From Dehalococcoidales bacterium (GTDB taxonomy: Bacteria > Chloroflexota > Dehalococcoidia > Dehalococcoidales > BS750m-G39): a stretch of 42,624 bases of DNA. Positions 1-42,624 of the stretch are shown in pieces; within the stretch, counting starts at the first letter, position 1, and the number at the start of each line of letters is the position of its first letter. Below the pieces are notes generated by a model. It saw nothing but the letters and a program-made list of their open reading frames with translations, was not told where the DNA came from and searched no databases. The position numbers and the translations under genes are program-made. The stretch covers positions 1 through 42,624 of the forward strand of contig JADHWY010000004.1 of assembly GCA_016783245.1 (NCBI GenBank), written 5' to 3'.

Positions 1-1341
1 GAAGAATCGTCGCTTGAAGAGCTATTGGTACTGTTTGAGGATGCCATTGATATTTTCGACCAGAATTGGAGGCTACACTGGGTATTGAATTTGGCGCAGT
101 TTCAGTCATTTATCATGTTTAAAGAGGTTTTCGCAAAGGTATTCGGAAAACCGGATGAAGAGTTGTCTAATAGGGTTCTGGTCTCTATTGCCGATAAGAA
201 TTGGGAGGCGATCGAGGGACTATGGAAACTCAAAGAGCTTGTCAAAGGGTCTCCGATTTTAACAGAACTCTTCGAAAGCGGCAAAACGAAGGATGAAATT
301 ATTGACACATGTAAAAAAGGCGGGGAGAAAGAAAGAGAATTTTTGAAGCGATTTAATGATTACCTTGATGAATTTGGCTGGAAAGCAATGTATAGCCATG
401 AATTAGTTTACCCGTCTTGGAGAGAAGAGCCAACCCCGGTTATAGAGCAAATAAGGACTTACCTTTCGATGGATTACTCGTATCCTAAAGATATTGCGAG
501 GTGCGAAAAGGATCAGGGTGATGCGATTAATGAGGTGTGGGAAAGAGCGGAGAAAGAGAATATGTCCGGTGAAGATAAGGCAAAGTTAAGGAAAGCTATG
601 GACTTGGCTGTTAAGATGGCCCCCTTGACACCTAACCACCACTTCTATATAGATCAGGGGAGCCATCAGAGGGTACGAAGAGTAGCCCTGGAAATCGGCA
701 AGAAACTCGTCGCCAAAAATGTGATTGAGAGGCCGGATGATGTGCCTTTCTTCCGTTATAATGAGTTAAGGGAGATAGGGACTAATCCCAAAGCATTTGA
801 CGCCAAGAGTCTGGTAAAGGAAAGAAGAGAAGAAAGAGAAGAGGCAGAGAAAATTTTGCCCGCACCATTCATTGGAACAGTGACAGAATGGGCACTTCAC
901 CAAGAACCCTATAAGATAGGCCTTTGGGGATGGACTGATGAGAAATTTGAAAGAGCCAAGAAACAGATAGAAGAAGGCATAATTGGGAGGCCGACAATTA
1001 GTAAGAGGGCGGCAATTGGTGATAAGACCATATTAGGAATACCTGCCTCGCCAGGCATTGCTGAAGGCATTGCAAGAGTTGTTACATCTCCCGCTGAGTT
1101 TAACCGTATTGAAGATGGAACAATTATGTTCTGTGATATGACTAACCCGGCTTGGGTTCCTATATTCCCCAAGCTGAGAGGTTTAGTAACCAACTCTGGT
1201 GGAGTGCTGGCTCACCCGGCTATAGTCTCCCGTGAATTTGGCATCCCATGCATCGTTGGAACTCTGGTGGGTACTGAGCAGATAACGGATGGTCAGAAGG
1301 TGCGCATAAACGGAAATATGGGGACTGTTGAGATATTATGA
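1..1341 (+). CDS. PEP-utilising enzyme, C-terminal part (PEP synthase-like swivelling phosphohistidine domain), 5' truncated
   Basis: The frame is open to the left edge of the window, so this is the C-terminal ~446 residues of a longer protein; a TTG at 25 is probably internal. The last ~100 residues match the mobile phosphohistidine domain of PEP synthase, PPDK and rifampicin phosphotransferase. It contains GIPASPGIAEG and then GGVLAHPAIVSREFGIP, where the His (about residue 405 from the window edge, near base 1213) is the expected phosphate carrier. The preceding ~300 residues are helical and charged, like the linker or substrate region of these enzymes. The ATP-grasp domain expected upstream is outside the window. 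The family moves phosphate between ATP or PEP and an acceptor through this His; the acceptor here is unknown. The next gene starts 9 bp downstream, so the two are probably co-transcribed. Family is clear, substrate is not. Confidence 0.82.
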   Translation, partial: EESSLEELLVLFEDAIDIFDQNWRLHWVLNLAQFQSFIMFKEVFAKVFGKPDEELSNRVLVSIADKNWEAIEGLWKLKELVKGSPILTELFESGKTKDEIIDTCKKGGEKEREFLKRFNDYLDEFGWKAMYSHELVYPSWREEPTPVIEQIRTYLSMDYSYPKDIARCEKDQGDAINEVWERAEKENMSGEDKAKLRKAMDLAVKMAPLTPNHHFYIDQGSHQRVRRVALEIGKKLVAKNVIERPDDVPFFRYNELREIGTNPKAFDAKSLVKERREEREEAEKILPAPFIGTVTEWALHQEPYKIGLWGWTDEKFERAKKQIEEGIIGRPTISKRAAIGDKTILGIPASPGIAEGIARVVTSPAEFNRIEDGTIMFCDMTNPAWVPIFPKLRGLVTNSGGVLAHPAIVSREFGIPCIVGTLVGTEQITDGQKVRINGNMGTVEIL

Positions 1342-1350
1342 TAAAGTGGG

Positions 1351-2280
1351 GTGAAGCGTTTGTATAGACACGTAGAAGAAATAGGTTTCAATGATATACG
1401 GGTGAGGCTGGATAGATATACTTCGGAAAGAGATGAAACGAGTATTATTAAGAGCCCCGTTTGGCTCAACTATAGGTTTGGGGATGTCATATTTTTTGAA
1501 GACCTCAAGAAAGACCGACCAGATTTGGTCTGGTATGCTGACCAAGATGGCGATAAATCAATAAGTTATTGCGATGGTGGACAAGAAAGACTAACACTGA
1601 CTGGTGACTGGAAAGCAGGAGAGACACAGAAGCTCATTCTTGCTTTACTTGTTAAGGAATTGGGGGAGAATGATTTATTCCTTTTTCATGGAGCCGCAGC
1701 TTGGTATCGAGGTCTTAATATCATGTTTATGACCGGGGAGGAAAACCACGGGAAAACCATGTGCCTGATAGAATCAGCTAGGCGGGGAGGCAAGATTATA
1801 TCCGGTGAAGGAATCGTATTAGACAGGAATGGGCATATCTTGCTTGGCACCTCTGATGTCTTTATCCGCGAGCGGCTTAAAGGAACGGAGAGGTCCGACA
1901 AACCATCTGAAGACGGCTGGAAAAAATTCTTTGATACCCTTCCAGAGTTTAAAAGGGTAGAAGGGAAGATAGGAGATGTTGATCTGGTCATTCTTCCATC
2001 AATTGATGGCCATTTTGACACAGCGGTGACGAAATTGGGACAGTTTGAGAAGGAATACCAGACCTTTTCCTGCCTCTCCCTTTCTTTTTTCCTGTCCCAT
2101 GAGTTGATCTCTATCAAAACACCCGCCCCAATTATTGAGGATTGGGACATCAGGCTAAAGAGGGCAAGATTCGCAAGTAGCTTTGCCCTGAAGCGACCTT
2201 ATTTTCTTGTAAAAGCGAAAAGTCCTCAGATCGTCTTAGATGAGGTAGATAACATCATAGATGGGTTAAATAAGGAGTAA
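1351..2280 (+). CDS. HPr kinase-like P-loop protein
   Basis: This 309-residue protein starts at GTG 1351, just after the phosphotransfer enzyme. A Walker A motif GEENHGKT lies at residues 129-136, preceded by a hydrophobic strand and a His (LFLFHGAAA). The segment KIISGEGIVLD after it resembles the HPr kinase/phosphorylase region that carries the catalytic acid and nucleotide-contacting strand. The N-terminal ~110 residues have no recognised domain. In the wider family, HPr kinase-like folds phosphorylate proteins or small molecules and are related to PEP carboxykinase. There is no HPr or PTS gene in this window. The adjacent phosphohistidine-domain protein suggests a shared phosphotransfer role, which is inference. 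The fold assignment rests on the P-loop and its surroundings only. Confidence 0.6.
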   Translation: MKRLYRHVEEIGFNDIRVRLDRYTSERDETSIIKSPVWLNYRFGDVIFFEDLKKDRPDLVWYADQDGDKSISYCDGGQERLTLTGDWKAGETQKLILALLVKELGENDLFLFHGAAAWYRGLNIMFMTGEENHGKTMCLIESARRGGKIISGEGIVLDRNGHILLGTSDVFIRERLKGTERSDKPSEDGWKKFFDTLPEFKRVEGKIGDVDLVILPSIDGHFDTAVTKLGQFEKEYQTFSCLSLSFFLSHELISIKTPAPIIEDWDIRLKRARFASSFALKRPYFLVKAKSPQIVLDEVDNIIDGLNKE

Positions 2281-2293
2281 AGGAATAACTGGG

Positions 2294-2719
2294 ATGAAAA
2301 AGGAAGAAATAGAGAAATTCGGATTGGTTGTGGATGTAGAGAAGCTACCTGGAGAAAAGGTGCTAGGCGAAAATGAAAGGCTTCTGAAAGTTGTGATGTC
2401 TCCTCAGGTCGGCAATTATGATAAGGCCACAGTGCTTACATCCGACATCAGCCCCAGAAAAAGCACTGGGATGCATACGCATAATGTGGATGAAATAATG
2501 TATGTCGTAAGTGGGGAAGGTATCGCCATATGTGGAGGCAAAGAGGAGACTGTTGGAAGCGGGACTATTATTTTTTCTCCGAAAGGCGTTGAACACGCGG
2601 TGACCAGTACTAGCGATGAGAAGCTAAGACTTTTTTGTTCTTTTATACCCCCAATGGAGCCGAGCGGAGCCTTCAAAGAGGCGACAGAAAAGACGAGAAG
2701 ATTCTTTGAAAATTTATAG
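2294..2719 (+). CDS. Single-domain cupin protein
   Basis: A 141-residue protein with one conserved cupin barrel. Cupin motif 1 reads GMHTHNVDE, with His61, His63 and Glu67 as expected metal ligands. Motif 2 reads FSPKGVEHAV, with His101 as the fourth ligand. All four canonical ligands are present, so metal binding is likely. Small cupins act as isomerases, dioxygenases, decarboxylases or ligand sensors, and sequence alone does not separate these. The gene starts 13 bp after the HPr-kinase-like gene in the same direction, which suggests one transcript. The metal-site call is firm; the reaction is unknown. Confidence 0.8.
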   Translation: MKKEEIEKFGLVVDVEKLPGEKVLGENERLLKVVMSPQVGNYDKATVLTSDISPRKSTGMHTHNVDEIMYVVSGEGIAICGGKEETVGSGTIIFSPKGVEHAVTSTSDEKLRLFCSFIPPMEPSGAFKEATEKTRRFFENL

Positions 2720-2905
2720 GCTTTTCCACCTTTCCGTGAGAGAAACCTCATGTATGGGATTTGGGGAAAAATCTTGATGTTGACTTAACTGCTCATTCAG
2801 CAGGCATTAGGCGGTTTGAGAGGAGAACGAGGAGTTACTATTTCACAGATATCAAAAAATCAATCATTTATTACCAAAACCAAAATTGTTTGAAGGAGAG
2901 CTATA

Positions 2906-4786
2906 ATGGCAGACAGGTACGGGTATAATGGAAAGATACTACGGGTTGATTTATCTCGGCGTGCTATATCAGTGGAAGAGCCTAGCGAGGACTTTTACCG
3001 GCGCTACATGGGGGGTAGGGGTTTCATAAGTTATTTTCTCCTCCGGGAGCTATCTGGTGGTGAGGATGCGCTTGGCCCGAAAAATAAATTAATTTTTGCT
3101 CTTGGGCCAGTCACTGGAGTCCCGGTAGCTGGCAGTGGCAGGAACAGTGTAGGCGGGAAATCGCCGTTGACAAATGGCTATGGTGATGCTGAGGTGGGAG
3201 GCTATTGGGGTGCCGAACTCAAGCACGCTGGCTATGATGCCATAATTGTCGAGGGTAAATCAGAAAAACCGGTATATCTTTGGATTGAGGATGGCAAGGT
3301 AGAAATAAAAGATGCCAGTCACCTCTGGGGCAAAACTACTGGCGAGTGTCAAAAACTTATCCAAGCGGAATTAGGGGATAAAGGCGTTCGTGTTGCCCTG
3401 ATAGGTTTAGCCGGTGAAAACCAAGTTCGTTATGCTTGTATAATCAATGACGCGTCGAATGCTGCTGGTCGCACTGGTATGGGAGCAGTGATGGGGTCTA
3501 AGAATTTAAAGGCTATTGCTGTTAGGGGTCACCAAAAAGTAGCATTGTCAGATGCTGCGGTGGTTAGTTCCTTTGCCAGACAGCTTAGAAATGATATTAA
3601 GACTCACCCGATTGCCCGTAATCTAGCACAGAATGGTACTGCTGGTCATGTTATGGGCTTAAATTCCGGTGGGGGGCTGCCTACGCGGAACTTCCAACAG
3701 GGAGTATTCGATGGAGCCGAGAAAATCGCAACTGACGCGATAAATAATAGCATTCTGACAAAACGAAAGGGGTGCTATGCTTGTTCCATCAACTGTAAAC
3801 CTGAGGTCACTACAGGGGAGCCATATAATGTTGACCCTATCTATGGTGGCCCTCAATATGAAACCCTAGCCGCATTGGGTTCAAATTGTGGCATAGATGA
3901 CCTAGAGGCAGTTGCCAAAGGAAATGAACTTTGTAATGCCTACTCTTTAGACACGATTTCAACTGGGGTTGCCATTTCTTTTGCTATGGAGTGCTTTGAG
4001 CGAGGTATCCTAACCGAGAGGGATACCGGTGGATTGAAGCTCAACTTTGGCAATGCCCAAGCGATGTTGCAACTGGTAGAGATGATTGCTAAGAAGGAAG
4101 GCTTAGGCAAGGTCTTGGCTGAGGGTGTAGCTCGAGCGGCTAAAGTGTTTGGTAAGGAGGCTGAGGAGTTTTCCATGCATATCAAGGGGCAAGAGCTTCC
4201 TCTGCATGATCCGCGCCTTAAGCCGGGTATGGGGGTAGGTTATACTATCTCAACCACTGGTGTTGACCATTGCCATAATATGCATGATACCCTTTATACC
4301 CAAAAAGTCTGGGGCCCGCTCAAAGCGTTGGGTGTACTGGAGCCACTCCCACTTCATGATTTGAGCCCAGCCAAGGTTAGGATGCTCGTTTATTATAGCC
4401 AGTGGCAGCACATGGTTAATTGCCTGGTATTTTGCTACTTTCTCTCGTCATATCTTTCCTTTACTCCTAGCCAAATGGCTGACATGATAAGGGGCGTCAC
4501 TGGTTGGGATACTAACGTATGGGAGTTAATGAAGGTTGGTGACCGCTGTGTTACTATGACTCGTGCCTTTAATATTCGGGAGGGATTTGGTAAGGATGAT
4601 GATTATTTACCCCACAGATTCTTTACCCCCCTTACCTCCGGTCCTTTGAAGGGTGTCAGCATTGATAAGAACGAATTACGCCAGGCTATAGATACCTATT
4701 ATGCTATGGTTGGCTGGGATAAGAATGGGGTACCTACTTTGGCAAAGCTGCAGGAACTAGACATTGAATGGGTAGCTGGAGTATAA
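2906..4786 (+). CDS. aor: Aldehyde:ferredoxin oxidoreductase (tungsten-bispterin enzyme)
   Basis: The 626-residue length fits the AOR family, which oxidises aldehydes to carboxylates (or the reverse) with ferredoxin, using a tungstopterin and one [4Fe-4S] cluster in the cytoplasm. The N-terminal pterin-binding domain is visible (YNGKILRVDLS, GGRGFISYFLL, GAELKHAGYDAIIVEG). Cluster ligands are Cys290, Cys293 and Cys297 in CYACSINC, and probably Cys510 in NCLVFCYF, matching the family pattern of three clustered cysteines plus a distant C-terminal one. The ATG at 2906 follows a GGAG Shine-Dalgarno. A MoaD-like gene about 1.4 kb downstream is a common companion because the pterin cofactor needs sulfur delivery. 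Substrate class cannot be read from sequence; the neighbouring cyclase and cupin suggest an organic-acid or aromatic substrate. Confidence 0.9.
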   Translation: MADRYGYNGKILRVDLSRRAISVEEPSEDFYRRYMGGRGFISYFLLRELSGGEDALGPKNKLIFALGPVTGVPVAGSGRNSVGGKSPLTNGYGDAEVGGYWGAELKHAGYDAIIVEGKSEKPVYLWIEDGKVEIKDASHLWGKTTGECQKLIQAELGDKGVRVALIGLAGENQVRYACIINDASNAAGRTGMGAVMGSKNLKAIAVRGHQKVALSDAAVVSSFARQLRNDIKTHPIARNLAQNGTAGHVMGLNSGGGLPTRNFQQGVFDGAEKIATDAINNSILTKRKGCYACSINCKPEVTTGEPYNVDPIYGGPQYETLAALGSNCGIDDLEAVAKGNELCNAYSLDTISTGVAISFAMECFERGILTERDTGGLKLNFGNAQAMLQLVEMIAKKEGLGKVLAEGVARAAKVFGKEAEEFSMHIKGQELPLHDPRLKPGMGVGYTISTTGVDHCHNMHDTLYTQKVWGPLKALGVLEPLPLHDLSPAKVRMLVYYSQWQHMVNCLVFCYFLSSYLSFTPSQMADMIRGVTGWDTNVWELMKVGDRCVTMTRAFNIREGFGKDDDYLPHRFFTPLTSGPLKGVSIDKNELRQAIDTYYAMVGWDKNGVPTLAKLQELDIEWVAGV

Positions 4787-4800
4787 GCAGGTGAAAGGAG

Positions 4801-4920
4801 ATTAAGGCCATAGTTGGTAATATTACTGAGATTGGCGCTAGGTGGACAGATGAAGGTATGGAGAGGGCTGCTAGGCTTCTGGAGGAGGTGAGACTAAATG
4901 TAACGAGGCTCGAACTCTAA
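4801..4920 (+). pseudogene. Start-less 39-codon ORF, possible gene remnant
   Basis: Directly after aor, an open frame of 39 codons ending in TAA at 4918-4920 encodes a coding-like amphipathic stretch (WTDEGMERAARLLEEV). It has no ATG, GTG or TTG, and an in-frame TGA lies just upstream at 4792. A GAAAGGAG sequence abuts its first codon. It may be the tail of a decayed gene, or may use a rare ATT or ATA start. I do not recognise the family. The rest of 4921-5035 shows nothing I can identify. Confidence 0.25.
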
Positions 4921-5035
4921 TGGGAATGCGTTGCCAAACAGCTGCTGATTTGAAGAGAACCATAGGATAATGATTTATCTTATGCTGGAAGTACGATTAG
5001 AGTCTAAAATAACAAAAACTGGAGTGTGAAGCACG

Positions 5036-5833
5036 ATGCTATTTGATAGAGAAAAAAATCTGCTCATTGATTTGACATTGCCGATATACCCTTTTCATCA
5101 GGATGTGGTTGGTTTTCCGAAAGTATGTAGTTGGGGTCATACCGCAGGAGCCAGGTTAAATTCTGTCCAGGCGGGTATCGAGCCTGATGATATGCCGGAA
5201 GGTAAATCTCAAGCTTGGGAAGAAGCTACCATTGCAACGCATTTAGGTACACATCTGGATGCTCCTTGGCATTTCTACCCGACAACTGCAGGGAAGCCGT
5301 CAAAGAGGATAGAAGATGTACCCCTGGAATGGTGCATAGGAGACGGAGTTATCCTTGACTTGACCCATAGAGGACCGGGAGAGTTGATAACTAAGGAAGA
5401 TATCGTCCGCGCCGCGAAGGATATAGACTATAAAATTAAACCCTATGATATAGTGTTGATAAGAACAGATTGCGATAAAATGTGGGGAACAAATTTTGAT
5501 TATTTCGAGAAGCATCCGGGGATGGGTCGAGAGTCGACAATCTATTTGTTAGATCAGGGAGTTAAGACTATCGGTATCGATGCCCTTGGATTTGACAGGC
5601 CGTTCAAGACGATGGGTGCGGACTTCAGGAAAACTGGTAATAAAGATGTTTTGTGGCCAGCACATAATGTTGGTAAGGAGCGTGAATATTGCCATCTTGA
5701 GCGGTTAGCCAATCTGTGGAAAGTGCCCGTTCCTTTTGGGTTTACTGTTATGGTAGCTCCTGTAATTGTAGAGGGTGCAAGCGCTGGCTGGGTAAGGGCG
5801 TTTGCCATTGTTGATAAGGATAAAATCAAATAG
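5036..5833 (+). CDS. Cyclase-family metal-dependent hydrolase (kynurenine formamidase-like)
   Basis: The 265-residue length and the N-terminal LIDLTLPIYP fit the cyclase family (Pfam Cyclase), which includes bacterial kynurenine formamidase and related amide or lactone hydrolases. The metal motif HLGTHLDAPWH lies at residues 69-79, with His69, His73, Asp75 and His79 as the usual ligands. A later GIDALGFDRP segment fits the conserved second half of the fold. No tryptophan-degradation genes are nearby, so formamidase activity is not implied. The association with AOR, a cupin and a phosphotransfer enzyme suggests hydrolysis of a cyclic or amide intermediate. The ATG at 5036 is preceded by GGAGTG. 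The family is solid; the substrate is unknown. Confidence 0.83.
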   Translation: MLFDREKNLLIDLTLPIYPFHQDVVGFPKVCSWGHTAGARLNSVQAGIEPDDMPEGKSQAWEEATIATHLGTHLDAPWHFYPTTAGKPSKRIEDVPLEWCIGDGVILDLTHRGPGELITKEDIVRAAKDIDYKIKPYDIVLIRTDCDKMWGTNFDYFEKHPGMGRESTIYLLDQGVKTIGIDALGFDRPFKTMGADFRKTGNKDVLWPAHNVGKEREYCHLERLANLWKVPVPFGFTVMVAPVIVEGASAGWVRAFAIVDKDKIK

Positions 5834-5835
5834 GG

Positions 5836-5991
5836 GTGAAGGCAAAGTTTATAGAACCAGGAAGTCCCTGGGATGATGGATACGTAGAGTCCTTCAAGCG
5901 AAGATACTGGTTGAATAGTGGCGGAGGGAATGCAATCAAGTGCGGCCACATAGCTCCCCGCGCTATCGACCGCCAGCTCCCAAGGTTATAA
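5836..5991 (+). pseudogene. IS3-family transposase (OrfB) fragment
   Basis: Codons from about 5845 to 5895 read KFIEPGSPWDDGYVESF, the highly conserved block near the C-terminal end of the IS3/IS481-type integrase core (typically FIEPGSPWENGYIESF). The following residues lose family similarity and end at TAA 5989. No upstream transposase, orfA or matching terminal repeats are present, so this is a scrap of an old insertion. It begins 3 bp after the cyclase gene stop and shows past mobile-element activity in this region. Confidence 0.65.
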
Positions 5992-6102
5992 TGCCAGCTA
6001 CTATGCCATTGACTCTAACTTAAGAAGTGGTATAATCATTGGGGGCAGGTCACAATGTCCACCGAGGGCAAGGGCAGGAAGGTTCTTCTGCCGGCATTAT
6101 AG
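5986..6102. repeat. Imperfect inverted-repeat pair, possible MITE-like remnant
   Basis: Arms at 5986-5998 (TTATAATGCCAGC) and 6090-6102 (GCCGGCATTATAG) are complementary at 11 of 13 positions and bracket 117 bp with no gene. The hexamer CCAAGG lies just outside on both sides (5980-5985 and 6110-6115). The layout recalls a small non-autonomous element next to the transposase scrap, but the arms are short and chance is possible. Nothing else is recognisable in the 5992-6150 gap. Confidence 0.25.
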
Positions 6103-6161
6103 CTATTAGCCAAGGAGATAGATTAGGCGTAAAATAGCTACTATTAGTTAAGGAGGTGGGT

Positions 6162-6434
6162 ATGAGTGTAAATATAACTATTCCCGGGTTCCTTAAGCGT
6201 GCCACCAATGGTACCAAGATGGTGGAGGTTCATGGTAACACTGTTGGTGACTGCCTTAAAAAGCTGGTGGAGCTATTCCCGCCTATTGGGAATGAGTTAC
6301 TTGATAAACAAGGGGAGTTGTTGCCTTATGTAGACATCCGTGTTAGCGGACATAGTGCCCGCCCGGAGGGATTAGCCAAACCGGTTAAGGACGGAGATGA
6401 GCTTTACATATTGTTTTTACTCGGCGGTGGTTAA
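6162..6434 (+). CDS. MoaD/ThiS-family sulfur-carrier protein
   Basis: A 90-residue ubiquitin-like protein ending in LLGGG. The C-terminal Gly-Gly is the hallmark of MoaD and ThiS carriers, which are adenylated and loaded with thiocarboxylate sulfur by a MoeB/ThiF-type enzyme. ATG 6162 is preferred over GTG 6156 because the GTG lies inside the strong AGGAGG Shine-Dalgarno (6151-6156). MoaD-like genes commonly accompany AOR genes, since molybdopterin synthase builds the dithiolene of the tungsten cofactor. No moaE, moeB or other cofactor genes are in the window, so partners must lie elsewhere. A role outside cofactor synthesis cannot be excluded. Confidence 0.82.
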   Translation: MSVNITIPGFLKRATNGTKMVEVHGNTVGDCLKKLVELFPPIGNELLDKQGELLPYVDIRVSGHSARPEGLAKPVKDGDELYILFLLGGG

Positions 6435-6476
6435 GGCCGCTAAATTACTGGCGCAGAATTTAGGCAGGGAGATAGC

Positions 6477-6662
6477 ATGTCAAAACGGCAAGTAATGCTT
6501 AACTTTCCCAAGGAACTACTTTCTGAACCCATTATCTACACCATTAGCCAGTAATTCAATCTGGTAACCAATGTCCGACGGGCTGCTGTGACGCAGATGC
6601 TGATGTTTCCCATGGTATTTCTATCCGGGATGTTCTTCCATGGCATGGTGAGTGGGGCTTAG
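6477..6662 (+). pseudogene. Decayed NIL-domain protein joined to an ABC-2 permease fragment
   Basis: From ATG 6477, which has a GGGAG Shine-Dalgarno, the frame reads KRQVMLNFPKELLSEPII, characteristic of the start of a NIL domain (found in MetN and in some ferredoxin-like proteins). An in-frame TAA at 6552-6554 breaks it. The same frame resumes with FNLVTNVRRAAVTQ, the next expected NIL segment, then changes to MFPMVFLSGMFF, which resembles a transmembrane segment of ABC-2 type permeases. It stops at 6660-6662, just before the tRNA gene. The simplest reading is debris of two genes fused by deletion. Confidence 0.55.
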
Positions 6663-6668
6663 CTTTGA

Positions 6669-6743
6669 TGGAGCGGGTGAAGGGATTCGAACCCTCGGCT
6701 CCTTGCTTGGGAAGCAAGCACTCTACCGCTGAGTTACACCCGC
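6669..6743 (-). tRNA. tRNA-Gly (anticodon CCC)
   Basis: Read on the minus strand, the acceptor GCGGGTG pairs with CACCCGC, followed by discriminator T and an encoded CCA (6669-6671). The anticodon stem CTTGC/GCAAG encloses loop TTCCCAA, giving anticodon CCC for Gly codon GGG. The T arm contains GGTTCGAATCC. A U at position 73 is typical of bacterial tRNA-Gly. The 3' end faces the debris-rich accessory region on the left. Confidence 0.96.
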
Positions 6744-6795
6744 CCGGCCGATTTATATTATGCCTTGAAGTGGATTTGGTGTCAAGATAGATAGT

Positions 6796-7581
6796 ATGGG
6801 AACAGGGGAGAACAGTTTATCATCGGCTTCTATTAGCAATGATTTAGGGACTCGTTTCGTTGGGCAGAGGGTTATTTGCCACCCTCGGCTGGCTTCAACC
6901 ATGGAGATGGCAAGGCAGGAGGCGCGGCTGGGAGCGGTGGAGGGAACGGTGGTCGTTGCCGGTGAGCAGACTGGGGGTAGGGGGCGGATGGGGCGCGTCT
7001 GGTTATCTCCCCAGGGCAACATCTCTCTGTCTATCATTCTCTATCCTGATTTAGCTCATTTACCTTCCCTTATTATGCTGGCTTCTCTGGCTGTGGTTCA
7101 CGCTATTGAGGCTGTGTCCGGGCTGAAGGCGCAGATCGGCTGGCCCAACGATGTCTTGATTGGAGGCAAAAAGGTGTGTGGGATTCTGGTTGAGAGCAAT
7201 GTGCGGGGAGGAACGGTGGCACATGCCGTTATTGGCATCGGGATGAATGTGAACCTGCGGGCCGCTGATTTCCCTGAGATATCGTCAATCGCCACCAGTC
7301 TCTCGGATGAGGTGGGAGGTGAGGTATCGCTGGCGGGCATGATACGGCAGCTGTTGGTTGACATAGAGAGGTTATATCTGGACTTACAGGCGGGAGGGTC
7401 TGTCTATCAGGAGTGGCGGGACAGCCTGGTCACTCTGGGCAAGAAGGTCGTGGCAAACTCGAGCGGCATCAGCTATGAGGGTATAGCTGAGTCGGTGGGC
7501 GAAGATGGAGGCCTCTTATTGCGCTGCTCGGACGGGAGTCTGATTAAGGTTATCGCCGCTGATGTTACTCTGCACGGCTGA
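6796..7581 (+). CDS. birA: Biotin--[acetyl-CoA-carboxylase] ligase, class I (no DNA-binding domain)
   Basis: A 261-residue protein that would form biotinyl-5'-AMP and transfer biotin to a lysine of carboxyl-carrier proteins. The biotin/ATP loop GRGRMGR is at residues 61-67, and KKVCGILVE, carrying the catalytic Lys, is at about 125-133. The motif usually written KWPND reads GWPND at 115-119, so its first Lys is replaced by Gly. The C-terminal ~50 residues form the small SH3-like domain. The N-terminal helix-turn-helix of repressor-type BirA is absent, so it should be a ligase only. It starts at ATG 6796, 52 bp beyond the tRNA on the opposite strand, and has a weak Shine-Dalgarno. It converges with the slipin gene. 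Confidence 0.9.
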   Translation: MGTGENSLSSASISNDLGTRFVGQRVICHPRLASTMEMARQEARLGAVEGTVVVAGEQTGGRGRMGRVWLSPQGNISLSIILYPDLAHLPSLIMLASLAVVHAIEAVSGLKAQIGWPNDVLIGGKKVCGILVESNVRGGTVAHAVIGIGMNVNLRAADFPEISSIATSLSDEVGGEVSLAGMIRQLLVDIERLYLDLQAGGSVYQEWRDSLVTLGKKVVANSSGISYEGIAESVGEDGGLLLRCSDGSLIKVIAADVTLHG

Positions 7582-7637
7582 AATAGAGCATTGTCCAGAG
7601 CCTGCACTCGGTGCAAGCCCTGGATTTACTGCTCGAT

Positions 7638-7657
7638 ATCGGGAGTTGCTTCCCGAT
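7638..7657. terminator. Stem-loop in the convergent birA/slipin gap
   Basis: ATCGGGA (7638-7644) pairs perfectly with TCCCGAT (7651-7657) around a 6-nt loop, 57 bp after birA and 16 bp after the slipin stop as that gene is read. There is no T-run on either strand, so it may be a weak or factor-assisted terminator, or an mRNA end stabiliser. A shorter hairpin, TGCAC/GTGCA at 7603-7615, lies nearby. Confidence 0.3.
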
Positions 7658-7672
7658 TCTCTTCCCGTATGG

Positions 7673-8458
7673 TTATTTGTCGCTCTTTCTACCGCCGAGC
7701 AGGTTCTCGGGATTGAAGCGGGTAAAAGCGCTGAACATTTCTATGGGCAATGGGAAGATAATGGTGCTGTTTCTTTCTGAGGCTATCTCAGAGAGTGTTG
7801 CTAGATAGCGGAGTTGCAGGGCGGTTGGCTCTCTGCCGATAACAGCTCCGGCTTGGCTCAATTTCTCTGAGGCCTGGAGCTCACCCTCAGCGTGGATGAT
7901 TTTGGCTCGCCTCTCTCTTTCTGCCTCAGCCTGAGCCGCCATCATTCGCTTCATCTGTTCGGCAAGCTCGACTTCCTTAATCTCCACGGTGGTAACCTTT
8001 ACCCCCCAGGGGTCGGTATGCTCATCAATTATCTTCTGTAGCATCTGGTTGAGCTTTTCTCTCTTGGTCAACAGGTCATCTAGTTCAGATTGCCCCAGAA
8101 CATTTCGCAGTGTGGTCTGAGATATCTGGGAGGTGGCTCTGATGTAGTCTAAGACCTTAACCACAGCAAACTCAGGGTCAACTACCCTGAAATATACCAC
8201 TGCGTTTACCCTGACGGTAACGTTATCCTTGGTGATTACCTCCTGGTGGGGAACATCCATGGTTATCACACGGAGGTCTACCTTTACCATCCTGTCGACG
8301 AAGGGGATGATGATAAATAGACCAGGACCTTTGGCACCGACCAATCGCCCCAGACGGAAGATAACGCCACGCTCATATTCTCTGACAATTTTCACTGACG
8401 CTGGAATGAATATAGCACAAGCTATAACAATGGGAATGATAATAGCTGCTAACTGCAT
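7673..8458 (-). CDS. Slipin (stomatin/prohibitin SPFH-family membrane protein)
   Basis: A 261-residue protein with one N-terminal membrane segment (about residues 2-24), followed by the SPFH/Band 7 domain. Family features include [14 protein letters not shown] and the [15 protein letters not shown] block. The C-terminal half has a charged, Ala/Glu-rich coiled coil ([17 protein letters not shown]) used for oligomerisation. Slipins form rings at membrane microdomains and are cleaved by, or work with, NfeD-type proteases. The start ATG at 8458 lies 4 bp after the nfeD stop, with GGAGG overlapping that stop, so the two are translationally linked. The nfeD-slipin pair is widely conserved. Confidence 0.93.
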
Positions 8459-8462
8459 CTAT

Positions 8463-9779
8463 CTACCTCCTTTTCGGTTTTTTGGTTACATATAGTTTCA
8501 AGCCGTCAAACTTGGTTATTGTCACCTCCTCTCCGGGTTCAGCCCGGCCCTTATCCAGTACTGCGGTCCATAGTTCACCCTGGTGGAGGATTGTTCCTTC
8601 TGGTTCAAGGGTTGTCTTAACCACAGCCTTTTTTCCGGTTAGCTCCTCCCTGCCTGTTGTCGGCTGTCGGCGGTGGGCGCGAAGCGCATGATAGATTATA
8701 AAGGCTATAGCGCTGCCAACGCCAACGGCGATTCCGACGATTACTTCGATATCTGGTTGAAACAATGCTGGCCTCCCACTAAATAGAATTAAAGCACCAA
8801 ATACAAACGCGGTAGTACCCCCACCGGCAAGCAAACCAAAACCGGGGGTAAATATCTCAGCGATAAACAGCCCGGCGGCCAGCCCTATAAGGGCAAGGCC
8901 GGCATAGTTTATCGGTAAAAAGCCCAGTGAGTAGGCGGCTAGGAATGCGGAGATGCCACCAAATACGCCTGGGAAGATAAGTCCGGGGTTGAATATCTCC
9001 ACCATTATTCCCAGCATAGCCAGACTTAACAGGACAACGGCAATATTTGGGTCGCTGATAGCATAGAGAAACTTCTCCGTTGCCCTCATCTTGACGTGGT
9101 TGATTTCAGCCCCTTCGGTATTCAGGGTGACCACGCTGTCGTCAAGCATGGTTACCTGCCAGCCGTCTAATTGAGCAATCAGGTTGCCAAGGTCGGGGGC
9201 GACGGTATCAATGATATTAAGCTCCAGAGCCTCTTGTTCGGTGACTGAAACGCTCTCTCTAACTGCCTTTTCCGCCCACTCCACATTACGTCCGTGGGCC
9301 TCAGCGATGCTTCTGATATAGGCGGCGGCATCATTGATTACCTTTTCTGCCATCTCCTCTGACATTTGAGCTTCGCCCTCAGCGCCTATGGCTACGGGGT
9401 GGGCGGCACCAATAGCAGTATTAGATGACATGGCTGCCACATGGGCGGCCATGGTGATGAATACCCCGGCTGAGGCTGCCCGTGCCCCGGAAGGGGAGAC
9501 ATATACCACTATCGGAACTTCAGCGTTGACGATTTTCTGTATGATATCACGCATGGCGGTATCCAGGCCGCCGGGCGTGTCCAACTGGATGATGAGGGCT
9601 ACGGCATTGTCTTCCTCTGCATGGTCGATTCCACGCTCGATATAATTAGCCAGGACAGGATTGATAGTCCCCTTAGCCTGAAGCACATCAATCTTGGGAG
9701 CATCCGCCTGAGCCATAACGGCTGTAGCGGCAATAGTTAGGAAACCTAGGAGTAATAGGATGCGAATAATCCTCAGCAC
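8463..9779 (-). CDS. nfeD: NfeD-family membrane serine protease (ClpP-class)
   Basis: A 438-residue long-form NfeD. It has a signal peptide at residues 1-24 (hydrophobic core, then AVMAQA), a ClpP-like protease domain to about residue 230, four or more membrane segments between about 240 and 365, and a C-terminal OB-fold NfeD domain. The catalytic Ser is probably Ser103 in ARAASAGVF, a pattern shared with this protease class. Known homologues cleave the C-terminal hydrophobic part of the partner stomatin. It is the first gene of the nfeD-slipin operon, transcribed away from hisZ. A consensus -10 lies about 45 bp upstream of the start. Confidence 0.93.
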   Translation of the reverse strand: MLRIIRILLLLGFLTIAATAVMAQADAPKIDVLQAKGTINPVLANYIERGIDHAEEDNAVALIIQLDTPGGLDTAMRDIIQKIVNAEVPIVVYVSPSGARAASAGVFITMAAHVAAMSSNTAIGAAHPVAIGAEGEAQMSEEMAEKVINDAAAYIRSIAEAHGRNVEWAEKAVRESVSVTEQEALELNIIDTVAPDLGNLIAQLDGWQVTMLDDSVVTLNTEGAEINHVKMRATEKFLYAISDPNIAVVLLSLAMLGIMVEIFNPGLIFPGVFGGISAFLAAYSLGFLPINYAGLALIGLAAGLFIAEIFTPGFGLLAGGGTTAFVFGALILFSGRPALFQPDIEVIVGIAVGVGSAIAFIIYHALRAHRRQPTTGREELTGKKAVVKTTLEPEGTILHQGELWTAVLDKGRAEPGEEVTITKFDGLKLYVTKKPKRR

Positions 9780-9824
9780 AACCAGCTCTCTGTCACCTTG
9801 ATAGTCAACAATTTATATATACAG

Positions 9825-9853
9825 ATTATATATTGTCTGCAGCATTATTACAA
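9825..9853 (-). promoter_or_regulatory. Candidate sigma-70 promoter for nfeD-slipin
   Basis: On the minus strand, TTGTAA (9853-9848) is followed by a 17-nt spacer and a perfect TATAAT (9830-9825), about 45 bp upstream of the nfeD ATG. The local sequence is AT-rich. It lies back to back with the hisZ promoter. Confidence 0.6.
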
Positions 9854-9915
9854 ATGAATCATTCTTAATAGGGTGAGACTACAGCTTGGCAGTCGCGGTT
9901 GAATAGAGGGGCGAA

Positions 9916-9945
9916 TTGATGTAGAATTGGCGCACTGTCTATAAA
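9916..9945 (+). promoter_or_regulatory. Candidate sigma-70 promoter for the his operon
   Basis: TTGATG (9916-9921) and TATAAA (9940-9945) are separated by 18 nt. The predicted transcript start near 9952 leaves only about 13 nt before the preferred hisZ ATG at 9965, with no visible Shine-Dalgarno, so translation may be near-leaderless. Confidence 0.55.
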
Positions 9946-9964
9946 AACATTTTTGCTATTTGCT

Positions 9965-11197
9965 ATGAGAGATCAAAGGTGTAGAGGGACTCGGGATTTA
10001 TCCCCCGAGGAGATGATAAGGTTTCGCTTTATTGAGAAAGCATTCAGGGACTGCTGTCTCCAGTGGGGCTATGAGGAGGTTAGGACGCCAACCCTTGAGT
10101 ATCTGCACCTTTTCGCCTCAACAGGGACACTTACCCCCAGTATGCTGGGCAAAGTGTACTCCTTCCTTGACTGGGATGGTTGGAGTGGGGAGAGGGTGGT
10201 CTTAAGACCTGACGGCACTATCCCGGTGGCTAGGCTTTATATTGACAGCATGGGGGATAGTGGGTTGGCCAAGCTATCCTATGTGAGCAATATCTTTATC
10301 TTTGAAGAGACAGGGAAGGAGAGCAGGGAGAGATGGCAGGGTGGGGTTGAGCTTATCGGAGTAAGTTCTCCTCTCGCTGATACAGAACTGATGATACTGG
10401 CTTCGGAGGTGTTGAAGAAGGTGGGGCTGGGAAACATAGAGTTGAGGCTATGCCATGGCGGCTTAATCAGGGGCTTGCTCCATGAACTCGGGCTAAGCCC
10501 TGGGGAAGAAACCGAGGTATTCGACCAAATCCTGGATGGGGATGCAGCCGTGCTGGCTACAATAAAGGCGGGGAAGCCTGGGCTGGACGAGGCTTTGTCC
10601 CTGCTGCTGGACCCGAAAGGAAAATCACCCGCATTCCTGAAAAACTCCATGGGGTTACTGGCGCGAAGTTTGCCCCAGCTTAAGCCTGCCCTGGACAATT
10701 TCGGTAACATTATCGCTCTTCTTGAGGATTTGGGTTATAGCTATCGGATTGACCTGGCTTCGGGGAGGGGCTTTGAATACTATACCGGGGTGATTTTCCA
10801 GTTTTTTGCTGGCAAGGAGAAAGTAGGTGGTGGGGGTAGATATGATGCTCTCATCCCGCTGATGGGAGGCAAGGATGTCCCCGCCTCGGGATTTGCCCTC
10901 TATTTTGACCACCTGATGAATCTGATAGAGCCAGTGGCTTTGACTGAACCCGCAGCGCAGAGAATATCGGTTGATGCTGAACCAGAGGCGATAAAACAGG
11001 GCTTTGATATGGTCAGTCGCCTTCATAAAGAAGGGTATGTAGCTGAATTCAAGCTTGGGGCTAAGGAGATGGCTGATGCGGAGTGGAGGCTTGATGTGCG
11101 CAGCAAAGCGCCTCTATTTATTTTAACCGACCAAGTTGAGCAGAGGAGGTTTGAGGCGCAAACTGCTGAGGAGGTTCTGGCGCTGCTAAAGCGCTGA
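9965..11197 (+). CDS. hisZ: ATP phosphoribosyltransferase regulatory subunit HisZ (histidyl-tRNA synthetase-like)
   Basis: A 410-residue class II synthetase-like protein. It keeps the fold motifs GTRDLSPEE at the N-terminus, GRGFEYYTGVIF and GGGGRYD. The motif-2 region reads RWQGGVELIG, which fits HisZ better than the RYREFHQ pattern of true HisRS. HisZ activates short-form HisG and confers histidine feedback; the next gene is hisG, which supports this. ATG 9965 gives MRDQRCRGTRDLSP and is preferred over an in-frame TTG at 9953, which nearly coincides with the predicted transcript start. A divergent HisRS paralogue remains possible. The C-terminal domain (about residues 325-410) resembles an anticodon-binding fold. 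Confidence 0.8.
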   Translation: MRDQRCRGTRDLSPEEMIRFRFIEKAFRDCCLQWGYEEVRTPTLEYLHLFASTGTLTPSMLGKVYSFLDWDGWSGERVVLRPDGTIPVARLYIDSMGDSGLAKLSYVSNIFIFEETGKESRERWQGGVELIGVSSPLADTELMILASEVLKKVGLGNIELRLCHGGLIRGLLHELGLSPGEETEVFDQILDGDAAVLATIKAGKPGLDEALSLLLDPKGKSPAFLKNSMGLLARSLPQLKPALDNFGNIIALLEDLGYSYRIDLASGRGFEYYTGVIFQFFAGKEKVGGGGRYDALIPLMGGKDVPASGFALYFDHLMNLIEPVALTEPAAQRISVDAEPEAIKQGFDMVSRLHKEGYVAEFKLGAKEMADAEWRLDVRSKAPLFILTDQVEQRRFEAQTAEEVLALLKR

Positions 11198-11260
11198 AAA
11201 GCGCTGTTATTCAGCGGAAAATTAAAGACGGCGATAGGGGCTATTTGTTAATGGAAGTTT

Positions 11261-11333
11261 GAAGGGGCGTGCCGCCCCTTCAAAACCCATACCCCCTCTC
11301 CCCTTTGGAGGAGAGGGGGACACAGGGGGTGAG
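11261..11333 (+). repeat. Two-hairpin dispersed repeat, copy 1, upstream of hisG
   Basis: Hairpin 1 is GAAGGGGCG/CGCCCCTTC (11261-11269 with 11273-11281). Hairpin 2 is CCCCCTCTCC/GGAGAGGGGG (11292-11301 with 11310-11319). A tail ACACAGGGGGTGAG (11320-11333) follows and ends at the hisG GTG, so its GGGGGTGAG acts as the Shine-Dalgarno. A second copy with the same architecture precedes purD (20591-20660, minus strand). ACCCCCT (11291-11297) could also pair with AGGGGGT (11324-11330) and mask the ribosome site. Confidence 0.75.
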
Positions 11334-12755
11334 GTGGATAAACAATTAAAGATAGCGTTGCCTAAGGGACGCCTTTTAGGCGAAACAGCCGCCCTGCTCC
11401 AGGGTGCGGACTGGGGGTTAACTGGATATCATGCGAGGGCTCGCCTTTATCGCCTTGAATCAGAGATGTTTCCCAACCTCTCGGCTAAGGTGTTCCATGA
11501 GAAGGATATCCCTATTCAGGTGGCAATAGGAAACTATGATTTGGGTATCTGCGGGCTGGATTGGGTGGAGGAGCTTTTGGTTAAGTATCCCAGCAGTGCC
11601 GTGATTAAGGTCAAAAACCTTGAGTATGGTGAAGGTGTCTTATACATGGTGGCCGCTCGCTCTGATGGGATATCTACAGAGGAGGGCTTGGTTCGGATTG
11701 CCACCGAGTACCCTAATCTGGCTGAGTCCTTTGCTCTGAATCGTCGGCTGAGAAGGTTTAGCATCTTTCCCCTGTGGGGAGGGGCTGAGGTCTATCCTCC
11801 CGAGAGTGCTGAGTTAGCCCTGATTTCGGGAAAGGCGGGGAAGAGGTCGTTTGGTTATGACCTTATACCGATAAGCGAAGTCCTCAGTTTCAATGCCGCC
11901 CTCATCGCCAATAAGAACAGCTGGCAGACAAAGGACTTGAGTCAGGTGTTGGCTTCTCTTGGAGATGGGCTATCGGCCGACAGAAAACAGCCCTCCTCTG
12001 CTGGGGTAAGGAGTGCGCCATCGGAAAAGCCCGTGATATCTCCCGAAGCTCGACGTGGAAAAGATGCCGGAGCGACAGTCCGGCTTGCTTTGCCTGATGG
12101 ACATCAGCAGCAACCAACCCTCCGTCTGCTGAATAGAGCTGGCATTGAGGTTGACGACTATCCTTCAAAGAGGGGCAATCGCCGACCAGTTGCCAAGCTG
12201 GAGGGTGTGACAATTAAGGTGATTAGGCCTCAGGATATGCCATTACAGGTAGCCAATGGAAACTTTGATCTGGCCATTACCGGTAAAGATTGGCTTAGGG
12301 AGCATCTTTATCAGTTTCCACCAAGCCCGGTGGCAGAGCTTATCGACCTCAAATTTGGCAAGGTGCGGATAGTGGCGGTAGCAAGCAAGGATTTGTCGGT
12401 GACCGACGCCTATAGTCTAAAGCAACTTAATGCTGAGCAGTCGGTGCCATTGAGGGTGGCTTCGGAGTATGTCAATATAGCGGATAAGTATGCCAGAGAT
12501 AATCACCTGGGGATGTATAGAATAATACCCACCTGGGGGGCTACTGAAGCCTTTTTGCCTGAGGATGCCGACCTGCTGATTGAGAATACGCAGACTGGGC
12601 GGACCATAGCCAGGCACAACCTCAAGATAATTGATACCCTTTTTGAGTCAACGGCCTGCCTCATCGGTAACACAAATAGCATATCCAGCTCCAGCAAGAG
12701 AAAAAGGATAAAGTCTATCACCGAGATGCTGCGAAGGGCGGTGGAGAATGGCTAA
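11334..12755 (+). CDS. hisG: ATP phosphoribosyltransferase, tandem HisG-HisG fusion
   Basis: The first step of histidine synthesis joins ATP and PRPP. This protein is 473 residues, about twice a short-form HisG, and contains two HisG-like units. Unit 1 (about residues 5-215) starts LKIALPKGRLL, continues DIPIQVAIGNYDLGICGLDW and FPLWGGAEVYPPE, but lacks the usual PRPP loop (GKAGKRS at 166-172). After an Ala/Ser/Pro-rich linker, unit 2 (from about 249) starts VRLALPDGHQQ, continues DMPLQVANGNFDLAITGKDW, and keeps the PRPP-loop pattern TGRTI at 421-425. Each unit is thus degenerate where the other is intact, suggesting a composite active site (inference). GTG 11334 is chosen because it follows GGGGGTGAG; an in-frame TTG at 11259 lies inside the repeat. 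It overlaps hisD by 8 bp. Confidence 0.88.
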   Translation: MDKQLKIALPKGRLLGETAALLQGADWGLTGYHARARLYRLESEMFPNLSAKVFHEKDIPIQVAIGNYDLGICGLDWVEELLVKYPSSAVIKVKNLEYGEGVLYMVAARSDGISTEEGLVRIATEYPNLAESFALNRRLRRFSIFPLWGGAEVYPPESAELALISGKAGKRSFGYDLIPISEVLSFNAALIANKNSWQTKDLSQVLASLGDGLSADRKQPSSAGVRSAPSEKPVISPEARRGKDAGATVRLALPDGHQQQPTLRLLNRAGIEVDDYPSKRGNRRPVAKLEGVTIKVIRPQDMPLQVANGNFDLAITGKDWLREHLYQFPPSPVAELIDLKFGKVRIVAVASKDLSVTDAYSLKQLNAEQSVPLRVASEYVNIADKYARDNHLGMYRIIPTWGATEAFLPEDADLLIENTQTGRTIARHNLKIIDTLFESTACLIGNTNSISSSSKRKRIKSITEMLRRAVENG

Positions 12756-14088
12756 ATTAAAAATCATTGAGGGTTTTGAACAGGCGAAGGCAGTATTATC
12801 TCGGCAAGCCACGGCTGAGTTTCCCATGATTTCGTCAGTCCTTAAACAGAAGCTGGTTCAGATGTTTGGCACTGAAGACCCGGAGCAGGCGGTTGCGCAG
12901 ATTATCAACGAGGTGCGCAGCAAGGGAGATAAAGCCCTTGTTGGTTATGCCTCAAGGATTGATGGGGTGGAGCTTGCTTCACTGGAGGCGACCAAGGAGC
13001 AAATAGCCGCTGCTTATCAGGAGGTTGATAAGGAGCTGGTATCAGCCCTCAGGCTGGCAGCCGAGCGGATACGCTCCTTCCACTCCCAACAGAAGGATAA
13101 TATCTGGCGGGAATTTGCCGGGGTGAAGGCCAGTCAGCTGATACGTCCGCTGGAGCGCGTCGGGGTCTATGCCCCCGGCGGCAATGCCTGTTACCCTTCT
13201 ACGGTGCTGATGACCGCTGTTCCAGCCAGGGTTGCCGGGGTCAAGGAGGTTATTCTGGCTACACCGCCAGGAGCGAAGGGGGTGATTTCTCCTCCCACGC
13301 TGGTAGCCGCTGATATCGCTCAGGTTGACCGCATTTTCTGTGTTGGTGGCGCCCAGGCGATTGCCGCTCTGGCTTTTGGCACCGAGACTGTTCCCAGAGT
13401 GGATAAGATTTGTGGGCCGGGTAATATATTCGTCGTTCTGGCCAAGAAGATGGTTTATGGTGTGGTTGATATCGACGGACTAAACGGGCCGAGCGAGGTA
13501 TTAATTATCGCTGATGAAACAGCCAATCCTGAATACTGTGCTGCTGACCTCTTGGCTCAGGCTGAGCATGACCCCTTAGCTTCAGCCATCCTGGTAACTA
13601 CCTCACGGAGGTTGGCAGACGAAGTTATGGCTGAGGTGGAACAACAGCTAAAGGGTTTGCCCCGTCAGGCTATTCCTGTTGAGTCTTTACAGAACCAGGG
13701 CAAGATAATAGTGGTCACCAATATAGATGAGGCTATAGAATTGGCTAACCTTTATGCTCCGGAGCACCTCTGCCTTATGATGGACAAAGCAGCCTCCTAT
13801 GTTGATAGGGTGTCTAACGCCGGGTGTATATTTGTCGGCGGAACATCAACAGTAGTTTTGGGTGATTATGTGGCTGGACCGAGCCATGTTTTGCCTACCG
13901 GAGGCACTGCCCGATTCGGCTCGCCGCTTAATATAACCGACTTTATTAAATTGATAAATTTGGTTAGTATAGATAAAGCCAGCTTAAAAAAGCTGGGGCG
14001 GGCAGCCTCTGTTATCGCTAGAGCTGAGGGTTTTGAGGCTCATGCCCGCGCGGTAGAAAAGCGGTTCAAACAGGTGGACAATGAGTGA
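12748..14088 (+). CDS. hisD: Histidinol dehydrogenase
   Basis: A 446-residue protein of normal length for HisD, the zinc enzyme that oxidises L-histidinol to L-histidine in two NAD+-dependent steps. Conserved blocks include VYAPGGNACYPSTVLM, the GGAQAIAALAFGTE nucleotide region, KICGPGN, AQAEHDPLA (with a zinc-region His) and GPSHVLPTGGTARF. The ATG at 12748 overlaps hisG by 8 bp and the 3' end overlaps hisC by 8 bp, so the genes are translationally coupled. No unusual residues were noticed. Confidence 0.97.
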   Translation: MAKLKIIEGFEQAKAVLSRQATAEFPMISSVLKQKLVQMFGTEDPEQAVAQIINEVRSKGDKALVGYASRIDGVELASLEATKEQIAAAYQEVDKELVSALRLAAERIRSFHSQQKDNIWREFAGVKASQLIRPLERVGVYAPGGNACYPSTVLMTAVPARVAGVKEVILATPPGAKGVISPPTLVAADIAQVDRIFCVGGAQAIAALAFGTETVPRVDKICGPGNIFVVLAKKMVYGVVDIDGLNGPSEVLIIADETANPEYCAADLLAQAEHDPLASAILVTTSRRLADEVMAEVEQQLKGLPRQAIPVESLQNQGKIIVVTNIDEAIELANLYAPEHLCLMMDKAASYVDRVSNAGCIFVGGTSTVVLGDYVAGPSHVLPTGGTARFGSPLNITDFIKLINLVSIDKASLKKLGRAASVIARAEGFEAHARAVEKRFKQVDNE

Positions 14089-15190
14089 AGAAGCAGGAAT
14101 AGAGCGATTTATACGGCCTGACCTTACTACCTTTAGTGCCTACTCCGCCAGTATCTCGCCGGAGACATTGGAGGGGGAGATAGAGGTCGCGGCGGAAAGC
14201 ATTATCAAGCTGGATGCCAATGAGAATCCTTATGGCTGCTCGCCCAGAGTGAATCAGGCGCTGGCGACCTATCCTTATTTCAATGTCTATCCCGACAACG
14301 GCCAGGTAATGCTCAGGCAGTTGCTGGCGGGATACACCGGGGTTGATGCCAAATACATTGCAGCTGGCAGCGGCGGCGACCAGCTTATAGACCTTGTTTT
14401 ACGCTTATTTGTCGAGCCCGGTGACGAGGTAATAAATTGCGTACCTACTTTTGAAATGTATACTTTTTTTGCTAAGGTATGTGGTAGCACTCTGGTTGAG
14501 ATACCCAGAGATGATGATTTCGCTATCAGTGTAGCCGCCATAAAGGCAGCCATAAATGAAAAAACCAAGGCGATACTCCTGGCTAATCCCAATAATCCAA
14601 CAGGAACAATTACCCCCCAGCGAGACATTCTGGAGATAGTGGATACCGGCCTGCCGGTGGTAGTTGACGAGGCATACTATGAATTTAGTGGAGAAACAGC
14701 GGCTCCATTAGTGGGCAAGTACCAAAACCTGATGGTGTTGCGGACATTCAGCAAATGGGCAGGGCTTGCTGGTCTGAGGGTTGGATACGGCATTTTCTCA
14801 CCCAAAATAGCCGATTACATATTGAGAATCAAGCCTCCGTACAGTGTAAATGTGGCCGCTATAGTCGCCGTACAGGAGTCGCTGAAGGATATCGATTACC
14901 TGATGACCGGCGTAAAGGCTATAATCGTCGAGAGGGAGAAGCTTTTCGCCGAGCTAAAGAGAATAAAGTGGCTGGCCCCCCTCCCTTCGCAGGCCAACTT
15001 TATTCTGTGCCTGGTGCTGAACGGCAGGGCGAGCCAGCTTCACCAGAGGCTGAAGGAGAAGGGAATACTGGTTCGCTATTTTGATAAGCCTCTGCTGAAA
15101 CATTTTATACGCATTAGTGTGGGCAAACCGGAGCATACCGATGCCTTGATTAAAGCACTGCAAGAAATAGAGGAGGAGACAGGTGGCTAA
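14081..15190 (+). CDS. hisC: Histidinol-phosphate aminotransferase
   Basis: A 369-residue fold-type I PLP enzyme that converts imidazole-acetol phosphate to histidinol phosphate using glutamate. Visible markers are [10 protein letters not shown] near residue 46, [34 protein letters not shown] and the PLP-lysine segment [16 protein letters not shown]. Position between hisD and hisB, overlapping each by 8 bp, fixes the role within a family that also includes aromatic aminotransferases. The N-terminal ~30 residues are a little longer than in many homologues. Confidence 0.95.
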
Positions 15191-15773
15191 TAGAATATCT
15201 ATCATCAAACGGAAGACTAAGGAAACCAATATCAGCCTGGAGCTTGATATTGATGGCGGCGGTAAGTGGGATATAAATACCGGAATCAGGATGTTTGACC
15301 ACCTATTGGCTCAGCTTGCCCGCCATGGAGTGTTTGACATAAAGATTTCAGCCACAGGTAGCGACCAGCATCATCTGGTAGAGGATGTTGCCATTTGTTT
15401 GGGCAAAGCCCTGGGTGAAGCCCTGGGTGAGAAGCGGGGCATTGTCAGGATGGCTGACGCTATGGTGCCCATGGATGATACCCTGGCGTTGGTGGCGGTG
15501 GACATCAGCGGTAGGGGATATACCACCTTAGACCTGCCTTTCAACGATAATGATATGAGTGGGTTTGCTACCGACCTTATCCGTCATTTCCTGGAGTCCT
15601 TTGCCATTGAGGCCAGGCTTAATCTCCACGCTAAGATTCTATATGGTGTTAATGACCATCACAAGGCGGAAGCCCTGTTTAAGGCCCTGGGCAGAGCCCT
15701 GGATACGGCTACCAGAGTTGACCAGCGTATAAGTGGTGACCTCCCCAGCACCAAGGAGTTCTTGGAAAGCTAA
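15183..15773 (+). CDS. hisB: Imidazoleglycerol-phosphate dehydratase
   Basis: A 196-residue monofunctional HisB that dehydrates imidazoleglycerol phosphate to imidazole-acetol phosphate. The manganese-binding His/Glu clusters are visible: [27 protein letters not shown] and [14 protein letters not shown], in the usual duplicated half-fold arrangement. The start is GTG 15183, overlapping hisC by 8 bp. The phosphatase domain of E. coli-type HisB is absent. It is the last his gene here; hisA, hisF, hisH and hisI are not in this window. Confidence 0.96.
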
Positions 15774-15783
15774 GGGATAGTTG

Positions 15784-16059
15784 ATGTCTAGGGAAATACG
15801 CCCTCACATCTTTAGTGTAGTTGCTATAGTTACCTATCTGGCCCATTTTTGGGTCCAGCCCCCGGCGGGAATAGCACTTTGGGCTGTCTCGGCTGTTTCC
15901 GCTGTAGCGTCAATTCATCTTGGCATGATAGCGAGGGGACAGAGTGCAGATAAGGCCAGGCGGTGGATGCCGAACTCAGCCGTTATCATTGGTTGTATAA
16001 TACTGCTGGGCGTGACCTTGAGCGCTATATTCCTCTTAGCTCCGCAGATGATACAATAA
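15784..16059 (+). CDS. Small hypothetical membrane protein
   Basis: A 91-residue protein starting at ATG 15784, 11 bp after hisB; a TTG at 15781 is in frame but less likely. Hydrophobic stretches at about residues 8-23, 28-47 and 64-86 suggest three membrane segments, with a short charged loop (RGQSADKARRW) between the second and third. No family was recognised. The position suggests read-through from the his operon. It converges on the minus-strand gene ending at 16081. Confidence 0.6.
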   Translation: MSREIRPHIFSVVAIVTYLAHFWVQPPAGIALWAVSAVSAVASIHLGMIARGQSADKARRWMPNSAVIIGCIILLGVTLSAIFLLAPQMIQ

Positions 16060-16080
16060 ATTCGCCTTTTTTTGTGGCTA

Positions 16081-16498
16081 TTATTTACGGCGGCTCAACC
16101 AAATCAAAAAGGCTCCTATAGCGACTATGGCCACTATTGGTTTCCAAGGAGTTAATTTCCCCGGGGGCTCCAGAGTAAATGTCATTTTAGGAAGGTTCCC
16201 CCTAGCCTGGTAAGGAACTTGGTGAATATCTAGAATTTGCTTTAACTCTGGTGTTGCATCTCGGCAATATTTGTCATCAAGATGCTCAATATAATCCCTT
16301 GAGATTTCTATCTCGGCTTCTAATCTCCCATCACTAAAACCTCTAACATGCATCTCCCATGTATCATCTAATTTTTTAATTAAGCCAAAAACTTGCCCTG
16401 GCTTTATTATTTGAAGAGGTGTATCACTGAAACCTTCTTGGATAAGTACCTCATTTTACTCTTTGTAGCCGCTTAGCTGTCGTGTCTGTCCGTTCCAT
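16081..16498 (-). CDS. Hypothetical tail-anchored protein, apparently frameshifted
   Basis: ATG 16498 has a strong Shine-Dalgarno (GGGAGG) just after purC and reads MERTDTTAKRLQRVK before TGA. One base later in frame, a coding-like sequence runs on without a start codon (NEVLIQEGFSDTPL) and ends at 16081 with a single C-terminal membrane segment followed by SRRK. Removing one A from the AAAA run at 16454-16457 joins both parts into about 138 residues. The first ATG in the long frame is 16353, which would leave a truncated 90-residue product. Causes could be a real frameshift mutation, an assembly error or, less likely, programmed +1 shifting. The family is unknown. Confidence 0.5.
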
Positions 16499-16520
16499 CC
16501 TTGTTACCTCCCTCATGAAG

Positions 16521-17438
16521 TTATCTAAGCTTCCTGCCTGCCAGCTTCTCATAAGCCTCTCGGTATCTCCTGGCGGCAGCCTCAATAACCTCCGGTGGCA
16601 GTGTGGGGGCGGGGGGCTCTTTATTCCAGCCTGATTCGACCAGCCAGTCGCGAACCGGCTGCTTGTCATAGCTGGGCTGGGATTGACCCACGGTATATAG
16701 CCCGGCATCCCAGAAGCGGCTTGAGTCCGGGGTCAGCAGCTCATCAATAAGGATGAGTTTATTACCATCCAGCCCGAATTCCATCTTGGTATCGGCGATA
16801 ATGATGCCTCTGGCTTGAGCATATTCATGGGCATAGCTATAAATAGCCAGGGTTTTCTCCCGCATCTCCTCAGCCAGAGCTTCACCCACCAGCTTCTTCA
16901 TCTCATCCGGGCTGAGCGGCTGGTCGTGCCCAGTTTCTGCCTTGGTGGTGGGGGTGAACAGCGGTTGGGGGAATGCCTCACTCTCTTTTAGTCCTTTGGG
17001 CAAAGGCTCTCCGTTAACCGTGCCCTGCTTCTGATACTCCGCCCAGGCTGAGCCTGAGAGGTAGCCGCGCACCACACATTCTACAGGCAGGCGCGCCATT
17101 TTTTTGACAATCATAGACCGCCCCTCAAGGTAGGAGGGGTAGGGGAAACGTTTCTCGTTGGGCAGGTAGGAATCAAGTCGTTTAACATCATCAACCGCTT
17201 CGACCAGATGGTTTGGCATCAGCCCCCCGGTCTTGTTGAACCAGAAAACCGAGAGCTGATTGAGCACCGAGCCTTTATCTGGAATGCCGCAGGGCAGCAC
17301 CGAGTCAAAGGCTGAGATGCGGTCGGTAGCTACGATGAGCAGCAGGTCGCCAAGGTCATAGGTGTCTCGTACTTTGCCTCGAACGAATAATGGTAACGGC
17401 AGCTCTGTTGTTAATAATACTGATGAGTCCATGTTCAT
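16521..17438 (-). CDS. purC: Phosphoribosylaminoimidazole-succinocarboxamide synthase
   Basis: A 305-residue SAICAR synthetase that joins CAIR and aspartate with ATP in purine synthesis. Characteristic blocks are RGKVRDTYDLGD, ATDRISAFDSVLP, VECVVRGYLSGSAW and IADTKMEFGLDG, followed by LTPDSSRFW. It is longer than the ~240-residue E. coli type and matches the longer form that also occurs in yeast. ATG 17438 overlaps the purB stop by 4 bp (ATGA), and purB-purC-small ORF is the 3' end of the purine operon. Confidence 0.96.
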   Translation of the reverse strand: MNMDSSVLLTTELPLPLFVRGKVRDTYDLGDLLLIVATDRISAFDSVLPCGIPDKGSVLNQLSVFWFNKTGGLMPNHLVEAVDDVKRLDSYLPNEKRFPYPSYLEGRSMIVKKMARLPVECVVRGYLSGSAWAEYQKQGTVNGEPLPKGLKESEAFPQPLFTPTTKAETGHDQPLSPDEMKKLVGEALAEEMREKTLAIYSYAHEYAQARGIIIADTKMEFGLDGNKLILIDELLTPDSSRFWDAGLYTVGQSQPSYDKQPVRDWLVESGWNKEPPAPTLPPEVIEAAARRYREAYEKLAGRKLR

Positions 17439-18793
17439 AGTGCCTCAGGAGCCAGCCCGGTGGTGGGTTTGGCCGCCTCGAACTTCTCTCTCCACTGCGC
17501 TTCAGTTAGGCCCAGTCGCTGGAATACCTCATCTACATAGCGCAGGTAGTATTGATGGTCAAACAGCGGCTCCAGCTCTTCCGCCGGCAGGATAGCGGTC
17601 ACCTCAGGGTCAGCCTTGAGCAGGGTGAGGAATTGTTTGTTTCCCTTCCATGCCTTCATAGCGTTTCGCTGCACCAGTTTGTAGGCTTTGTCTCTGCTCA
17701 ACCCTTTGTCGATAAGGGCTAGCATTACTCGCTGGGAGAAGACCAAGCCCTTGGTAAGACCTATATTCTTTTTCATCCGTTGCGGGTAGACCTGCAATCC
17801 CTTCATCACTGAGGTGAATATGGCGAGGGAGTAATCAAGGGCAAGACAGGCATCGGGCAGGATGATACGCTCGGTGGAGGAGTGGCTGATGTCTCGCTCA
17901 TGCCACAGAGCGATATTTTCCATTGAGGTCAGGGCATAGCCTCTTATCAATCGGGCTAAGCCGCTGACTCGCTCACAAAGTTCGGGATTACGCTTGTGCG
18001 GCATGGCTGAGGAGCCCGTCTGTCCGGCACTGAAGGGCTCTTCCACCTCCCGGGTTTCAGTTCGCTGAAGTCCCCTGATCTCGGTGGCGAATTTCTCCAG
18101 CGAGCTGGCTATTAGCGCCAGGGTGGTGGTGAACTGAGCGTGGCGGTCACGTTGCAATATCTGGCTCGATACTGGAGATGGGGCGAGCTTTAATCTGGCG
18201 CATGCCTTCTCCTCAACTGCGGGGGATAGGGTGGCATAGGTACCTACCGCTCCTGAAATCTTGCCCACGGCGATGAATTTTTTGGCCTCAGAGAGCCTGT
18301 GCCTGTTGCGCTTCATCTCCTCAACCCACACCGCCAGCTTCAGACCGAAGGAGAGCGGCTCAGCGTGGACGCCGTGGGTGCGACCCATCATCACCGTGTA
18401 TTTGTGCTCTATCGCCTTCTGTGCCAATACTGCGATGAGCTCTTTAATATCCTGGATTAGAATGTCCGCTGCTTCGTCAAGCTGCAGGCTGAGGGCGGTA
18501 TCTATTACATCGGAAGAGGTGAGACCAAGGTGGATAAAGCGTGATTCCTTGCCGATGGTCTCTGATATTGCACGAAGGAAGGCAGTCATGTCGTGGTGAG
18601 TCTCTTTGAGAATCTCCTCCATGCGCTTAAGGTTAACGCGGGCTAGCTTTATCTTGGGCACAGCCTCGCGGGGAATGACACCTAACTCAGCCCATGCCTC
18701 ACAGACGGCAAACTCCACCTCCCGCCACTTGGCAAACTTGTTCTCGTCTGACCATACCCTTTTCATCTGGGGTCTGGAATATCGCTCAATCAT
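17435..18793 (-). CDS. purB: Adenylosuccinate lyase
   Basis: A 452-residue member of the fumarase/aspartase superfamily. It removes fumarate from SAICAR and from adenylosuccinate. The superfamily signature SSAMPHKRNPE and the catalytic-loop region are intact, as are GLTSSDVIDTA and MGRTHGVHAEP. It overlaps purE upstream and purC downstream by 4 bp each (ATGA), so purE, purB and purC are probably translated in a coupled manner. PurC makes the substrate of PurB, which fits the pairing. Confidence 0.97.
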   Translation of the reverse strand: MIERYSRPQMKRVWSDENKFAKWREVEFAVCEAWAELGVIPREAVPKIKLARVNLKRMEEILKETHHDMTAFLRAISETIGKESRFIHLGLTSSDVIDTALSLQLDEAADILIQDIKELIAVLAQKAIEHKYTVMMGRTHGVHAEPLSFGLKLAVWVEEMKRNRHRLSEAKKFIAVGKISGAVGTYATLSPAVEEKACARLKLAPSPVSSQILQRDRHAQFTTTLALIASSLEKFATEIRGLQRTETREVEEPFSAGQTGSSAMPHKRNPELCERVSGLARLIRGYALTSMENIALWHERDISHSSTERIILPDACLALDYSLAIFTSVMKGLQVYPQRMKKNIGLTKGLVFSQRVMLALIDKGLSRDKAYKLVQRNAMKAWKGNKQFLTLLKADPEVTAILPAEELEPLFDHQYYLRYVDEVFQRLGLTEAQWREKFEAAKPTTGLAPEAL

Positions 18794-19296
18794 TTGCTGC
18801 TTCCTTGTAATTCCCTTCTATATTTTTGGTAAGCCTCTCTTATGTTATCATACTTTAAGCCTAAAATTTCGGCAGCCAGGTAGGCTGCATTCTTAGCCCC
18901 CGCCGCACCTATCGCCACGCAGGCTACCGGTATCCCCGCCGGCATCTGGACTATGGAGTACAGGGCATCAACACCCTTTAATTCACCGCTGGCCAGGGGC
19001 ACCCCGATAACAGGCAGCATAGTCCAGCTGGCTACAACTCCGGGAAGATGAGCTGCCATGCCAGCAGCGGCGATTATGACCTCTACCCCTCGTTTTTGGA
19101 CTGATTTTCCAAACTCCCTTATCTTTTCCGGGTTGCGGTGGGCTGAGATTACCGATAATTCATAGTCAATGCCGAGCTTATGTAATACCTCCACCGTGGG
19201 ACGCATTGCTTCCGTATCCGATTTACTACCCATAACTATGGCGACTAATGGCATTTTTTCGCCCTCACTTCCTTGGCCTTTCTCTCCTTGGAGCAT
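18790..19296 (-). CDS. purE: N5-carboxyaminoimidazole ribonucleotide mutase (PurE class I)
   Basis: A 168-residue protein converting N5-CAIR to CAIR. Family marks are VAIVMGSKSD, SAHRNPEKI, AAAGMAAHLPGVVA and YSIVQMPAGIPV; the last fits class I. ATG 19296 is used because AAGGAG lies 5 nt upstream and the purD stop is 18 bp away. A second ATG at 19254 would remove a 14-residue polar extension and begins where most homologues do. The PurK partner needed by class I enzymes is not in the window. Confidence 0.95.
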   Translation of the reverse strand: MLQGEKGQGSEGEKMPLVAIVMGSKSDTEAMRPTVEVLHKLGIDYELSVISAHRNPEKIREFGKSVQKRGVEVIIAAAGMAAHLPGVVASWTMLPVIGVPLASGELKGVDALYSIVQMPAGIPVACVAIGAAGAKNAAYLAAEILGLKYDNIREAYQKYRRELQGSSK

Positions 19297-19314
19297 ATTT
19301 TCTCCTTCACCCCC

Positions 19315-20586
19315 TTATTTTGCTCTCGCTTTCAGGTCAGCGATGTCCTTACGATAATGACAGCTCTCAAAGTGAATTCGGTTGATGTTATTATAGACCT
19401 TTTCTCTGGCTTCGGCGATGGTGCTGCCGGTAGCAACCACCGTGAGCACCCGTCCCCCGTCAGTCAATACCTGCCCTTCTGAGCCTACCTTAGTTCCGGC
19501 GTGGAATACCACAATGTCTTTGTCCACAGCATTTAACCCGGTGACGGGGAAACCTGTCTGGTAGCTACCTGGGTATCCCCCCGATGCCATCACCACCCCC
19601 ACACAGGCGTCATCGCTCCATTCTATATCCATCTGGTCAAGGTTGCCATCGATTACTGCCAGCATAATATCCGCCAGGTCGGTTTTGAGCAGTGGCAGGG
19701 TAACCTGGGTCTCCGGGTCACCAAAGCGGGCGTTAAATTCCAGCGCCTTTACTCCTTTATCGGTTACCATTAATCCCCCGTAGAGGACACCCTTATAGGG
19801 TCTGCCTTCCTCAGCCATAGCCTTTGCTGCTGGTTGAAGGATGGTTTCCTTCACTGTCTGGGACAGTGTTGGGGTGAGGAAGTGGGGGGGGCTGTAGCTG
19901 CCCATGCCGCCGGTATTGGGGCCCTGGTCGTTGTCAAATACGGGTTTATAATCGCAGGCGGAGACCATAGGGATGACAGTTTTACCATCGGTAAAAGCAA
20001 AGCAGCTCATCTCCTCGCCGGAGAGGCACTCCTCAATAATTACCTTATTGCCAGCAGCACCAAAGGCTTTGGCTTCCATAATATTGGCTAGGGCGTCCGA
20101 GGCTTGCGATATGGAATCGGCTACGATTACCCCCTTCCCCGCCGCCAGCCCGTCAGCTTTGACTACAATAGGCGTTTTTTGCTGCTGGAGGTATTCCTTT
20201 GCCTGGCCATATTCAGAGAAGCTGGCGCTGTTTGCGCAGGGGATGCCGTATTTTTGCATCAGCTCCTTGGCGAATACCTTGCTTGATTCTATCTCGGCGG
20301 CAGCTTTGGTGGGGCCAAAGATAGGAATGCCTATACCTTGAAAATAGTCAACAATGCCATCGGCTAGAGGCGACTCCGGCCCGACGACGGCCAGCTCGAT
20401 ACCCTTTTCCTGGGCTACTTCGGCCAGCGACTCTATATCATTAGGCTTGATATCCAGGTTATGGGCAAGCTGAGCGGTGCCGGCATTGCCCGGGGCAGCG
20501 TAAATCTCTTTGACCTTAGGGCTCTGGGCTAGCTTCCAGACTAAAGTATGCTCCCTAGCCCCGCCGCCAATAACCAGTATTTTTAT
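19315..20586 (-). CDS. purD: Phosphoribosylamine--glycine ligase with non-canonical start
   Basis: An ATP-grasp enzyme making glycinamide ribonucleotide. The full frame spans about 423 residues, normal for PurD. It runs from IKILVIGGGAREHTLVWK (the conserved N-terminal glycine-rich strand) through KADGLAAGKGV and EFNARFGDPETQ. No ATG, GTG or TTG occurs in frame before 20259, which would delete the first 109 residues including the substrate-binding N domain. Candidate starts are ATA at 20586 or 20580, or CTG at 20577, 4-13 nt after GGGGGTGAG. An in-frame TAG precedes at 20589. The Shine-Dalgarno lies in a repeat also found before hisG. Either a rare AUA/CUG start is used or the sequence has an error. 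Confidence 0.9.
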   Translation of the reverse strand: MKILVIGGGAREHTLVWKLAQSPKVKEIYAAPGNAGTAQLAHNLDIKPNDIESLAEVAQEKGIELAVVGPESPLADGIVDYFQGIGIPIFGPTKAAAEIESSKVFAKELMQKYGIPCANSASFSEYGQAKEYLQQQKTPIVVKADGLAAGKGVIVADSISQASDALANIMEAKAFGAAGNKVIIEECLSGEEMSCFAFTDGKTVIPMVSACDYKPVFDNDQGPNTGGMGSYSPPHFLTPTLSQTVKETILQPAAKAMAEEGRPYKGVLYGGLMVTDKGVKALEFNARFGDPETQVTLPLLKTDLADIMLAVIDGNLDQMDIEWSDDACVGVVMASGGYPGSYQTGFPVTGLNAVDKDIVVFHAGTKVGSEGQVLTDGGRVLTVVATGSTIAEAREKVYNNINRIHFESCHYRKDIADLKARAK

Positions 20587-20590
20587 CTAC

Positions 20591-20660
20591 CTCACCCCCT
20601 GTGTCCCCCTCTCCTATCAAGGAGAGGGGGAAGGTTTTATAAGAGGGGTTTCACCCCTCT
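20591..20660 (-). repeat. Two-hairpin dispersed repeat, copy 2, upstream of purD
   Basis: Read on the minus strand it has the same order as the copy before hisG. Hairpin AGAGGGGT/ACCCCTCT (20642-20660) is followed by the identical 10-bp stem CCCCCTCTCC/GGAGAGGGGG (20605-20630). The tail ACACAGGGGGTGAG then ends at 20591, just before the purD start region. Similarity to copy 1 continues a few bases further (GTGGATAAA versus GTAGATAAA). The loops differ, so the stems are conserved as structure. No gene was found in 20661-20710, which has a short AGTCC/GGACT hairpin. Confidence 0.75.
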
Positions 20661-20710
20661 AGGACTCCTCGCTTATATGGTAAGTCCCTTCGGACTCACT
20701 ATGATTAACA

Positions 20711-21166
20711 TCATCCTGTTAAGTGTTTCCAAGCATTACAATATTCCTTAAGTAATTCACGACGTGGCTGGTCGTCTCCTCTCCTTTTTGCTTTCAGGTC
20801 CAGCCTGCGATGCGTCCACAGCTGCCCCTGGCTGTTCTGCCATTCCCCGATCTTCGTAGAATATTCAACAAAGATGTCGCCTGGGAAAATCCAGACTTCT
20901 GGGTTTTCTTGAGATTCCGACATATCGACCCATACGATGACAAGTCTTTGCCGTAGTTGCGGGTCGTCAGCAACCCACACAGTTGGACTCCACCCTTCCT
21001 CAGTCATTTTGACCTGTATCTCCAGATATGTCCCATCCTGCTTTCTTATTAAAGCGTCAATTCCTATATCTATAACTGGAAGATAAAGGTCAACCCCTCT
21101 ACTAATCAGTTCGCTAAAGACAAAAAATTCAGCACGCTTTCCTTTTTGTTGGCTTGTACGCTTCAT
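20711..21166 (-). CDS. Hypothetical protein with PD-(D/E)XK nuclease-like motif
   Basis: A 151-residue protein located between guaA (12 bp upstream) and purD. The N-terminal half reads KGKRAEFFVFSELISRG, then IDIGIDALIRK and YLEIQVKM. This spacing of Glu, Asp and E-x-Q-x-K is typical of PD-(D/E)XK nuclease-like folds. Homologues of this type are often annotated as group I intron endonuclease-like or DUF4365-like; I cannot confirm which. The C-terminal half has many Trp residues (IVWVDMSE, VWIFPGD). A nuclease fold inside a purine operon is out of place and suggests insertion, though it lies on the same strand and in tight spacing. Confidence 0.65.
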   Translation of the reverse strand: MKRTSQQKGKRAEFFVFSELISRGVDLYLPVIDIGIDALIRKQDGTYLEIQVKMTEEGWSPTVWVADDPQLRQRLVIVWVDMSESQENPEVWIFPGDIFVEYSTKIGEWQNSQGQLWTHRRLDLKAKRRGDDQPRRELLKEYCNAWKHLTG

Positions 21167-21178
21167 TGCTACTATTTC

Positions 21179-22867
21179 CTACTCCCACTCTATGGTTGAT
21201 GGGGGTTTGGAGGTTATATCATAGACCACCCGGTTTACCCCGGCGACTTCGTTGACGATGCGACTGGAGATGCGAGCCAGAAGGTCGTAGGGAAGGCGTG
21301 CCCAGTCGGCGGTCATGGCATCCTCGCTGGTGACGGCGCGGATAGAGACCAGGTAGCCGTAGGTTCTAAAGTCCCCCATCACCCCCACGCTTCTAACATC
21401 GGTGAGTATGGCAAAGCTCTGCCACAGGTGATGATATAGCTTTGCCTTCTTAATCTCGTTCATCACAACCCAGTCGGCATTGCGCAGTATCTCCAGCTTT
21501 TCCTTGGTCACCTCACCGATGATGCGGATGGCGAGACCTGGACCGGGGAAGGGCTGCCGCCACACCATCTCTTCAGGGAGACCCAGCTCCAATCCCACCT
21601 GGCGTACCTCATCCTTAAACAGGTAGCGCAGCGGTTCGATAAGATTGAGGGTCATCTTGGCCGGCAGACCACCCACATTGTGGTGGGTCTTAATTTTAGC
21701 TGAGGCTTTGCCTGATGAAGCACTCTCGATAACATCAGGATACAGGGTCCCCTGAGCGAGAAAATCAACCTTGCCTATCTTCTTCGCCTCCTCCTCAAAC
21801 ACCTTAATAAACTCCTCGCCAATAACCCTGCGCTTCTTCTCCGGGTCTGTTACTCTTTTTAGTCGCTTGAGGAATCTTTCACTGGCGTCAACATAGATGG
21901 TATTCATTCCCAGATTGAGTCGAAAGACATTGAGGGTTCTCTCCGCCTCTTCGCGGCGTAGCAGCCCATTATTGACAAAGATGCAGGTAAGCTGATTGCC
22001 AACGGCTCGGTGGATGAGGGTAGCCACTACTGATGAATCAACCCCACCGGAGAGGGCATTGATGACCTTGCCTTCGCCCACCTGTTTTTTGATGTTATCC
22101 AGGCTTTCATTGATAAAGTTGCCCATGGTCCAGTTTCCCTGGCAGCCACAGACCCGGCGGGCGAAATTCTTCAGTATAGCCTTCCCCTGGGGGGTATGTG
22201 CCACCTCGGGGTGAAACTGGAGGCCAAATATCCCTTCGTCATTGCCTATGACAGCAAAGGGGGAATTCTCAGTATAGGCTAGGGCAGTGAAACCGGGGGG
22301 CATTTCTTCAATCCGGTCGCCGTGGCTCATCCATACCGGAGAGGAGGAAGATAAATCAGCGAATAGGGGTGAATCTACATTGCTGATATGAAGAAGGCAG
22401 TGTCCGTACTCGTGCTTGGCGGCGGGGGCGACCTGTCCTCCCAGCTGTTTGGTAATGACTTGCATCCCGTAACATATGCCTAATACCGGCAGATGGCTTT
22501 CATAAATATAGGCTGGTGCTAGAGGGGCATCCGGCTCGTAAACACTGGCTGGCCCTCCGGAGAGGATAAATCCCTTGGGGTTCAGGGGGGCTATCTTTTC
22601 CCAGGGAGCATCATGCGGTACCAGCTCGCAGTATACCTGGCACTCTCGTATTCGCCGGGCGATAAGCAGGCTGTATTGCGAGCCGAAATCGATGACAATT
22701 ATAGCTTCACGCTCGGCACCGGATATAGCCTCCTTTGTTGCCAGAGGCTGCTCGCCACCCAGCTCCTTAGCAATCTCCAAATAGGTGGAGACCTCGATAT
22801 CACTGCTGGTGGTGATGCGGTGGCTACTGTTTGCCGCCTGTTTTGATTTATCCGTTTTCTTAGCCAT
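21179..22867 (-). CDS. guaA: GMP synthase (glutamine-hydrolysing)
   Basis: GMP synthase converts XMP to GMP using glutamine and ATP. The class I glutamine amidotransferase domain (from about residue 55) has the nucleophile segment VLGICYGMQ and FHPEVAHT. The ATP-pyrophosphatase domain has the P-loop [14 protein letters not shown]. The C-terminal dimerisation domain ends in the typical [10 protein letters not shown]. The N-terminus has an unusual ~50-residue polar extension before [14 protein letters not shown] 22867 (MAKKTDKSK) is chosen; an in-frame ATG at 22888 adds 7 residues but has no Shine-Dalgarno and abuts a possible -10 (TATAAC). It is the first gene of the minus-strand purine operon, diverging from tsaC. 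Confidence 0.96.
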
Positions 22868-22942
22868 CTCTATGCCAAAGATTACCATTGTGTTATACTG
22901 TCGTCAAGACAAAAAATCATTCCCATCTGGATAATCAGGGCA

Positions 22943-23587
22943 ATGTGTGATAAGCTGCCTTCAAATATTCAACAACAGATAAAACAGGGTATTTCTGTCC
23001 TCAAGAGGGGGGGCGTAGTTGCCTTCCCCACCGATACTGTTTACGGGCTGGGGGCTTGCGCTGGTGATGAACAGGCAGTGGAGCGGGTTTATGAGCTAAA
23101 GAAGCGGTCGAGGGATATGGCGCTCCCGTTACTGCTGGGAAATACTGCGCAGATAGGTATGGTCGCTGAGAATGTGTCGCAGATTGCCTGGCTTCTAATT
23201 CGCCGCTTTCTGCCCGGTGCCCTAACCCTGGTTCTGTCTAAGTCCGCTGCGCTCCCTGATATTATCACTGCCGGGGGCGGAACTGTAGCTGTGCGCATTC
23301 CTGCCCACCCTGTCCCTGTTGCCCTGAGTGAAGGTATCGGGGCACCTATTGTAGGCACCAGCGCTAATCTGAGTGGTAAACCCAGCGCCCTGACTGCTGA
23401 TGATGTCTATTCCCAGTTTGGCGATAAAATAGACCTGGTTATTAATGGTGGCAGATGCTCGGGAGGGAAAGAATCCACCATAGTGGATGCGACCGGGGAA
23501 CCCCCCGTCATTTTGCGGGAGGGTGCTATAGCCAGGGAAGAACTGGAGCAGATATATGAGGGGATTGCTCTTGGAGAAGGAGGCTGA
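22943..23587 (+). CDS. tsaC: L-threonylcarbamoyladenylate synthase (Sua5/TsaC family)
   Basis: A 214-residue YrdC-fold protein that makes threonylcarbamoyl-AMP from Thr, bicarbonate and ATP for the t6A37 modification of ANN-decoding tRNAs. Diagnostic segments are VVAFPTDTVYGLG, ELKKRSRDMALPLLL (KxR region), RFLPGALTLVL, VAVRIPAHP and GTSANLSGKPS. It lacks the extra C-terminal Sua5 domain, so it is the short TsaC type with a modest extension. Its stop abuts the rpiB start codon with no gap, so the two are coupled. It is transcribed divergently from guaA. Confidence 0.94.
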   Translation: MCDKLPSNIQQQIKQGISVLKRGGVVAFPTDTVYGLGACAGDEQAVERVYELKKRSRDMALPLLLGNTAQIGMVAENVSQIAWLLIRRFLPGALTLVLSKSAALPDIITAGGGTVAVRIPAHPVPVALSEGIGAPIVGTSANLSGKPSALTADDVYSQFGDKIDLVINGGRCSGGKESTIVDATGEPPVILREGAIAREELEQIYEGIALGEGG

Positions 23588-24025
23588 GTGTTGCGTATTG
23601 CCATCGGCTGCGACCACAAGGGGTTGAATACCAAGCAATTTATTATCTCGCTGATAGATAAGAAGGGGCATACCTATCAGGACTTTGGCTGTTATACCGC
23701 TGAGTCGGTGGACTACCCTGATATTGCCCAGAAGGTAGCTGAAGCGGTAGCCAACGGCTCTACTGAGCCAGGTATCTTGATATGCGATACTGGCATTGGT
23801 ATGAGCATTGCCGCTAATAAGGTTAAGGGAATCAGGGCTGCTCTGTGCCACGATGCTTTCAGTGCCCGTTGCGCTCGACAGCACAATAATGCCAACATTC
23901 TCTGCCTGGGGGCAGAGCAGAAACAGGATACTGTCCGGGATATAATTGAGGCCTTTCTTGCCACCGATTTTGAGAGGGGAAGACACTCGCGCCGGGTGGA
24001 TAAGATAATAGCCATGGAGGAGTAA
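23588..24025 (+). CDS. rpiB: Ribose-5-phosphate isomerase B
   Basis: A 145-residue RpiB/LacAB-family protein interconverting ribulose-5-phosphate and ribose-5-phosphate. Visible marks are IAIGCDHKG at the N-terminus, DYPDIAQKVA, the phosphate-binding loop ICDTGIGMSIAANK with its catalytic Cys region, and GIRAALCHDAFSAR followed by HNNANILCLGA. The start is GTG 23588, immediately after the tsaC stop. In Dehalococcoidia-like bacteria it would supply PRPP precursors for the purine and histidine operons on either side, which is inference. Confidence 0.95.
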   Translation: MLRIAIGCDHKGLNTKQFIISLIDKKGHTYQDFGCYTAESVDYPDIAQKVAEAVANGSTEPGILICDTGIGMSIAANKVKGIRAALCHDAFSARCARQHNNANILCLGAEQKQDTVRDIIEAFLATDFERGRHSRRVDKIIAMEE

Positions 24026-24030
24026 TTACC

Positions 24031-24059
24031 TTGACATTAAATTGGTGCTGTGGTATTTT
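24031..24059 (+). promoter_or_regulatory. Candidate promoter for the ilv-leu operon
   Basis: A perfect -35 TTGACA (24031-24036), a 17-nt spacer and -10 TATTTT (24054-24059) begin 5 bp after rpiB. The predicted start near 24066 lies upstream of an intrinsic terminator, so transcripts must read through it to reach ilvD. Confidence 0.6.
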
Positions 24060-24096
24060 CTGTCAATGGGGGTCGATATAAGGTTTTGGGGTTATT

Positions 24097-24120
24097 CCGT
24101 CCCAGAGGGGCGGTTTTTTT
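24097..24120 (+). terminator. Intrinsic terminator, possible attenuator of the ilv-leu operon
   Basis: CCGTCCC (24097-24103) pairs with GGGCGG (24108-24113), with one bulged T and an AGAG loop, followed directly by seven T residues (24114-24120). It lies between rpiB and ilvD and downstream of the TTGACA promoter. It could end the tsaC-rpiB transcript, attenuate the ilv transcript, or both. Confidence 0.7.
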
Positions 24121-24150
24121 GATTATTAAGGTGAAGAAAGAAGCAAAGGC

Positions 24151-25818
24151 ATGAAAAGCGATATGGTTAAACGGGGGGTAGAGAGGGCGCCGCACCGCTC
24201 TTTGCTACATGCTCTAGGCTGGTCGAGAGCGGAAATAGACAAGCCTTTTATCGGCATTGTCAATAGCTTCGCCGAGATTGTCCCCGGCCATATGCATCTA
24301 CGTGATATCGCTCAGGCGGTTAAAGAGGGGGTATGTAGTGGGGGTGGTGTTCCCTTTGAATTTAATACCATTGCCGTATGTGATGGCATTGCCATGAACC
24401 ACCCCGGTATGAAGTATAGCCTGCCCAGCAGGGAGATGATAGCCGACTCAGTGGAGGTGATGGCTGAGGCTCATGGCTTTGATGCCCTGGTCTTTATCCC
24501 CAATTGCGACAAAATAACCCCCGGCATGCTTATGGCGGCAGCTAGGCTGAATCTGCCGGCTCTGTTCGTTAGCGGCGGACCCATGCTGGCAGGACGCTTT
24601 AGTACTGGCGGTGAAGTCAAGAAGGTTGATCTCAGCACTGTCTTCGAGGCGGTGGGTAAGGTGACTATGGGTGAGATGAGCGAGGAGGAGCTGGAGCGGT
24701 TGGAGGAGGTTGCCTGCCCCGGTTGTGGTAGCTGCGCCGGGATGTTTACTGCCAATACTATGAATTGCCTGACCGAAGCTCTGGGAATGGGGCTATCTGG
24801 TAATGGCACTATCCTGGCTGTTGATGTCAGGCGGATACAATTGGCCAAGGAAGCAGGGCGGCAGATTATGAAACTGCTTGCCAGCGACATTCGCCCCCGA
24901 GACATTATAAATAAGGATTCCATTCACAATGCCTTTATCGTAGATATGGCATTAGGCGGCAGCACTAACTCGGTTCTGCACCTGATGGCTGTAGCTCAGG
25001 AGGCAGGGGTTGATTTTTCTCTGGCGATGTTGAATGAGATAGGTAAACATGCCCCCTATTTGTGTAAGCTGAGCCCAGCGGGCAGCTATTATATTGAGGA
25101 TTTAGACCGAGCTGGTGGCATAGCCGCCGTGATGAAGGAGCTGGAGGGATTGCTAAATCTAAAGTCGATGACGGTATCAGGCAAGCCGGTAGGCGAGGTT
25201 ATCGCTGATAGCCGGGTTATGGATAGTGATGTTATCCGTCCCACTGCCAATGCCCACTCAGCCACAGGGGGTCTCGCCATCCTGTTCGGCAATCTGGCAC
25301 CGGAGGGGGCGGTGGTGAAAAGGGCAGCGGTTGTCCCTGAAATGATGGTTCATAACGGCTCAGCCAAGGTATTCAACTCTGAAGAAGAGGCTATAGCGGC
25401 TATTATGGGCAGCGGGATAAAGTCGGGGGATGTGGTGGTTATTCGCTATGAGGGACCTAAGGGAGGCCCGGGAATGAGAGAGATGCTCACTCCTACCTCG
25501 GTCCTGAGCGGTATGGGTATGGATAAGGAGGTAGCCCTGATAACCGATGGGCGCTTTTCCGGGGCAACCCGTGGTGCCGCTATTGGTCATGTCTCCCCTG
25601 AGGCGGCTAGACGGGGTCCTATTGCTGCCTTAACCGATGGCGATATAATTAAGATAGACATCCCCAATTATAGGCTCGATGTTGAGCTCGGTGATAAAGA
25701 GATAAGTGAGCGTTTAGCCCGGTTAGCTGAGTTTGAACCCAGGGTGAAGGCAGGCTATCTCAGGCGCTATGCCGAGATGGTATCCTCCGCTAACATCGGG
25801 GCGATATTCCGTGAATGA
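24151..25818 (+). CDS. ilvD: Dihydroxy-acid dehydratase
   Basis: A 555-residue iron-sulfur dehydratase for the third common step of valine and isoleucine synthesis. Cysteines for the cluster appear in [13 protein letters not shown] and [19 protein letters not shown], which are the family signatures. [22 protein letters not shown] near the C-terminus is also typical. It is the first gene of the branched-chain operon. The ATG at 24151 lies 31 nt after the leader terminator and has only a weak purine-rich Shine-Dalgarno. ilvB follows after 13 bp. Confidence 0.97.
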
Positions 25819-25831
25819 GGGGGCTACTATT

Positions 25832-27556
25832 ATGAAGAGGACAGGAGCCCAGATTTTGTGTGAGAGTCTGGTTAAGGAGGGGGTAGAGGTTATTTTTGGT
25901 TTCCCTGGTGGCGCTGTTTTGTCCCTGTATGATACCCTGCCTCAGTATCCCCAGCTTCGCCATATTCTGGTGCGCCACGAGCAGGGGGCGGCTCACGCTG
26001 CTGATGGCTACGCCAGGGCTACAGGGAAGGTGGGAGTGTGTATGGCTACTTCCGGTCCCGGGGCTACCAACCTGGTTACTGGCATTGCCAATGCCTATCT
26101 TGATTCCTCGTCAGTGGTAGCTATAACCGGGCAGGTAGCCAGACCCTTTATTGGCAAGGATGCCTTTCAGGAGGTAGATATTACTGGCATTACCCTGCCT
26201 ATTACCAAGTATAATTATCTCGTCCGTGATGCCGCTTCACTGGCTAAAGTGGTTAGAGAGGCTTTTTGCCTGTCGCGGACCGGACGTCCGGGGCCGGTGC
26301 TTATTGACATCCCGCGAGATGTTCAGATGGAGCAGGCAGAGTTTAATTATCCCAGGAAGGTGGAGATACCTGGCTATAAGCCTACACTTGAGGGACACCC
26401 GGCACAGATTAAGAAGGCAGCCAGGCTTATCAATGAGGCACAGCACCCCGTTATCCTTGCCGGCAGGGGGGTAATAATATCCGGGGCGTATGCTGAGCTG
26501 AAATATCTGGCAGAAGCGGCTCAGATACCGGTGCTGACTACTTTGCTTGGTGTCAGTTGCTTCCCAGAGGGTCATCCCCTTAGCTATGGTATGGTAGGGA
26601 TGCACGGCATGGCTTATGCCAATATAGCGCTTCACAACGCTGGCCTGGTTATTGCTATTGGGATGAGGTTTGATGATAGAGTTACCGGCAGGATAGACTC
26701 ATTTGCTCCTCAGGCGCGCATTATCCATATTGATATCGACCCCGCCGAGATAGGCAAGAATGTGTCAGTGGACGTGCCTATTGTCGGTGATGTGAAGCTG
26801 GTGCTGAAGAAATTAAACAAGCTGATTATCTCCACCGAGCGCACTGAGTGGATTGGGCAGGTTGAGGATTGGCGAAAGGAACATCCATCATTAGAGATCA
26901 GGGATAGTGCCAGCCTTTTACCCCAGTATGTCATCAGCAAGATATACGAAGCAACCAAGGGCGAGGCTACTATCGTTACTGGAGTAGGGCAGAACCAGAT
27001 GTGGGCAGCTCAACATTACTGCTATGATAAACCAAACACTTTGATTTCATCGGGTGGCTTGGGAACTATGGGCTTTGGCCTGCCAGCAGCTATGGGAGCC
27101 AAAGTAGGGCGTCCTGACAGCCCTGTTTGGTTAATTGATGGTGATGGCAGCTTTCAGATGACAATACAGGAGCTAGCTACCATAGTTCAGGATAATATTG
27201 CGGTTAAGATAGCAATCCTAAACAATGGCTTTCTGGGGATGGTGAGACAATGGCAGGAATTGTTCTACCAGAAGCGGTATGTAGCCACACCCATATCCTG
27301 CCCCGACTTTGTCAAGATTGCTGAAGGATATTGCCTCCCCGGGTTGAGGGTTAAGCATAGGGGCGAGGTGGTCCCAGCCATCAAACAGGCTGTGGAGCAT
27401 GAGGGTCCATTTCTGATAGATTTTATGGTGGAACCAGAGGAGAATGTTTATCCCATGGTGCCGCCCGGAGCGACCTTGGTCGAAGCTATAGAGGCACCTA
27501 AGAAAAAAGTGGAAGCTATATCTGATTCTGCTAAGCTTCCAGTGAGTAATATCTGA
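25832..27556 (+). CDS. ilvB: Acetolactate synthase, large catalytic subunit
   Basis: A 574-residue thiamin-diphosphate enzyme making acetolactate or acetohydroxybutyrate. The catalytic Glu is in VRHEQGAAHAADGYAR. The ThDP/Mg motif starts at GDGSFQMTIQELATI and ends at NNGFLGMVRQWQ. FGLPAAMGAKVGRP is also conserved. ATG 25832 (MKRTGAQIL) is used because GAGGGGG lies upstream; the frame remains open to 25769 inside ilvD, but that extension is not homologous. The regulatory subunit gene ilvN follows after 21 bp, giving the usual IlvBN complex. Confidence 0.97.
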   Translation: MKRTGAQILCESLVKEGVEVIFGFPGGAVLSLYDTLPQYPQLRHILVRHEQGAAHAADGYARATGKVGVCMATSGPGATNLVTGIANAYLDSSSVVAITGQVARPFIGKDAFQEVDITGITLPITKYNYLVRDAASLAKVVREAFCLSRTGRPGPVLIDIPRDVQMEQAEFNYPRKVEIPGYKPTLEGHPAQIKKAARLINEAQHPVILAGRGVIISGAYAELKYLAEAAQIPVLTTLLGVSCFPEGHPLSYGMVGMHGMAYANIALHNAGLVIAIGMRFDDRVTGRIDSFAPQARIIHIDIDPAEIGKNVSVDVPIVGDVKLVLKKLNKLIISTERTEWIGQVEDWRKEHPSLEIRDSASLLPQYVISKIYEATKGEATIVTGVGQNQMWAAQHYCYDKPNTLISSGGLGTMGFGLPAAMGAKVGRPDSPVWLIDGDGSFQMTIQELATIVQDNIAVKIAILNNGFLGMVRQWQELFYQKRYVATPISCPDFVKIAEGYCLPGLRVKHRGEVVPAIKQAVEHEGPFLIDFMVEPEENVYPMVPPGATLVEAIEAPKKKVEAISDSAKLPVSNI

Positions 27557-27577
27557 GCCTAGAGGAGGGGAGTAAAC

Positions 27578-28102
27578 ATGGCTACGGCAAAGCACACGCT
27601 GGTTGCTCTTGTCGAAGACAAGCCCGGCGTACTTAACCGAATGGCTAGTCTCTTTCGAAGGCGTGGCTTCAATATCGAAAGTATCGCCGTAGGGCATAGT
27701 GAACTGCCTCATCTATCGCGCATGACCATTGTTGTTAACGGGACAACGGCAATGGTGGAGCAGGTTAGAAAGCAGGTAGACAAGCTGGTGGATGTGGTCA
27801 AGGTTTCTGATATCACTGGAAGTGATAAGGTGGCGCGGGAGCTGGCGCTGATTAAAGTAAAAGCCAATTCCGCTACCCGTACCGAGATTATCGAGATTGC
27901 GGATATATTTAGAGCCAATATAGTAGATGTCGCCTCTGATTCAGTAACAGTTGAGGTTACCGGTGATGAAGACAAAATTAATTCTTTGTATAATTTACTG
28001 AGTGGTTTTGGCATCAAGGAAATGGCTAAGACTGGCCGTATAGCTATGACCAGGGGAAGTCTGGTGCGGTCCAGGTCTCGGCACGGGAGAGGAAAGGGTT
28101 AA
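27578..28102 (+). CDS. ilvN: Acetolactate synthase, small regulatory subunit
   Basis: A 174-residue protein with an N-terminal ACT domain (about residues 4-77: HTLVALVEDKPGVLNRMASL, then FNIESIAVGHSE) and the C-terminal IlvN domain. ACT domains bind valine for feedback inhibition of IlvB, and the small subunit also raises catalytic activity. The basic tail (RSRSRHGRGKG) is unusual in composition but short. The ATG at 27578 has a strong GGAGGGGAG Shine-Dalgarno. It lies between ilvB and ilvC. Confidence 0.96.
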   Translation: MATAKHTLVALVEDKPGVLNRMASLFRRRGFNIESIAVGHSELPHLSRMTIVVNGTTAMVEQVRKQVDKLVDVVKVSDITGSDKVARELALIKVKANSATRTEIIEIADIFRANIVDVASDSVTVEVTGDEDKINSLYNLLSGFGIKEMAKTGRIAMTRGSLVRSRSRHGRGKG

Positions 28103-28151
28103 ACCGTCAAGAAGTTGGCGATAACAAATAAAACAAGGGAGAGAATGAATT

Positions 28152-29147
28152 ATGGCTAAGATATATTATGATAAGGATTGCAACCTAAAGTTGCTTGATG
28201 GAAAGACAATCGGCATTGTTGGCTTTGGCAGTCAGGGACATGCCCATGCCCAAAACCTGAGGGATAGCGGTTGCAAGGTGATAATAGCCGAAGCTAAGGG
28301 GACCGAAGGCTGGAAGAGTGCCAAGGCAGTCGGCTTTGATTTAATGCTGGCTGACGAGATGGCTAAGAAGGCTGACATCATTATTATGCTGGCTCCTGAT
28401 ACCCTTCAGCAGAAGATTTATCACCAATCGATTGAGAAGGGGCTGGTCAAGGGTAATACACTGATGTTTGCCCACGGTTTTAATATCCACTACGGGCAGA
28501 TTGTTCCCCCGCCTGATGTTGATGTTAGCATGATAGCCCCTAAGTGCCCCGGTCATATGCTGAGGCAGCTCTATACCGAGCAAGCAGGACCGCCGGCGAT
28601 AGTGGCAGTTCATCAGGACGCTTCAGGCCAGGCAAAGAACGTAGCCCTAGCTTATGCCAAAGGCATTGGCTGCAGTCGGGCTGGCATTATAGAGACTACC
28701 TTTGCTGAGGAGACCGAGACTGACCTCTTCGGTGAGCAGACAGTGCTGTGTGGTGGTATCTCTTCTCTGATAAAGGCTGGCTTTGATACACTGGTTGAGG
28801 CTGGCTATCAGCCGGAAATAGCTTATTTTGAAGTATGCCATGAGCTTAAGCTTATCATTGACTTAATATATAAGGGTGGCTTAGGCTATATGCGCTATTC
28901 GATTAGTGATACTGCGGAGTATGGCGATTATAGTCGGGGACCACGGATAATCGATGATATGGTTAGGGATGAGATGGCGCAAATCCTTGCCGAGATTCAG
29001 GATGGCAGTTTCGCTAAGGAATGGATTCTGGAAAACCAGGCCGGGCGACCGGTGTATAATGCCCTGAAGCGCATGGATGAGGAGCACCCCATTGAGCTGG
29101 TGGGCAGGGAGTTACGTCAGATGATGGCTTGGTTGAAAAAGAAATAA
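28152..29147 (+). CDS. ilvC: Ketol-acid reductoisomerase (class I)
   Basis: A 331-residue class I enzyme that isomerises and reduces acetolactate-type substrates. The Rossmann motif [13 protein letters not shown] is at residues 24-36. The C-terminal knotted domain carries [15 protein letters not shown]-like acidic metal ligands (read here as [15 protein letters not shown]). The cofactor loop after beta-2 reads AEAKGTEGW (residues 46-54). The Arg and Ser residues that normally bind the NADPH 2'-phosphate are missing and a Glu (Glu47) ends the strand. This pattern suggests NADH use, by inference from the known role of the loop. The gene lies 49 bp after ilvN with AAGGGAG upstream. Confidence 0.96.
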
Positions 29148-29159
29148 GGATAGATAGAA

Positions 29160-30686
29160 ATGTCAGAGGCGGAACGGGTTATAATTTTTGATACTACCCT
29201 GCGGGACGGTGAGCAGGCGGCGGGGGGCACTTTAAATATCCAGGAGAAGCTGGATATAGCCAGGCAGCTGGAGCGGCTGGGGGTAGATGTTATCGAGGCT
29301 GGCTTCCCGGTTACCTCGCCGGGTGACTTCGATGCGGTAAGCCTTATTGCCGAAGAGATTCGCACTCCTGTAATCTGTGCCCTGGCTCGTGCTCATCCTA
29401 AGGATATAGATGGGGCGTGGGAGGCAGTGAAACAGGCAAAACATCCACGTATACACGTCTTTCTTTCTGCCTCAGATATCCATATGCTTCATCAATTGAA
29501 GAAGAGCCGCGAGGAGGTTCTGGAGATGTCCCGCAGCATGGTGGCACGGGCTAAGCAATACATCGATGATATCGAGTTTTCCCCGATGGATGCCAGCCGG
29601 GCGGAGCCAGGGTATATCTATCAGGTCCTGGAAGCGGTCATTGATGCTGGAGCCACTACGGTAAATATCCCTGATACTGTGGGCTATGCTATACCAACCG
29701 AGTTTGGCGACCTTATTGAGGGGATTTTCCAGAATGTGCCCAATATCGACCGGGCTGTGGTTAGCATTCATTGCCATGATGACCTGGGTCTGGCAGTAGC
29801 CAACAGCCTGGAAGCAGTGAAGCGTGGAGCAAGGCAGGTAGAGTGCACCATTAATGGTATCGGAGAGAGGGCAGGTAATGCCTCGCTGGAAGAGATTGTA
29901 ATGGCTATCAAAACCCGCGGCGACCTTTTTGACTTGACCACCAATATCAGAACCGCCCAGATTTATAAAACTAGCCGATTGGTAAGCGAGCTGACCGGTT
30001 TCCCCGTTCAACCTAATAAGGCTATTGTGGGCGCTAACGCCTTTAGCCATGAGTCGGGTATTCATCAGGACGGGGTCATCAAGATGCCCATAACCTATGA
30101 GATAATAGACCCCAGGACGGTAGGAATACCGGCTAGCAGCCTGGTGCTGGGTAAGACCAGCGGGCGACATGCCTTTAGAGAGCGGCTGGCGGAATTAGGC
30201 TACAGCTTGTCTGAGCAAGATTTCAATCGTGCCTTCATTGCATTTAAGGAGCTCGCTGATAAGAAGAAGAAGGTTGCCGACAAGGATATCGAGTCTCTTA
30301 TTGCTGAAGAACTGCGCACTGTCTCTGAGATATATCACCTCGACCGTGTTCAGGTATCCTGTGGCGATAGGGGTATTCCTACTGCCGCCGTCAGGCTTGT
30401 TACCTCCGACGGGCAGGTTCTGGCTGATGCTGCCCTGGGGACAGGACCAGTGGATGCTGTATATAAGGCTATTAATCGACTGGTGAAGGTGCCCAGCGTG
30501 CTTACTGAATTTACTGTTAAGTCGGTAACGGAGGGTATCGATGCTATCGGCGAGGTGCTGGTCAGGATAGAGAGCGAGGGTGTAACCTACACCGGGCGGG
30601 GTGCCGATACTGATATTATTGTTGCCAGCGCTAAAGCCTATATGAATGCCCTTAATAGGTTATTAGTAGCTAAGAAGACGGCCTGA
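29160..30686 (+). CDS. leuA: 2-isopropylmalate synthase
   Basis: A 508-residue enzyme that condenses acetyl-CoA with 2-ketoisovalerate in the first leucine step. The catalytic domain begins [17 protein letters not shown]. Metal ligands are in the initial Asp and in [27 protein letters not shown] and [11 protein letters not shown] are diagnostic of LeuA. The C-terminal ~120 residues form the regulatory domain that binds leucine for feedback inhibition. It starts 12 bp after ilvC. Its paralogue cimA lies in the same operon; this copy is the closer match to true LeuA. Confidence 0.95.
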
Positions 30687-30812
30687 TAAGCCTTCCGCCG
30701 GCCTACATCTAGGCTCAACTCTTGCCACAGGAGCCGCATTGGTTGTATTATTCTATTGAGGCACTGTCCTATTCGCTCGCTTTATTGGATGTCCTAGAGA
30801 AGGGAGACTATA

Positions 30813-32069
30813 TTGACTTTAGCTGAGAAGATACTTGCTACGCACTGTGATAAGGATAAGGTTAGCCCAGGTGAATTCATCAATGTCAGGGTAGACCTGA
30901 TTTTGGCTAATGATATTACCGCCCCCATTGCCATAAAGGAATTCCGCAAAATAGGGACGGATAAGGTTTTTAACCCCAAAAAAGTAGTGATGGTGCCTGA
31001 CCACTTCGTCCCCAATAAGGATATTGCCTCTGCCGAGCAGGTGAAACTGATGCGGGAGTTCTGTCGGGAGCAGGGAGTAATATTTTTTGAACTGGGACGG
31101 GCCGGCATTGAACATGTGCTTTTGCCTGAGCAGGGACTGGTGCTGCCCGGGGATGTGGTTATAGGGGCTGATTCGCACACCTGTACCTACGGAGCCTTGG
31201 GCGCTTTTGCTACCGGCATGGGGTCAACGGATATCGCAGCCGCCATGGCTACTGGAGACATCTGGATGAAGGTGCCACCTACTATTAAGCTGGTTTATCG
31301 CGGCGAATTGGGGAAGTGGGTGGGGGGCAAAGACCTTATCCTGTATACCATCGGTGATATTGGCGTTGATGGTGCCCTGTATTCGGCAATGGAGTTCGCT
31401 GGTGAGGCGATAGATTCCCTGCCTATAGATGGGCGTTTCACTATGGCTAATATGGCTATCGAAGCCGGGGCTAAAGCAGGCCTATTCAAGGTGGATAATA
31501 AGACCCAGCTTTACATAAAGTCTCGTGCCCAACGCCCCTATAGGGTTTATCAGCCCGATAGCGCTACTGAATATGCTCGGATTATTGACTATGATGTTGC
31601 CCTCATTGAGCCTCAGGTTGCTTTCCCTCACTCCCCAGCCAACACCAGACCGATAAGTCAGGTGGGAAATGTGGAGATAGACCAGGTGGTGATTGGCAGT
31701 TGCACTAATGGGCGCCTTGAAGACCTGCGGATTGCCGCCCAGATATTAAAGAGAAGGAAGGTTCACCCCAGGGTGCGGTGCATTATCATCCCCGGCTCGC
31801 AGCAGGTATATCTTGATGTCCTTACCGGGGGACTAATGGAGATATTTATCAAGGCTGGAGCTGTGGTCAGCACTCCCACCTGTGGTCCCTGCCTTGGTGG
31901 CCATATGGGGGTTCTGGCTGATGGCGAGCGGTGTGTTTCCACCACCAACCGCAACTTTATCGGCAGGATGGGCAGCCCTAAGTCAGAGGTTTACCTCTCC
32001 AACCCAGCTGTAGCTGCTGCCAGTGCTGTAGCTGGCAGGATTGCCAGCCCTGATGAGGTTATCAGGTGA
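30813..32069 (+). CDS. leuC: 3-isopropylmalate dehydratase, large subunit
   Basis: A 418-residue aconitase-family subunit of the shorter type found in archaea and many thermophiles. Cluster cysteines appear in VIGSCTNGRLEDL and TPTCGPCLGGHMG, and GADSHTCTYGALGAFATG is also conserved. It works with LeuD to isomerise isopropylmalate and probably also citramalate. The start is TTG 30813, 6-8 nt after AGGGAG. A 126-bp gap separates it from leuA, with no recognised feature. leuD is not adjacent: five unrelated genes lie between, so subunit expression depends on the whole transcript. Confidence 0.95.
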   Translation: MTLAEKILATHCDKDKVSPGEFINVRVDLILANDITAPIAIKEFRKIGTDKVFNPKKVVMVPDHFVPNKDIASAEQVKLMREFCREQGVIFFELGRAGIEHVLLPEQGLVLPGDVVIGADSHTCTYGALGAFATGMGSTDIAAAMATGDIWMKVPPTIKLVYRGELGKWVGGKDLILYTIGDIGVDGALYSAMEFAGEAIDSLPIDGRFTMANMAIEAGAKAGLFKVDNKTQLYIKSRAQRPYRVYQPDSATEYARIIDYDVALIEPQVAFPHSPANTRPISQVGNVEIDQVVIGSCTNGRLEDLRIAAQILKRRKVHPRVRCIIIPGSQQVYLDVLTGGLMEIFIKAGAVVSTPTCGPCLGGHMGVLADGERCVSTTNRNFIGRMGSPKSEVYLSNPAVAAASAVAGRIASPDEVIR

Positions 32070-32114
32070 GGCGTAAAGCAGTCAACCTAAATGAGACTAT
32101 GGGGGAGCAAAGGC

Positions 32115-32579
32115 ATGCCGTACAAAATCACGAAAATTACCGACATCGGTGAGATTGAAGGAATAATAGAAAAGGCGCTTATTTGCCGACTTGGTTTGGT
32201 GGATAACGATGAGCCATATGTGATTCCTATGAACTTTGGCTATGAAAGAGGTGCCTTTTACTTCCATGGGAGTTCAAAGGGACGGAAGATTGAACTTATT
32301 AACAAGAATAATAAGGTTTGTTTTGAGATGGATATTGATGTGGAATTAGATAAATTGGAACGTCCCGACAACCCCTGCGGTTGGATTATGAAAGGCAAGA
32401 GCGTTGTTGGCGTGGGCACAGCCAGTATTCTGGAGGGTGATGAAGAGAAAACTCGCGCTTTGAGGCTGATTACGGGGCACTGTAGTGAAGGTAACTTCAG
32501 CTTTCCAAAATCCAGGCTTGATTCTACTTCGGTGGTACGGGTTGATATTAACCGTATTACCGGCAAGAAAATAGTATAG
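32115..32579 (+). CDS. Pyridoxamine 5'-phosphate oxidase-family flavoprotein
   Basis: A 154-residue split-barrel protein of the FMN-binding PPOX superfamily, closest in pattern to the NimA-like group. The typical run is CRLGLVDNDEPYVIPMNFGY, then GAFYFHGSSKGRKIELI and VCFEMD. Members bind FMN, F420 or haem and reduce varied substrates, and none is implied here. ATG 32115 is chosen because GGGGGAG lies about 8 nt upstream; an in-frame ATG at 32091 is less well placed. It is the first of five genes that split leuC from leuD. Confidence 0.85.
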   Translation: MPYKITKITDIGEIEGIIEKALICRLGLVDNDEPYVIPMNFGYERGAFYFHGSSKGRKIELINKNNKVCFEMDIDVELDKLERPDNPCGWIMKGKSVVGVGTASILEGDEEKTRALRLITGHCSEGNFSFPKSRLDSTSVVRVDINRITGKKIV

Positions 32580-32631
32580 CAACTGGTATGGGTTGCCATT
32601 TAATAGCAATTCTCAGCTGAGGAGCGAATCA

Positions 32632-33087
32632 ATGGCGAAAAGAAAGACCTGGCGGGAGAAACTGGAGGCGAAGCAAGAGCGCAAGATAGTTGATAACCCC
32701 AGGAAAGAAGGCACGCTGCTCATCCCCAGGCCCCTTGATGTTGATGCTCTGATGCGCAGGGTTCCAAAAGGGAAGCTGATTACTATCACCCAAATCAGGG
32801 GGCGGCTGGCAGGGGAGCATGGCGCCGATGACACCTGCCCGCTGTGCGCCGGTATTTTCCTCCGCATTGCTGCGGAAGTGGCAGAGGAGGATTTGGGCAT
32901 GGGAGTGGCTGATATAACCCCTTACTGGCGGGTACTCAAGGGCGACGGCAGGCTGAATGAGAAGTTTCCCTGTGGTGTAGAAGCCCAGGCTGCCCGTTTG
33001 GAGGAAGAAGGGCACACCATCGAGCCAGGCAGGGGCAAAAAGCCGCCTAAGGTTAAGGACTTTGAGGGGTCTTTGGTGGAGTTGTGA
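32632..33087 (+). CDS. MGMT-family (alkyltransferase-like) protein without the active-site cysteine
   Basis: A 151-residue protein with the DNA-binding half of O6-alkylguanine alkyltransferase. VPKGKLITITQIRGRLA resembles the winged-helix entry segment, and ITPYWRVLKGDGRLNE sits where active MGMTs have PCHRV. The acceptor Cys is replaced, so it cannot act as a suicide methyltransferase; alkyltransferase-like proteins of this kind can flag lesions for excision repair. The TPYWR form is, as I recall, usual for this subfamily. The basic N-terminal ~25 residues (KRKTWREKLEAKQERK) may add DNA contact. The ATG at 32632 follows GAGGAG. Confidence 0.72.
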   Translation: MAKRKTWREKLEAKQERKIVDNPRKEGTLLIPRPLDVDALMRRVPKGKLITITQIRGRLAGEHGADDTCPLCAGIFLRIAAEVAEEDLGMGVADITPYWRVLKGDGRLNEKFPCGVEAQAARLEEEGHTIEPGRGKKPPKVKDFEGSLVEL

Positions 33088-33129
33088 TTTGGTCGTTGGC
33101 ATTGCTAGTCTAGAGGAGGTTTAGAGGAT

Positions 33130-33681
33130 ATGAACGCATTCGAAGATATCGTAAGACTATACTTGGAGGAAGAGGGCTATTGGGTAAGGCAGTCCGTTAA
33201 GGTTAATATCTCAAAGCAAGATAAACGAGATATCGGTACATTTTCTATGCCCAGACCAGAGATAGACCTTGTGGCGTTAAATGTGAGGGAAAACGAATTA
33301 TTGTTGATAGAGGTTAAATCTTTTCTTGATTCTTATGGAGTCTATTTTGAGGCAATTTCTGATGAAAAAGATGTGTTTTCAAAGCGTTACAGATTGTTTA
33401 CGGTTAGTATATTTAGAGAGGTTGTAACTAAAAGGTTACGCGAAGAATACCTGAAGCAAGGCCTTATAAATGAAAACACCAAAATAAATTACGCACTAGC
33501 CGCTGGTAATATCCATTCTTCAGCAGATGAGCTAAACATAAGAGAATACTTTTCAAAACCAGAGAGAGGTTGGAAACTATTTTCGCCAAAAGATATTAAA
33601 GACAAAATAAGAAAAATGTCAGAAAAAGGATGGGAAGATAATCTGGTTACCATAACCGCCAAGTTAATCCAGTGGGATTAA
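33130..33681 (+). CDS. Hypothetical protein with restriction endonuclease-like fold
   Basis: A 183-residue protein with an N-terminal FEDIVRLYLEEEGYWVRQS helix-strand, then RPEIDLVALN and LLLIEVKSF. Asp in the first and E-V-K in the second give a PD-(D/E)XK pattern (E...D...EVK). Such domains occur in restriction, repair and mobile-element nucleases. The gene is visibly richer in A and T, with more Lys/Asn/Ile codons, than the surrounding leu genes, which suggests recent acquisition. The start has GGAGG and GAGGAT upstream. No methyltransferase or other restriction partner is nearby. Confidence 0.65.
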   Translation: MNAFEDIVRLYLEEEGYWVRQSVKVNISKQDKRDIGTFSMPRPEIDLVALNVRENELLLIEVKSFLDSYGVYFEAISDEKDVFSKRYRLFTVSIFREVVTKRLREEYLKQGLINENTKINYALAAGNIHSSADELNIREYFSKPERGWKLFSPKDIKDKIRKMSEKGWEDNLVTITAKLIQWD

Positions 33682-33712
33682 CTAATGGTAACGTACCAAG
33701 GTAGATTATCCT

Positions 33713-33746
33713 TTGATTCTTAAAGGCAAGGTTCATAAATACGGAG
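33713..33746 (+). repeat. Partial copy of the leuD 5' end upstream of hicAB
   Basis: This 34-bp stretch matches 34163-34196, the start of leuD, at 31 of 34 positions, including 23 identical bases (33722-33744 with 34172-34194). In leuD the frame reads LKGKVHKYG; here the same residues are encoded but the start ATG is ATT and the frame soon ends. The two copies are exactly 450 bp apart and bracket hicA and hicB. The 3' edge of this copy now supplies the sequence just before the hicA ATG. Confidence 0.85.
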
Positions 33747-33749
33747 TTG

Positions 33750-33938
33750 ATGAAGGTTCGTGATATAATCAAGATGATTGAGGATGACGGGTGGTATATT
33801 GTTGCCACTCGGGGTGGTCACCGACAATACAAACATCCAACAAAGCTAGGGCGTGTTACTATTGCTGGTAACCTAAACCATGAGGTAGCACCCGGGACAC
33901 TAAATAGTATCTTGAAGCAGGCAAAGCTAAAGGAGTAG
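33750..33938 (+). CDS. hicA: HicA-type toxin (mRNA interferase)
   Basis: A 62-residue HicA protein with a double-stranded RNA-binding-like fold. The catalytic His is His24 in TRGGHRQYKHP, and the rest (KVRDIIKMIEDDGW and later VAPGTLNSILKQAKL) fits the family throughout. HicA cleaves mRNA when not bound by HicB. ATG 33750 follows an ACGGAG that comes from the duplicated leuD sequence. hicB starts 4 bp after the stop, giving the usual toxin-first order of hicAB loci. Confidence 0.92.
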   Translation: MKVRDIIKMIEDDGWYIVATRGGHRQYKHPTKLGRVTIAGNLNHEVAPGTLNSILKQAKLKE

Positions 33939-33942
33939 CAGT

Positions 33943-34152
33943 ATGCATAAATATCTGGTCATATTTGAGAAAGCGGGTGATAACTACTCTGCCTATTCTC
34001 CGGATATACCGGGGTGTATAGCCACTGGAAGCACTCGCGACAAGGCAGAGAAGAACATCAAGGAAGCAATTAGTTTTCATATTGAAGGCTTGGTGAAGGA
34101 CGGCTTGCCTGTCCCTGAGCCTTCATCATCCACTGAATATATAGAGGCCTGA
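33943..34152 (+). CDS. hicB: HicB-type antitoxin
   Basis: A 69-residue HicB with the partial RNase H-like fold: [39 protein letters not shown] and [11 protein letters not shown]. It is a short form lacking the C-terminal ribbon-helix-helix or helix-turn-helix domain, so direct autoregulation by DNA binding is uncertain. It neutralises HicA by protein contact. It is the last gene of the inserted block; leuD begins 13 bp downstream, so the toxin pair and leuD are probably on one transcript. Confidence 0.92.
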
Positions 34153-34165
34153 CAGGAAAAAGTTG

Positions 34166-34666
34166 ATGCTAAAAGGCAAGGTTCATAAATACGGGGAGAA
34201 TGTCGATACCGATGCCATTATCCCGGCGCGGTACCTCAATGTGTCTGAGCCAGCAGAGCTGGCAAGGCACTGCATGGAGGATATAGATAAGGATTTTGTT
34301 AAGAAGGTTAAGCAGGGGGATATCATCATGGCGACCACCAATTTTGGCTGCGGCTCATCGCGAGAGCATGCCCCGCTGTGCATCAAGGCAGCGGGGGTGT
34401 CCTGTGTCATCGCCAAAAGCTTTGCCCGCATCTTTTTCCGCAATGCGCTAAACATCGGCTTGCCCCTGCTCGAGTGTGAGGAGGCGGTAGATAACACCGA
34501 GGCTGGAGATATTCTGGAGTTTGATTTAGCCAGTGGCAGGATAAAGAACCTGACCAGAGGCGAGGAGTTTATCGCCAAGCCTTACCCCGATTTCATGGCG
34601 GAGTTGATTTCAGCCGGTGGGCTGATTGAGCATACTAAAAAGAGGTTAGCCAGCAGGAGGATATAG
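34166..34666 (+). CDS. leuD: 3-isopropylmalate dehydratase, small subunit
   Basis: A 166-residue small subunit of the archaeal/short type, partner of LeuC. Key segments are [14 protein letters not shown] near the N-terminus and [20 protein letters not shown], which shapes the substrate pocket. ATG 34166 has AGGAAAA upstream; TTG 34163 is in frame but less likely. Its first 34 bases are duplicated 450 bp upstream, before hicA. It is followed by leuB with 1 bp between them. Confidence 0.95.
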
Positions 34667-34667
34667 G

Positions 34668-35762
34668 GTGCGATTCGGCATAGCTGTTCTGCCCGGCGAC
34701 GGCATTGGACCTGAGGTTACCACTGAGGGAATCAAGGTCCTGCAGGCGGTAGGCGACAGATTCGGGCATCATTTTGATTTGCACTACGGCGTGGTAGGTG
34801 GGGTTGCCATTGATGAAACGGGGGAAGCCCTTTCCCCGGATACATTAAGGATGTGCCGGGGCTGTGATGCGGTGCTGCTGGGGGCGGTGGGTGGCCCCAA
34901 GTGGGATGACCCAAAAGCTGATGTTCACCCTGAAGATGGTCTTCTGGCGCTGAGAAAGGGATTAGAATTATTTGCCAATCTGCGCCCGGTTAAGGTCTTC
35001 TCTGCGCTGGTCGATGGCACCAACCTGAAGCCGGAGGTTATCAAGGGAGTAGACCTTATATTTGTTCGCGAGCTTACCGGCGGACTCTATTTTGCCCGGC
35101 CGAAAAAGCAGTGGCGGACATCTAAGGGCAGACGGGCTACCGACTCTATGACCTACTCTGAGCAGGAAATCGAGCGTATCGTGAGGGTTGGCTTCGAGCT
35201 GGCGCGGGGTCGAGGCAAGAGGCTGGTCTCGGTAGATAAAGCCAATGTTCTCCAATCCTCCCGACTGTGGCGGCAGGTAGCTGTGGAGGTAGCCGATAAG
35301 TACCCTGATGTTGAGCTGGAGCATATGCTGGTAGATGCCTGTGCTATGAGGCTGATTCAGAACCCTACCTACTTTGATGTCTTGGTTACCGAGAATATGT
35401 TTGGTGATATTCTTACCGATGAGGCATCGATGCTGGCTGGCTCTATGGGGATGCTGTCTTCAGCCAGCCTTGCCGGAGTGCCTGGGGAGGGAACCGATAC
35501 CTTCGGTATGTATGAGCCTATTCACGGCAGCGCTCCCCGCCGGGCCGGACTGGACATGGCTAATCCTATCGCCAGCATTCTCAGTGTAGCCATGATGCTG
35601 CGTTACTCCTTCGGCTTAATCAAAGAAGCTCAGAGTATTGAGTGTGCTGTTGACGAGGTGTTACAGCGTGGTTATCGTACCTATGATATAATGAGTGAAG
35701 GCAAAACAAAGGTGGGGACGAAGGAGATGGGGGACCTGATTGCTGGAAAGGTGGAGGGTTGA
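34668..35762 (+). CDS. leuB: 3-isopropylmalate dehydrogenase
   Basis: A 364-residue NAD-dependent beta-decarboxylating dehydrogenase. Typical segments are [40 protein letters not shown], the substrate/metal block [22 protein letters not shown] and EPIHGSAP for NAD. It oxidises 3-isopropylmalate in leucine synthesis and probably also 3-methylmalate on the citramalate route, since cimA follows 3 bp later and no separate dehydrogenase is present. The start is GTG 34668, immediately after leuD. Confidence 0.96.
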
Positions 35763-35765
35763 AAA

Positions 35766-37358
35766 TTGCCATCGGTTCAGCTTTATGATACCACGCTGCG
35801 GGATGGAGCCCAGAAAGAGGGCATTTCCTTCTCTGTGGTGGACAAGCTAAATATCACTAGAAAGCTTGATGAACTGGGCATCCATTTTATCGAAGGCGGT
35901 TGGCCTGGCTCCAATCCTAAGGATGTCGAGTTCTTCACTAAGGTTCAGAGCCTAACCCTTTCTCACGCCAAACTGGTTGCCTTTGGCAGCACCAGACGAC
36001 CCAAGACTAAGATTGAAACCGATGTTAACCTCCAGGCTCTGGCAAGTGCTGGGGTAGAGGTAGTTACTCTGGTGGGCAAAAGCTCGGAATTACAGGTCAC
36101 CAAGGTGCTGGAAACCACCCTGGAGGAGAACCTGGCTATGATTGCCGACTCCATAGGCTATCTCAAGGCAAAGGGACTGATAGTTTTCTTTGATGCCGAG
36201 CACTTCTTTGATGGTTTCGAGGCCAATCCCAGCTATGCCCTGCGTACCTTGGAGGCAGCTGCCGAAGCCGGTGCTGACTGCCTGGTGCTGTGCGATACCA
36301 ACGGGGGCTCAATGCCTCAGGAGGTAACTGCCGCCATTGAGGCAGCTAAGAAGGTAACTGCTGTGCCTCTGGGTATCCATGCTCACAATGATGCGGAATT
36401 GGCGGTGGCTAATACCCTGGCTGCAGTTCGAGCTGGGGTCAGCCATGTTCAGGGAACGATTAATGGCTACGGCGAGCGCTGTGGTAACGCCAACCTCTGC
36501 TCTGTTATCCCCGATTTGAAGCTCAAAATGGGGGTGGATTGTATCACTGATGAGCAACTGGCTAAATTAACCGCGGTGTCACACTATATCAGCGAGCTGG
36601 CTAATCTTATCCCCGAAGGCTCTATGCCTTATGTGGGTTCCAGTGCCTTCAGCCACAAGGCCGGACTCCATGTTTCCGGCTTTACCAAGTGGGCAGAGAG
36701 CTATCAACACATAGACCCAGCCCAGGTAGGCAATCAGTCAAAGGCACTGGTGTCTGAGCTGTCGGGCAGAAAGAATATCATATATAAAGCAAAGGAAATG
36801 GGGGTGGATTTACCGCCTCAGGGCAAAGAGGCACAGGTACTACTTGACCGGGTCAAGTTGCTGGAAAGCCGCGGCTTCCAGTATGAGAATGCTGAAGCCT
36901 CCTTTGAGCTATTGGTTCATCGGGCTAAGCCAGGGTATAAATCACCCTTTGAGCTGGTTGATTTTATGGTGGTGGTTGAGAAAAGACGGCGCCCGCCGAC
37001 CCAGAAAGACACGGAAGAGATGCTGTCCGAGGCAATGGTGAAGGTGAAGGTGAATGGTGAGATTATCCATACCGCTGCTGAGGGTAGTGGCCCGGTTAAT
37101 GCCCTGGATGAGGCATTGCGCAAAGCCTTGTTGCAGTTTTACCCCAGTTTGATTCAGGTAAAGCTGATTGACTATAAGGTTCGCATCCTTGAAGAGAGTG
37201 TGGGCACCGAATCTCAGGTTCGTGTCCTTATTGAGTCCAGCGATGGGGTCGAGGAGTGGCGAACCGTGGGCAGCTCAACTAATATCATCGAAGCTAGCTG
37301 GCTTGCCTTAGCCGACAGCCTGGAATACTGGCTATTAAAACAGAAAGGAGGGAAATGA
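35766..37358 (+). CDS. cimA: (R)-citramalate synthase
   Basis: A 530-residue LeuA-family enzyme condensing pyruvate with acetyl-CoA, the first step of threonine-independent isoleucine synthesis. It starts VQLYDTTLRDGAQKEGISFS, with the CimA-like FIEGGWPGSNPKDVEFF, then HAHNDAELAVANT and NGYGERCGNANLCS. The length and KAGLHVSGFTKW fit the long CimA group rather than LeuA. The C-terminal regulatory domain ends with SSTNIIEASWLALADSLEYW. The start is TTG 35766. LeuC, LeuD and LeuB in the same operon can process citramalate to 2-ketobutyrate, so this gene ties isoleucine to the leucine enzymes. Confidence 0.92.
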   Translation: MPSVQLYDTTLRDGAQKEGISFSVVDKLNITRKLDELGIHFIEGGWPGSNPKDVEFFTKVQSLTLSHAKLVAFGSTRRPKTKIETDVNLQALASAGVEVVTLVGKSSELQVTKVLETTLEENLAMIADSIGYLKAKGLIVFFDAEHFFDGFEANPSYALRTLEAAAEAGADCLVLCDTNGGSMPQEVTAAIEAAKKVTAVPLGIHAHNDAELAVANTLAAVRAGVSHVQGTINGYGERCGNANLCSVIPDLKLKMGVDCITDEQLAKLTAVSHYISELANLIPEGSMPYVGSSAFSHKAGLHVSGFTKWAESYQHIDPAQVGNQSKALVSELSGRKNIIYKAKEMGVDLPPQGKEAQVLLDRVKLLESRGFQYENAEASFELLVHRAKPGYKSPFELVDFMVVVEKRRRPPTQKDTEEMLSEAMVKVKVNGEIIHTAAEGSGPVNALDEALRKALLQFYPSLIQVKLIDYKVRILEESVGTESQVRVLIESSDGVEEWRTVGSSTNIIEASWLALADSLEYWLLKQKGGK

Positions 37359-37361
37359 GAG

Positions 37362-37523
37362 ATGGAGAAAGTGGAAGTTAAACCGACTTGGCAATTGGCT
37401 TGGGGGTTGGTTTGGAGGATGATCCTTATCAGCTTGGGAATATATGCCATAATTTTCGGTATTATATACGCCGTGTTTGGCCCTGCCATTTTTGCCTTAT
37501 TCTTCGGTATGCCTGCTTACTAA
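37362..37523 (+). CDS. Very small hypothetical membrane protein (53 residues)
   Basis: ATG 37362 lies 3 bp after the cimA stop with AAAGGAGG about 11 nt upstream. The 53-residue product has a short polar N-terminus (EKVEVKPTW) and then one long or two short hydrophobic segments (WRMILISLGIYAIIFG and YAVFGPAIFALFFG). No family was recognised. It sits between cimA and a relic of a second cimA-like 3' end, so it may be inserted cargo or a chance ORF that gained a ribosome site. Confidence 0.5.
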   Translation: MEKVEVKPTWQLAWGLVWRMILISLGIYAIIFGIIYAVFGPAIFALFFGMPAY

Positions 37524-37564
37524 GTGGCTTGCAGGCATTACAGACAAACGAAGAACACTGACAG

Positions 37565-37604
37565 TAGCTCAGCCAATATCATTGAGGCTAGCCGGCTAGC
37601 TTTA
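37565..37604 (+). pseudogene. Relic of a second cimA-like gene 3' end
   Basis: These 40 bases match the cimA 3' region at 37271-37310 at 32 of 40 positions and still read SSANIIEASRLAL versus SSTNIIEASWLAL in cimA. Six of the eight differences fall at third codon positions, so the copy seems to have diverged while under protein-level selection before it was lost. No other part of a second gene is visible. It ends 16 bp before aspS. Confidence 0.65.
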
Positions 37605-37620
37605 ACTGGGAGAAATAACC

Positions 37621-39417
37621 TTGCTCAAAACTCATAGTTGTGGTGAATTAAACAAAAAGCATGTCGGCGCCGAAGTAACGCTGGCTGGTTGGGTTGACCG
37701 ACGTCGGGACCATGGAGGCCTGATATTTATTGACATTCGTGACCGCGATGGCATTGTTCAGGTGGTATTCAATCCCGAAACCTCCCCCCAATGTCACCAG
37801 GTAGCCAACGAGATGCGCAGTGAATATGTGGTCAGAGTCAGTGGCGAGGTTGCCTCTCGGCCTGCGGGAACGGAGAACTCCAAACTGGCTACCGGTGAGA
37901 TTGAGGTTATTGCCCGAAAGGCAGAGATACTTAATCCATCGAAGACGCCGCCATTCTATATAAACGAAGATAACGAAGTGGATGAGAGTCTTCGCCTCAG
38001 GTATCGCTATCTTGACCTGCGCCGACCTCGGATGAGGGAGAATCTGCTCCTTCGCCACCAGACGGTCAAGTATATTCGCAATTTTCTCGATGCCAAAGGG
38101 TTTATGGAGGTGGAAACACCTATCCTGATTAAGAGCACTCCAGAAGGAGCCAGGGATTACTTAGTGCCTAGCCGGCTCTATCCCGGCAAGTTTTATGCGT
38201 TACCTCAATCCCCTCAGCAGCTGAAACAACTGCTGATGGTAGCCGGTGTGGAGAAATACTATCAGATAGCCCGGTGCTTCAGGGACGAGGACACCCGTGC
38301 TGACCGTCAGCCTGAGTTCACCCAGCTTGACCTGGAGATGAGCTTCGTCGAGGAGGAAGACATTCTCGTCCTGTTTGAGGAGCTTTTCACCTCGATGGTG
38401 GAGGCAGTTAAACCTGATTCAGAGCTTATTAAGCCCTTCCCTCGTCTTACCTATGCTGAGGCAGTGGAGCGTTATGGGACAGACAAGCCTGACCTGCGCT
38501 ATAGTCTGGAGATTAGAGACCTGACCGATATTGCCGCCCAGTGTGACTTCTCTGTTTTCCGCTCGGCTGCGGATAGAGGGGATAAGGTGAAGGGTCTATA
38601 TGCCCCCGGCTGTGCTGAGTACAGTCGCAGTCAGCTTGACGGGCTGAATAAGCTGGTGCGAAGCCTTGGCGCCGGAGGATTGGTGACTATCTCTCTATCT
38701 GCCTCGGCTGGCAGTTTAGGCGAATTGACCGCTGATAAGGTGAAATCGGTGGCGGCCAAATACCTAACCCTGGATGAGGTCGAAGAAATGGCCAGGCGTC
38801 TGGGCGCTGACGTGGGAGACCTGCTGCTTATTGTGGCTGGCAAACCCGATTTGGTTAATACGGTGTTAGGTGAACTGCGCCAGGAGATAGGGCGGCGGCT
38901 TGAGTTGGCTGACTCGCATTGTTTTGCCTTTGCCTTCGTGCATGATTTCCCCCTGTTATATCGCAATGAGAAGGAAGGGCGATGGGAGCCAATGCATCAC
39001 CCCTTTACTGCGCCCAGAGACGAAGATGCGGCATTACTGGATACTGCCCCGGAAAAGGTGCGGGGCAAGCATTATGATATAATATGTAACGGATATGAAA
39101 TCGGCGGCGGCAGTATAAGAATTCATACAGCAGAGCTTCAGAAGAAGATATTCAGACTGCTGGGATATGGTGACCAGGAGATTGAAGAGCGCTTCGGGCA
39201 TTTGCTGGAGGCTTTTGACTATGGTGCCCCGCCTCACGGTGGCATAGCCCTTGGCATTGACCGCGTGGTGATGCTGCTGGCGGGAGAGGAAACTATCAGA
39301 GAGGTGATTGCTTTCCCCAAGACCCAGGAGGCCGCTGACCTGACCTTTAAGGCTCCGGCACCGGTTACCGAGGAGCAGTTGACCGAACTACACCTGCGCC
39401 TACGGGAGGAAAAGTGA
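37621..39417 (+). CDS. aspS: Aspartyl-tRNA synthetase (bacterial type)
   Basis: A 598-residue class IIb synthetase. It has the N-terminal OB-fold anticodon domain (LAGWVDRRRDHGGLIFIDIRD), motif 2 (CFRDEDTRADRQPEFTQLD), the bacterial GAD insertion domain (about residues 300-410), and motif 3 (GGIALGIDRVVMLLAG). The length and GAD domain mark the bacterial type. Whether it also charges tRNA-Asn was not assessed. The start is TTG 37621 after GGGAG. It overlaps tig by 4 bp. Confidence 0.97.
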   Translation: MLKTHSCGELNKKHVGAEVTLAGWVDRRRDHGGLIFIDIRDRDGIVQVVFNPETSPQCHQVANEMRSEYVVRVSGEVASRPAGTENSKLATGEIEVIARKAEILNPSKTPPFYINEDNEVDESLRLRYRYLDLRRPRMRENLLLRHQTVKYIRNFLDAKGFMEVETPILIKSTPEGARDYLVPSRLYPGKFYALPQSPQQLKQLLMVAGVEKYYQIARCFRDEDTRADRQPEFTQLDLEMSFVEEEDILVLFEELFTSMVEAVKPDSELIKPFPRLTYAEAVERYGTDKPDLRYSLEIRDLTDIAAQCDFSVFRSAADRGDKVKGLYAPGCAEYSRSQLDGLNKLVRSLGAGGLVTISLSASAGSLGELTADKVKSVAAKYLTLDEVEEMARRLGADVGDLLLIVAGKPDLVNTVLGELRQEIGRRLELADSHCFAFAFVHDFPLLYRNEKEGRWEPMHHPFTAPRDEDAALLDTAPEKVRGKHYDIICNGYEIGGGSIRIHTAELQKKIFRLLGYGDQEIEERFGHLLEAFDYGAPPHGGIALGIDRVVMLLAGEETIREVIAFPKTQEAADLTFKAPAPVTEEQLTELHLRLREEK

Positions 39418-40736
39418 AAGTAACTAACGAGAAAGTGGAAAATAGGCAGGCGTTTCTCAGTATTGAGGTGGAGACGGCTGAGGTAGAGCAGTCTTTGGAG
39501 GAGTGTTATCGCCGCGCGGCGAAGAAAACAGATATCCCTGGCTTCCGTAAAGGAAAGGCGCCACGGGAGCTATTGGAGCGCCATTTGAACAAAGAGCATC
39601 TTAGGGAAGAGGCGTTGGGCGACCTCATTCCCAAAGCATATAGAAAGGCTATCGAAGAGCAAAAATTGGAGCCTATTGCTCGACCACATATTGAGATAGC
39701 CCAGAATGACCCATTGGTGTTTAAGGCAGTGGTGCCACTGCAGCCTTTGGTAGAGCTTGGCGACTACCATAGCATTCATGTTGAGCCACAGCCAGCAGAG
39801 GTAGGCGAGGGCGATGTTGATGCCTTGATAGAGAGGCTACGCCACCAGAGCGCTAATTGGGAGCCGGTGGAGCGCCCTGCAGACTTCAATGACATGGTGG
39901 TTTTGGATATTGAGAGCAATATTGAGGGCAAGCCTTTCATTAACCAGAAGGGCGCTCAATATCTGGTTGCCCAGAATTCGTCCTTCCCCACTCCTGGGTT
40001 TGCTGAGCAAATAGCAGGGATGAAGAGAGATGAAGAGAAGGAGTTTAAGCTGCAAATTTCTCCAGAGCATCCTAAAAAAGAGATGGCGGGGAAGGAAGTC
40101 TTCTTCAAGGTAAAAGTAGGGGAGATAAAGCAGGAGAGTCTTCTCGAATTGGATGATAAATTCGCTAAGGGGATTGACCCTGAACTTAAAACCATGGATT
40201 CGCTGCGAGAGCGCATCTCTGCTGACCTGAAGCGCAGGGCTGAAGAGAAAGCCGAGATGGAAGTCCAGGAGCAGGCCATGGAAGCGGCAGCTGACACGGC
40301 GCATGTGGAGTACCCGCCGATTTTGATAGAATCGGAGATTGACCAGCTTCTCAGCCAGAGGTTACGGCGCTGGCAGAGGGCGGATGATGGTCTGGATGAA
40401 TATCTCAAAAGCATTGGCAAAACAGAGGAGGAAGTGCGAGAAGAACTACGCCCATTAGCCGCCAAGAGGACTGTTTGGTCGCTGGTGCTGGGGGAGATTG
40501 CGGACAAGGAAAAAATTAAGGTCGATAAATCTGAGATAGATGCTGAAATCGAAGTGACTGTCAAAGGCGTCGCTGAGAATAGCAGGACTGAGCTGAACAA
40601 ACTGCTGAATACCCCGAGGTCGCGCAGGTCAATTGAGCAAACATTGCTTACCCGAAAAACCATGCAGCGACTGGTTGAAATAGCCAAAGGTTCAAATACG
40701 AGTGGTGAGACACCAGAGAAGGAGGAGGGAAAATGA
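39414..40736 (+). CDS. tig: Trigger factor
   Basis: A 440-residue ribosome-associated chaperone. The ribosome-binding motif [12 protein letters not shown] is near residue 43. A central FKBP-type prolyl isomerase-like domain covers about 150-245, including [10 protein letters not shown] and [10 protein letters not shown]. The C-terminal half is helical and charged. The start is GTG 39414, overlapping aspS by 4 bp, and its end overlaps clpP by 4 bp. The tig-clpP pairing is widely conserved, though clpX does not follow here. Confidence 0.95.
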
Positions 40737-41356
40737 ATACCCAACCGAGGAATGTTATTCCTATGGTAATTGAGAGTGGAGCTAGAGGGGAGCGGGCTTT
40801 TGATATATATTCACTGCTCTTGAAAGAGCGCATTGTTATGCTGGGTATGCCCATTAATGACCAGGTGGCTAATGTTATCATTGCCCAGCTTCTCTATCTG
40901 GAGCGAGAGGACTCGGATAAGGACGTCAGCCTCTATATTCACTGTCCCGGCGGAATCATCAGCGCTGGCCTTGCCATCTATGACACCATGCAGCTGATAC
41001 GCCCTGATGTATCCACCATCTGTGTTGGGCTGGCGGCCAGTATGGGAACGATACTCCTCTGTGCTGGAACCAAGGGCAAACGTTATGCTCTACCCAACTC
41101 CACTATCCATCTACATCAGGCATTTGGTGGCGCTCAGGGGCAGGCAGCTGATGTAGAAATCGCTGCCCGTGAGATTATGCGGATGCAGGAACTGATACGG
41201 GGCATCTTGGCTAAACATACCGGGCAGACAATAGAGAAGATAATTCATGATACCGACCGCGACTTCTACCTCAATCCAAAGCAGGCGATGGAGTATGGGC
41301 TGGTGGATGAAATCCTGAGCAAGCCATCGAAGGAAACAGCCAAGGCAAAAGAGTAA
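40733..41356 (+). CDS. clpP: ATP-dependent Clp protease proteolytic subunit
   Basis: A 207-residue ClpP. The nucleophile is Ser103 in [10 protein letters not shown] and the catalytic His is His128 in [11 protein letters not shown]. Their spacing of 25 matches E. coli ClpP. The catalytic Asp lies in [23 protein letters not shown]. It forms tetradecameric barrels and needs ClpX or ClpC, neither of which is in the window. The start codon overlaps the tig end by 4 bp. Its stop is only 3 bp from the stop of the convergent kinase gene. Confidence 0.97.
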
Positions 41357-41359
41357 GCC

Positions 41360-42349
41360 TTATAACTGTGTCGAATAAAGCTCCTCATAGTGCTGAGATA
41401 GCTGGCCGAGGGTGGGGAGTCCTTGCCTTGCCCCCATCTTGGCGATGGAGAACTTGGCGACAGTGTCTCCTAGACGGCCACATTCCTCAAGGCTTTTCCC
41501 TTTCAGTAGCCCATAGAGAAATCCGGCGGCGAAGGCATCGCCGGCGCCGGTGGTATCTGCAGGGGGGGCTAAATCCTGATTGTTCGGTTGAAGTATATAT
41601 TCTGTCTCAGCATCCCTGATGTAACCGATAGCGGTGACTGTTTCACGTCCAACCCTTTGTTTTAAGCCCAGCTTTACCCCTTTGCCCAGGGTAACAGCAA
41701 TAATAGAGCAGCCCTGCTCAAGACAGCTCTGAGCGCCGTCAATGATGCCCTTCCCTGTCAGCTGCTTTATTTCATCGTGATTAATAAACAGGATATGGGT
41801 TCTATTTAATATTGGTGACAGAGCCTCCAATCCTTTGGCGGCATAAAGCGCCCCGGGGGCGAAACTGAGCCTGGTGGATGAATCTAACCTGTCCATCAAA
41901 TCCAGCAGTATCTGGAACTGCCTGTCATCGGCAAAGGAAGAGATGTGGAGTATCCCTGCCTGATTGATGTAGGTCAGGTCTAAATCATCCTCGGCTAGAA
42001 GGTTATTGGCACCAGGGGCGACATAGAGGGAGCGACAGCCCGCTGTATCACTGAGGCACACTACCGAGCCTGTTTTTGCTCCTGGCTTCACCCTGACTTG
42101 AGAGGTATCTACCCCTGCTTTCTGAAAATCCTGTATCAGTATCTTGCCCTCGGCGTCATCACCGACGATGCCGGTGAAGCCGGTGCTTACCCCCAGCCTG
42201 GCCAAACCATAGATAGTATTGGCTGCTGAGCCGCCGGGGAACGATTCGCTCTCGGTTACCGCGGTCTCTCCGTCATCAAGGATGCGTGCTACCTTGTACA
42301 AATGGTCTATATTCAGCGCTCCCAGGCCCATGATTTCAATGTTAGTCAT
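41360..42349 (-). CDS. PfkB-family carbohydrate kinase
   Basis: A 329-residue ribokinase-type sugar or nucleoside kinase. The N-terminal substrate region reads FPGGSAANTIYGLARLG. The C-terminal signature DTTGAGDAFAAGFLYG contains the anion hole and catalytic Asp. These residues do not settle the substrate; adenosine kinase and ribokinase-like members share them. ATG 42349 lies 3 bp after the stop of the preceding partial gene, so the two are probably co-transcribed. It converges with clpP. Confidence 0.9.
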   Translation of the reverse strand: MTNIEIMGLGALNIDHLYKVARILDDGETAVTESESFPGGSAANTIYGLARLGVSTGFTGIVGDDAEGKILIQDFQKAGVDTSQVRVKPGAKTGSVVCLSDTAGCRSLYVAPGANNLLAEDDLDLTYINQAGILHISSFADDRQFQILLDLMDRLDSSTRLSFAPGALYAAKGLEALSPILNRTHILFINHDEIKQLTGKGIIDGAQSCLEQGCSIIAVTLGKGVKLGLKQRVGRETVTAIGYIRDAETEYILQPNNQDLAPPADTTGAGDAFAAGFLYGLLKGKSLEECGRLGDTVAKFSIAKMGARQGLPTLGQLSQHYEELYSTQL

Positions 42350-42352
42350 AGT

Positions 42353-42624
42353 TCACCCTAACTTGCCTGCCTCTTCTCTAACCAAACGCCTTATTCTCTT
42401 GTGGGTCTCAACGATATCATCTATATCTTTTCTGCCTGATAGCCAGTGGAAGTAGTTCCTATCTCCCCTCCCCCCAACTCCCTCTTCCCACTTCACCACC
42501 CTCTCTACTCTACTTCGCCTGCCCTTCTGCCATGCCTCAAGCACCCTGGTCAGGTCACTGAGCAATGTGGATGCTAAACTCATTGTTGAGTAGGGCAGGG
42601 CAAACTCGTTAGCGTTAAAGGCGA
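42353..42624 (-). CDS. Hypothetical protein, 5' end beyond the window
   Basis: The frame is open to the right edge, so the visible 89 residues are the C-terminal part of a longer protein; ATG 42583 is probably internal because the residues before it (AFNANEFALPYST) also look coding. The sequence is charged and helical (VVKWEEGVGGRGD, DDIVETHKRIRRLVREE). I do not recognise the family. It lies directly upstream of the PfkB kinase on the same strand. Confidence 0.55.
   Translation of the reverse strand, partial: AFNANEFALPYSTMSLASTLLSDLTRVLEAWQKGRRSRVERVVKWEEGVGGRGDRNYFHWLSGRKDIDDIVETHKRIRRLVREEAGKLG

Follow-up and report, generated by a model that had tools for sequence, protein, structure and literature searches.

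The AUA codon is regarded as almost unusable for bacterial initiation, and it hardly ever begins a protein. In Staphylococcus aureus, infC, ccpN and citZ combine AUA with an extended Shine-Dalgarno (SD) sequence, and the non-canonical starts measured in this species gave about 10-30% of the AUG output (PMC13009471, as excerpted). According to the excerpts of a second source, IF3 represses non-canonical starts, is autoregulated in this way, and controls weak starts that include AUU in Escherichia coli infC and ATC and GTC in infC and sigR of Streptomyces (PMC5472188). We describe here a modular, putatively mobile palindromic repeat from an order of the Dehalococcoidia that, judged by its sequence, is very probably a portable translation-initiation site with a weak AUA start. 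The architecture is the same as at the AUA and AUU starts of S. aureus (infC, ccpN, citZ and cvfC1), namely an extended SD plus AUA or AUU, infC included; whereas the excerpts of that study concern four single genes, one mobile sequence would here serve at least 12 gene families (PMC13009471). With the IF3-controlled starts of E. coli and Streptomyces (PMC5472188), infC of the family studied here shares a weak start codon, in its case AUA. Rickettsia palindromic elements (RPE) and MITE/REP-type repeats are likewise short, interspersed and palindromic, with many copies of which some lie in frame in genes. By the partial description available in PMC10969869, RPE are in-gene insertions, whereas the end of the present repeat gives an SD and a start codon to many genes. 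In a search of open-licence PMC papers, no description of a repeat that provides AUA starts was found.

The window (the whole stretch of 42,624 nucleotides of Dehalococcoidales DNA that was analysed) holds two copies of the repeat, copy A before hisG and copy B before purD (Table 1). In both, hairpin 1 is followed by hairpin 2, with its GC-rich 10-bp stem, and then by ACACAGGGGGTGAG, which confirms the order given in the initial annotation. Copies A and B share the arms CCCCCTCTCC and GGAGAGGGGG, then ACAC and the tail AGGGGGTGAGGT, and are 88% alike over the 49 nt compared. The consensus of the 3' module is AGGGGGTGAGGT[A/T]GATAAA[C/T]AA. Its tail, AGGGGGTGAGGT[A/T]G followed by ATA, consists of the SD, a spacer of 8 nt after GGGGG that often ends in TAG, and the AUA codon; the duplex of AGGGGGTGA with the anti-SD has 9 pairs and an energy of -14.8 kcal/mol. 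The 16S 3' end GGCTGGATCACCTCCT was present in 3 of the 11 genomes of the window's GTDB family, the others probably having no assembled 16S. Among 266 distinct tails, 220 were adjoined by a hairpin. Hairpin-1 stems occurred upstream in matched versions with differing loops (AAGAGGGGC/GCCCCTCTT, AAGAGAGGC/GCCTCTCTT, TTGAAGGGGC/GCCCCTTCAA and AAGGGGGAC/GTCCCCCTT), and both arms change together across copies, in line with the earlier remark that stems are kept while loops vary. Covariation of the hairpin-2 arms cannot be judged from these copies, because they were collected by the GGAGAGGGGG pattern. By eye, GAGGTTGATAAACAATCTC was frequent in non-genic tails, and one locus (L007) has GAGGTTG-ATAAA-CAACCTA; this suggests that ATA lies in the loop of a weaker, third hairpin.

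Table 1. Positions of the repeat copies and of the genes behind them in the window.
Feature	Position	Strand	Remark
Copy A, whole	11258-11336	+	before hisG
Copy A, hairpin 1	11258..11284	+	TTTGAAGGGGCG-TGC-CGCCCCTTCAAA; from sequence and stem/loop families across copies
Copy A, hairpin 2	11292..11319	+	CCCCCTCTCC ... GGAGAGGGGG; 10 bp, 8-nt loop
Copy A, hairpin 2 arms	11292-11301 and 11310-11319	+	
Copy A, Shine-Dalgarno AGGGGGTGA	11324..11332	+	pairs over 9 bp (one G.U) with anti-SD UCACCUCCU
hisG, 473 aa	11334..12755	+	starts at GTG inside the repeat tail
Copy B, whole	20660-20584	-	before purD
Copy B, hairpin 1	20642..20660	-	AGAGGGGT-GAA-ACCCCTCT
Copy B, hairpin 2	20605..20630	-	CCCCCTCTCC ... 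GGAGAGGGGG
Copy B, hairpin 2 arms	20630-20621 and 20614-20605	-	
Copy B, Shine-Dalgarno AGGGGGTGA	20592..20600	-	
In-frame TAG directly before purD start	20587..20589	-	
purD AUA start codon	20584..20586	-	
purD, 423 aa from AUA	19315..20586	-	TIGR00877 matched from model position 1

In the 1.03-Mb draft genome, GGAGAGGGGGACACAGGGGGTGAG had 3 exact matches, and 12 matches at up to 3 mismatches versus 6 for a reversed-pattern control, which exceeds chance, while BLAST with copy A hit about 20 distinct places. Across the genomes compared, which were mostly metagenome drafts, the repeat occurred in 10 of the 11 of the GTDB family, with 2 to 74 copies where present, so that the interspersed repeat family suspected from the window alone was borne out. 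In a sample of 393 Dehalococcoidia genomes, 14 contained the exact tail AGGGGGTGAGGTAGATAAA: 12 of the 49 in the window's order (own family included) versus 2 of the 344 elsewhere in the class. Among the 80 of 118 matching stretches that were listed, the named matches were nearly all Dehalococcoidia or Dehalococcoidales MAGs, and a few carried Deltaproteobacteria or other labels. Two genomes placed by GTDB in the window's family (G006 and G007; JABMRW01 and JAUVYB01) are also titled Deltaproteobacteria, and the labels of these two are probably wrong.

Two properties of the family are those of a MITE, namely many dispersed, palindromic, non-coding copies, and presence or absence of the repeat at orthologous sites, which differed among related genomes at purD, a HAD-like gene, fumarase and hisG. 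A third, insertion in frame into protein-coding genes, is that of RPE. In two genera (G000 and G010; L007:1011-1925 and L102), a SAM hydroxide adenosyltransferase gene contains the whole element in frame, predicted to be translated as a linker of ~40 residues, and a tRNA nucleotidyltransferase-like gene (L028) contains a fragment. In one locus (L148:4756-4800), ~11 purD-like codons (about 30 nt) stand behind the tail and an ORF unrelated to purD follows them, which looks as though a purD flank had accompanied the repeat in a move or a recombination. The copies would thus have moved as transposable units. The window also contains a 32-nt direct repeat (33713-33744 and 34163-34194; 94% identical, 450 nt apart).

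Placement relative to genes was counted for 130 copies with enough flank, after 17 near locus edges had been dropped. Both flanking genes ran in the repeat's direction for 64 of these and against it for 13 (binomial p = 3e-9, a value that is optimistic because ORF length was the sole criterion for calling genes and because orthologous sites are among those counted). Gaps between divergent genes held 31/130 copies, convergent gaps 12/130 and ORF interiors 6/130, with one neighbour undetermined for 4/130. The initial annotation had named random scatter relative to genes, with no strand or start-codon bias, as the outcome that would speak against its reading; given the 64 versus 13, that is not what we observed, and the sense strand favours the downstream gene. 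An ORF of at least 100 aa opened in the tail of 45 of the 140 full copies, in the ATA frame in 25 cases and in the other two frames in 11 and 9. The proposal that the repeat serves as a ribosome site therefore stands for a subset of genes and is not supported for the 95/140 full copies without a long ORF opening at the tail, some of which lie between convergent genes or inside ORFs.

It had further been proposed that the CCCCCT strand pairs either within hairpin 2 or with the AGGGGG of the ribosome site, so that the latter is exposed or hidden. In the minimum-energy fold of the hisG copy the SD was indeed paired with the 5' arm of hairpin 2, but in that of the purD copy it was not paired with this arm. 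Ensemble pairing of 182 copies gave more than 3 arm-SD pairs in 7/21 start-site copies versus 54/161 others. Hairpin 2 itself was present at 13/21 start sites versus 61/95 places elsewhere (p = 1), and we rejected its preferential retention at start sites since there was no association; the remaining 8/21 start-site tails head genes without it. A conserved two-state switch is thus very unlikely, and the predicted alternative fold would be a property of the repeat's sequence that is not enriched where it could act. Rfam searches gave four and one sub-threshold matches, none near the gathering score. A known Rfam leader or RNA switch was also rejected, the alternative fold being in addition non-specific to start sites.

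The earlier statement that the copies end at the start-codon region was accurate for hisG, which begins at its GTG, whereas purD has no usual start codon after the repeat. Read in the purD frame, copy B continues as TAG-ATA AAA ATA CTG GTT, and an upstream start in this frame is ruled out by the TAG directly before ATA. The first 109 codons of the window's purD contain no ATG, GTG or TTG, and of the 36 ORFs in the window with 140 aa or more it is the only one to lack a usual start in the first 80 codons. The first position of TIGR00877 aligns to residue 1, and the N domain PF02844 covers residues 2-100. Over codons 2-54 of seven tail-bearing purD genes, dN was 0.05-0.21 versus a dS of at least 0.5 wherever dS was computable; these codons are under purifying selection. 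All 7 tail-bearing genes read TAG-ATA at the start. The SD energy for the purD AUA was -15.3, from a start-codon scan that often favours internal codons and was relied on for purD only. Readthrough of the TAG or TAA before ATA, from a true start further upstream, is hardly conceivable: a GTG is sometimes present in the upstream frame, but TAG is the normal end of 7/36 window ORFs, TAA stands at the same place in one copy (L009), and orthologues start exactly at the ATA codon.

The purD genes without the tail carry CTG at this codon in four loci (L075, L143, L148 and L240) and TTG in a fifth (L077), and L078 has ATA after a degenerate tail. In the genes with CTG, the frame is closed by a stop 2-18 codons upstream, the interval contains no ATG, GTG or TTG, and in the downstream direction the first usual start follows at a distance of 15-109 codons. 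Because repeat-free purD apparently also uses CTG, weak purD starts are not due to the repeat alone, and they seem to be a lasting feature of this gene in the window's order.

The same arrangement recurred in other genes. The ATN frame held 47 ORFs of 100 aa or more. A TAG or TAA stood just before the ATN codon in 32 of them (31 with ATA, 1 with ATT), and in 25 of these 32 a usual start (ATG, GTG or TTG) was absent for at least 7 codons. In 13/47, TTG precedes ATA, and there TTG or GTG could be the start. Functions could be assigned to 23/32 stop-preceded ORFs, which span 12 gene families (among them purD seven times, phosphohexomutase three times, ispD, carA, hisG, hisI, mtnA and fumarase), orthologous copies not being independent insertions; for the other 9/32, either there is no assignment or an early ATG is possibly the real start (e.g. 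in grpE and purE). Orthologues with and without the repeat use equivalent codons. The HAD-like gene has TAA-ATA AAC AAT TTT in G000 and TAG-ATA in L167, and without the repeat it has ATG at the same codon in L092-L097 and one codon later in L091. Fumarase beta has TAG-ATT in G000 versus ATG at the same codon in L084 and L086-L089 (L085 not counted).

For hisG, the start reads TAG-ATA in G001 and G010, TAG-ATA ATA in G005 and G009, TAG-ATA in the degenerate tail of G004 and TAG-ATG in G002, and the gene has no tail in G006 and G007. Against these orthologue tails, the window's GTG appears to be a derived state. The G000 tail is one T shorter and carries GTG, which moves the start to another frame, and we read this frame change as probably reflecting selection to start within the tail. 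In the hisG genes without the repeat (L390 and L392; G006 and G007), no ATG, GTG or TTG was evident just before the conserved N-terminus. Two stretches of the window's HisG (11334-12752) match HisG models, apparently reflecting a tandem fusion, and HisG orthologues in other genomes of the family are of similar length.

Supply of an AUA start site by the repeat to a subset of genes, many of them essential to metabolism, is well supported by these sequence comparisons. We envisage that a copy landing at the 5' end of a gene would replace the native ribosome site and start codon, that its strong SD would compensate for the weak AUA codon, and that ribosomes would then initiate at AUA. The tail could alternatively work by reinitiation, with a start at the GTG in GGGGGTGAGGTAG, a GUG-AGG peptide, a stop at TAG and a restart at the adjacent AUA. 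GTG AGG TAG indeed stands in frame right before ATN in 31/31 TAG cases, GGAGAGGGGG lies 8 nt before that GTG in hairpin copies, and degenerate tails such as that of G004 hisG still read GTG AGA TAG ATA. Some copies, on the other hand, have TTG, TTA or TCG in place of the stop, and the 8/21 genes headed by tails without hairpin 2 therefore have no upstream SD. With a strong SD suitably spaced from AUA, reinitiation is also unnecessary, and we consider it improbable.

Direct initiation at AUA would have a precedent in the same genomes. We located infC in 9 of the 11 (L375-L383), with an SD and then ATA at the start position in 9/9 and no usual start in the next 17-18 codons of any; this lineage thus seems to have AUA starts that do not come from the repeat. 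The repeat-borne start is of the same type, a codon other than AUG, GUG or UUG behind a strong SD. The initiator tRNA, with anticodon CAU, would begin translation at this AUA. Its stem-loop pattern GGGCTCATAACCC was found, and ARAGORN, run on 9 loci, called tRNA-Met(CAT) in 8 and no tRNA in the ninth (L341). The version with a TAT anticodon, GGGCTTATAACCC, was not among the matches listed for the 11 genomes in a search that covered this stem pattern only. An altered initiator tRNA reading AUA was rejected, the anticodon being the ordinary CAT in the 8 loci found.

By analogy with infC, the output of repeat-started genes would be low and IF3-sensitive. Control of these genes by IF3 is plausible, and we hypothesize that they are regulated through it. 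A stronger proposal, possible but doubtful, is that the repeat is an AUA start cassette which spreads by itself and has assembled a translational regulon that responds to IF3 and is under infC-like weak-start control. There is nearly an even chance that the repeat is instead neutral or selfish and that near starts only those copies survive that recreate a ribosome site, with no shared regulation. The 95/140 copies elsewhere fit such a repeat, as does a hairpin 2 no commoner at start sites. The bias in orientation and the constant register between AUA and the reading frame point the other way, to strong filtering or use, and AUA was kept in 7 purD orthologues though a single mutation would give AUG. 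This alternative bears on regulation, not on the AUA start site itself.

Because AUA is treated as almost unusable, gene finders that consider only ATG, GTG and TTG would truncate AUA-started proteins; the window's purD would lose its first 109 codons, i.e. the whole N domain. Genes that naturally carry AUA, together with their orthologues starting at AUG, CUG or UUG, form a matched set for testing the interplay of strong SD, weak codon and IF3. If the regulon exists, genes for purine, histidine, pyrimidine, isoprenoid and envelope precursor synthesis would share the control of infC, and their translation would rise whenever IF3 is in short supply compared with ribosomes. By distributing such starts, a mobile repeat would give transposition a route to the rewiring of translation instead of transcription.
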